DNA of 38,080 bases. Origin: a virus. Shown piece by piece: positions 1-38,080 of this stretch (positions are counted from its first letter, which is position 1; every line of letters begins with the position of its first letter). Location: IMG/VR virus record IMGVR_UViG_3300042304_000524, positions 1-38,080 of that record; one strand, written 5' to 3'. The position numbers and the translations under genes were made by a program. Below the pieces are notes generated by a model. The model ran no database searches and was not told where the DNA came from. It saw nothing but the letters and a program-made list of their open reading frames with translations.

Positions 1-127
1 GGGGGGGTGGGGGCGCCGTTGTTTATATATATTGCACCGTAGCCAATGTGTGAACTTTTTAGAACCAGGCGTCCTGAGCGGGGGCAGCCAGTTTCTGCTG
101 CAAGTCAGTGTTTGGGCAAAAAGAATG
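1..127. repeat. Terminal direct repeat, left copy (circular contig overlap)
   Basis: This stretch is identical to 37954-38080. A 127-base exact overlap is what a de Bruijn assembler with k=127 leaves on a circular contig. I read it as an assembly overlap of a circular or circularly permuted molecule, not as a biological terminal repeat. Confidence 0.9.
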
Positions 128-346
128 CAACCCATCGGAAGGATGGATTGCATATTTGTGTGTACTGCTAAGAGTGTGTGTTGTGTCTGGTGGAACCTTC
201 GCTGGTTGCTTCGGTTCCTGTGTCTGGTGAATCTGTGTTCTGTGACCGCTCGTTGCACTCGCGGTGTAAAAGTGCCTTTACTAGCCGTGTCGCTTAGTCC
301 CGCCTAGTGGGGATGTCCTGATGCGGGACAGTTGCGGGTTGTTTGT
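1..346 (+). other. Non-coding leader of the late block
   Basis: No convincing gene is present. Directly visible are an AT-rich stretch at 22-33 (TTTATATATATT) that could hold a -10 element for rightward transcription, a hairpin at 126-152 (TGCAA and CCATC arms, loop GGAAG), and a GTCCCGC sequence near 296 that is the inverted complement of GCGGGAC at 323-329. Together with 37709-37953 this forms the divergent control region of the phage. The promoter assignment is inference. Confidence 0.5.
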
Positions 347-811
347 ATGAGTGCAAACGAAGCGGTTTCTTGGAAGGGCAGTAACGGCGGCGGTAAAGGG
401 TGGAACTGGGATAACCAAAGCAACTCTTGGATGATGCCTGATCTCCAGTCACAGTTTTTGGATTGGTTGTTGACTGATCCGAAAGATCCTGCGACTCGGG
501 TTGCGTGGGCGCAGGAGAATGGGGTTCATCCTGATTCTCCGAAACGGTGGAAGCGGGATAAACGGTTTCAGGAGGAATGGGATCGTCGGGCCCGTGAAAA
601 AAACATCAGTGTTGACCGTGTCCAAAGTGTCGTAGACAGTCTGCACAAGGCGGCGGTGAATGGTGATGTGAAAGCGGCGAATTTGTATTTGCAGTACATC
701 GACCGTTTCACTCCGAAACGGATTGTTCGTAATGAGGATGCCGAAACGAAATCTCTCAGTGATGAGGATTTGTTGGCTGAACTTCAGTCACTCACTAAGG
801 ACTGGGTTTAG
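347..811 (+). CDS. terS: Terminase small subunit
   Basis: Predicted 154-residue small terminase subunit, which recognises phage DNA for packaging by the large subunit. The middle part has an HTH-like stretch (ATRVAWAQENGVHPDSPKRW) followed by an alpha-helical region containing KAAVNGDVKAANLYLQYIDR, a pattern typical of the phBC6A51-like TerS family. It is the first late gene and lies upstream of the large terminase. I chose ATG 347 over the upstream TTG 332 because 347 sits 16 bases after GCGGGACA, as in other late genes. No clear Shine-Dalgarno sequence is visible. Confidence 0.75.
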   Translation: MSANEAVSWKGSNGGGKGWNWDNQSNSWMMPDLQSQFLDWLLTDPKDPATRVAWAQENGVHPDSPKRWKRDKRFQEEWDRRAREKNISVDRVQSVVDSLHKAAVNGDVKAANLYLQYIDRFTPKRIVRNEDAETKSLSDEDLLAELQSLTKDWV

Positions 812-836
812 TAGCGGGACATTTGCCGTTAGTTGT

Positions 837-1421
837 ATGGCGCTATTCAACACTCCTGCTTATAACCAGCGTGTTGCTTCGATGGCACCTACAAAGCCTG
901 TTGCACCTGTTTCTAACAAGGCACCTGAGATCCCCTGGTATATGAAACAGCAGCGGGCGGATGATCGGGTTATTGGTGGACCAGTTGAACGTCAAGGTTT
1001 TGGTGGCGCTCTTGACCGAATGCGTTCAACCATCGACAACCGTGTTGCCGCTGAGGGTTTGCAAAAGAAATATGCGGAACTGATTGAGACTCAGAAACGT
1101 GATCGTGCAAACAGGTGGCTAGACAAATGGTTTACGATGAACCCAGAGGGTTTGCCTAATGATGCAGCCGAGTACTATCGGGAAATGCTGGAAGATGACT
1201 CAAATCTTCAGTTGTCTCGTAAACATTCTCTCGGGCAAATGGGCGGGATGATAAATCAGATGCCGTCTGGTCCCATGAGGACTGCGTATGAGGAGCAACT
1301 ACGCATCCTCAGCGAAATGGCTCGTGGCAGAAACGCCCGTGATTACATGGATTACAAACCGACGGCTCCAATGGGTAGACGTCCGTGGCAAAAACCCAGT
1401 TCGGACTTTTACTCGGCCTAG
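837..1421 (+). CDS. Hypothetical late protein
   Basis: A 194-residue protein that I do not recognise. It starts with a Pro/Ala-rich segment and continues with charged, mostly helical sequence (RANRWLDKWFTMNPEGLPND; EEQLRILSEMARGRNARDYM). ATG 837 is chosen because it lies 15 bases after the second GCGGGACA copy; the reading frame is open further upstream, but that would overlap the terS gene. Its position between the terminase subunits suggests a packaging or virion role, which is inference only. Confidence 0.65.
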   Translation: MALFNTPAYNQRVASMAPTKPVAPVSNKAPEIPWYMKQQRADDRVIGGPVERQGFGGALDRMRSTIDNRVAAEGLQKKYAELIETQKRDRANRWLDKWFTMNPEGLPNDAAEYYREMLEDDSNLQLSRKHSLGQMGGMINQMPSGPMRTAYEEQLRILSEMARGRNARDYMDYKPTAPMGRRPWQKPSSDFYSA

Positions 1422-1488
1422 TAGCGGGACAGTTTGTTCTTATCTCTAGGAACCCGATGGTGGATTGGGTCTAACCTTGGGAGTGATA

Positions 1489-1719
1489 ATGTCAGATTCA
1501 AAGGGAATGGCCCGAAGGTCCATAAAAGCCAACAAAGCCGCAAAAGTCGCAAGAAAAAACGCTGAAAGCGCGTGGGGTGCTGCAAATAAGGTTGGCCCAG
1601 CGTACGGAGAATCTGTTGCCTCTGCTGCTGGCCGAATTAGCAAGTACCGCGAGAGCGTTAAAAGGTCAACAAAGCAAGGTTCCTACGCTCGCAACTACTT
1701 CAAGAAAAACAGCAAGTAA
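1489..1719 (+). CDS. Small basic Lys/Arg/Ala-rich protein
   Basis: A 76-residue, strongly basic protein (SIKANKAAKVARKNAESAWG; YARNYFKKNSK at the C-terminus) with no family I recognise. The charge fits nucleic-acid binding. ATG 1489 has GGGAG upstream at a good distance. A five-codon ORF (ATG 1456 to TAA) lies between the GCGGGACA/TAGG element and this gene. Its 3' end abuts a Trp-rich open frame in the -1 phase, so it could be the N-terminal part of a frameshift product; see 1722-1958. Confidence 0.6.
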   Translation: MSDSKGMARRSIKANKAAKVARKNAESAWGAANKVGPAYGESVASAAGRISKYRESVKRSTKQGSYARNYFKKNSK

Positions 1720-1721
1720 TT

Positions 1722-1958
1722 CTGTCTGAACAATCATGGTGGCTGGTACTACTGGCCTTTGAGATAGTTGGCCTTTGGGGTCAATGGGTTGTAGGAACAA
1801 ACCGATGGTGGGGATGGGGTGTGGTAATGCTGCACTCTGTCCCTTGGTTTGTTTTCTCCCTGGTTTACGGAAACTGGGGGGCGGCTTTGATGCCGCCTTT
1901 GTGGTGGTCGGTAAACGGATGGAATCTCAGGAAGTGGCGTCGCAATGACAACCCGTGA
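1722..1958 (+). CDS. Trp-rich membrane protein with non-canonical start
   Basis: An open frame of about 78 codons with no ATG, GTG or TTG near its beginning. From CTG 1722 it reads (L)SEQSWWLVLLAFEIVGLW and continues through two or three hydrophobic segments to a basic C-terminus (NLRKWRRNDNP). It has 13 Trp in 78 residues. It fills the whole gap between the basic protein and the large terminase and overlaps the terminase start by 14 bases, an operon-like arrangement. Initiation could be at ATT 1719 or CTG 1722, or expression could use a -1 frameshift near GAAAAAC (1704-1710). A chance open frame is the alternative. Confidence 0.5.
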   Translation: MSEQSWWLVLLAFEIVGLWGQWVVGTNRWWGWGVVMLHSVPWFVFSLVYGNWGAALMPPLWWSVNGWNLRKWRRNDNP

Positions 1959-3537
1959 ACGTCTGGTCGAGTTGAAGCGGGAGTTGGAGTGGCGTAAATG
2001 CGTCAAAGACGAAGCCTATTTTTTGGAGAACTACTGGTATATCCAGAATCCCCGTGACGGTCGAGTCCTGTTTACGTTGCGCCAGGCACAGCGGGAAGCG
2101 TTGGTTGAGTGGTCGAAGGAACGGTATTCGCTGACCTTGAAGGCACGTCAGATTGGGTGGACGACCCTTGTGGCTGGACATCAGTTTTGGCTGGCATATT
2201 TTTCACCCGATCAGAACATCATTGATATTTCCCGTACCGAACGGGAAGCGGTGTTGCTGCTGAAGAAAACGAAGTATGGCTTCAGGAATATGCCGAAGTG
2301 GATGCTGGAGCGTGGCCCTCAGTCCACGGTGGAGCATCAGCAGAAAATGGTGTTTGATAACGGTTCGCAGATCACATCAATGCCATCGGCCAGTGATCCT
2401 GCTCGTGGCGAATCCGCCACACTGATTGTTGTTGATGAGTGGGCGTTCCTCCCAAACCCTGAGGAAGCGTGGGCTTCTATCGAACCTGTTGCCGATGTCG
2501 GTGGTCGTATTATCGGGTTGTCTACTGCTAATGGCAGTGGCAACTTCTTTCACCAAATGTGGGTTGGGGCGGAGACACGCACCAACCAGTTTTCACCAAT
2601 GTTTTATCCGTGGTCCGCTAATGAGGAACGCGATGACGATTGGTATGAAAACAAGAAACGGTCAATGACAAGTTGGCAGTTGGCGCAGGAGTATCCGTCC
2701 GACCCTGAGTCTGCGTTTATCAAGTCTGGTCGAACTGTTTTTGATGTGGATGATCTGTTGCAAAAGATCATTCCCGAGGAACCGATGGTGGGTACGTTGG
2801 TTCAGAGGGGGGCGTTAAACAACTTTGATTGGTTACCGAACCATGACCGCAACGCCCTAGATCCCGTGTTGGTGTGGCAACTTCCCGACCCTCACAAGGC
2901 GTATGTGGTTGGTGCTGACGTTGCTGAAGGTTTGGACTGGGGCGACTATTCAGCCGCCCATGTGATCGAAGTCCAGTCGGGGGATGTTGTTGCTGAATGG
3001 CATGGGCATATTCCTGCTGATCTGTTTGGTGAGGAAATATATAAACTTGCGACCTGGTACAACACTGCGTTGGTGGGGATTGAGTCAAACAATCATGGTT
3101 TGACGACCATTACATCTCTTAGGCGGTGCGGGTATAAACGGATTTTCCGTCGTCGTCGTGTGAACTCCACTAAGGGGAATACTCCTACGACCGAGTACGG
3201 CTGGCATACGAACAAGTCTACGAAACCGTTGATGATTGATGAACTTGGTCGGGCGATCCGTGAGCAAGACATTTTTTTGCGATGTGCGGGCACGTTGGGG
3301 GAGTTGCGGACTTATGTTCGTGACGAGAAGGGGTCGATGGGAGGTTCACCTCACGATGACCGTGTGATGTCGCTGGCTATTGCAAACCAGATGCTTGGGT
3401 ATGCGTTTGCTCCTGAATACAAGGAGAAGGTCAGTAATTACATGACAATGGATTGGTGGGCGTCTTTGACTCCCGACGAGGACACTCAAGACAGTGGATG
3501 GCTTATCGGTGCCAGTTCTGTCCGTTCTCAACGCTAG
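1945..3537 (+). CDS. terL: Terminase large subunit
   Basis: A 530-residue packaging motor, an ATPase and nuclease that translocates DNA through the portal and cuts concatemers. Visible motifs are a Walker A-like KARQIGWTT (residues 66-74), Walker B IVVDEWAF (161-168, with D164 and E165), a coupling-like GLSTANGSG (191-199), and a RNase H-fold nuclease with D325 (VVGADVAEG), E380 (GIESNNHG) and SPHDDR (468-473). Full length for the T4/Terminase_6-like family. ATG 1945 overlaps the end of the Trp-rich ORF. Confidence 0.95.
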   Translation: MTTRERLVELKRELEWRKCVKDEAYFLENYWYIQNPRDGRVLFTLRQAQREALVEWSKERYSLTLKARQIGWTTLVAGHQFWLAYFSPDQNIIDISRTEREAVLLLKKTKYGFRNMPKWMLERGPQSTVEHQQKMVFDNGSQITSMPSASDPARGESATLIVVDEWAFLPNPEEAWASIEPVADVGGRIIGLSTANGSGNFFHQMWVGAETRTNQFSPMFYPWSANEERDDDWYENKKRSMTSWQLAQEYPSDPESAFIKSGRTVFDVDDLLQKIIPEEPMVGTLVQRGALNNFDWLPNHDRNALDPVLVWQLPDPHKAYVVGADVAEGLDWGDYSAAHVIEVQSGDVVAEWHGHIPADLFGEEIYKLATWYNTALVGIESNNHGLTTITSLRRCGYKRIFRRRRVNSTKGNTPTTEYGWHTNKSTKPLMIDELGRAIREQDIFLRCAGTLGELRTYVRDEKGSMGGSPHDDRVMSLAIANQMLGYAFAPEYKEKVSNYMTMDWWASLTPDEDTQDSGWLIGASSVRSQR

Positions 3538-3591
3538 GGCGGGACAGTCTCATCTGTTTACTAGGACTGTCCTACGATTTTGGAGTATTAA

Positions 3592-3831
3592 ATGGCTAAG
3601 GGTTCATACAACAGCGTCGGCGCGGGTGAAACCCCGAAGTGTTTTCATGGGAAAACCCCAGCGTTTATGGAGCATGAAGTTTCCGTTGGTGGCGGTCAAG
3701 ATTTCGCACCCGTTACGGCGAGCGTTGATGTTCCCAAGGTTGCTCGTCCAGGTGGCTACGGCACTGACATGGGCAAAGTTCCTGGTTCAGCCCCCAAGGC
3801 TGCACGTCCAGGTGGAGCGCAAGGGATCTAG
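3592..3831 (+). CDS. Small Gly/Pro-rich late protein
   Basis: A 79-residue protein I do not recognise. Its second half contains a duplicated segment (PKVARPGGYG and PKAARPGGAQG). The start is supported by GGAG seven bases before ATG 3592, in a leader that also carries the fourth GCGGGACA copy. It overlaps the next start by one base. Its position just before the portal gene suggests a structural or head-assembly accessory role, which is inference. Confidence 0.6.
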   Translation: MAKGSYNSVGAGETPKCFHGKTPAFMEHEVSVGGGQDFAPVTASVDVPKVARPGGYGTDMGKVPGSAPKAARPGGAQGI

Positions 3832-4031
3832 TGTCAACGCACTCCTATGGGGAGTGCATTGCTCAACCGCATCCTTGTTTCGCCTGCAAGATGAAGTATT
3901 GGCGTGAGGACGGTATCCCTGGGCTTGCGCTTCCAGACCACGATCACTGGAACGGTCCAACCCTTCGGGAACGGATCGACGCAACGCTGACTTCAGCGCG
4001 TGCCAACGGCTACGAACCAGAACGTTGTTAG
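3831..4031 (+). CDS. Small Cys-containing hypothetical protein
   Basis: A 66-residue protein starting at GTG 3831, which shares a base with the TAG stop of the preceding gene; AAGGG lies upstream at a suitable distance. The N-terminal half has CIAQPHPCFACKMKYW, a Cys arrangement that could bind zinc. No family is recognised. It lies directly before the portal gene and belongs to the same transcription unit. Confidence 0.55.
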   Translation: MSTHSYGECIAQPHPCFACKMKYWREDGIPGLALPDHDHWNGPTLRERIDATLTSARANGYEPERC

Positions 4032-4035
4032 TTTG

Positions 4036-6090
4036 ATGGCAAAACTCAGTAAAGCCGAACGCCTGAAAAGATACCGCAATCGTTTGAATCATGCGAAACG
4101 TTGGCGTGAAGAACAGGGTTACGACCAGACGTGGAATCGGATGCTGGACCTGTACAAAGGCAAGCATTTCCCTCCAGGTATGGATGACGAAGATCGCATT
4201 GCGATCAATATTGCGTTTTCTACTATCAACGTAATCTTTCCTTCAATTACGGTGAATCATCCTGGCATTGAGGTTATGGCTAATCGGGTTGAGGACGAGG
4301 ATCGTGCGATCATTTCGCAGGCCGTCATCAACTATTGGTGGCGTCACTATGATTTTCGTGCGCCGTTCCGCCGAGCCGCCAAAGACTTCCTTACTGTCGG
4401 TCATGGTTGGATCAAAGTTGGTTACAAGTTTGAGGAAAAGTCTGCTGAACTGAGTTATGACGAAAAGTCTGCTCAAGAGCAGGAGATGATTGCTCAAGCG
4501 GACAGTTATGCAATGTTGAATCCTGATATGGCGGCGGAAACGCCGACTGATGAGGAAATCTCTGCAAACATTCCTGCCACAAAATCTGTTGTTGTTGAAG
4601 ATCGTCCCACGTTGGAACGTGTCAGCCCGTTCGACATGTACGTTGACCCTGAAGCGACGTGCATGGACGATGCCCGTTGGATTGCCCAACGCATTATCCG
4701 TCCGATTGAAGATGTTCGCAGTGATCCACGGTACAACTACAAGGCACGTCGATCCACGAAGGCTGATGCTGTCATTTCTTCTGACTGGTTGAGTCCAGAT
4801 CAGAAACGCAAAATGGATGGTGACATTGATCGTGTCACCGTCTGGGAATATTACGATCTAGTTCACGACTGCATGTGCGTGTTCGCTGAAGGCGCAGATG
4901 ACTTTCTGATTGATCCTCGCAGTATGCCCTATGCGTTTGGGCATCCCTATGAGTTTATTGCGAACTATGACGTTCCTGATGAGTTTTACCCAATCGGTGA
5001 TTTGGAGATGGTTGAGGCTCCTCAGCAGGAACTCAACAAGACTCGTTCACAGATGATGAACCATCGTAAAAAGTATGGTCGCAAATATCTGTATCGTGCG
5101 TCTGCATTGGGCCCTGAGGGTCGTCAAGGCTTGGAGTCCAACGAGGACAACATTGCTATTGAGGTTATTGACGACAATCAGCCGTTGCAGGATGTGATTA
5201 TGCCTGTACCGATCACGCCAATGGCGGGGGATCTGTACCAGTACAGCCAAATCATTGAAGCCGACATGGACAAAGTTTCGGGTGTAAACGAATATGCCCG
5301 AGGTTCAACTCCTGAGGTGCGTCGTACCGCCACTGAAGCAGCAATGATTCAGGATGCTTCTAACGCCAGGTCTACGGACAAGTTGGCGTTGATTGAAATT
5401 GCGATTGGCAGTATCGCCCGCAAGGTGTTGCAACTTGCTCAGCAGTACATGACAGGTCAGCAGGCTGCACGCATTGTTGGGGCTGAAGGTCAGCAGTTCT
5501 GGTTTGAATACAACCATGAGGACATTGAAGGCGAATTCGATTTTGTTGTAGAAGGCGGTTCAACTCAGCCGAACAACGAAACGCAACGTCGCCAGCAGGC
5601 TGTAGCAATGATGAACTCACTGGCACCGTTGGTGGGAACAGTCATTGACCCTGCCGCATTGGCTAAACATGTGTTGCAACACGGTTTCGGTGTCAAGTCT
5701 CCTGGCAAGTTCCTTATGCAACAGCAACCCCCCGCTCCTGTGCCTGGTGATCCAAACGCAATGCCACCTCAGGGCGGTGAACCGCCGATGCAAAGTAACC
5801 CTGGTGTTGGTGTTGATGCGCCACAAGCGAATCCGCAAGACATTTTGGCTGCACAGCAGGCAGGTGGAATGGACGCTGCTGGTTTAGGTGGTCCTCAGTC
5901 GCCAATGCCGATGGGCGGTGGTGGAATGCAAATGGCTATGCCTATGGGTGGTGACCCGATGAGTGCAGGACCGATGCCAACGCCTATGGCTCAGGGTGGT
6001 GCACCGACTGGTTTAGAGGATGTTCCTCTTGAAGTGTTGATGCAGTTGCAACAGCAAATGGCTAGTCAGCAACAGCAACAGCCCGTCTAG
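4036..6090 (+). CDS. Portal protein (P22-like)
   Basis: About 684 residues. The portal is the dodecameric ring at the packaging vertex through which DNA enters and leaves. The N-terminal and central parts resemble podoviral portals (WNRMLDLYKGKHFPPG; PFRRAAKDFLTVGHGWIKVG; YEFIANYDVPDEFYPIGD; NKTRSQMMNHRKKYGRKYLY). The C-terminal about 120 residues are low complexity, rich in Met, Gln, Pro and Gly. ATG 4036 is preferred; a GTG at 4000 in the same frame is possible. The adjacent terminase, scaffold and capsid genes support the assignment. Confidence 0.85.
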   Translation: MAKLSKAERLKRYRNRLNHAKRWREEQGYDQTWNRMLDLYKGKHFPPGMDDEDRIAINIAFSTINVIFPSITVNHPGIEVMANRVEDEDRAIISQAVINYWWRHYDFRAPFRRAAKDFLTVGHGWIKVGYKFEEKSAELSYDEKSAQEQEMIAQADSYAMLNPDMAAETPTDEEISANIPATKSVVVEDRPTLERVSPFDMYVDPEATCMDDARWIAQRIIRPIEDVRSDPRYNYKARRSTKADAVISSDWLSPDQKRKMDGDIDRVTVWEYYDLVHDCMCVFAEGADDFLIDPRSMPYAFGHPYEFIANYDVPDEFYPIGDLEMVEAPQQELNKTRSQMMNHRKKYGRKYLYRASALGPEGRQGLESNEDNIAIEVIDDNQPLQDVIMPVPITPMAGDLYQYSQIIEADMDKVSGVNEYARGSTPEVRRTATEAAMIQDASNARSTDKLALIEIAIGSIARKVLQLAQQYMTGQQAARIVGAEGQQFWFEYNHEDIEGEFDFVVEGGSTQPNNETQRRQQAVAMMNSLAPLVGTVIDPAALAKHVLQHGFGVKSPGKFLMQQQPPAPVPGDPNAMPPQGGEPPMQSNPGVGVDAPQANPQDILAAQQAGGMDAAGLGGPQSPMPMGGGGMQMAMPMGGDPMSAGPMPTPMAQGGAPTGLEDVPLEVLMQLQQQMASQQQQQPV

Positions 6091-6151
6091 GCGGGACACA
6101 CATATCTAACTCTTAGGGAACAACCTGCGAGATACGCACGACTCCCTAGGA

Positions 6152-6952
6152 ATGATGACTGATACATCTGACGCCGATTATTCGGCGGTAGGGGAATCGG
6201 ACTTTGTTTCTGAAGGACTGGGAGAAGCAACGAGTTTCGACTCAACGCCAACCAGCACCCCTGACGAGACATTTGATTCGGTTCCTGACGGTTCTTTCAC
6301 GGAATCGGCTGAGCCCATTGAGTCCATTTTTGAACTTGATGGAACACCGATCACCCTTGATGAAGCCCGAAACGGTTACTTACGTCAATCGGATTATACC
6401 CGCAAGACGCAAGAACTGGCCGAAATGCGGACTCGCCTAGCGGAAGCAGAAGCGATCACCGCAGCGTTACAACAAGATCCGACTGGAACACTACAGGCAC
6501 TTCAAGAAGCGTTTGGTGTGGGCCAAAACTATGAGGCAGATCCGTTTGCCGACATGGACCCTGATCTTGCTCGCATCGCTGTGTTGGAGCAGAAGTTTGC
6601 CGCTCAGGAGCAGGCTGCAACCCAGGCGCAAATCGAAAACGAACTGGATTCGCTGCACAGTGACTTCGGAGATTTCGATAACCAGATTTTGTTTGCTCAC
6701 GCAATCAAAGGTGGTTTCCCTAATCTTCGGGCCGCTTATGCAGACATGAATTTCACTTCGCTGCAAACACAGTTGGAGTCTCTGCGGAGTCAACAGCAGC
6801 AGGAGCAGCAACGGATTGACGCTAAGCGTCAAGCCGCAAGTGTTGTTCATTCAGGTTCTAGCCGTTCAGGGGCCACGGTCCCTGCACAACCTGAGCAATA
6901 CGGTTCACTTCGGGACGCGTACCTGGCCGCAAAGAAAGCGTTGGGCGTTTAA
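6152..6952 (+). CDS. Scaffolding protein
   Basis: A 266-residue acidic protein placed between portal and capsid genes, the usual site of a scaffold that guides procapsid assembly and then leaves. The N-terminal about 60 residues are disordered Ser/Thr/Asp/Glu-rich sequence. The middle is a long coiled coil (TRKTQELAEMRTRLAEAEAI; ARIAVLEQKFAAQEQAATQA), and the C-terminus is basic and helical (SLRDAYLAAKKALGV). Start is ATG 6152 or 6155. The leader carries the fifth GCGGGACA copy. Confidence 0.75.
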   Translation: MMTDTSDADYSAVGESDFVSEGLGEATSFDSTPTSTPDETFDSVPDGSFTESAEPIESIFELDGTPITLDEARNGYLRQSDYTRKTQELAEMRTRLAEAEAITAALQQDPTGTLQALQEAFGVGQNYEADPFADMDPDLARIAVLEQKFAAQEQAATQAQIENELDSLHSDFGDFDNQILFAHAIKGGFPNLRAAYADMNFTSLQTQLESLRSQQQQEQQRIDAKRQAASVVHSGSSRSGATVPAQPEQYGSLRDAYLAAKKALGV

Positions 6953-6979
6953 GCCCATTTAACCTAGGAGATTCCCGAA

Positions 6980-7924
6980 ATGCCTAATGTCAATTACGAC
7001 ACAATCCTGAGTACCACTTTGGCGAACCACATGCCGAAGTTGGTCGATAACGTGTTTTCTGCACGTCCGTTTGTTTACTTCCTGAAGCAAGCAGGACAGG
7101 TTCGTACCATCTCTGGTGGTTCGAAGATTGTTCTTCCGCTTCTTTACGGACAGAACGGTACTGCTGCGTCTTACTCAGCGTATGACACGATCACCACGAC
7201 TCCGCAGACTGGTATCACCGCTGCCGAGTACAACTGGAAGCAGTATGCCGCTTCGATCACCATTTCTGGTATTGAAGAAGCACAGAACAACAGCGAAGAA
7301 CAGATCATTGATCTTCTTGAGGCCAAGACGTTCCAGGCTGAAGAAACCATCACTGAAAAGTTTGACCAAATGTTTATCACTGGTGATGGCACTGGCAACA
7401 GTGGCAAGGATTGGCTTGGTCTTGCCAAGTTGGTCAAGGATTCGTCCTCAACCAACATCGGCGGCATCGATCAGACCGCTGATACTTGGTGGGCTCCTGG
7501 CCACAAGAACACGACTGCTGGTGCTCTTACGCTCGCTCAGATGCGTACTGCATACAACACCGTTTCAGTTGGCAACGACCAGCCAAACGTGATCCTTACG
7601 ACCCGTACCCTCTTTGAGAAGTATGAGGATCTTCTTCAGCCACAGGAGCGTTTCATGGACTCCAAGACCGCTGATGGTGGATTCCAGAACCTTCTGTTTA
7701 AGGGTGCGCCAATCGTTTATGACAACTACGTCACGGCTGGCGACATGTTCTTCCTTAACACGAAGTACATCCGTCTTGTCGGTCACTCGGACACTTGGTT
7801 CAAGCCAACCCCGTTTGTTCGTCCCAACAACCAGGATGCTCGTTACGCACAGATCCTGTGTTACGGCGAACTCACAATCAGCAACCGCGCACGCCAAGGT
7901 GTTCTTACCGCTAAGACCGCCTGA
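6980..7924 (+). CDS. Major capsid protein
   Basis: A 314-residue protein with the character of an HK97-fold capsid subunit: an N-terminal helix (KLVDNVFSARPFVYFL), a central spine-helix segment (NNSEEQIIDLLEAKTFQAEE) and C-terminal strands ending in ELTISNRARQGVLTAKTA. AGGAG precedes ATG 6980. It follows the scaffold and is followed by a strong terminator, as is common for the most highly expressed virion gene. Codon choice is more uniform than in neighbours, which fits high expression. Confidence 0.85.
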   Translation: MPNVNYDTILSTTLANHMPKLVDNVFSARPFVYFLKQAGQVRTISGGSKIVLPLLYGQNGTAASYSAYDTITTTPQTGITAAEYNWKQYAASITISGIEEAQNNSEEQIIDLLEAKTFQAEETITEKFDQMFITGDGTGNSGKDWLGLAKLVKDSSSTNIGGIDQTADTWWAPGHKNTTAGALTLAQMRTAYNTVSVGNDQPNVILTTRTLFEKYEDLLQPQERFMDSKTADGGFQNLLFKGAPIVYDNYVTAGDMFFLNTKYIRLVGHSDTWFKPTPFVRPNNQDARYAQILCYGELTISNRARQGVLTAKTA

Positions 7925-7947
7925 TAGCAGCGCAACAAGCATGAGTT

Positions 7948-7985
7948 ACGGGGCGGGGGTTTCGGCCCTCGCCCCGTTTCGTTCT
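7948..7985 (+). terminator. Rho-independent terminator after the capsid gene
   Basis: ACGGGGCG pairs with CGCCCCGT, extended inward by four more pairs around a TTTCGG loop, and is followed by TTTCGTTC. It lies 24 bases after the capsid stop codon and probably lowers expression of the downstream tail genes relative to capsid. Confidence 0.8.
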
Positions 7986-8007
7986 ACAAACCTTTTCGGG
8001 AGTTTCT

Positions 8008-8256
8008 GTGAGTCAACTAGCAGTCAGTTACGGTGCAAATGCTGTACCAGCAATGGGCGGCACAACCGACTCGTCCCGAGTCAAATTCCAAAACTCTGCT
8101 GTTCCCGCAATCGGCTCAGGATCATCACTACCAACAGTCGTGCAGGCCGTTGGTGGGTGTGCAGACACCAACAAGGCAGGCGATCCCTGTGGGGCACGAC
8201 CCGCTAAAGGGACTGAATGGTGTGTCGGACATCTTCGTTCTCGGGGTGAACTGTAA
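8008..8256 (+). CDS. Small protein with C-terminal zinc-finger-like motif
   Basis: An 82-residue protein starting at GTG 8008 with GGGAG upstream. The C-terminal half contains CADTNKAGDPCGARP followed by EWCVGHL, a Cys/Cys/Cys/His pattern like the short zinc-finger motif found in many small phage proteins. It sits between capsid and adaptor, overlaps the next start as TAATG, and may be a head accessory or decoration protein; this is inference. Confidence 0.6.
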   Translation: MSQLAVSYGANAVPAMGGTTDSSRVKFQNSAVPAIGSGSSLPTVVQAVGGCADTNKAGDPCGARPAKGTEWCVGHLRSRGEL

Positions 8257-8930
8257 TGGCATACACACTAGATCAAATGCGAGTTTATGTGCGTCAGCAC
8301 TTGGATTTGGATGAATCTGAAATCCCCAACGAGTTGCTTGATGTTTGGGCCAGGGATGCTTCAATCAAGATTTCTCGCAGCCGCAAACGTTGGCCGTTCT
8401 TTGAAACCTCATGGGTTTTGACAACTACTGGCGGAACACGCGATTACGCACTGTCGGCTCTCAGTCCCACTCCCGACGAAGTTGTTTCGATTGTACGCAA
8501 CGACCGTCGTCTGACCTTTATGGGTCGTGACGAGGCTGAAGCAGCGTACCTTCCCTATCAAACGTCTAGTGGATTTGTAACGTTCTACAACGTGTGGGGC
8601 GACACTCTCCGCCTGTACCCAACACCCGACATGGCTGACACTTTGAATCTGCGTGGCTACCGCAAGGTTGACGATTGGGTTGCTGATGGTGCAGGTGCAG
8701 TACCTGATTTCCCTGACGACTTCCATGACGCTATCCGTTTGTATCTGGTGGGTATGGCGTATTTGCAGCAGGAAGATCCTGAGATGGCACAGCAGTTCAT
8801 CAGTGCGTTTAACGCCGAGATGGATGTGTTGAAAAAGCAGTACGGCGATGCCCCTGGTGCTTATCCGCTTGTGCTTGGTGGTGGCCCTCGGGTTCGTCAA
8901 CCAGGCCGACTGCATTTCCCGTTTGACTGA
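8256..8930 (+). CDS. Head-tail adaptor protein
   Basis: A 224-residue protein placed after the capsid genes and before the nozzle. The mixed sequence (MRVYVRQHLDLDESEIPNEL; KISRSRKRWPFFETSW; DDFHDAIRLYLVGMAYL) resembles podoviral adaptor proteins, which form a dodecameric ring between the portal and the tail nozzle. The last third is a long helix (QQFISAFNAEMDVLKKQYGD). The start overlaps the previous stop. Exact family membership is not certain from sequence alone. Confidence 0.7.
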   Translation: MAYTLDQMRVYVRQHLDLDESEIPNELLDVWARDASIKISRSRKRWPFFETSWVLTTTGGTRDYALSALSPTPDEVVSIVRNDRRLTFMGRDEAEAAYLPYQTSSGFVTFYNVWGDTLRLYPTPDMADTLNLRGYRKVDDWVADGAGAVPDFPDDFHDAIRLYLVGMAYLQQEDPEMAQQFISAFNAEMDVLKKQYGDAPGAYPLVLGGGPRVRQPGRLHFPFD

Positions 8931-8935
8931 TTGTT

Positions 8936-10579
8936 ATGAGGACTTCTCCTAAGCGGACCCAACTGTATTCGCTGCGCGACTTTACGGGTGGAATCAACCT
9001 TGTTTCAGATGCTTTCAAGTTGGGTGACAACGAGTCACCCGACCTAATAAACGTTGACTTGGATCGTCGTGGAGGATTTCAGGTTCGACGTGGCGTAACA
9101 CCGTTTTCAAATACCCCTTTGGCTGCTTCTCCCGACAGTATTTGGACGTTCAACGCTTCAGGAACAATTCACACAATGGCGCAGGTTGGCACTGTTGTGT
9201 ACAGCAGCGTCCCATCGGTTTGGACGACAATCGGAACCAGTCTTGGTTCCGCAACAAAAGATGTTTGTCCTGTCACGTTCAACAACAACTGTTACTGGGC
9301 TAGAGGCAACGCTGATGTAGCCAAGTTCACTGGTTCCATAGCCTCCGTAATGGGTAACCTTTTCAACGACACAATCGTTCCCACCAGCGGCAATGTCATT
9401 AGAGCCGACCATACTGCTGTTCATGCAGGTTACATGTGGGTTGCCAGCACTTATGAGGGTGCTGGCGGCGTAAACAGTTTCCCCAACCGCATCCGTTTCT
9501 CATGGGCTAACACTTTTGACAACTCGGGTGAAAACTGGCGTACAGACGATTTCATCGATATCGATGAAGGCAAAGACTTTGATCCAATCACAGCAATGGT
9601 CCCGTTTGGCGATCAACTGCTCATTTTTAAACGTGACTCGGTATACGCCATCTACGGTGACTCGGCTGAAACTTTCAGCATGGTCAATGTCTCCAACACG
9701 GTTGGATCTGTTTCCCATGCAGCGACTATTGCAACCCCAGCGGGAGTGTTCTTTTTTGACCACTCATCAGGTGTAAATGTTTACACGGGTCGAAATGTTA
9801 CAAACGTTTTTAGTCAGATTTTGCCTGCGTTGCGTGACGGTGACATTCCCCGATCACAAGCCGACAAAGTTGATATGGGTTGGGTCAACAATCGGTTGTG
9901 GGTTTCAGTGCCGTGGACAGATGACCCGACACCCCCCAGAGGTGTCACGTTTGTTCTTGACCCCAACCTGAAAACAGGTGGGTCATGGACGAAATACTCA
10001 CTGCAACTCGGTCCCTACAGTCGTGGTTACAGAACTGTTGACAGTCTGGCGTATGTGTACGGCACAAACCTGGTGTTCAAGGTTGATGTGGCTGGACAGT
10101 ACTACGACAACTTTGGTCCCGAACTGGGAATTAAGCCGATTGATGCTTGGTATCAGACCCGTTGGGTTGATCTGGGGGAGCCAGCGATCAAGAAACGTTG
10201 GCGACGCACTGAGGCTTTGATGCAAGTTGATCAAGGTTATGACTTGCCTGTCATTTCTTATTCAGATTATGACCCGACAGTCACTGTGAAGAACTTTAAG
10301 TTCAATGCTGTTCCCAGTGCTTCAGGTATCAACGATGCCATTTGGGATGATCCCGATTCCGACTGGGTTGGTCCAGCGAATCCAGGGACAACACAGTGGG
10401 CGAGGTCAGGTGTCTACGGGTATGTGGACCGTGGACAGACACTAGGTATTGCCCGATCCGTTTCTTTAAGAGTGGGCGGCAAAGTGCTGTCTGCTGCTGA
10501 GCCAGGTGAAGCACAGGCCCCCGTTTTTTGGGGTGTCGATGCTTTGATTTTTAAATATGTCCCTCGGAGGGTTCGATGA
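8936..10579 (+). CDS. Tail nozzle / stabilisation protein (beta-propeller)
   Basis: A 547-residue, beta-rich protein that starts with YSLRDFTGGINLVSDAFKL and LINVDLDRRGGFQVRRG, which is typical of podoviral tail-hub or DNA-stabilisation proteins of the P22 gp10 type. It continues with repeated short strands separated by Gly/Asp turns (DQLLIFKRDSVYAIYGDS; NNRLWVSVPWTDD). It would close the portal channel and carry fibres. The order adaptor, nozzle, fibres supports the assignment and a short-tailed particle. Confidence 0.75.
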   Translation: MRTSPKRTQLYSLRDFTGGINLVSDAFKLGDNESPDLINVDLDRRGGFQVRRGVTPFSNTPLAASPDSIWTFNASGTIHTMAQVGTVVYSSVPSVWTTIGTSLGSATKDVCPVTFNNNCYWARGNADVAKFTGSIASVMGNLFNDTIVPTSGNVIRADHTAVHAGYMWVASTYEGAGGVNSFPNRIRFSWANTFDNSGENWRTDDFIDIDEGKDFDPITAMVPFGDQLLIFKRDSVYAIYGDSAETFSMVNVSNTVGSVSHAATIATPAGVFFFDHSSGVNVYTGRNVTNVFSQILPALRDGDIPRSQADKVDMGWVNNRLWVSVPWTDDPTPPRGVTFVLDPNLKTGGSWTKYSLQLGPYSRGYRTVDSLAYVYGTNLVFKVDVAGQYYDNFGPELGIKPIDAWYQTRWVDLGEPAIKKRWRRTEALMQVDQGYDLPVISYSDYDPTVTVKNFKFNAVPSASGINDAIWDDPDSDWVGPANPGTTQWARSGVYGYVDRGQTLGIARSVSLRVGGKVLSAAEPGEAQAPVFWGVDALIFKYVPRRVR

Positions 10580-11232
10580 GTGCAGTAAGTAAGACATACA
10601 CGTTTGTTCCTGCCACAGACATTGAGTCTGCGGAAGTCAACCAAAACTTTGATGATGTCGTAAACTACGTCAACGCTGAAGTGATTGTTCGTGACGCCTC
10701 CAAGGCGTTTACGGCTATTCCATCTGGTCCTGGCACTGATCCAACATCGCCCGATCAGTTTGCTCGGAAACAGTATGTCGATCAGCGTGTAAAAATTGAC
10801 GGCACAACGCCGTTCACGGGCATCCCTAGTGGTCCTGCCACGAATCCGACTACTGCTAATCAGTTTACTAGGAAGCAATATGTGGATGATTCGGCGGTTA
10901 CGCCGTTGACGTTCCGTCCGAGCATGGCTGCTGCGGGTCAGATCATTAAGGCTGCTGATTGGGTGCCGCCAGTAGGACAGTCAACTGATAGCAACGGTCA
11001 AATATTTGTTCCTTTTGTAACTGCATTTCCAACCGCCATTGATACCGTTGTTGTCACAAGTGGAGACGCTGGAGTTCCTACTCAGTTTATTTCTGTGGTT
11101 TCAAAAACATTGAGTGGTTTTACTGTTCGTTGCTATACAGAAACTGTCACAGCAAACATTTTTGGCGGTTTCAGCCTTCAACGTGCCGCCTCTCAAGGCG
11201 TTCGCGTTAGTTACATCGCTATCGGTCGCTAA
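10576..11232 (+). CDS. Tail fibre / appendage protein
   Basis: A 218-residue protein. Residues 40-110 hold two similar segments (AFTAIPSGPGTDPTSPDQFA and PFTGIPSGPATNPTTANQFT, each followed by RKQYVD). The C-terminal part (FVPFVTAFPTAIDTVVVTSG) resembles the gp53-like C-terminal fold of tail fibres. The start overlaps the nozzle stop (ATGA). It is probably a trimeric fibre or an adaptor for the collagen-like fibre encoded next. Confidence 0.65.
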   Translation: MSAVSKTYTFVPATDIESAEVNQNFDDVVNYVNAEVIVRDASKAFTAIPSGPGTDPTSPDQFARKQYVDQRVKIDGTTPFTGIPSGPATNPTTANQFTRKQYVDDSAVTPLTFRPSMAAAGQIIKAADWVPPVGQSTDSNGQIFVPFVTAFPTAIDTVVVTSGDAGVPTQFISVVSKTLSGFTVRCYTETVTANIFGGFSLQRAASQGVRVSYIAIGR

Positions 11233-13925
11233 TGACTAAGTGGTCGAACCCGATCCCAGCAGTCGAGCCAGCAGAACCACGAGTTCTGCGGCAAATCTTT
11301 ACGTCCATAGAAAAATGGTCTGGATCGGCAGGGGACTCGTATGCAACGACTTCGGCCACTTCGTTGGCGTTGGTTGCATCAGGCTCAGTAACGCTCACGG
11401 TTGGCAAGGGGCTTGCTTACACTCCAGGTCAAGTCGCTGTTGTTGCTTACGACGCAACACGTCTGATGAGGGGAACGGTGAGTTCTTACGATCCAGTCAC
11501 AGGGTCGTTGGTTCTTAGCATTACAAGCAGGGTTGGGACAGGCACGTTCTCGTCTTGGTTTGTGAACTTGGAGGGAACTGCTGGTCCGCAGGGCGACATT
11601 GGTCCTGCGGGTCCGACGGGCGCAACAGGCGCTCAAGGCATTTCAGGGAACGTGCAGTACACGTTCAGCAACTCAACTGTTGATGCCGACCCTGGCAGTG
11701 GAATTATTCGATCAAACAACACGATTGGTTCCGCAGTCACTTTCCTGTACATCAGCAACTACGACGCTAATGGAAACTTGCGTCCGACCTGGTACGACAC
11801 TTTTGATGACTCCACATCAACCGTCAAAGGCTTTATTCAACTCGTTAGTTCTGCGGTGGCTCAAACCTATTACGTGAGTGGAACGGTTACTGTTGCAACG
11901 GGGTATTACAAGATTCCTGTTGTTTGGGTAAATGGAAATGCGCGTCCATCAAACGGTGTAACTACCCACATAAATTTTACGAGAACTGGCGATCTTGGAG
12001 CAGTCGGCCCCACAGGCCCCGTAGGGGCCACAGGTCCCGTTGGTGCAACAGGAGCAACTGGACCCGTAGGTGCTACGGGTCTTGGTTATGACGGTATAAC
12101 TTCAACAGGAACTTTTGTTCCAGGCACAATCACCCCCAGCACTTTGATTTTGGTTCCCGTTAACAAGATCGGGGCATTAGCGGCTGGACAGTACATCAGG
12201 GTTGTGTGGAATGGTTCATCGAGCGCTGGTAGTGCTGCTTGGTTTGAGGGTTACATATCATCCATTTCAGGTCTAAATGTTTACATGGTGGCTGATAACA
12301 ACGGTGGTGCTTTTGGTTCGTACTCATCATGGAATGTGGTTGCTGCTGGGCTGAAAGGTGATCCTGGTCCTGCTGGTACTCCAGGAGCGGCAGGCATTCC
12401 TGGCACCAATGGTACGAATGGCACGAATGGTACGAATGGTACAAATGGTACAAACGGTACAAACGGTGCTGGTTACAGCGTAAACATTGTTGGAACCTAT
12501 TCAATCCCAACTGGAACTCCTTTCTCACGAACTCTTTCGATCACACTTCCAAGCGGCGCAGTAGATCATGCCTATCAATTTGGTAATCGCATCAGGGTTT
12601 ACGGGGCTGGAACTGGGTCATATTTTGAAGGTGTAATCACCGCAAGAACCGCTTCTTCAATAACGGTTGCTGTGGATTTCGAGGCGGGCGGAGGAACTTT
12701 CTCCTCTTGGATTACAACGATTGTTGGTGAAAAAGGAGATACAGGTTCTGTCGGACCAACAGGCCCCATTGGTTTGACGGGCGCTACTGGCGCTACGGGT
12801 GCCGCCTCAACTGTGCCTGGTCCCACTGGCTCTACTGGTGCGGCAGGTCCAACGGGCCCTATTGGACCAACGGGTGCAGCAGGCACTAACGGTATAAACG
12901 GTACAAACGGTGCCAACGGCACGAATGGTTTGGCAGCCACGATTGCTGTCGGCACAACCACAACAGGAACAGCAGCAGTCACTAACAGCGGTACAAGTTC
13001 TGCTGCCATCTTCGACTTCACAATCCCAATAGGGGCCACGGGTGCAACAGGGCCTGCTGGCCCCACGGGGGCTACAGGCTCCACGGGTGCGGCAGGAGCC
13101 AACGGCACTAACGGTACGAATGGAACGAACGGCACCGCAGCAACTATCGCCGTGGGAACCACGACGACTGGTGCAGCGGGAACTTCAGCAGCAGTTTCCA
13201 ATAGCGGTACATCGTCTGCGGCCACATTCAATTTTACGATCCCTAAGGGTGATACGGGTGTTGGCACTCCCACGGGTGCTTTGGTTGCGTATGCTGCTGC
13301 TACAGCGCCTGCGGGATGGCTGCTTTGTGACGGGTCGGCTCAACTGAAATCATCGTTTCCTGATCTGTGGACGCTGATTGGCAGCACTTATGGGACAGCA
13401 ACGCTGACCCATTTTTATTTGCCTGATATGCGAGGACGAACCCCAGTTGCGGTGGACAACATGGGTGGAACCGATGCAGGCCGTTTGTCTGCAACAAACA
13501 CTTTAGGTGGAACGGGTGGTACAGAAAGTTTTAATGCTGCCCAACTCGTATCTCACACACACGGCACAACCATTTCTAACGGTGCAGTTGCTAATTCAAC
13601 TCATACACATCAGGAAGGAAACCTTGCAGCAGCGGTTGGCGCTGCGAACGGCAATGCTGGCCTTATTGGTTATGAGGCGGGTTCTGTTCGACCCAGCGGT
13701 CGTGGTCCTGCGGCAATCACCAGTTACATTCTTGGTCCCGTTTCCGTCTATAACGGCGCTTTTGGTAACTTGACCATGAACCATTACACCAGGGTTTACG
13801 GCGATACAGGTGGGCCTGTAGGAACAGCCTCTGTGGGAGTCACGGTCAACGCCAACGCTGGCGGTAATTCATCGACCAGTGTGATGCAGCCCTATATCTT
13901 GACCTACTACATCATCAAAACCTAG
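11232..13925 (+). CDS. Collagen-like tail fibre with tail-collar domain
   Basis: An 897-residue modular fibre. Blocks of Gly-X-Y repeats (GPAGPTGATGAQG; GPTGPVGATGPVGATG; GTNG tandem units at bases 12402-12464) alternate with beta domains that end in similar FSSW-type sequences. Two near-identical segments begin AATIAVGTTTTG. The C-terminal about 210 residues match the phage tail-collar family (APAGWLLCDGS; YLPDMRGRTPV; VSHTHGTT). The likely role is receptor binding. Internal repeats make length variation by recombination likely. The start overlaps the previous stop (TAATG). Confidence 0.85.
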   Translation: MTKWSNPIPAVEPAEPRVLRQIFTSIEKWSGSAGDSYATTSATSLALVASGSVTLTVGKGLAYTPGQVAVVAYDATRLMRGTVSSYDPVTGSLVLSITSRVGTGTFSSWFVNLEGTAGPQGDIGPAGPTGATGAQGISGNVQYTFSNSTVDADPGSGIIRSNNTIGSAVTFLYISNYDANGNLRPTWYDTFDDSTSTVKGFIQLVSSAVAQTYYVSGTVTVATGYYKIPVVWVNGNARPSNGVTTHINFTRTGDLGAVGPTGPVGATGPVGATGATGPVGATGLGYDGITSTGTFVPGTITPSTLILVPVNKIGALAAGQYIRVVWNGSSSAGSAAWFEGYISSISGLNVYMVADNNGGAFGSYSSWNVVAAGLKGDPGPAGTPGAAGIPGTNGTNGTNGTNGTNGTNGTNGAGYSVNIVGTYSIPTGTPFSRTLSITLPSGAVDHAYQFGNRIRVYGAGTGSYFEGVITARTASSITVAVDFEAGGGTFSSWITTIVGEKGDTGSVGPTGPIGLTGATGATGAASTVPGPTGSTGAAGPTGPIGPTGAAGTNGINGTNGANGTNGLAATIAVGTTTTGTAAVTNSGTSSAAIFDFTIPIGATGATGPAGPTGATGSTGAAGANGTNGTNGTNGTAATIAVGTTTTGAAGTSAAVSNSGTSSAATFNFTIPKGDTGVGTPTGALVAYAAATAPAGWLLCDGSAQLKSSFPDLWTLIGSTYGTATLTHFYLPDMRGRTPVAVDNMGGTDAGRLSATNTLGGTGGTESFNAAQLVSHTHGTTISNGAVANSTHTHQEGNLAAAVGAANGNAGLIGYEAGSVRPSGRGPAAITSYILGPVSVYNGAFGNLTMNHYTRVYGDTGGPVGTASVGVTVNANAGGNSSTSVMQPYILTYYIIKT

Positions 13926-13968
13926 GCGATAATCGTCATATAGCGGGACATTGTTGCCCTAATAGTTG

Positions 13969-14406
13969 ATGAGCAACGTCACGAACTATCTGTCTCCTGA
14001 AGAAATCAACGCCTACCAGTCACGCATTGATAACGCCGACATGGGTGCTAAGCGTGCCCTGTACAAGTTGGGGAATCGTCGCCAAGAAGCGACATCAGAT
14101 TTCAATACTGCTCGGGGCCGTCTGGGGACTCAGTGGGATAACTATCAGCGGACGTTGCCCAATCAGTTTGCCCGTCGCAATGTGTTGCGCTCAGGGCTTA
14201 TGGGTCGCGCCATCAATGAATACGACATGAATCGGAGAAATGCCGATTTTGATTTGGAGCGTTCTTACACCCGTCAGATGGGTGGTCTGACTGAGAACCA
14301 GGGCGATATCGAAATGATGTTGGGAATGAATCGCACGCAGGTTGACCGTGATCGGAACGCTCGTCAGCAAACGCTGGCTTCTCAGATTCAGGAGTATGGA
14401 CAGTAA
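13969..14406 (+). CDS. Hypothetical virion protein
   Basis: A 145-residue helical, Arg/Gln/Asn-rich protein (RRQEATSDFNTARGRLGTQW; LTENQGDIEMMLGMNRTQVD) without a family I recognise. It is preceded by the sixth GCGGGACA copy, 18 bases before ATG 13969, with no clear Shine-Dalgarno sequence. It is coupled to the next gene (TAATG). Its place before the large internal proteins suggests it is part of the ejection apparatus. Confidence 0.6.
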   Translation: MSNVTNYLSPEEINAYQSRIDNADMGAKRALYKLGNRRQEATSDFNTARGRLGTQWDNYQRTLPNQFARRNVLRSGLMGRAINEYDMNRRNADFDLERSYTRQMGGLTENQGDIEMMLGMNRTQVDRDRNARQQTLASQIQEYGQ

Positions 14407-15410
14407 TGGGTGTTTTAAATTGGCTTGGTGCCCGTGGTGACAACCTTCAAAATAGTTGGGACTGGACTACTGATCGTGTAGGAAAAACTGGTGAGTGGAT
14501 TACCGATGATGGTAAGGAAGATAATCCGAAGCCAAATCTTCCGTTTACAAATGTGTTCGGTTTAAAGCGCGTTGGCAATGGCAATATGCCGTACACAAAG
14601 AACTGGGATGGAAGGCAACTTAAGTCAGGGTTTGAAGATCCACGGATCAACCCTGATGATTTTGCTAACGGTGGCGACTCTGGCGCCAGCGCAGCCGCAT
14701 ATGTTCAATCGCTGATTAACGGTATCAATGAATCATTTGAGCGTCAGCGTGGCGCATTGGATTCAAACAAAGCGAATTCTGCTGCTGGTATTCAAAAAAA
14801 CTTTGACACATTTAAGCAGGGTCTTGCAAACAATCAGGCGTTGTATCAGCAGGGTTCTGCTGCTATTCAAGCGGAGATCACACGCCGCATGGCAGAGTCC
14901 GCTGCCCGCAACGCTGAAACTAGCGGTCAGGTTGCTGCTGCTGTCGGCGGTATTGGTGGCAGTGCTTCTGCTGGCATGGCTCAGGCCGCTGCGAATCAGG
15001 CATCGTTGGCTGCCTCTCAGGGTTATCAGCAGGATCTGGCGAGTCGCATGGATCAGATTATGGGTGCTAACCAGCGGTCTGCTGAGAACAGTGGCGAACT
15101 CGTTCGTCAGGGTGCTTCAGGAAATCTTGAAAACGGTTACAACGCAATTTTGAATGCGTTGATGGCGCAACGGGAGCAAGGTCTCCTCCAGGCACAGCAG
15201 GCTAAATCTAGCGGCGGCGGCGGTGGAACCGACTACTCCAAAGCGTATAAGCAGTTTAATGATCGACAGAAGTTGGATTGGGCGTTGAACAATGAGACGC
15301 CAGATCCAATGGAGATTGTCAACATGATGCTCCGCAATGGTGGCAGTGACGCTGCCGCTGGTTTGGCGTATCTGGGGTCTTTAAATCAGAACAACTCTGA
15401 AGGTAAATAG
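14406..15410 (+). CDS. Internal virion (ejection) protein candidate
   Basis: A 334-residue protein. The first 90 residues are polar and aromatic. Residues 95-270 are long Ala/Gln-rich helices with little hydrophobic core variety (SAASAGMAQ-type sequence, ARNAETSGQVAAAVGGIGG), followed by a GGGGG linker and a helical tail. Such helical Ala-rich proteins next to a giant virion protein are typical of the internal core of short-tailed phages, which is released into the cell before DNA. Assignment is by composition and context. Confidence 0.55.
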   Translation: MGVLNWLGARGDNLQNSWDWTTDRVGKTGEWITDDGKEDNPKPNLPFTNVFGLKRVGNGNMPYTKNWDGRQLKSGFEDPRINPDDFANGGDSGASAAAYVQSLINGINESFERQRGALDSNKANSAAGIQKNFDTFKQGLANNQALYQQGSAAIQAEITRRMAESAARNAETSGQVAAAVGGIGGSASAGMAQAAANQASLAASQGYQQDLASRMDQIMGANQRSAENSGELVRQGASGNLENGYNAILNALMAQREQGLLQAQQAKSSGGGGGTDYSKAYKQFNDRQKLDWALNNETPDPMEIVNMMLRNGGSDAAAGLAYLGSLNQNNSEGK

Positions 15411-15413
15411 ACC

Positions 15414-18400
15414 GTGGCTGGTCTAACGCAATCTCAGATTGCTCAGTTGAATGCGATTGGTGGCCGCAAACGAGCGGGTTCATCCAAGTCGCCTGTTCGT
15501 GGTCGTTCCAGTTCCAACAAAAACATGGACGGGTTGATGAAGTTGGCGAAAGCCCTCGCCAGTGGTTCTGCCGCATACAACTCTGACCCTTTGGCTGGTT
15601 CTCAAAAAAAACTGAATGATTCGATTCAAGCGATCATGCAGTCAAACACGCCTAGTGGATTTAAAAACGCTGCGGCTGGATACTCTACAGACAAGTCTAT
15701 AAAGAAAGACGAGTCTGTTTTCGATCAAGTTAAAGGTGCTTTAGGCACTGGCATTGCAGGTCTTAGTCAAGCATTGGCGCTGCCCCAGACGTTGTTGACT
15801 CAACCTATTCGTCGGGTCATTGATCCGAAACGCAATCTGCTTAAAGACATTGTGAAGGGTGAGACAACATCGTCTGCACTTGCGGGTGCCGACTGGTTCA
15901 AGGGTTTGCCAACTCCAGCAAAGATTACTATTGGCATTAGTGCCGATATTGCCACCGACCCTTTGACCTATGTGTACGGTGCGGGTTTGATTACAAAACT
16001 TGGTCAGGCTCCTGGGATTATCCAAAAGATTGATAAAGCATCTGATGTTCTGCGTGCCGCTGGACGTGTTGACGACGCTAATCGTCTGGTTACTTTTGGC
16101 GGCAATCTTGCCCGTAAAGGCAAGGGTGGTATTGGTGGCATTAAGAATGCCGACCTCACTTGGATCGGCAGGACACTGGAAGAAACTGGTGTTGTCGATT
16201 TAGGTGGCAAAGCGTTGAAGGGTGGTTTGTATTTCCAGCCTCCAGGCACAGGACGTATTGCTTCTTACGGTGCCAAAAAACTTACTGGCAAAGCCATTGA
16301 TTCCGCTAAGTATCAAATCTATTTGGGTCGTGGTCCTCTTGTTGAGGGTGCATCCAAGTTAGCGGCAAACGCTTTTGCTGGTGCCAAGACTTCAAAGTTG
16401 ATGTCAACTTTGGGTGACACTTACGGTGGCGGCGAAGGCCAGTTGAAGCGCAAGATTTTGAATGCGGAGTCTCCGCAGGAAGCATTGAATCTGCGTCGGA
16501 TTCTTGTCAGCGACCGCATTGAAAATGGCGTTGCTGCGACCATCACAAAAATGCACACTCGCAAGGCTTTGATGGTGGACAAACTTGCCGAAAAATCAGG
16601 TGTTGATCGCACGATCATTGTTGGTGCCCTTGACGGGAACCTTGACGATATTGAGCGGCTTGATTCCTTAATGGACGGTGGCTCGGAACTGGTCCGTCAA
16701 TTCGATGATCAGTTGATTACCGAAACCACCAACCAGATCAAACGTGTTGTCGAAAGTTTTGGTGGCGACGTAAATGATGTTGCACCGTTGGTTGAACGTG
16801 CAAAAGACCATTTGCATGGCGTTCTAACTGACGAGGCTCGTGCTGGAATGAATGCCTCCAAGAAGGCGAAGTATCGCAATCAAGGTGTTGATGGTTTTAC
16901 GAGGCCGTCAAAGTTTGCGCCTGGAGCAGACCATTTGGGTACACCGATTGCGGATTCTCGTGACACGTTGACTCGTGCATACATTATTGGGAGGGATGGC
17001 AAAAAATACATTCTTCTCGGTGAAGTCAACAAGCCTGCTGTTGCTATGGCCGCTGAGCATGGAACTGGCGAAACTGCTGAGCAGTTTCTCAGGTCCAAAG
17101 TCGGTGAGACCTTAGAGGGTAATGCTACGGCTGCAAAAAAGACAGGTATTGATGGTCCCGTCACTCAGGTTCGGTTTATTGACGACAACGGCAACATTGT
17201 TTTAGCCGAAGTCGCTACGGGAGACATCAGGTTTGATGTGATTGCACCTAACGGTCTTGGTGCAAAGACTCAGGTAAACACGATCAATCGTGCCAAGTAT
17301 GGTCATGATCTATTCAGCACTGATTACCGCACGATTGTTCAAAACCAAATCTTTGACTTTGCCACTGCTGCTGGCGCTGAAGTTCGTGGTCTGTATTTAA
17401 AGAAGTACGGCCTTGCTGCTTTGAAGGGCGAGGAGGAGTCGGTTGCTTCTTCGATTGCTGCTCAGCGTGGCATTACTGTTTCCGCTGACGCTGCTTCTGA
17501 TCCTGCATTTCAGACTGCTGTTGTTGCGAATGTTGATGATCCTGCGAAGGTTCAGGTTGCGGCTATTGCTGCGAATGGTGCTGCTGATGCTCGGATGGCG
17601 TTGCCTACCGAGCCAGCGGATTTCTCACTGCTGTCGCTGTCTCCTGAGGAAGCGCAGACTCATCTTGATGAAGTGGTGGAAGTTCAGCAGGCGCAAGCCG
17701 ACTCTCTTGCAGATCGTTCTTCCAGATCAAGACCTAGTGAAGTAACTGATGTGCAGGGCTCGATTGATAGAACTACCACTCGTTTAGATATTGCTAAGGA
17801 ACAAGTTTCGTCGCTGGATCGTCTTATTGATGATGCGGAGCGGATGAACGCTGGGATGCCTAAGCAGGTTGCTGTTGAAAGCAATCCTGCTTCACGTCCC
17901 AATCTTTTTTCGCCTGAAAAATCTTTGTCAGAAATGACTGCCGAGGAACTGGCGGCAAACGAAAAGTCGTTGGATCTTGAATTAGGCAATGCCGATCAGA
18001 TGAAGTCTGAGTTGCAGGCTGAACTTGACAATGCTCAAAAGTATGAGGGTGTTGCTGCCGATACTCAAGTGTCTCGTGGGGACTTGAACGATCTTAGAAG
18101 TGAAGTCAAGGCTGAAGCAGGTCAAGTTGCCGAGCAGATGCGTGCTCAGGTGGATGCTGTTGGCGGTCGTTTAGAATCCCCTTGGAATAGTCCTGGTGGC
18201 GAATGGGACTGGTGGAAACAACTGTCACGTTCGCAGCAGAGCGTGTTGCGTCGATTCATGGGTGGCGGAGAGGCCGTTCGTAGCGGTGCTTCCAGGTTTG
18301 GTGGTGCCGATGTTGGTCGCCTCACCGATGGAATGGCTGTTGATGTGTTCGCTGAGCAGTGGCGACAGATCCGTAATCTGTCGCCTGATGCAAACATCAG

Positions 18401-20504
18401 TGAAGTCATGGACGACTGGGCCAACCACATTCTTCAAATGAAGGATGCTGAAAAGGTTGCTAGTGGGGCCAGCGGTTACACGTCGCTGGTGCAGGACTGG
18501 ATGGCTCCAGGTGTGTTTGGTGATTCCGCAAGACGCCTTACACCCGAGTTGATATTTCCAACCGAAAGGCTTGGAGATAAGGCAATCGCAGAGAATTTGT
18601 CTCAACATTTGGCACGAGAGTTCAGCGATGCTGGATCACCCACTCGTGCGGCTGCTGACATTCAGGCTGAACTGGATCGTCTGGCGACTAGCAGCGAGGA
18701 TCTCGTAACTCGTTATCAAGAAGCGATGGACGAGTTGGGCCGCCGCGAGAAGTTAATTGCTGCGGGTCAGCCCGTTGGATCGCAAAAACTGATTGGCAAT
18801 CCTGACTTACTAGAGGTCAGTGAACTGAAATCGATTCGTGAATCAATTATTATCACGATGCAGTCAGACGCCGATTCGTTGAGGATGCTCACGGAACGCA
18901 AAATAGATGAGAATGCGTACAAGGCGTGGACGGAAACAGCGAAGGCCCAACAAGGTTTTGCTGATGCCGTCCTTAAAGGTTGGGTCGGTATTTCCCGTCA
19001 CACTCAAGTCCCTGAGCAAGTAGCCGAGGTTATGGCGATGCTTGCCAAATCAACTGGTCCTGACCAGTTGCCTGGACTGTTCCGTTACTTTGACAAACTC
19101 ACAAACCTTTTTAAGTCGTGGGCTATTGCCAGCCCTGGTTTCGTTATGCGAAACGGCATGGGCGGCATGTTCAACAACTATCTGATTGGTGTTGATGCTG
19201 GCAGATACTGGGAGTTCATCAAGGCTGATCGTGCTTTCACGACTGCGTTGAAACGTACTGGTGATGTTGAGCAGGCTTTGGCTGCTGTGCCGAAACGATT
19301 CAATAGGCAATATCGTTTGCTGCATTCGTCTGGCGTGTTGGCTGAGACGGATCGTGCCAGTGATGCTGTGTTTGGTTTGAACAAGTCTTTGGGTCAGGGT
19401 GACAGCACTCGGGATGCGTTTGGATGGTTGGGTAACAACTTTGCTACCCGTGGTGTTTACGATGTGAACTCCCGTATGGAACGTGTGTTGCGTGGCGCAG
19501 CAGGCATGGATGCTGCTGCCAAAACTGATTCGTTGGACGGAATTTACGAATCCGTGTTTAAGGCTCACTTCGATTACTCGGATCTCAACAGGTTTGAAGT
19601 TAATGTGATGAAGCGTGTGTCGCCTTTCTACACTTGGACTCGAAAGAATCTGCCGTTGCAGATGGAGATGCTGTTCAGAAACCCGAAGGCGTACAACCGT
19701 TACAACATTTTTAAAGCAAACATTGAGTCGGTTACTCCTGAGGAAGATTTGGTTCCGACTTGGATGAAGGATCGTTTGAACATTCGTCTGCCATTCAGTA
19801 ATAAAGATGGTCAGATGTATGTTCTTCCTGATCTTCCTTTCACATCGTTGAACATGTTTACGAATGTTGATGAGTTGGCTGGTCAGATCAACCCTGTCAT
19901 TAAGACTCCTGTTGAGATGTTGATGGACCGTAAAATGTATTTCGGTAAATCGGCTCCGTTTAAGGAGGGGTATGTTCAGATGCCTGACATCCTCACCAAG
20001 ACAGGTATTGCTCAGGTGATGGGTTTGACTGGTCTAGCGGAGAAAGACAAAAGCGGGAACTTCATGACCCGTGACAAGACTTTGTATGCGGTTGAACAGT
20101 TCCTGCCGTTCTTCGGTCGCATGCGTCGTTTGCTTCCGTCTGAGAAGAAGTATGACGAGCGTGCTGCAACTACTTGGATTAACTTCCTGTTTGGTACAGG
20201 TTTGCGTACAAACACGATGACAGACAAGTCCTCAGAGTTGTATTTCCGTCAACGCAGTGTGGATCAGATTGCTAAGGATTTGAACTCGCTGGGCTATGGG
20301 GGTTACACCTACTGGAATAAGCGTGTTGAGACTTCCCGTAAGCCAGGGGAGAATGACAAGCGTCCGTATTTGACGTTGAACCAGCCGAAGGGCGGATTGG
20401 GATTCAATTCTCCGTATACGAATGTTCGCAGTGCCAACAAGTTGTCGCCCGAGGCGTTGCAGGCTGCAATGAAGCAACTTTCAAGCAGGGGTAGTCAAAA
20501 GTAA
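15414..20504 (+). CDS. Giant internal virion protein
   Basis: A 1,696-residue protein, the largest in the genome. It starts at GTG 15414 with GAAGG upstream. The N-terminal region has amphipathic and Gly/Ala-rich stretches (GIAGLSQALALPQTLLTQPI). The middle is long coiled-coil sequence. The C-terminal about 450 residues (SPFYTWTRKNLPLQMEMLFR; YAVEQFLPFFGRMRRLLPSE) resemble the C-terminal part of large internal or ejected proteins of short-tailed phages. I see no lysozyme motif. The likely role is forming the periplasm-spanning DNA conduit during infection. Confidence 0.65.
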   Translation: MAGLTQSQIAQLNAIGGRKRAGSSKSPVRGRSSSNKNMDGLMKLAKALASGSAAYNSDPLAGSQKKLNDSIQAIMQSNTPSGFKNAAAGYSTDKSIKKDESVFDQVKGALGTGIAGLSQALALPQTLLTQPIRRVIDPKRNLLKDIVKGETTSSALAGADWFKGLPTPAKITIGISADIATDPLTYVYGAGLITKLGQAPGIIQKIDKASDVLRAAGRVDDANRLVTFGGNLARKGKGGIGGIKNADLTWIGRTLEETGVVDLGGKALKGGLYFQPPGTGRIASYGAKKLTGKAIDSAKYQIYLGRGPLVEGASKLAANAFAGAKTSKLMSTLGDTYGGGEGQLKRKILNAESPQEALNLRRILVSDRIENGVAATITKMHTRKALMVDKLAEKSGVDRTIIVGALDGNLDDIERLDSLMDGGSELVRQFDDQLITETTNQIKRVVESFGGDVNDVAPLVERAKDHLHGVLTDEARAGMNASKKAKYRNQGVDGFTRPSKFAPGADHLGTPIADSRDTLTRAYIIGRDGKKYILLGEVNKPAVAMAAEHGTGETAEQFLRSKVGETLEGNATAAKKTGIDGPVTQVRFIDDNGNIVLAEVATGDIRFDVIAPNGLGAKTQVNTINRAKYGHDLFSTDYRTIVQNQIFDFATAAGAEVRGLYLKKYGLAALKGEEESVASSIAAQRGITVSADAASDPAFQTAVVANVDDPAKVQVAAIAANGAADARMALPTEPADFSLLSLSPEEAQTHLDEVVEVQQAQADSLADRSSRSRPSEVTDVQGSIDRTTTRLDIAKEQVSSLDRLIDDAERMNAGMPKQVAVESNPASRPNLFSPEKSLSEMTAEELAANEKSLDLELGNADQMKSELQAELDNAQKYEGVAADTQVSRGDLNDLRSEVKAEAGQVAEQMRAQVDAVGGRLESPWNSPGGEWDWWKQLSRSQQSVLRRFMGGGEAVRSGASRFGGADVGRLTDGMAVDVFAEQWRQIRNLSPDANISEVMDDWANHILQMKDAEKVASGASGYTSLVQDWMAPGVFGDSARRLTPELIFPTERLGDKAIAENLSQHLAREFSDAGSPTRAAADIQAELDRLATSSEDLVTRYQEAMDELGRREKLIAAGQPVGSQKLIGNPDLLEVSELKSIRESIIITMQSDADSLRMLTERKIDENAYKAWTETAKAQQGFADAVLKGWVGISRHTQVPEQVAEVMAMLAKSTGPDQLPGLFRYFDKLTNLFKSWAIASPGFVMRNGMGGMFNNYLIGVDAGRYWEFIKADRAFTTALKRTGDVEQALAAVPKRFNRQYRLLHSSGVLAETDRASDAVFGLNKSLGQGDSTRDAFGWLGNNFATRGVYDVNSRMERVLRGAAGMDAAAKTDSLDGIYESVFKAHFDYSDLNRFEVNVMKRVSPFYTWTRKNLPLQMEMLFRNPKAYNRYNIFKANIESVTPEEDLVPTWMKDRLNIRLPFSNKDGQMYVLPDLPFTSLNMFTNVDELAGQINPVIKTPVEMLMDRKMYFGKSAPFKEGYVQMPDILTKTGIAQVMGLTGLAEKDKSGNFMTRDKTLYAVEQFLPFFGRMRRLLPSEKKYDERAATTWINFLFGTGLRTNTMTDKSSELYFRQRSVDQIAKDLNSLGYGGYTYWNKRVETSRKPGENDKRPYLTLNQPKGGLGFNSPYTNVRSANKLSPEALQAAMKQLSSRGSQK

Positions 20505-20797
20505 TGGATGTGGTGTTGCGGTTTGTTGAAACCGCCATTGTCCCCATTGTTGTGGCTGGTGTCACAGCGGGAGTGGGGGCTTGGGCGTTGATCCGTTCTC
20601 ATCGTAAAGATGTGCAGGGGTTGGATGATCGCAACACTGAGCAGCATCATCAGAATGCTGCGTTACTGACCCACCTCAGCAATCAGGTTGGTGGGATTGA
20701 CTCCAAGGTTGATCGGCTGGATCAGCGGTTGGATCATGTCCAGCAGTGGGCTGCTGAGCATGAAATCACTCATTTGATTGAGGATTCTGCTCCGTAG
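20504..20797 (+). CDS. Membrane-anchored coiled-coil protein, holin/spanin-like candidate
   Basis: A 97-residue protein with one N-terminal transmembrane segment (about residues 10-30, IVPIVVAGVTAGVGAWALI) and a coiled coil after it (QVGGIDSKVDRLDQRLDHVQ). This arrangement is common for small lysis-cassette membrane proteins of actinobacteriophages. It lies just before the endolysin and is coupled to the preceding gene (TAATG). It could be one of two holin-like proteins or a regulator of the lysis cassette. Confidence 0.6.
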   Translation: MDVVLRFVETAIVPIVVAGVTAGVGAWALIRSHRKDVQGLDDRNTEQHHQNAALLTHLSNQVGGIDSKVDRLDQRLDHVQQWAAEHEITHLIEDSAP

Positions 20798-20853
20798 ACC
20801 CCGTTCTGTTCGTACGGGTGTTCTATGGGTCGTACAGTCGTTCGATGGGGTTT

Positions 20854-20869
20854 GGGGTGTAATCACCCC
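20854..20869 (+). terminator. Hairpin between virion and lysis genes
   Basis: GGGGTG, loop TAAT, CACCCC is a perfect six-pair hairpin in the 143-base gap between the coiled-coil membrane protein and the endolysin. There is no U-run after it, so termination is uncertain. The seventh GCGGGACA copy follows at 20918, which would fit a separate lysis promoter. Confidence 0.45.
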
Positions 20870-20940
20870 ACCCGACAGGCTGAAATCGCTTAGAACGCAT
20901 TCTGGAGGCTGTTTTGGGCGGGACATTTTGCCTAAATGGT

Positions 20941-21813
20941 GTGACTGACTACTACTTGCTGAATAACCCTCCCGCATCCCGCCAGTTCTGGCCGAGCCGC
21001 AACGCACCCCTGACTGGGGGTGTCGTTCTCCACACCACTGAAGGTGTCGGGGGCGACGAGTCCGCTGAAAACACCGCCCGCTACATAAGCACAAGGTCGA
21101 ATGCGGGGTCGTATCACTGCATCGTTGACTGGAACTCCACCGTATTCCTGATGCCAGATGATTACACGGCCTTTGGTGTGGCGACGAGTGGCTACAACAG
21201 TCGCTGCTGGAACATCGCACTCGCGTGCAAAGGCTCAGAACTAGGTATCGATGACTGGGCAACAAACGTCATGATTGATCGTGCCGCCAAAGAGATGGTG
21301 GAGTTTTGGCGACGCAACGGTATTGACCCTATTGAAGCAAACCGTTCGATTGGTGCTGGCGTTCTTGAAGGTCCAGGTTGGGCGCAACATGGTGAAGTCC
21401 AGCCACAAGATCGTAGCGACGCTTGGGTGCATCATCCTCAGGCGTGGGGTTTGGGAATCATGCTGGCGGTAGCAATCAGCCGTCATGCAGGTCAATACGA
21501 GCCTGCACCACCGCCTGCTGAGATTCCTGCTCCGCTCCCTGATCTTGGTTGGATTGCTGAAGCAATTAATCATGCACGTTCACAGGTACTGCGACTCGGT
21601 TCCAAGGGTGACGCTGTGAAGTGGTTGCAAACCTTCTTGAACTCAAAGATTGATGCAGGGCTAGTTGTGGATGGTGTGTTTGGTCCGTCCACTGATGATG
21701 CTGTACGTCGGGTGCAAACAGATATTCGCAACTTCTTCAAACTTGGAGACCGTATGCGTGTCGATGGAATCGTCGGACCACAAACGTGGTTCTGGCTTAC
21801 GTTAGGAATGTGA
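20941..21813 (+). CDS. Endolysin: N-acetylmuramoyl-L-alanine amidase with PG-binding domain
   Basis: A 290-residue endolysin that cuts the bond between MurNAc and the stem peptide. The N-terminal Amidase_2 domain shows the zinc ligand H31 (GGVVLHTTEG), AGSYHCIVD and a second His-containing segment (GWAQHGEVQP...DAWVHHPQ). A Pro/Ala linker (about residues 190-210) leads to a PG_binding_1 domain (LRLGSKGDAVKWLQTFLN; VDGVFGPSTDDAV; VDGIVGPQTWFWL). GTG 20941 is chosen because it lies 15 bases after GCGGGACA and opens at the domain boundary; ATG 20936 leads to an immediate stop. Confidence 0.9.
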   Translation: MTDYYLLNNPPASRQFWPSRNAPLTGGVVLHTTEGVGGDESAENTARYISTRSNAGSYHCIVDWNSTVFLMPDDYTAFGVATSGYNSRCWNIALACKGSELGIDDWATNVMIDRAAKEMVEFWRRNGIDPIEANRSIGAGVLEGPGWAQHGEVQPQDRSDAWVHHPQAWGLGIMLAVAISRHAGQYEPAPPPAEIPAPLPDLGWIAEAINHARSQVLRLGSKGDAVKWLQTFLNSKIDAGLVVDGVFGPSTDDAVRRVQTDIRNFFKLGDRMRVDGIVGPQTWFWLTLGM

Positions 21814-21815
21814 AA

Positions 21816-22049
21816 ATGACCAGTCGTACAACGGGTATTGCAGGTGCAGTCATTGGTCTTGTTCAGGCTGTGATCCTGCTGGTAAACGCTTTTGGTTGGG
21901 TCACGATTACGGGTGAGCAGTCTGCTGCTATTACCGCAGTAGTCACTGCGGTTGTAACCGTTGTCGCCAGCCGCAAGGTAAACGATCAGATTGGTGTCGC
22001 CTTGCACACGGAAGTCCCTGTCGATGACGCTGGCACCGCCTCGGCCTGA
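21816..22049 (+). CDS. Holin
   Basis: A 77-residue protein with two hydrophobic segments (GIAGAVIGLVQAVILLVNAF and AAITAVVTAVVTVVAS) joined by a short GWVTITGEQS turn, followed by a polar tail. Size, topology and place two bases after the endolysin stop fit a holin of actinobacteriophage type. AGGA lies eight bases before ATG 21816. It would permeabilise the membrane to release the endolysin. Confidence 0.75.
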   Translation: MTSRTTGIAGAVIGLVQAVILLVNAFGWVTITGEQSAAITAVVTAVVTVVASRKVNDQIGVALHTEVPVDDAGTASA

Positions 22050-22188
22050 CTGGGATCTGGACGATCCCGCTCACGCCAAACCCGAGTCAGATGACGACTA
22101 TGAGTACGTCGAACCCGATGCGGTTCCTGCTAGGCGGGTAGATCCTTCCGAGGATCAACCGTTTCAGATTCCTGTAGGTCCGATTTAA
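22024..22188 (+). CDS. Small acidic Pro/Asp-rich protein
   Basis: A 54-residue acidic, proline-rich, probably disordered protein (DDPAHAKPESDDDYEYVEPD) overlapping the 3' end of the holin gene in another frame. Its own 3' end overlaps the minus-strand gene 22130-22342 by 59 bases, so one of the two reading frames may be unused at this end. No function is recognised. It is the last gene of the late block. Confidence 0.4.
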   Translation: MTLAPPRPDWDLDDPAHAKPESDDDYEYVEPDAVPARRVDPSEDQPFQIPVGPI

Positions 22189-22342
22189 CGTCGTACTCAT
22201 CCCATAGTGCATGGCGCATGGCGGATCGAACCTGTTCCGCTTCGTCCCGTTTGACCAGATGCCACGGCTTCACCATTTTACGGATCAAGCCAACAGGCAA
22301 AATCACAGTGACTACTTGTTCATCAGGCATTTGAAAAGTCAT
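22130..22342 (-). CDS. Ribbon-helix-helix-like small protein (paralogue C)
   Basis: A 70-residue protein and the last gene of the early block. The core EQVVTVILPVGLIRKMVKPW followed by a helix (EAEQVRSAMRHALWDEY) fits a strand plus two helices, as in ribbon-helix-helix DNA-binding proteins. It shares this layout with the two upstream genes, so the three look like diverged tandem copies. AGGA precedes ATG 22342. Possible roles are transcriptional repression or plasmid-like regulation; the fold is inferred from pattern only. Confidence 0.6.
   Translation of the reverse strand: MTFQMPDEQVVTVILPVGLIRKMVKPWHLVKRDEAEQVRSAMRHALWDEYDVKSDLQESETVDPRKDLPA
22141..22156. terminator. Candidate bidirectional terminator at the convergence point
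   Basis: GATCCT, loop TCCG, AGGATC is a perfect six-pair hairpin with a UNCG-class loop in the plus-strand RNA. An outer CGGTT/AACCG pairing is also possible. It lies inside both overlapping convergent genes. No U-run follows on either strand, so termination is not certain. Confidence 0.4.
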
Positions 22343-22484
22343 TAGTTTTATCCTTTACAAGACTTTGTTGGCACGCAAGTTCAAAGACATCTCTTGGGTA
22401 TCGGGTGAGTCGAAGTCGGTCGGCTGCTGCTTTGACAATCCAACGAGGCAGGAACACGGCGATGATTTCATCCTCATTGTCCAT
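22323..22484 (-). CDS. Ribbon-helix-helix-like small protein (paralogue B)
   Basis: A 53-residue protein. It begins with an acidic stretch and a strand-like segment (DEIIAVFLPRWIVKAAADRL), then a second helix (RYPRDVFELACQQSL). Layout and the V-x-L-P core match the genes on both sides. Its start lies inside the 3' end of the upstream gene and its stop inside the next gene, so all three are translationally coupled. DNA binding is inferred from the RHH-like pattern. Confidence 0.6.
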   Translation of the reverse strand: MDNEDEIIAVFLPRWIVKAAADRLRLTRYPRDVFELACQQSLVKDKTNDFSNA

Positions 22485-22704
22485 TAGTTGACTCCCAATC
22501 AATCGCTTTGCGGAATGCCGTCATAACAGCATCCTTGGGATTCAGGTACACGATCTGATCTTTAGAGAAGTTCGCCCATCGCTGCACCAGGGACAACGGC
22601 AACTCAACCATCACTGTTGCCTCGGGTTCGATTTCAGGCATCGCTTCTTCTAGTCCATGCAGAGCGCTGATGCTGGCAACTGATTGTGAACCATAACTAC
22701 CCAT
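22474..22704 (-). CDS. Ribbon-helix-helix-like small protein (paralogue A)
   Basis: A 76-residue protein. After a 28-residue N-terminal extension it has EATVMVELPLSLVQRWANFS and then a helix (PKDAVMTAFRKAIDWES), the same strand-helix-helix order as the two downstream genes. The start codon overlaps the upstream stop (TAATG). Its position at the end of a replication operon would fit a DNA-binding regulator, but no family hit can be claimed from reading alone. Confidence 0.6.
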   Translation of the reverse strand: MGSYGSQSVASISALHGLEEAMPEIEPEATVMVELPLSLVQRWANFSKDQIVYLNPKDAVMTAFRKAIDWESTNGQ

Positions 22705-22880
22705 TACAAATCAACCATCTTTTCTTTAGTATTTTGGCGTACCGAATGTCGATACAACTCCAACTGCCCTGACAGAGATTCAATGGCTCCCGCAGCAGCA
22801 AGCAGTAGAGCAACGTGCTCACTGATCCCTGCGGGGGAGGCTGCATACCGCAACCGTTCAGCAATGTCCTGATTGCTCAT
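22704..22880 (-). CDS. Small helical hypothetical protein
   Basis: A 58-residue protein beginning MSNQDIAERLRYAASPAG and continuing as Ala/Leu-rich helix (ALLLAAAGAIESLSGQLELY) with a basic tail. It starts within the stop of the upstream gene (ATGA) and ends within the start of the next (TAATG), so it is a real member of the operon although short. No family is recognised; a helical oligomer or DNA-associated protein is possible. Confidence 0.65.
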   Translation of the reverse strand: MSNQDIAERLRYAASPAGISEHVALLLAAAGAIESLSGQLELYRHSVRQNTKEKMVDL

Positions 22881-23101
22881 TGCTTTACCTTGTGTTCGGT
22901 GACGCTATTTAAACGTTGGATGTCAGTCAGTAGCAGTTCGTTCTGATCCCGCAAATAGCGGATCTCTACCGCTGCCTCTGCAACATCATCTTCACACCAG
23001 TCGGCACCGCATCCGCAGTGTTCACGGCAACTTGCATAGCAAGTGCAGTCTCTACCAGCGTTTTCCAGTCGAACAAGAATGTCTTCTTCAGTTCTACTCA
23101 T
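22877..23101 (-). CDS. Cys-rich small protein with leucine-zipper-like tail
   Basis: A 74-residue protein. Residues 18-36 hold six Cys (CTCYASCREHCGCGADWC), a cluster that could bind zinc or be disulfide bonded, followed by a coiled-coil-like tail (EIRYLRDQNELLLTDIQRLN). It overlaps the upstream stop by eight bases and the downstream start by four. Proteins of this kind recur in actinobacteriophage early operons without assigned function. Confidence 0.6.
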   Translation of the reverse strand: MSRTEEDILVRLENAGRDCTCYASCREHCGCGADWCEDDVAEAAVEIRYLRDQNELLLTDIQRLNSVTEHKVKQ

Positions 23102-23288
23102 AATCTTCTTCGTCTGTGTCGGGCAGTTCGTAGGCGTCTAGTTCCCATTGCAAAGCGACTTTGAGCATTCCAATGACTTCCCACGGATGAACCTCATCAT
23201 CCGTGTTCACCTCTAGGGACATGGAACCGTCTGCTTCAATGATGCGGACGATGTGGACTCCGCCAAGTTCAATGCGTTCATCGGGCAT
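23094..23288 (-). CDS. Small acidic hypothetical protein
   Basis: A 64-residue acidic protein (ending LPDTDEEDYE) with a beta-like first half (GGVHIVRIIEADGSMSLEVN) and a helical second half (PWEVIGMLKVALQWELDAYE). ATG 23288 is chosen over TTG 23300 because GGAGG lies six bases before it. No family is recognised. Coupled to both neighbours. Confidence 0.6.
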   Translation of the reverse strand: MPDERIELGGVHIVRIIEADGSMSLEVNTDDEVHPWEVIGMLKVALQWELDAYELPDTDEEDYE

Positions 23289-23523
23289 AGTTGCCTCCAA
23301 GGAATCTGTTCAGCAGAACGTCTACTTCTGCGACTTTGGATTCGTTGACGTGAACCCACTCGCTAAGTAGCCAGTGCGCCAGTTCCCGACATTCCGCATC
23401 AAGCAGTTCGATGCGGTCTTCTAACCGTTGATTACGTCCTGCCGTCGTGGTCCATCGTTCCACCCACCACAAACGATCATCTTCAACTTTCCGCAACCGT
23501 CGCTTCAGTTCCCACTTCTTCAC
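23278..23523 (-). CDS. Small coiled-coil protein
   Basis: An 81-residue protein starting at GTG 23523 within the stop of the Rpf-like gene (GTGA). It is highly charged and helical throughout (KKWELKRRLRKVEDDRLWWV; QRLEDRIELLDAECRELAHW). No family is recognised. Its coupling to the Rpf-like gene may mean coordinated expression but gives no direct clue to function. Confidence 0.6.
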   Translation of the reverse strand: MKKWELKRRLRKVEDDRLWWVERWTTTAGRNQRLEDRIELLDAECRELAHWLLSEWVHVNESKVAEVDVLLNRFLGGNYAR

Positions 23524-24011
23524 TGACAGGCCCCGTTCCACGGTTTCGCACCCAGTTCGTTGTATGCACCTAGGGCAACAGCGTCCTGGTCGGCGGGGGA
23601 GGCATGGTTTGGTTTGACACCAACTAGATCGTGGCGTCCAATCCGTCCAGCGAAGGTGTCCCATCCGCCTTGATAGAACTGGTAGGCACCCATGAAGGTT
23701 CCTGTTGAGTTCACTGCCTGATAGTTGCCTCGGGATTCACGCCAGCGAATGCACTCAAAGAACGCTTCGGTTGTTCGACTTGATTTGGGTGGGTGTGTTG
23801 CCGCTGGTTTCGGTTTGGTAGTGGTCGTGGTGTTTATCCAACTGAGGTCAACGGTCGTGGTTGTCGTTTCGATTGGGGTGACCATGACTGCTGGTTCCAC
23901 CACGATCTCGTTTGTGACTGGTCGATCTGTTTGATCCCAAATCAGCAGCGCTATCAATGCTGTGAGGATCGCTAGAAGAATGAAGCCGTGTTTCCATGTC
24001 GGGTTTCTCAT
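23520..24011 (-). CDS. Rpf-like transglycosylase, membrane anchored
   Basis: A 163-residue protein related to resuscitation-promoting factors, actinobacterial muralytic enzymes. It has an N-terminal membrane segment (residues 9-25, GFILLAILTALIALLIW), a Thr/Pro linker (50-80) and a catalytic domain with the Rpf signature: ECIRWRESRGNYQAVN with catalytic E92, FMGAYQFYQGGWDTFAGR, GRHDLVGV and ASPADQD, plus C87 and C162 that can form the conserved disulfide. It lies inside the early replication operon, not in the late lysis cassette. ATG 24011 overlaps the upstream stop. Confidence 0.85.
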   Translation of the reverse strand: MRNPTWKHGFILLAILTALIALLIWDQTDRPVTNEIVVEPAVMVTPIETTTTTVDLSWINTTTTTKPKPAATHPPKSSRTTEAFFECIRWRESRGNYQAVNSTGTFMGAYQFYQGGWDTFAGRIGRHDLVGVKPNHASPADQDAVALGAYNELGAKPWNGACQ

Positions 24012-24193
24012 TGCACCTGCTCCAGTCCATAGACCCGCACTGCGGGTACACAAAAATCAGATCCGTCTTGCCATTCCAAAGACTCGGCTTCGGTCCACGG
24101 CAAACCGTCATGGGTTTCACAAACCACTTCACTGATCCAGCCTTGAGTTATGCCGTGGCTGATCCAGTCCTCGAAATCATCCCTATTGCTCAT
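24008..24193 (-). CDS. Small acidic hypothetical protein
   Basis: A 61-residue protein with a recognisable segment GITQGWISEVVCETHDGLPW, which reads like small actinobacteriophage proteins of unknown function that carry a GWIS-x-x-VCxTHDGxP core. The start overlaps the upstream stop (ATGA). It may bind a metal through Cys and His of this core; this is inference. It lies directly before the Rpf-like gene. Confidence 0.6.
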   Translation of the reverse strand: MSNRDDFEDWISHGITQGWISEVVCETHDGLPWTEAESLEWQDGSDFCVPAVRVYGLEQVQ

Positions 24194-24495
24194 GTAAATT
24201 CGATTCCGTGAACATCAACAATGGTGTTCCAAATGGAAGCGATCAGGTTTGCTGCGAAGTCGTCAATCATTTCTTGACAGTCGTCACACTCATAGTCTGC
24301 GGAGTGAAACAACGCACCTATTAAACCGATGGCGTATTCGCCTGAGAGTGGCATGACGATGTGGTAGTCGTAGTCAATGACCTGATCGAATTGTTCATCA
24401 GTGAGATCACCAAACTGTTTGGTCGCTGTGTGGCGACTTAGTTCCTCATACAGTTCTTTACCGAGAACGTCTTTGAGTTCGTCAGAATCACTCAC
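24190..24495 (-). CDS. Acidic hypothetical protein
   Basis: A 101-residue strongly acidic protein starting at GTG 24495 (GTGA overlap). The N-terminal half is charged helix (DELKDVLGKELYEELSRHTA), and the second half is more hydrophobic with a CDDC pair (YECDDCQEMIDDFAANLIAS). No family is recognised. The acidity could mean mimicry of DNA or interaction with a basic partner, but nothing direct supports that. Confidence 0.6.
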   Translation of the reverse strand: MSDSDELKDVLGKELYEELSRHTATKQFGDLTDEQFDQVIDYDYHIVMPLSGEYAIGLIGALFHSADYECDDCQEMIDDFAANLIASIWNTIVDVHGIEFT

Positions 24496-24641
24496 TGTTC
24501 GTACCTGGCTTCAGCCTGTGCTTCAGCAATCAGTTCCCAGTCGGGTTCAGAATCTTCTTCGGAATCTTCTGAACCCCAATACCGTTCTTGTTCTTGTTCG
24601 CAGAACAGATCCCAACCCTTTAGTACGTCAGATTCCTTCAT
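24492..24641 (-). CDS. Small acidic protein (49 aa)
   Basis: A 49-residue, very acidic protein (WDLFCEQEQERYWGSEDSEE and EPDWELIAEAQAEARYEQ). It starts inside the 3' end of the upstream gene (14-base overlap) and its stop is part of the next start (GTGA). The tight coupling on both sides is the main reason to accept it. No function is recognised. Confidence 0.6.
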   Translation of the reverse strand: MKESDVLKGWDLFCEQEQERYWGSEDSEEDSEPDWELIAEAQAEARYEQ

Positions 24642-24906
24642 GACCTGTTCCTTCCACCCACACATACTCGTAATACGGGGTGTTGTCTTTGTTAAACCTC
24701 AGGTCGCCTGCACTGTGATCGCCGCTGCTGCTGCGCCATTTAGCGTGCTGTCTGCGATAGACAACGCCAGTGGGGTAGCGGATCTCATCATCAAGGGGGA
24801 TGCGTTCCCCGCTGGGAAGCATCCATCCGATACGCAATTCGTGGCCCTCGTAGGGTCCGCCTTTCAGCGGAAACATCCAGCCTTTGCGTTTCGTGAACGC
24901 TTTCAC
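24628..24906 (-). CDS. Hypothetical protein
   Basis: A 92-residue protein starting at GTG 24906 in the stop of the upstream gene. It is beta-rich with many Gly, Trp and Tyr (KGGPYEGHELRIGWMLPSGE; PTGVVYRRQHAKWRSSSGD), and ends YYEYVWVEGTGHEGI. Short phage proteins with a GGPYdG-type N-terminus and a Tyr-containing C-terminal strand are common and have no assigned role. Reading frame and coupling support it as real. Confidence 0.6.
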   Translation of the reverse strand: MKAFTKRKGWMFPLKGGPYEGHELRIGWMLPSGERIPLDDEIRYPTGVVYRRQHAKWRSSSGDHSAGDLRFNKDNTPYYEYVWVEGTGHEGI

Positions 24907-25244
24907 TGATCTGCGACCCATTCTTGGGTCATCAAGTATCCGATCACGCAGTACACGGCAGCGTCCAGCCACGCATCTTCCAAAGATTCGTTGCTCAGAT
25001 TCACTTTGCCGTAGTCAAGCCACTGGTTAGTTGCTGTCATCAGGCGTCGAAACTTGTCGTTGGTGCGGATTGCACACCCGATCCAAGCGGGAATACCAAA
25101 ATCTTCTGATGCCCTAACATTGGAAAACGGGGATTCCTTAGTCCCGTAGTCCTTTTGCTTCCGATCATGCAGTAGCAGCATCGCATCCAATGTGTCTTTG
25201 AACGCCTGTGACTCGGGATGTCGTTGTGTTTCTAAATCAGCCAT
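24903..25244 (-). CDS. MazG-like / nucleotide-modification-associated protein
   Basis: A 113-residue all-helical protein. KQKDYGTKESPFSNVRASED, then IGCAIRTNDKFRRLM, and finally NESLEDAWLDAAVYCVIGYL follow the pattern of the phage Nmad1/DUF1599-type group (K-x-x-DYG, R-x-x-DK-x-x-R, ES-x-x-DAxxDxAxYxxI), which is related to MazG-like NTP pyrophosphatases. A role in hydrolysing or sensing nucleotides during replication is likely. ATG 25244 overlaps the upstream stop by eight bases; TTG 25262 is an alternative. Confidence 0.65.
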   Translation of the reverse strand: MADLETQRHPESQAFKDTLDAMLLLHDRKQKDYGTKESPFSNVRASEDFGIPAWIGCAIRTNDKFRRLMTATNQWLDYGKVNLSNESLEDAWLDAAVYCVIGYLMTQEWVADQ

Positions 25245-25644
25245 TGCGTTCCAATCGTTCAAGTTGCATAACTACTGCTGGATGGTTTTGTAAAGCGTGT
25301 TGAAGTTTCCGTCCCGCACGTTTCTTGGTCCGAAAAATTGAGGACTTCGATGCGTTTAGTTGACGTGCAATCGTGCGGTAACTCAGACCTTCACTGACAA
25401 CGCCATTCCACACCCATGCTTCTTCTTCTGTCAGCACCTCAAAGGCGTCTGCGATTGCTTCTTTCAATGCAAACAACTCCACCTGCGACTGCTCAGGTTC
25501 GTTGCCTGGAGCGCAAGACATCAACGCCCCATATGGTGTTTCTGCCCGCTTCTTATCGGGCAACCAGTTCTCATCAGGTAGCCCTGATGTTTCCCACTTG
25601 GGGCGAACAAACAAGTCATACACGGGCGCAAGATGGTCAGACAT
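25237..25644 (-). CDS. Sigma-region-4-like HTH protein
   Basis: A 135-residue protein. The C-terminal half reads like region 4 of a sigma-70 family factor or a related HTH regulator (LTEEEAWVWNGVVSEGLSYR, then TIARQLNASKSSIFRTKKRA). The N-terminal half has Trp/Pro-rich sequence and a helix (VELFALKEAIADAFEVL) but no clear region 2, so it is not a complete standard sigma factor. It lies in the replication operon, so it would be made early and could switch transcription to late genes. ATG 25644 overlaps the upstream stop by eight bases. Confidence 0.65.
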   Translation of the reverse strand: MSDHLAPVYDLFVRPKWETSGLPDENWLPDKKRAETPYGALMSCAPGNEPEQSQVELFALKEAIADAFEVLTEEEAWVWNGVVSEGLSYRTIARQLNASKSSIFRTKKRAGRKLQHALQNHPAVVMQLERLERNG

Positions 25645-26080
25645 CACCACCCACAAACAGGTGGTCGTCAACGTTGATCGCCCAATACGCTTTTCCTTCA
25701 GGGAAATGCTGTACAGGCATTGTTGGCAGCAACTTCCACAGATCTACCCACGGCCAATCTGCGAAACGATTGTTTGTGGAATCCCAAACCCACATCGACA
25801 GGTCAAACATGGAATGCCATTGCTGCAATGCCAGCGCTTTTTCGATCTTCACTTTCAGGATGCGGTCTTTGCCGACACCTTGACATTCCACAAGCCCGTT
25901 GCTGGTTAGATAGTCGGGCTGGTAGCGAATAAATGGGGGAAGTTTCTTCATCGACACTGGCGGTCGGTTCAAACCGAACCGCACATGAGCAACCCCACAC
26001 AGTTCCTCGTACTTGCCTTCAGCCTCGTCACCCATTGCGGAGAAGCGGGATGCAAACGACTGGTCACGGAACTGACTCAT
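25637..26080 (-). CDS. Possible PD-(D/E)XK-type nuclease
   Basis: A 147-residue protein. The segment RYQPDYLTSNGLVECQGVGK followed by a helix (DRILKVKIEKALALQQWH) has the spacing of a PD-(D/E)XK core, with Asp in QPDY, then Glu and Gln in VECQG. It lies next to the RusA resolvase and is coupled to it (ATGA). A DNA-repair or recombination nuclease is plausible, but the catalytic Lys is replaced by Gln, so the call is tentative. Confidence 0.45.
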   Translation of the reverse strand: MSQFRDQSFASRFSAMGDEAEGKYEELCGVAHVRFGLNRPPVSMKKLPPFIRYQPDYLTSNGLVECQGVGKDRILKVKIEKALALQQWHSMFDLSMWVWDSTNNRFADWPWVDLWKLLPTMPVQHFPEGKAYWAINVDDHLFVGGDV

Positions 26081-26439
26081 GTTGTCACTGTTCCATTGAC
26101 AGCCGCGTCAAAATAAGCATAAATAGACTTGATTTGTCGATCATCAACCCAAGCGACACCGTTCAAACCGTCCGCAACCATCTTGATGTAATTGTCTAGG
26201 TCGCCTCGTAAACCTTTGATCGGTTCGTAGTCCAGGTCGGTGATGTGAATACTGATGTGGTCGGTGGAGAAACGCATCTCAACCGCAACAGGCCCTTCAA
26301 ACAGTGGTCCTGCGTATTGGGCTGCAACAGCCTGCTCGGCCAGCAGTGTGCGTTCGGGAGTGAACACACGCCCTCGCCTTGTCATCCTCGGTCGTTGTTT
26401 GACTTGAGGTTTGCCTTCAGCGATAAACGAATAGTTCAC
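26077..26439 (-). CDS. rusA: RusA-like Holliday junction resolvase
   Basis: A 120-residue endonuclease that cuts Holliday junctions. Visible features are the N-terminal strand and basic patch (IAEGKPQVKQRPRMTRRGR) and the acidic active-site signature RGDLDNYIKMVADGLNGVAW with D80 and D82, followed by VDDRQI (D99, D100). Length fits the family. GTG 26439 is chosen because it overlaps the primase stop (GTGA) and has AAGG before it; longer starts would lie well inside the primase gene. Confidence 0.85.
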   Translation of the reverse strand: MNYSFIAEGKPQVKQRPRMTRRGRVFTPERTLLAEQAVAAQYAGPLFEGPVAVEMRFSTDHISIHITDLDYEPIKGLRGDLDNYIKMVADGLNGVAWVDDRQIKSIYAYFDAAVNGTVTT

Positions 26440-27368
26440 TTGTACACCTTGGAGATAATTTTTTCTATTTCGTGGAGGTCGCCACGTTCGATAAATTTTC
26501 CCCATCGTTCATCTGCATTGCAGAGCAACGCCAACGCTTCGTTTGGCGTGAAACCATCGTCGGCTAGATACAACCCCAGCCTGAACAGAAAGCCTGAGCG
26601 GTCGGTATCTTCAAACGGCCCGTAAGAAAACGCATGATGCGTTCGTTTCGACATGCGATAAATGGATGGTAAATCCCCATCAAGTTCATCGGCAGTGATT
26701 GTCAACGATTGTGACTGGGCTGCTTTGCGTGGTGGTTTCCACAGCGACTGATACTGCTCAAACAGTGCGGGATTGGCACGCTGCTGATGGGCAGTTTCAA
26801 CAAAGTCTGCATAGCGGATAGGGAAACCATCTTCGCTGACCATGACTCTACGATCAGACATTTCAGAATCGGTTAGAGCATGCGGATAGGGGAGTCGTAC
26901 ATAGTTCCCCAGTTGACCTTCAGCCATTTCGGACTGTTTCGGATTGATCTCTTTTGTTGAAGCCTTAGCGATCTGTGTAGCCCCAAGCAACGCTTTCCTC
27001 ATGTGCTCCGCTCTGGTTGGAGCGGATGTGAACACCCACACATGAAATCCTTTGGAACGTGAACGTTCTACCCATCCCGTTATCCCGAGTTCACCAAGCA
27101 CAACCCTCAGGTTTTGGGCTTCAATCCATGCGGTTTCTTCGCCTTCATCGAAGTCAACGCAACCCCAGTTGACCTGCCAGAAATCTCCAACATGAACCAT
27201 CGGGTACACACCCATCGGTTCCCCGCCACCTAGATGTTGTTTGATGCGGTCCACATAGTTGACCCACAGTGAGTCGGTGGTTCGTTCGCATCCGCCTTCT
27301 TCTGTTCCGAACGCATCCATGCGTCCGAGGAACAGTTCAGCAAACTGATTGACAGTTTCACTGCTCAT
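26436..27368 (-). CDS. AEP-type primase / primase-polymerase
   Basis: A 310-residue primase of the archaeo-eukaryotic type, probably of the TOTE-like group. The catalytic acidic pair is in WGCVDFDEGEE (D72, D74). It is followed by RSRSKGFHVWVF (S103 to H109) and GNYVRLPYP (154-162), the usual AEP order. The C-terminal about 80 residues (FRLGLYLADDGFTPNEALAL) resemble a PriCT-type helical domain. It lies next to the helicase gene, so the two would start replication together. ATG 27368 is chosen over the longer ATG 27401. Confidence 0.8.
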   Translation of the reverse strand: MSSETVNQFAELFLGRMDAFGTEEGGCERTTDSLWVNYVDRIKQHLGGGEPMGVYPMVHVGDFWQVNWGCVDFDEGEETAWIEAQNLRVVLGELGITGWVERSRSKGFHVWVFTSAPTRAEHMRKALLGATQIAKASTKEINPKQSEMAEGQLGNYVRLPYPHALTDSEMSDRRVMVSEDGFPIRYADFVETAHQQRANPALFEQYQSLWKPPRKAAQSQSLTITADELDGDLPSIYRMSKRTHHAFSYGPFEDTDRSGFLFRLGLYLADDGFTPNEALALLCNADERWGKFIERGDLHEIEKIISKVYK

Positions 27369-27546
27369 GATCCTGTTTCCGATGATGGATGTCGGATTCA
27401 ATGTCCTCTAGTTCGATCCAGAGTTGGCGAATGAATTGGAGTGCAGCGTCTTTGCCGTCAGGAGCGTGAATGTCGAATGCCCTGCCCCACAAGGTTGAGC
27501 CTCTGGTGTCCAGATAGTCTGTGATTGCAGAGTCCATTGCATTCAT
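27358..27546 (-). CDS. Small hypothetical protein between helicase and primase
   Basis: A 62-residue helical protein (LQFIRQLWIELEDIESDIHH) coupled by ATGA to the helicase gene and overlapping the primase start. It could be a partner of helicase or primase, by position only. No family is recognised. Confidence 0.6.
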   Translation of the reverse strand: MNAMDSAITDYLDTRGSTLWGRAFDIHAPDGKDAALQFIRQLWIELEDIESDIHHRKQDHEQ

Positions 27547-28559
27547 CGCATTGCTACTTTCATTGCTTGTTCCGCTGATTGCAGTGGCATACCTACAGTC
27601 AAGGAATCGTCATCTCGTAAAGTTCGTATTGATCCCGTGTTGGGATCAAGGTGTACGTCGAAGCATCCCAACTTGGATGGTGGACGTTTGTTTTTTGCCA
27701 GATTGATGCTGAGTGTGTGCTGGTGGCGGCGACGCTCAAACGGATCTAGTGAGTCATCTTCACGTTTGCGGAATGCTTCAATAACAAAGGTTGCTTCGGC
27801 TTCGCCGCCGTAACGCATACCGTTCATTCCCGCTGCTTGACCTCGGGAACCTGAGGATCGTGATGACTGATGGACAACGGCTACAGGAACCGCTGCGCTG
27901 CGGGTCCAACGTTTCATTGCCTGCGCTTTCGCTGCGACACCTTCGGCACCTTCCACACCGTTGATCGGTATGAGTTCCAGATAATCGAAGATGGCTAGGT
28001 CGGCTTCTGCCTGCCAGTAATCCTGCGCTTCTTTCAAAGCGTCAGTGCATTGACGCAACGTCAAAGATTCATCAAACACAATCAAATTTCGGAAGTCATG
28101 TGAGGCCGCACGACGCACAAGACGTGTGGTGTCCTCGTCGCCCACTTTGATTTTGCGTTCAATTTCCTCTGCGTTGATCCCGTATTTGATGGAAGTCAAC
28201 TTGGCGAGAATCAGTTCAGACACTTCATCAGGGGAGAACATGACGACATGTGCCAGAGGATTGTTCACAATGGCATTGAGCAGGATCTGTGTTTTCCCTG
28301 ATCCCGCTCTGCCACAAAACATTGCAAGGTCGCCAGTCCCTAACCCTCGGGTCATGAGATCCAACTCGGGGATACCTGTCATGAAGCGACCGTCAACATT
28401 GGTCATTGCTTCAATCAAACCGTCCGCTGCCAAAGTCAGCGGCTTCACATATTGATAGACACGTTCTACTTCTTGAGCGTGGTCTTGATGTTCTTGTGTC
28501 TGGCGAACCTGGATTTCCTTGCGGATTTCCTCTAAGTCCAACAGTTGCACGTCTGTCAC
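27543..28559 (-). CDS. DnaB/RecA-fold replicative helicase
   Basis: A 338-residue RecA-fold ATPase. Walker A is CGRAGSGKT (residues 82-90); Walker B is LAIFDYLELI with D192; VAVVHQSSRSSG is the motif-3-like region with His and Gln that senses nucleotide; and a basic segment (INLAKNKRPP) follows. It lacks the DnaB N-terminal domain, being of the shorter phage type. Adjacent to primase and SSB-like genes. Start GTG 28559 overlaps the upstream stop (GTGA). Confidence 0.85.
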   Translation of the reverse strand: MTDVQLLDLEEIRKEIQVRQTQEHQDHAQEVERVYQYVKPLTLAADGLIEAMTNVDGRFMTGIPELDLMTRGLGTGDLAMFCGRAGSGKTQILLNAIVNNPLAHVVMFSPDEVSELILAKLTSIKYGINAEEIERKIKVGDEDTTRLVRRAASHDFRNLIVFDESLTLRQCTDALKEAQDYWQAEADLAIFDYLELIPINGVEGAEGVAAKAQAMKRWTRSAAVPVAVVHQSSRSSGSRGQAAGMNGMRYGGEAEATFVIEAFRKREDDSLDPFERRRHQHTLSINLAKNKRPPSKLGCFDVHLDPNTGSIRTLRDDDSLTVGMPLQSAEQAMKVAMR

Positions 28560-28774
28560 GGATTCTCCGACATTGCTTCGGTCAGCCAGAACGTTGTTTC
28601 CATAAAACGCTGTGTAGCGATCTGGCGTGGAGCGGATTGGGGGAACAGTTCGATGGTTTGCAGAAACGATTTCTCGAATCGTTCAATGGCTATGACTTGT
28701 CCGATGATGTCGGCAGCAACATCATCAGGGGGATCTGATGCTGCTGCCGAATCACCGTTGCTGGGGGAAGTCAC
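28556..28774 (-). CDS. Small hypothetical protein before the helicase
   Basis: A 72-residue protein starting at GTG 28774 in the stop of the SSB-like gene. The first 20 residues are polar and disordered; the rest is helical (VIAIERFEKSFLQTIELFPQ; FMETTFWLTEAM). Its position between SSB-like and helicase genes would fit a helicase-loading or accessory factor, by context only. Confidence 0.55.
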   Translation of the reverse strand: MTSPSNGDSAAASDPPDDVAADIIGQVIAIERFEKSFLQTIELFPQSAPRQIATQRFMETTFWLTEAMSENP

Positions 28775-29331
28775 AACCAGAAACCAACGCCCGAAGACTT
28801 ATGCTTGAAGTCGGGACCAGTGCGCTCGGCACCGCCAGCCTTCTTCTCAGCATTAGAGGCGGTGTTGTCATAGAACTCATCAGGGTTAGTGGCGTAGCGT
28901 GCAATCGCCCACTTCTTGTTGAGTGCCTTCTCGTTGGTGTCCTTCGTCATTGATGCAAACGGGGGAGCATCGCTGGAAGGTGCTGCTGCTGGCGCACTAG
29001 CGGCCACTGGAGCGGCCTTGGGTGCAATGCTGGGTGCAGTGCTTGTTACTTCGGTGACGTTGCCAAACTTGGCTTCCAAGAGTTCACGAACGATGCCACC
29101 TTCGGTGACTTCAAACTCAAGCCCAAGTTCTTCAAACACTAGGGCCTTGCACTGCATCATGGCTTGCTTCAGATTTGCCATTGTCGTTTCTGAATCGTTC
29201 AGATCGACTTCGGTTTGCATAAAGATTGATGCTTCAGCAACTTCGTAGGGGCGGACGCTGATTTTTCTGGCGAAGCCCACATTGGCCGTGAGCGGTGTGA
29301 TGATTGGTTGGTCAGTCTTGGCGGTTGCCAT
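28771..29331 (-). CDS. SSB-like DNA-binding protein candidate
   Basis: A 186-residue protein with an alpha/beta N-terminal half (ARKISVRPYEVAEASIFMQT; LKQAMMQCKALVFEELGLEF), a Pro/Ala-rich linker (about 100-125) and a conserved-looking C-terminal part ending GPDFKHKSSGVGFWL. Globular domain, disordered linker and conserved tip is the usual layout of phage single-strand-binding proteins, and it sits between nuclease and helicase genes. The fold itself cannot be proven by reading. AGGAG lies well placed before ATG 29331. Confidence 0.5.
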   Translation of the reverse strand: MATAKTDQPIITPLTANVGFARKISVRPYEVAEASIFMQTEVDLNDSETTMANLKQAMMQCKALVFEELGLEFEVTEGGIVRELLEAKFGNVTEVTSTAPSIAPKAAPVAASAPAAAPSSDAPPFASMTKDTNEKALNKKWAIARYATNPDEFYDNTASNAEKKAGGAERTGPDFKHKSSGVGFWL

Positions 29332-29391
29332 TGTTATCTCCTAAAAGGGTTCTCGGTTGGAGGATGTGGATACATAAAACATGACGACTTC

Positions 29392-29411
29392 GACGTGTGT
29401 CAGCACACGTC
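29392..29411 (-). terminator. Perfect hairpin between nuclease and SSB-like gene region
   Basis: GACGTGTG, loop CTGA, CACACGTC in the minus-strand RNA, eight perfect pairs beginning at the stop codon of the nuclease gene. There is no U-run. It lies in the only sizeable gap (78 bases) of the replication operon and could be a terminator, an RNase site or a dyad operator for the genes that follow. Confidence 0.45.
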
Positions 29412-30207
29412 ACAAATGCTTTCCTTTGCAATCGTCCCAGCACGTCGCCCACTTCGGGGAACACAGAAACGAGTTGTCAAACAAAGGCCACGAATCAAGG
29501 TCAGCACGAATCAACTTGGCAATCGAAGTCAACTGCTCAATCAGCCATGTGAAATGACCGTCGCCACGTTTCGTGGACAAAACCAAATGTTCTTGCTTCT
29601 GCTTGTTCATAATGATGAAGTCAAACGACGCCGCCTCGTAATCCCATTCGGGATCACTGAGCATCAGCCCAAGAAAATAGAATGTTGGTTGAATCTTTTT
29701 TTCAACCTCATGCTGTTTCCACGCATGAAATCCGTTAGCGGTTTTCCAGTCGATGATGTTGCCAAGTTCGTCAATCATGTCGATTGACCCCTTGATCTTC
29801 AGTTTCCCGTACTCAGTGTCAGCAACCTGAACATCAAACGGTTCTTCAATACCCACTGGGCTTGCCAGTGATGGGTACACCTCGTTCGCCCATGTCCAAT
29901 ACACACGCTGCACCGTGGCAATCAACGTGTCTTTCGTTTTCACTTGGACAAACTCAAACTCAGGTAACGACATCAGTCGTTCCAACTCGGCGTAAGCGGC
30001 ATCCTCACCTTCAGTGAGACTGCCTAAACCGTTGAGAACAAACTCCGCTCCCGTGTGCAAAGCGTTGCCTGCTGCTGTCGCATCAGTCTCCTTGCGTGGC
30101 AAACGTTCCTTCATCTCAAGGAACGCTTGTTGCGGGCAGTTTTGGAATGTGTTTGTCCATGACTGAGAGAACGTGATGGTGTCGTCTGTTACGTTGATCC
30201 CTGGCAT
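29410..30207 (-). CDS. Cas4/RecB-like PD-(D/E)XK nuclease
   Basis: A 265-residue nuclease. It has the RecB/Cas4 order: NCPQQAF near the N-terminus, AAGNALHTGAEFVL with the motif His, KIKGSIDMID with the catalytic Asp, and GNIIDWKTANG (D and K of the D-x-K motif). The C-terminus has Cys spaced C-x6-C-x3-C (LCSPKWATCWDDC), which with the N-terminal Cys could hold a 4Fe-4S cluster. The likely role is DNA end processing in recombination. ATG 30207 overlaps the stop of the tiny membrane gene upstream. Confidence 0.8.
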   Translation of the reverse strand: MPGINVTDDTITFSQSWTNTFQNCPQQAFLEMKERLPRKETDATAAGNALHTGAEFVLNGLGSLTEGEDAAYAELERLMSLPEFEFVQVKTKDTLIATVQRVYWTWANEVYPSLASPVGIEEPFDVQVADTEYGKLKIKGSIDMIDELGNIIDWKTANGFHAWKQHEVEKKIQPTFYFLGLMLSDPEWDYEAASFDFIIMNKQKQEHLVLSTKRGDGHFTWLIEQLTSIAKLIRADLDSWPLFDNSFLCSPKWATCWDDCKGKHL

Positions 30208-30299
30208 TAGAAGATCACCCAGCACACAAAGGTGGTGCACAGGGTAACAATGCCGATGACCGTTGCTAGTGCAAGAAAGTCTTCAGTGTCACTATTCAT
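30207..30299 (-). CDS. Tiny membrane protein (30 aa)
   Basis: A 30-residue protein with seven polar residues followed by one membrane span (ALATVIGIVTLCTTFVCWVI). It begins in the stop of the upstream HTH gene (ATGA) and ends in the start of the nuclease gene (TAATG), so it is precisely fitted between two real genes. No family is recognised. It could anchor or regulate a host membrane process. Confidence 0.6.
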   Translation of the reverse strand: MNSDTEDFLALATVIGIVTLCTTFVCWVIF

Positions 30300-30970
30300 G
30301 ACGCCTGCTTTCCATAGCGATGCCACCACTGCGAGATCGTGTCAGTTGAAACATCGTGACCATCAGCCATTAGTGCCAGACGAATCTGCACGTTCGACTT
30401 TCCGTCATGACGCATTCGCAGCGCACGTTCACGAAGATCCAACGGTTTTGCTGTCAGGTGCGGAAGTTCCAGTCCCAACATTTTCCGTAGCGACAATGCC
30501 TGCGACTTTGACAACCCTGTTGCCTGCATCACCGACGTGAGGGGCAGTTCACGACGCATCAACGCTTCAGCATCAAGCCGACGTTGAACGCCTGTGTCAT
30601 CCAATGTTTGATCGCAGTACAACCAGCGGACAATTTCTGTTGGTGTAGAAGAAACCAACAACGCTGCTTGTGAAATTGTCAGCCCTGTTTGAACAATGTG
30701 ACGCACGACCGAACGCACTTTGGCACGATCCTGAGGTGTGTTTGAGTTCAACGCAACCTGCTGCTGATACAACGCTTCCAGATACAACAACAGGGTCCGA
30801 GATTCCCGACTTAGCCCTGTTTCAAAGGCTTTTTGGTCGGTTTCAACAACTTCATCCCACCAAGCAAATAGCGAAGAAGCATTGTTCAAACTGCGAGGGA
30901 TAGCCCATCTATCAGGGTTATCACTTACCAAATCCTTGCCTTGCAAGATCACATCTTCAAAAGATTCCAT
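30296..30970 (-). CDS. Multi-HTH DNA-binding protein
   Basis: A 224-residue protein with at least three helix-turn-helix-like segments: QTGLTISQAALLVSSTPTEI, LTSVMQATGLSKSQALSLRK and a C-terminal resolvase/transposase-like one (LRMRHDGKSNVQIRLALMAD). The first gene of the replication operon, it starts after a 312-base non-coding region with dyads, so it may regulate that operon or act at an origin. GGGAG lies seven bases before ATG 30970, inside a hairpin. No catalytic domain is visible. Confidence 0.65.
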   Translation of the reverse strand: MESFEDVILQGKDLVSDNPDRWAIPRSLNNASSLFAWWDEVVETDQKAFETGLSRESRTLLLYLEALYQQQVALNSNTPQDRAKVRSVVRHIVQTGLTISQAALLVSSTPTEIVRWLYCDQTLDDTGVQRRLDAEALMRRELPLTSVMQATGLSKSQALSLRKMLGLELPHLTAKPLDLRERALRMRHDGKSNVQIRLALMADGHDVSTDTISQWWHRYGKQAS

Positions 30971-30974
30971 TTAC

Positions 30975-30993
30975 TGCTCCCTGAGTAGGAGCA
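30975..30993 (-). promoter_or_regulatory. Hairpin masking the ribosome binding site of the multi-HTH gene
   Basis: In the minus-strand RNA, TGCTCC, loop TACTCAG, GGAGCA form a six-pair hairpin whose 3' arm is the Shine-Dalgarno sequence GGGAG of the gene starting at 30970. This could reduce translation until a factor or ribosome opens it. Confidence 0.4.
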
Positions 30994-31094
30994 AGCAAAA
31001 CCGCCTTTTCTGTGCATCTATTTGCTCAGAGCACTTACTACTGGGCTACCCTTGGAGTGCTTAGGTCCGTTGGTTTATCCAGCAGATTTAGTGC

Positions 31095-31126
31095 CACGAT
31101 CCGTACGGTCCAACGTGCGGATCGTG
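31095..31126. promoter_or_regulatory. Long inverted repeat upstream of the replication operon
   Basis: CACGATCCG and CGGATCGTG are nine-base perfect inverted arms, with inner ACG/CGT pairs and a GTCCAA centre. In minus orientation the centre reads TTGGAC, and a weak TAAATC lies 17 bases downstream, so the dyad could be an operator over a promoter. It could also be a terminator for the HTH gene ending at 31283. Position and symmetry are seen; the role is inference. Confidence 0.4.
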
Positions 31127-31197
31127 TGCTTTCTGCTTGCAGTCTTATTTTTTTCTCCTGCCACAACCTGCTGGCTGTGACTGGTGGATGTCTGTTT

Positions 31198-31218
31198 GGA
31201 ACCGCTGGAGGCGGTTCC
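31198..31218 (-). terminator. Hairpin downstream of the post-integrase HTH gene
   Basis: GGAACCGC, loop TGGAG, GCGGTTCC gives eight perfect pairs, 64 bases after the stop of the minus-strand gene 31283-31642. There is no U-run. It probably marks the end of the integrase transcript. The rest of the gap 30971-31282 holds the inverted repeat at 31095, the hairpin at 30975 and no gene that I can support. Confidence 0.45.
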
Positions 31219-31282
31219 TACTGCACTGTTTCTGTGGCCTCCGCTTACGCTTCGGCATTGTAAATACCGACTCAGACTTCTG

Positions 31283-31642
31283 TCAGCGTTTACGTTTCTT
31301 GAGTCGCTCGATTTCTTCGTAAGCGATCTCCAACCTTGCTTGCAGCCGACCGATTTCTTGATTGGCTTCAGCAAGTTGTTCCATCACGTCACGCGTATGC
31401 ACTGGTTTTGTTTTTGTTGCACGCGCTGGGGTGTAACCCGCATCTTTGATGTAGGTGTAAATCGTTGGCCTGCTTACGCCAGTAGACGCTTCTATCAACG
31501 CAACCTTGTCGCCCGCCAAATAGCGTTCAATGATCTGTTGTCTCACTGACTCGGGATGGGATTGAGTCACGATGCGACTGTGCTGTTCTTCGACATACAC
31601 AGACTGTAGAGGTTGGGTGTGACTTATGCTTGAGTCAGCCAT
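31283..31642 (-). CDS. HTH protein with C-terminal coiled coil
   Basis: A 119-residue protein overlapping the integrase stop by 19 bases. Residues about 35-70 form a resolvase-type HTH (RQQIIERYLAGDKVALIEAS, then TGVSRPTIYTYI). A basic linker is followed by a coiled coil (EQLAEANQEIGRLQARLEIA) and KKRKR at the end. Its coupling to integrase makes a recombination directionality factor or integration regulator plausible; a plain transcription factor is equally possible. Confidence 0.65.
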   Translation of the reverse strand: MADSSISHTQPLQSVYVEEQHSRIVTQSHPESVRQQIIERYLAGDKVALIEASTGVSRPTIYTYIKDAGYTPARATKTKPVHTRDVMEQLAEANQEIGRLQARLEIAYEEIERLKKRKR

Positions 31643-32622
31643 TCGTTGAGTTCCCTGCCCCCCGCCTGGACATACCTCATCGTCGTGTTCATGTTCGTGT
31701 GATTCATCAACCGACTGACCAAAGCCAGCGGTAACCCTGCTCGCAGCAGGTTCGTGGCACACGAATGACGAAGCGAGTGAACGTCATGGCAGGGGATACC
31801 CGCCTTGTTGCACCACTGCTTCATCTTCTTGTTGAACTGCGATTCATAGATATTCCATTTCAACAATGGATCATCAAGTGACCTATCGGTAACAAGATCC
31901 CGTAACGCAGTTACAAACAACTGCGAGTCGGGAAGCAAGTGCGGAAGTTTCTTTGCATACACACCAACCATGTCCATCCACGGCAAATCCATTCGCATCC
32001 CACCCTTGCGTTGGAAATCAACAATGGTCTGAGGATTCACGTTTCTCACCAGCAGCGAATACACCTCCGCCTTCCTTAGCCCACAAAAAAAGCCCAAGCC
32101 CAGTGCAGCACGATCCGAGGGCACCAAATCCAGCGCCCACACTGCTTGGAAATGGTCGTCATTCCACGGTTTTGGTTGGACGTTGTGGACGGTGGGGCCA
32201 TGCAGGTGCTTAGCAATGTTCCCACTGGGGGTGATATTGGTCTCATAAGCCCACTGGAAATGTGACCTGAGGATCGCAGCATCCAGTTTCTGAGTCCCAG
32301 GAGCGCCCTGATTGCCGTAGCAGCGCCTCTGACGTGGACGCTTCAGGAACGCCATCATCTGCTCCACATTCACTGTGTAAATCGACTGAGGAGACACAAA
32401 CTCTACGAACGCTTCAATGACAGGAACATACGTTTCAATCGTCCGCTCGCTACGCAAACGATCATCTCGTAAATAACATTCCCATTTACGAACGCTGATT
32501 AGATCCCCCGACAAACCCCCAAAATCTTCAGTAAAAGACTGGGGTTTTTGACCGAACGGGTATTCCGAACCAAAGTCATGACCCCAGTTGGATGTTTCGA
32601 TTCTGTTTGGTATTCCTTGCAT
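31624..32622 (-). CDS. int: Tyrosine-family integrase
   Basis: A 332-residue tyrosine recombinase that integrates phage DNA at attB. An N-terminal SAM-like core-binding domain (residues 40-130; WECYLRDDRLRSERTIETYV) is followed by a complete catalytic domain: R183 (FFCGLRKAEVYSLL), K206, H282 and R285 (VHSLRHSCATNLL), H308 (LMNHTNMNTT) and nucleophile Y317 (MRYVQAG). All six catalytic positions are present. GGGAG lies seven bases before ATG 32622; longer starts run through the attP. The temperate lifestyle follows from this gene and attP. Confidence 0.95.
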   Translation of the reverse strand: MQGIPNRIETSNWGHDFGSEYPFGQKPQSFTEDFGGLSGDLISVRKWECYLRDDRLRSERTIETYVPVIEAFVEFVSPQSIYTVNVEQMMAFLKRPRQRRCYGNQGAPGTQKLDAAILRSHFQWAYETNITPSGNIAKHLHGPTVHNVQPKPWNDDHFQAVWALDLVPSDRAALGLGFFCGLRKAEVYSLLVRNVNPQTIVDFQRKGGMRMDLPWMDMVGVYAKKLPHLLPDSQLFVTALRDLVTDRSLDDPLLKWNIYESQFNKKMKQWCNKAGIPCHDVHSLRHSCATNLLRAGLPLALVSRLMNHTNMNTTMRYVQAGGRELNEWLTQA

Positions 32623-32658
32623 AGCAAACTCCCTAGTTGGGAGGTTGCGACTGGCGGT

Positions 32659-32720
32659 TGGAGCGGGTGAAGGTAATCGAAACCTCACTGCATGGAGCGA
32701 GTGGAGGGAATCGAACCCTC
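32659..32720. other. Candidate attP: two tandem tRNA-Gly 3'-end-like segments
   Basis: Copies at 32659-32686 and 32693-32720, 34 bases apart and 24 of 28 identical. Read on the minus strand, each is a T-arm plus acceptor end: GAGGGTTCGATTCCCTC then CACTCGCTCCA in the copy at 32693, and a GAGGT arm then CACCCGCTCCA in the other. An acceptor strand ending CGC, discriminator T and CCA fits tRNA-Gly. No D or anticodon arm is present, so these are not genes. The location 36 bases from the integrase start fits an attP core. Flanking CTCGCTCCA (32722-32730) is inverted to the second copy. Confidence 0.7.
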
Positions 32721-32866
32721 GCTCGCTCCAACCTCGTCGGAACCTCGGTGTGTTGCAGTGACACAACTGACGTTGTGGTGCGCCGACTTGTCTATCACGA
32801 CAGTCCTGTGTCAATACGGATACTCATTGGTATTCCGACAGTTTGATTCCCCCACAAGACCGCCAA

Positions 32867-33337
32867 CTAGCCCCTAGAATCGTCTGTACGGGCCTGCCAC
32901 TGATCCTGTGGGGCAATGCCCCCAGATCCTCCCAGCCACACCAGTAGGGCCTCCAAGGATCGTTGGGTCAGTCCTTGCGTGAGTTTGCCTCGGACCATGC
33001 GTCTGATCGACTGCTCACTGATACCTGTCTCATCCCCTACTCGCTCATAAGGGATGTTTCTGCGGACCCGTTCAGACTCAAACAGTGTCCCGAGATTCCG
33101 TAACACTTCCAAACAGTTCGTAATGTCCCCAGTGTCGAACTGGCGTGTCAAAGGCTGAGTCTGGTGGGCGATGGCTCCCCGATACGGATTCGGGATCGCC
33201 AGTTTCGCTGCTGCCTGCTGCTCCACACGAACCTGATGTTTCGGACGATCACCGCCCGAACAGATACCGCACAGACAATCGTTTCGTCCGCCACACTTGA
33301 CGTGGCGACCTTCCCAGCACAGATCACAAGTAACCAT
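32867..33337 (-). CDS. Zinc-binding N-terminus plus HTH regulator (immunity repressor candidate)
   Basis: A 156-residue protein. Residues 4-27 hold CDLCWEGRHVKCGGRNDCLC followed by another Cys, a likely zinc site. The C-terminal half has an XRE-like HTH (RRNIPYERVGDETGISEQSI, then RRMVRGKLTQGLTQRSLEAL). Located between the accessory genes and attP/integrase, it is the best candidate for an immunity or lysogeny regulator, although it is transcribed in the same direction as early genes and is not divergent as usual. The start lies four bases after the previous stop. Confidence 0.65.
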   Translation of the reverse strand: MVTCDLCWEGRHVKCGGRNDCLCGICSGGDRPKHQVRVEQQAAAKLAIPNPYRGAIAHQTQPLTRQFDTGDITNCLEVLRNLGTLFESERVRRNIPYERVGDETGISEQSIRRMVRGKLTQGLTQRSLEALLVWLGGSGGIAPQDQWQARTDDSRG

Positions 33338-33340
33338 CTC

Positions 33341-33565
33341 TTAGGCCACTTCCTGATCGGCGCAGTCCATCAACGCAACTGCCAGCCATTGCGCTTGGGG
33401 TGCTTGCAGTTCCAGAGCGATCCGAAACTGGTTTGGTGGGGGAGTGACCATCGTCAGCGTCACCCATCCGTTTCGATTGTTGACCCAACAGTGCGACTCG
33501 GCGTTCCCTGTTTGTCGGTCACGATCTTTGTCAACACTGACGTACACGCCTTGTAGACGTTGCAT
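33341..33565 (-). CDS. Small hypothetical protein after a TCACCTACC leader
   Basis: A 74-residue protein starting MQRLQGVYVSVDKDRDRQTG and ending with a helical segment (AQWLAVALMDCADQEVA). ATG 33565 is preferred over ATG 33577 because GGAG lies six bases before 33565; the 33577 codon itself overlaps that GGAG. The leader contains TCACCTACC at 33584-33592. No family is recognised; the layout resembles small beta-sheet-plus-helix phage proteins. Confidence 0.6.
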   Translation of the reverse strand: MQRLQGVYVSVDKDRDRQTGNAESHCWVNNRNGWVTLTMVTPPPNQFRIALELQAPQAQWLAVALMDCADQEVA

Positions 33566-33603
33566 TCGATACTCCATTGTTGTGGTAGGTGAAAGATAGA
33601 AAG

Positions 33604-33626
33604 CGGGTTGACCCTGTGTCAGCCCG
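33604..33626 (-). terminator. Rho-independent terminator after the small HTH gene
   Basis: In the RNA, CGGG-TGAC pairs with GTCA-CCCG with one inner mismatch, followed by CTTTCTATCTTT. It starts at the base after the stop codon of the gene 33627-33899 and ends 11 bases before the TCACCTACC motif of the next gene. Confidence 0.7.
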
Positions 33627-33899
33627 TTATGACTTGGCAATCATGTCGATACGAGCCCGACTGAGACCCAGTTCCGCTGCGATCTCCGCCAACGTGAAAC
33701 CCTCCATCCGCAACTGACGGACAGCAGCAACACGAACAGCAGACACACGCGGAATCAACTCAGACTGAATCGAATCCAACAGCCAAGACATAGCCAACGC
33801 CCTCAGCATCGGATCATCCATAGTCGCAATCCAGTCATCGCAAACCTGCTGCAACTGAGCCTGCAACTTCATGTTCGTAACCGAATGAGTTGTTCTCAC
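33627..33899 (-). CDS. Small HTH protein
   Basis: A 90-residue protein with an HTH at its C-terminus (EGFTLAEIAAELGLSRARID). The rest is helical (VAAVRQLRMEGF). GTG 33899 overlaps the stop of the tiny membrane gene (GTGA) and has GAGGAG eight bases before it. It is likely a transcription regulator of the early or immunity region. It ends directly at a terminator. Confidence 0.65.
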   Translation of the reverse strand: MRTTHSVTNMKLQAQLQQVCDDWIATMDDPMLRALAMSWLLDSIQSELIPRVSAVRVAAVRQLRMEGFTLAEIAAELGLSRARIDMIAKS

Positions 33900-33982
33900 G
33901 GATTCTTCTCCTCGTCACGAATACCTTTGTAGCCCAGCCACACCAGTAGGGCGATGACCAGCAAACTTGCTATTGGACCCAT
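33896..33982 (-). CDS. Tiny membrane protein (28 aa)
   Basis: A 28-residue protein with one membrane span (IASLLVIALLVWLGY) and a charged tail (KGIRDEEKNP). Its stop overlaps the GTG start of the HTH gene, and the HTH ribosome binding site lies within its last codons, so the two are coupled. The start lies four bases after the previous tiny gene. Real by arrangement; function unknown. Confidence 0.6.
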   Translation of the reverse strand: MGPIASLLVIALLVWLGYKGIRDEEKNP

Positions 33983-33986
33983 AATG

Positions 33987-34067
33987 TCACGCCCACTTCG
34001 ATAGCCAGTAAAGCACCACGCAAACCACTGGTGCGATGAACAGCATTGTCAATCCGTTGATAACCAT
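33987..34067 (-). CDS. Tiny membrane protein (26 aa)
   Basis: A 26-residue protein, almost entirely one membrane span (MLFIAPVVCVVLYWLS). GGAG lies nine bases before ATG 34067, after the variant leader motif ACACCTACC (34087-34095). The frame is open upstream to a GTG close after TCACCTACC at 34134-34142, which would give a 47-residue form. It is the first gene of a three-gene set ending with an HTH protein. Confidence 0.6.
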   Translation of the reverse strand: MVINGLTMLFIAPVVCVVLYWLSKWA

Positions 34068-34148
34068 TGTATTTCTCTCCATTTTTGGTAGGTGTTTGTT
34101 TGTGTTGCGATAGAATGTGTGTTGCTTCACTTTGGTAGGTGAGCAACC

Positions 34149-34178
34149 GAACGGCCCCAGTTCACGCTGGGGTCGTTC
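34149..34178 (-). terminator. Hairpin after the YubB-like gene
   Basis: GAACG-CCCCAG, loop of six, CTGGGG-CGTTC with one mismatch: eleven pairs, 28 bases after the stop of the gene 34206-34796. No U-run follows. It is followed seven bases later by TCACCTACC. It is likely a terminator or a processing hairpin. Confidence 0.55.
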
Positions 34179-34205
34179 ACTATTTACGGCTAGGGCCTGG
34201 GATTG

Positions 34206-34796
34206 TTACCCCGCCATCTCTAACTGTGATTCAGTCAGCCGACGAAACGCTTCGGCCTCGCAATGATCGAAACACTGTCCGACCAACTCTGCACTGTTTT
34301 CGTCATCGTCGCCAGTGAACTGCGGATAGTTCGGATCATCAGAATTGACCGAATAGTTGCCATGCTTTCCGCTACGAAACTCGGCGTATCCATAAAAGTT
34401 TCCGCACTCGTCCTCGTAACTGATTGAGAACTCCAGTCGGGGGAACATTGCGCTAATGGCACTTAGCCCTTCGATGGCTGGTCCCCATGCTGTCCAGAAA
34501 CGAACTGACAGTTGTGCGGTTCCATCAGGGGTGACATCCATAGGTCCGTCGATCTCGGTATCTACGTCACCCCACTTGCAACCCCAGTTGTCCAAACACC
34601 ACTGGTAACCGCTGTCGCTGTAGGCACGTCCGATGGACACTCCGTTGTTGCCGATGATCTCTTTACCCTGAAGATTCTCGGGGAATGGGATCAACGCAGG
34701 GATAAACGCCTTATGGGGTTCGATTGCGTCTTGGAACTGTTGCACGTCATCGGCTAGTCCGATGACAAATAGGTTTGTGTAGCAGTGATTAGGCAT
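34206..34796 (-). CDS. YubB/Api92-like ferredoxin-like domain protein
   Basis: A 196-residue protein. It starts MPNHCYTNLFVIG and has FIPALIPFPENLQ, YQWCLDNWGCKWGDVD, FWTAWGPAIEGL and LEFSISYEDECGNFYGY, the order and spacing of the YubB/Api92 (DUF1281-like) family found on phages and plasmids: MPNxC start, NWGtKWD core, TAWsPP and E-x-G-x-x-F-x-G. Molecular function of the family is unknown. The leader carries TCACCTACC and AGGAG, both inside the 3' end of the upstream gene. Confidence 0.75.
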   Translation of the reverse strand: MPNHCYTNLFVIGLADDVQQFQDAIEPHKAFIPALIPFPENLQGKEIIGNNGVSIGRAYSDSGYQWCLDNWGCKWGDVDTEIDGPMDVTPDGTAQLSVRFWTAWGPAIEGLSAISAMFPRLEFSISYEDECGNFYGYAEFRSGKHGNYSVNSDDPNYPQFTGDDDENSAELVGQCFDHCEAEAFRRLTESQLEMAG

Positions 34797-35022
34797 TGTT
34801 ATTGCTCCTTTGTGGTAGGTGATTGTTCCCATATAAAAGGGTTTTGGTAACGGTGTGATGGAACTCATTGTTTCGCATTCCCAACAACAAATCATTCGCC
34901 ATCGCAATCTTGTTGTGCCAACAATCATCCGTTGCTTCCCAATCCGATAGTTCACACTCGCAAGGCTGATCTTCCATAACGGAAAGCAGAAGGTTTCTGG
35001 CATCTCTTAGTTCGTCACTCAT
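34789..35022 (-). CDS. Small hypothetical early protein
   Basis: A 77-residue protein (MSDELRDARNLLLSVMED at the start; a CECELSDWEATDDCW segment with three Cys). The start overlaps the upstream stop (ATGA). Its last 11 or so codons contain the TCACCTACC motif and ribosome binding site of the next gene, and its stop overlaps that gene by eight bases, so the downstream signals are embedded in coding sequence. No family is recognised. Confidence 0.6.
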   Translation of the reverse strand: MSDELRDARNLLLSVMEDQPCECELSDWEATDDCWHNKIAMANDLLLGMRNNEFHHTVTKTLLYGNNHLPQRSNNNA

Positions 35023-35537
35023 GCCGACACCTCGTCGCAATCGTGAATCTGGGAATGCAACTCAGACACGATCATTGCCAGATCGACATTGACAGGATGA
35101 AGCATCCCGATGCACGAAGAACCAACCTCATGCCATCCGCCGAACTCGCATTGACGCTCCAATACCATCACGCCACTCAGGTATCCGAAACTGAGAATGT
35201 TCACCAGATCCCGACGCAACTCGGTAAGTAACGCATCGTTACCAACCGCATCGACGGGAGGTTGCCACCAATACACATAGCCACGATCATCACGGACCTT
35301 GCGAGCGAAACCATCAAACCCCTCGGGACGTTCTGAATGTCCAAACCATCCGCCCCGAGAACATTCGGCAACTTTGCCAATCCAGTCCTCATCGTCACGA
35401 ACATCTGACCACTCATCAGCCTGCAACGTCACAACAACACGCTGAGAACCATCGCCAAGCAAATAGGTGGCACGTTCCTGATTGCGTTCCAGATCCGCCA
35501 CTAGCGAATCCATGACGTACTGCTCCAGATCATTCAT
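35019..35537 (-). CDS. Hypothetical early protein
   Basis: A 172-residue acidic protein. The middle part is rich in Trp and Gly with basic-aromatic patches (CSRGGWFGHSERPEGFDGFA; GYVYWWQPPVDAVGNDALL), and the C-terminal part is mixed alpha/beta (YLSGVMVLERQCEFGGWHEV). It does not match a family I know. It is coupled by ATGA to both neighbours and so is part of a three-gene unit driven from the promoter at 35852-35880. Confidence 0.6.
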   Translation of the reverse strand: MNDLEQYVMDSLVADLERNQERATYLLGDGSQRVVVTLQADEWSDVRDDEDWIGKVAECSRGGWFGHSERPEGFDGFARKVRDDRGYVYWWQPPVDAVGNDALLTELRRDLVNILSFGYLSGVMVLERQCEFGGWHEVGSSCIGMLHPVNVDLAMIVSELHSQIHDCDEVSA

Positions 35538-35788
35538 GCCGACACCGCCGATACCGCTGAAACGTGAATCGGATTGTCATCGCATCGGGACACGACAATC
35601 TTCACCGCATCATCGCCCAAACCTATACGCCAGACAGTGTGATTACCGTTTGTATGTTCCACAACTGCCAGACCACACAACGCCAGCCCACGATTCACTG
35701 CAATCGCAAACTTTGTGTGCTCGGGATAATGATCTTCAGGTTTCTCAGTAAGAAAGTGTTCGATTGTCTTGCTATGCCAGTTATTCAT
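35534..35788 (-). CDS. Small hypothetical early protein
   Basis: An 84-residue protein (PEDHYPEHTKFAIAVNRGLA; VVEHTNGNHTVWRIGLGDDA) with an alternating beta pattern in its second half and a repeated SAVSAVSA C-terminus. AGGAG is seven bases before ATG 35788. It is the first gene after promoter 35852-35880 and leader motif 35804-35812. No family is recognised. Confidence 0.6.
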   Translation of the reverse strand: MNNWHSKTIEHFLTEKPEDHYPEHTKFAIAVNRGLALCGLAVVEHTNGNHTVWRIGLGDDAVKIVVSRCDDNPIHVSAVSAVSA

Positions 35789-35813
35789 TGCATTGCTCCT
35801 ATTGGTAGGTGAT

Positions 35814-35880
35814 GGGAGCGGGCCACGATGGCCCGATCCCGATTAGTTGTAACTGTAACAGAATCTAGTGGTGTTGTCAA
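35814..35880 (-). promoter_or_regulatory. Early promoter with leader hairpin
   Basis: Minus strand: TTGACA (35880-35875), 17-base spacer, TACAGT (35857-35852), a good housekeeping-type promoter. Downstream, before the TCACCTACC motif (35812-35804), lies a hairpin at 35814-35840 (CGGGCCA, loop TCG, TGGCCCG, extended by GGGA/TCCC). The hairpin would be in the transcript leader and could attenuate it or protect its end. Confidence 0.7.
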
Positions 35881-35894
35881 GTGTCTACAGACAG

Positions 35895-36218
35895 TTATTC
35901 GGAAAGTATCGCAAGAACCTCAGTCTGCTCAATCGCGAACACGGTGAATCCTCGTCGGGGCTTGCCCGAAACTGTCTCGGAACCGTCCTCACGTTTCGTA
36001 ATCGTCGGCAACAAACACGATGTCCCACGCTCACCCTTGCGGACCATACGGCCCGCGTTCTTCCATTGCACAAACGTCGCAAACTGACCTGCGGTCCATT
36101 CGTGTTCGTTCATCATCTCAATCAACCGCGACGCGTTCCCCTTCAAGAACTCACGCCCCGTAATCGGATTATGAGGCCATTGCACTGTCCTCGGATCAAC
36201 AACTATCTCAATACTCAT
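35895..36218 (-). CDS. Stand-alone ArdC N-terminal-like domain (anti-restriction candidate)
   Basis: A 107-residue protein matching the pattern of the ArdC N-terminal domain: PHNPITGREFLKGNASRLIE, then FATFVQWKNAGRMVRKGERG, then PRRGFTVFAIEQTEV, compared with the NPxTGxxYxGxN, Q-x-x-x-xGxxVRKGEKGT and FTVFNxEQ signature. In ArdC this domain binds ssDNA; the metallopeptidase domain is absent here. An early, promoter-proximal place suits protection of incoming DNA. ATG 36218 is preferred to ATG 36224, which lies too close to AGGAG. Confidence 0.7.
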   Translation of the reverse strand: MSIEIVVDPRTVQWPHNPITGREFLKGNASRLIEMMNEHEWTAGQFATFVQWKNAGRMVRKGERGTSCLLPTITKREDGSETVSGKPRRGFTVFAIEQTEVLAILSE

Positions 36219-36267
36219 TCTCATACTCCTGTTGGTAGGTGAATCTGATTAGTTGTACCTGTCGCCA

Positions 36268-36513
36268 TTAGGCGAACACGTCACCGATTGAAAGTTTCTC
36301 CACCATTGCATCCCAATCCGATGAGCCACGGCCCAAACGGACGTGATCGACAAACCCCCGAGAGTCCTCCACTAGCGCGTGGTGTTCCCCATAGCGTCCG
36401 ATCCAAACCCCATCGGTTTCCATGTCTCCCGCGCACTCGTCGGCAACGTGGCGAAGATCAAGCCAATAGGCGAACGGTGTCGAATACTTGTGAGTCTTGT
36501 AGTTCTCTCTCAT
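36268..36513 (-). CDS. Small hypothetical early protein
   Basis: An 81-residue protein (KYSTPFAYWLDLRHVADECA; WIGRYGEHHALVEDSRGFVD). The leader has TCACCTACC (36531-36539) and AGGAG nine bases before ATG 36513. The mixture of aromatic and acidic residues is similar in style to neighbouring small early genes. No family is recognised. Confidence 0.6.
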   Translation of the reverse strand: MRENYKTHKYSTPFAYWLDLRHVADECAGDMETDGVWIGRYGEHHALVEDSRGFVDHVRLGRGSSDWDAMVEKLSIGDVFA

Positions 36514-36545
36514 TGTCCTGCTCCTGTTGTGGTAGGTGAATTGCT

Positions 36546-36764
36546 CTAGCGGTAGTGCCAGTAATCGGAATCGGCAGGAATGCGGCTTTCGGCGTCATCG
36601 GAATGACTGGCCCAAAGTGCCCCCAACTCGTTCGATAGTTCGGCGTACTCCTTCCAATCGCGCTTAGTGACGCAACGCTCAAGCCGACGCAACATTTCCC
36701 GCGTGTACGTCATGTCCCTACGCATCGTCCCAATCGTGAAGGATGTTTCGTTGTTTCTGCCCAT
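36546..36764 (-). CDS. Small helical early protein
   Basis: A 72-residue protein, probably two helices (TREMLRRLERCVTKRDWKEY; AELSNELGALWASHSDDAES). AAGGAG precedes ATG 36764 and TCACCTACC lies at 36781-36789. The helical region resembles that of the protein at 37435-37620 (both have an LGA-x-WA element), so the two may be distant paralogues. No family is recognised. Confidence 0.6.
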   Translation of the reverse strand: MGRNNETSFTIGTMRRDMTYTREMLRRLERCVTKRDWKEYAELSNELGALWASHSDDAESRIPADSDYWHYR

Positions 36765-36853
36765 CGTCTGCACTCCTTGTGGTAGGTGAATCGGTACCCA
36801 ATCGGCACCACACAACACGCCGCGCGTGCTCTGCGCTACTGACTGAGAGGCAT

Positions 36854-36885
36854 GAACGGACCGGGACCCTCGTCCCGATCCGTTC
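36854..36885 (-). terminator. Hairpin after the first acidic early gene
   Basis: GAACGGA and TCCGTTC arms with an inner GGGAC/GTCCC stem and a four-base loop, 12 bases after the stop of the gene 36897-37295. No U-run. A probable terminator or processing hairpin. Confidence 0.55.
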
Positions 36886-36896
36886 CCACTGTTGCT

Positions 36897-37295
36897 TTAG
36901 TCGTCGTCCTCGTCGCCCTCGTCCTCGTCGCGCTCTGCCTCTAGCGCATAGATCAGACGCTCGGCCAGTGTGCAAAGAATCCACCCGACTGCCTCGGTCA
37001 TGTCAGTCGGGAGCGGTCCGAGTTCCTTGGCGATCTCCTCGGAGAACTGCCACCCCTGAAGGTCAGTAAATACCTGCCAACGGTCCCCCGTGTAGATCGG
37101 GACGGCCCCGTCTGCTGCTTGGTGGATTGCCTCGTCTAAGTCGGTGCCGTATTCGATGGCCTCGTCTCGTTCGTAATCAAGCCAACCGCGCGCAACCTGC
37201 TCAAGCCATTCGGCCCCTGCGCTCGTGCTGCTTTCCATGCTCGCATCAATCATGTTTCCCAAGCGGTAGGGGGTGTACTTGTTCTTCGTTTCCAT
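36897..37295 (-). CDS. Acidic early protein
   Basis: A 132-residue acidic protein with tyrosine-rich N-terminus (ETKNKYTPYRLGNMI), a central alpha/beta part (VPIYTGDRWQVFTDLQGWQF) and a very acidic tail (ERDEDEGDEDDD). ATG 37295 is chosen because AGGAG and TCACCTACC precede it; the open frame extends upstream without signals. Acidic early proteins can be inhibitors of host DNA-binding enzymes, but nothing specific is seen here. Confidence 0.6.
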   Translation of the reverse strand: METKNKYTPYRLGNMIDASMESSTSAGAEWLEQVARGWLDYERDEAIEYGTDLDEAIHQAADGAVPIYTGDRWQVFTDLQGWQFSEEIAKELGPLPTDMTEAVGWILCTLAERLIYALEAERDEDEGDEDDD

Positions 37296-37330
37296 TGTTT
37301 GTTTCTCCTGTTTGGTAGGTGATACTAGGG

Positions 37331-37359
37331 ATTGTGACACACTGCTTAGATGTTGTCTA
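37331..37359 (-). promoter_or_regulatory. Early promoter
   Basis: Minus strand: TAGACA (37359-37354), 17-base spacer, CACAAT (37336-37331). The start of transcription would fall close to the TCACCTACC motif at 37322-37314, as at the promoter for the rightmost gene. Confidence 0.5.
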
Positions 37360-37389
37360 GTACCTATTGACAAGCGCCGATAGACACAA

Positions 37390-37420
37390 GGAAACCCACC
37401 CACTAGAGCGGGCTTCCCAA
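37390..37420 (-). terminator. Terminator after the rightmost early gene
   Basis: In the RNA, GCCCGC, loop TCTA, GTGGGT followed by GGGTTTCCTTG. It begins about 15 bases after the stop of the gene 37435-37620, before the next promoter. Pairing includes G-U pairs, so strength is moderate. Confidence 0.55.
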
Positions 37421-37434
37421 TGCTGACCGACTCC

Positions 37435-37620
37435 CTAGCGATTGCGGGAAACTGCGACAAGATCGCGGGCAAGGTCTCGCAACTCCCGAGCGATTGCCGC
37501 GGCCTCTGCTCTGCGTCCCTCGGTCATCAGTCGGGCCCACTTCGCCCCAAGTTCTGAAACGTACACGCTCTCACGTTCCCAAGAGTTCAGGGCCAGTCGG
37601 TATTCATTCTGCGTTGTCAT
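37435..37620 (-). CDS. Small helical early protein, first gene of the early block
   Basis: A 61-residue helical, Arg/Ala/Glu-rich protein (SWERESVYVSELGAKWARLM; RRAEAAAIARELRDLARDLV). AGGAG lies eight bases before ATG 37620, and TCACCTACC at 37637-37645. It is read from the best promoter in the window, next to a Crp/GlxR-like site, so it is probably the first protein made after infection. Its weak likeness to the protein at 36546-36764 suggests a shared origin. Confidence 0.65.
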   Translation of the reverse strand: MTTQNEYRLALNSWERESVYVSELGAKWARLMTEGRRAEAAAIARELRDLARDLVAVSRNR

Positions 37621-37652
37621 TGTCGTGCTCCTGTTCGGTAGGTGATGAAATC

Positions 37653-37681
37653 AGTATCCCAGAATTCGCAGCAGTTGTCAA
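37653..37681 (-). promoter_or_regulatory. Main early promoter
   Basis: Minus strand: TTGACA (37681-37676), exactly 17 bases, GATACT (37658-37653). Predicted initiation is around 37646, at the edge of the TCACCTACC motif. A palindromic Crp/GlxR-like site lies just upstream. Confidence 0.8.
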
Positions 37682-37690
37682 CCCTCTATT

Positions 37691-37708
37691 GTGTGAAATA
37701 TGTCACAC
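37691..37708. promoter_or_regulatory. Crp/GlxR-type operator
   Basis: GTGTGA-AATATG-TCACAC. It contains TGTGA-N2-TA-N2-TCACA, the established consensus of actinobacterial cAMP-responsive regulators (GlxR, mycobacterial Crp). The centre is about 53 bases upstream of the predicted start of the main early promoter. The match is seen; binding is inference. Confidence 0.6.
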
Positions 37709-37953
37709 CCCCGAACAAGGCAGAACAGTAGCCCCGACCCGACCCGCTGCGGCTTCCCTCGGGTTAGGTTCCTGCTTCGTCTGCTTGTCGCTCGTTTCGG
37801 TGCGATTGTCTGCCTATCCGACCCGACACAACAGAGGGAGCACCTCAGCGCAGACCCTTACCCCAACGCAGGCACACCACCGCCCCATTCGGTCGGGATC
37901 GAACTACGATTCGCTTCCCATCGCCACGCCCGCCCCGTGTGGCGGGAGGGGTA
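37709..37953. other. Non-coding control region with repeats and G-runs
   Basis: No gene is supported. CCGACCCGA occurs at 37734-37742, overlapping a second CCGACCCG copy, and again at 37818-37826; an inverted relative (CGGTCGGG) is at 37890-37897. CCCGCC-N6-GGCGGG at 37929-37946 is a perfect hairpin. From 37944 a G-quadruplex-like run (GGG-A-GGGG-TA-G7-T-G5, to 37966) leads into TTTATATATATT. This could be an origin, packaging or late promoter region; none is proven. Confidence 0.5.
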
Positions 37954-38080
37954 GGGGGGGTGGGGGCGCCGTTGTTTATATATATTGCACCGTAGCCAAT
38001 GTGTGAACTTTTTAGAACCAGGCGTCCTGAGCGGGGGCAGCCAGTTTCTGCTGCAAGTCAGTGTTTGGGCAAAAAGAATG
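37954..38080. repeat. Terminal direct repeat, right copy (circular contig overlap)
   Basis: Exact copy of bases 1-127. It carries the G-run, the TTTATATATATT stretch and the sequence that continues into the leader of the late block. Joining the ends gives one uninterrupted non-coding region between the divergent early and late blocks. Confidence 0.9.

Follow-up and report, generated by a model that had tools for sequence, protein, structure and literature searches.

Among the closest described systems are the SAS and ESAS sites of Cluster K mycobacteriophages, short asymmetric repeats, nearly always in one orientation, that occur in 11-19 copies directly before the starts of non-structural genes of different families; they are kept in relatives, and a role in translation has been suspected (PMC3203893). 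The SAS is a 13-bp sequence, GGGATAGGAGCCC, which contains the Shine-Dalgarno (SD) sequence and lies 3-7 bp from the start codon (PMC3203893). In T4-like phages, promoter-early stem-loop cassettes (PeSLs; Arbiol 2010; Comeau 2014) are reported, in a paper that cites them (PMC4503421), to mediate shuffling of the intervening genes. Plasmids of the pLS20 family carry conserved sequences, the establishment gene regulatory sequences (EGeRS), upstream of several variable operons that include ardC anti-restriction genes: EGeRS1, which is 420-750 bp long and structured, and EGeRS2, a promoter with repressor operators (PMC8708921). The stoperators of Cluster A mycobacteriophages are 13-bp sites distributed genome-wide with no fixed spacing to start codons, and repressor binding has been shown for them (PMC9283540). 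Short conserved boundary sequences at the junctions of phage modules have also been discussed (PMC3029335).

The stretch analysed here (the window) is a 38,080-nt virus contig from IMG/VR with a 127-base terminal repeat, because of which it is probably a complete circularised genome. It codes for an SU10/P22-like portal, terminase, AEP primase, DnaB helicase and RusA, and also for an exonuclease-like protein (29410-30240) and a tyrosine integrase, the latter suggesting that the phage is probably temperate. The exonuclease-like gene is the sole hint of recombination functions in the phage. An annealing protein at 30296-30970 was dismissed for lack of family support. As clues to the host, we looked for a tRNA in the phage and for relatives of its capsid protein in genome contigs, and found neither; a blast of the motif region against known phages gave zero matches.

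The window contains nine exact copies of TCACCTACC and one variant copy, ACACCTACC (34087-34095). All ten lie on the minus strand between 33.6 and 37.6 kb (33584-37645; Table 1), and there is no exact copy elsewhere in the 38,080 bases. In 100 dinucleotide shuffles the mean was 0.18 exact copies and the maximum two, so that none of the 100 reached nine. An earlier note on this DNA had given the same number and extent of copies, but the ten start sites that it counted are nine, because the exact copy at 34134-34142 and the variant copy 47 nt downstream of it sit in one leader, an arrangement kept in both close relatives (G003 and G001). Likewise, its statement that the copies precede ribosome-binding sites holds for nine leaders and not for the copy at 34134-34142, which has no such site of its own.

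Every other copy is followed 3-8 nt downstream by GGAG and then by a start codon, giving a leader of about 27 nt with the layout TCACCTACC, 3 to 8 nt, GGAG, 6 to 9 nt, ATG. In the 21 distinct leaders from the window, G001 and G003, the distance from the first base of the motif to the start codon is 24-28 nt. Pairwise identity among these leaders is 0.96 in the motif and 0.93 in GGAG (the SD core), 0.62 in the spacer between the two, 0.45 from GGAG to ATG, and 0.31, which is near background, in the nine bases upstream of the motif; conservation sets in sharply at the motif, in contexts that are otherwise unrelated. Some copies have a promoter and others lack one, some follow a stop codon and some a terminator-like hairpin, so that the sole neighbour common to the leaders is the start codon; the spacing is constant to it and not to a promoter.

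The genes behind the leaders make the region look like an early anti-restriction island, where "early" is taken from gene content and position, and anti-restriction activity is predicted from family matches. Besides the ocr-like, ArdC-N and DUF1281/Api92-like genes, there are ORFs that gave no match. The ocr-like protein matches phrog_2568 (3.3e-6) and phrog_4239 (2e-11), its match to the Pfam ocr family (PF08684, 0.006) lies below the curated cutoff, and its predicted fold has a confidence too low to use (mean pLDDT 42).

Table 1. Motif copies, associated genes, the promoter-like site P1 and hairpins of the accessory region, in the direction of transcription (positions in the window).
Feature	Positions	Strand	Remarks
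Promoter-like site P1	37653..37681	-	TTGACA-17-GATACT; TTGACA region common to G001 and G003
Motif copy 1, exact	37637..37645	-	Leader of 61-aa ORF; 7 nt after P1 -10 GATACT
61-aa ORF	37435..37620	-	No family match; unit missing from G001
Strong intergenic hairpin, terminator-like	37385..37425	-	-24.2 kcal/mol, z -5.3
Motif copy 2, exact	37314..37322	-	Leader of ocr-like gene
Acidic 132-aa protein, ocr-like, predicted anti-restriction	36897..37295	-	Weak family match; net charge -24
Strong intergenic hairpin	36850..36890	-	-28.6 kcal/mol, z -6.1
Motif copy 3, exact	36781..36789	-	Leader of 72-aa ORF (36546-36764)
Motif copy 4, exact	36531..36539	-	Leader of 81-aa ORF (36268-36513); 6 nt past preceding stop codon
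Motif copy 5, exact	36234..36242	-	Leader of ArdC N-terminal-domain gene; both kept in G003 and G001
107-aa protein, N-terminal domain of anti-restriction factor ArdC only	35895..36218	-	PF08401 3.8e-11; phrog_7245
Hairpin between promoter 35880-35852 and motif copy 6	35813..35850	-	-21.2 kcal/mol, z -4.4
Motif copy 6, exact	35804..35812	-	Leader of multi-gene unit (35534-35788, 35019-35537, 34789-35022)
Motif copy 7, exact	34814..34822	-	Leader of DUF1281/Api92-like gene
196-aa protein, DUF1281_C (Api92-like) domain	34206..34796	-	PF18406 1.8e-11
Hairpin before motif copy 8a	34143..34190	-	-19.3 kcal/mol (window), -22.1 (G003)
Motif copy 8a, exact	34134..34142	-	No ribosome-binding site of its own
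Motif copy 8b, ACACCTACC	34087..34095	-	Leader of 26-aa ORF (33987-34067)
Terminator-like hairpin with pyrimidine-rich tail	33593..33630	-	-11.3 kcal/mol, z -2.6; directly before motif copy 9
Motif copy 9, exact	33584..33592	-	Leader of 74-aa ORF (33341-33565)
156-aa protein, Cys-rich N-terminus, weak HTH match	32867..33337	-	Candidate regulator

We give about even chances to an explanation in which TCACCTACC forms the 5' portion of a standard gene-start leader, a start-associated element that doubles as the left joint at which cassettes are exchanged. This leader would be common to a row of small early accessory units, of which several are predicted to be anti-restriction units, and their coding sequences would be exchanged at it. 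The 9-mer would be kept by selection and would act from within the mRNA leader when translation starts, possibly by loading ribosomes or by binding a regulator of early translation. A role at translation start is favoured because it is a start codon, and not a promoter, that regularly lies beside the motif, selection because the 9-mer has changed as little as the SD core while the flanking leader sequence has drifted, and a role as a joint because of the homology breakpoints described below. The constant distance to the start codon is also compatible with an RNA element for translation control, one of the readings offered in the earlier note. Against the explanation preferred here it can be said that a stretch of about 27 nt, imperfectly identical at that, offers little homology, that a copied leader would give constant spacing without any translational role, that confinement to the early accessory region would suit a repressor site too, and that local folding gives the leaders no strong structure.

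Two related phages support the idea of cassettes put forward in the earlier note. The motif occurs in six exact copies, with further variants, in G003 (38,542 bp; portal 97% identical) and in nine exact copies plus one variant in the 9,931-bp fragment G001. Relatives further removed, with portals 72% or 48% identical, have neither the motif leader nor any other repeated leader 9-mer; further members, sought both by the pattern of promoter plus motif and by conserved early proteins, turned out to be the same few phages only. The motif is shared wherever the genes are shared, as with the genes for ArdC-N and for the 26-aa and 74-aa proteins, which all three phages have. Its absence from relatives with the same genes, which had been named as a finding that would speak against the element, is therefore not what we observed, G003 and G001 having kept it.

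Between the genomes, homology spans the promoter, the intergenic sequence and the leader and ends at the start codon, after which unrelated genes follow; promoters, hairpins and leaders persist among the relatives, and the coding sequences behind them differ. In the first slot, the window carries the 61-aa gene, a hairpin, a second promoter, a leader and the ocr-like gene, whereas in G001 the ocr-like gene lies directly behind the first promoter (P1) and leader, so that G001 is without exactly one unit (leader, 61-aa gene, hairpin, second promoter), and G003 has ArdA there (PF07275 1.1e-24). In the slots of the 72-aa and 81-aa genes, the sequence upstream of a G001 leader matches that upstream of the G003 72-aa gene (96/112), and behind this G001 leader stands a gene homologous (36% aa) to the one that comes next in G003, as though a single unit lying between two leaders had been lost or added. 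The stretch upstream of motif copy 3 in the window precedes another gene in G001, and at copies 4 (36531-36539) and 7 the upstream sequence and leader are retained in G003 in front of a different gene. The gene directly behind the leader of copy 6 (35804-35812) is different in each of the three phages; in the window an extra 84-aa gene (35534-35788) stands before the 172-aa gene, and G001 goes straight to the 172-aa homologue. At the hairpin 34143-34190 the stem sequence has changed in G003 and the pairing is retained.

When blocks of at least 100 nt were counted against a null of shifted leader positions, 12 of the 15 3' ends of homology blocks fell in leaders, against 2.9 expected (permutation, P=0.0003, a value that is indicative, since the same genomes enter more than one of the three pairwise comparisons, which are therefore not independent). 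The 5' ends did so in 3 of 15 cases (P=0.55), homology resuming mostly after stop codons and before the next leader. As leaders hold no excess of 5' ends, the leader would be the left joint only, and the right joint would lie elsewhere. The exchange of cassettes at the motif in related phages, proposed earlier as a check, is seen as different genes behind the same leader and as units gained or lost between copies; the earlier suggestion that the copies are joints at which recombination swaps cassettes is thus supported on the left side, by the 3' ends and the replaced genes, but not on the right.

Another explanation is an operator or initial-transcribed-sequence element overlapping transcription initiation. 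Four promoter-like sites lie on the same strand in the region, and at two of them (-10 ends at 37653 and 37331) the motif is clearly at the expected transcript 5' end, 7-8 nt from the end of the -10, with P1 of G001 being similar; the second is the promoter of the ocr-like gene, whose -10, CACAAT, ends 8 nt before the copy at 37314-37322. The earlier claim that copies fall at the predicted 5' ends of the best promoters survives for these two sites, but not at 35812, where the promoter TTGACA-17-TACAGT (35880-35852) lies about 40 nt upstream of the copy at 35804-35812 with a strong hairpin between, nor at the promoter-like match 33622-33593, which adjoins the copy at 33584-33592 and overlaps the terminator-like hairpin. 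No promoter fits the copy at 36531, 6 nt past a stop codon, or that at 33584, right behind the hairpin, so that an operator overlapping initiation, also put forward earlier, is not supported for every copy, and we consider this explanation very unlikely. Pairing within the leader appears still less credible, and we think it extremely improbable that TCACCT/CCTACC acts as an anti-Shine-Dalgarno mimic, pairing with the local AGGAG and hiding the ribosome-binding site until opened. Apart from one additional A, the motif does look like the 16S tail CACCTCC, and several leaders are predicted to fold a CCU/AGG stem, but the stem that TCACCT forms with the local AGG has 3 bp, is a matter of single leaders and is missing from the UGGAG leaders, and the motif is mostly unpaired in predicted ensembles; the pairing considered possible in the earlier note is accordingly weak.

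The main rival is a stoperator-like DNA site at which a phage repressor, e.g., the 156-aa HTH protein (32867-33337), would block initiation or elongation at each accessory unit in lysogeny. The tyrosine integrase of a probably temperate phage is consistent with it, and phages with the motif were the only ones in which the candidate HTH protein turned up. Further HTH proteins are encoded at 33627-33899 and 31283-31762. Like the L5-type stoperators of Cluster A (PMC9283540), the motif is asymmetric, multi-copy and of a single orientation with transcription, in short intergenic spaces; unlike them, it is a 9-mer and not 13 bp, it keeps a constant spacing to the start codon that stoperators do not need, and all its copies lie within 33.6-37.6 kb, with zero elsewhere, e.g., over replication or structural genes. 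We regard such a site as unlikely, though it deserves to be taken seriously. It is also conceivable, but quite improbable in our view, that the leader is a passive relic, copied along whenever a cassette recombined or was duplicated, the 9-mer being functionless. This would agree with a mosaic region in which leaders are alike over the motif, the SD and the start codon, but functionless copies should drift together, whereas the spacer and the stretch from SD to ATG have fallen to identities of 0.62 and 0.45 and the 9-mer has not.

A start-associated leader that doubles as a left joint, the explanation preferred here, has much in common with the Cluster K SAS, being an asymmetric repeat in one orientation at a short, near-fixed distance before the starts of non-structural genes, kept in relatives with genes of different families. 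It differs in that the 9-mer has another sequence, lies separately 3-8 nt upstream of GGAG and does not include the SD, in that no 17-bp inverted repeat as in ESAS was seen beside it, and in that gene exchange at the element is visible in these phages. With the PeSLs, as far as the account in PMC4503421 describes them, it has in common that a regulatory sequence is repeated between the genes of a plastic early region and that modules are shuffled at the element (here at the left joint only); by the same account the difference is that the repeated part is here a 5' leader with an SD and not a promoter-terminator composite, hairpins and promoters being present only at some units and differing between them (upstream identity 0.31). 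This phage is also podovirus-like and probably temperate, unlike the T4-like myoviruses that carry PeSLs. As with the EGeRS of pLS20-family plasmids, one upstream sequence precedes several units of mosaic content, including anti-restriction genes (ocr-like, ArdC-N, ArdA), but it consists of 9 nt plus the SD, and nothing is conserved upstream of the 9-mer. The leader therefore resembles SAS sites, PeSLs and EGeRS in part and fails a defining feature of each, so that it is not a member of any of them. Module-boundary sequences and morons offer a further likeness, in the short shared joint between non-homologous genes and in units with their own promoter and terminator-like hairpin; what sets the leader apart is that one sequence is found again and again, at nine gene starts of a single genome, with a ribosome-binding site in it.

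These observations bear on how phages reload anti-defence genes fast and yet keep them expressed. The design is readable, with promoter, hairpin and leader constant and the coding sequence from leader to stop codon exchanged, including an ocr-like gene against ArdA in one slot, and the uncharacterised ORFs behind the leader (61, 72, 81, 84, 172 and 196 aa, and others in the relatives) are candidates for anti-defence proteins. More tentatively, and with some doubt, we suggest that the leader might be a dedicated plug-in socket, in which a phage-specific 9-nt tag would license early translation of anti-restriction genes and also give a recombination joint for their exchange; if this were true, the tag could be used to single out new anti-defence genes among phages of this group. 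The leader is, moreover, a small and mutable example of a start-associated sequence, the role of the SAS having been left open when it was described in 2011 (PMC3203893).

Beyond the close relatives, there was no broad enrichment of the motif in viral contigs: TCACCTACCA followed by CAGGAG and ATG occurred in 13 stretches, against 36 for the dinucleotide-identical control pattern TACCTCACCA, and a general phage element was rejected on this count. The 60 motif matches in genomes were scattered and single. Two unrelated phages, both retrieved with the motif, carry CACCTACCA before start codons, G041 in five leaders and G046 in five to six. In the Arthrobacter phages Emotion and VroomVroom, CACCTACC is found in three leaders; leaders there are A/C-rich in general, and its presence may be an effect of composition. 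We take the leaders of G041, G046 and the Arthrobacter phages as leads only.

Among the three phages compared, the slot that comes first after the leftmost early promoter encodes ArdA in G003, a close relative of the window phage, whereas an ocr-like protein takes this slot in the other two. ArdA and the ocr-like protein are both predicted anti-restriction proteins; they are unrelated to each other and are swapped in place. A stand-alone ArdC N-terminal domain is present in all three phages (window, G003 and the fragment G001); in the window it is 107 aa long and lacks the remainder of ArdC. An intergenic hairpin of the window differs from the matching G003 stretch on both sides of its stem, with pairing retained. 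The direct terminal repeat of the window is 127 bases long, as it is in G003 and G017, and probably represents the assembly overlap of a circular genome.

Coordinates of the features (L231, G003; L264, G041)
Feature	Position	Strand	Remark
G003 ArdA	L231:18000-18578	minus	occupies first slot
Window ocr-like protein	36897-37295		compared with G003 ArdA position
Window ArdC N-terminal domain	35895-36218
Window hairpin	34143-34190
Window terminal repeat	1-127 = 37954-38080
G041 leaders	L264:16800-19600 and L264:4474-4500		one on opposite strand

Repeated leaders were also seen in unrelated phages. The 38-kb phage G041 carries CACCTACCAC in five leaders, which have the upstream element AGTCGTCT in common, and G046 (L113; 110 kb, 68% GC) carries CACCTACCA in five to six leaders, several of them preceded by GCTAGCAC. 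In the Arthrobacter phages Emotion, VroomVroom and DrManhattan (L393, L287 and L392), GTTTACAC is repeated ahead of many genes, immediately 3' of a TAGACT -10-like box and followed by an A/C-rich leader, and looks like a common operator at the transcription start.
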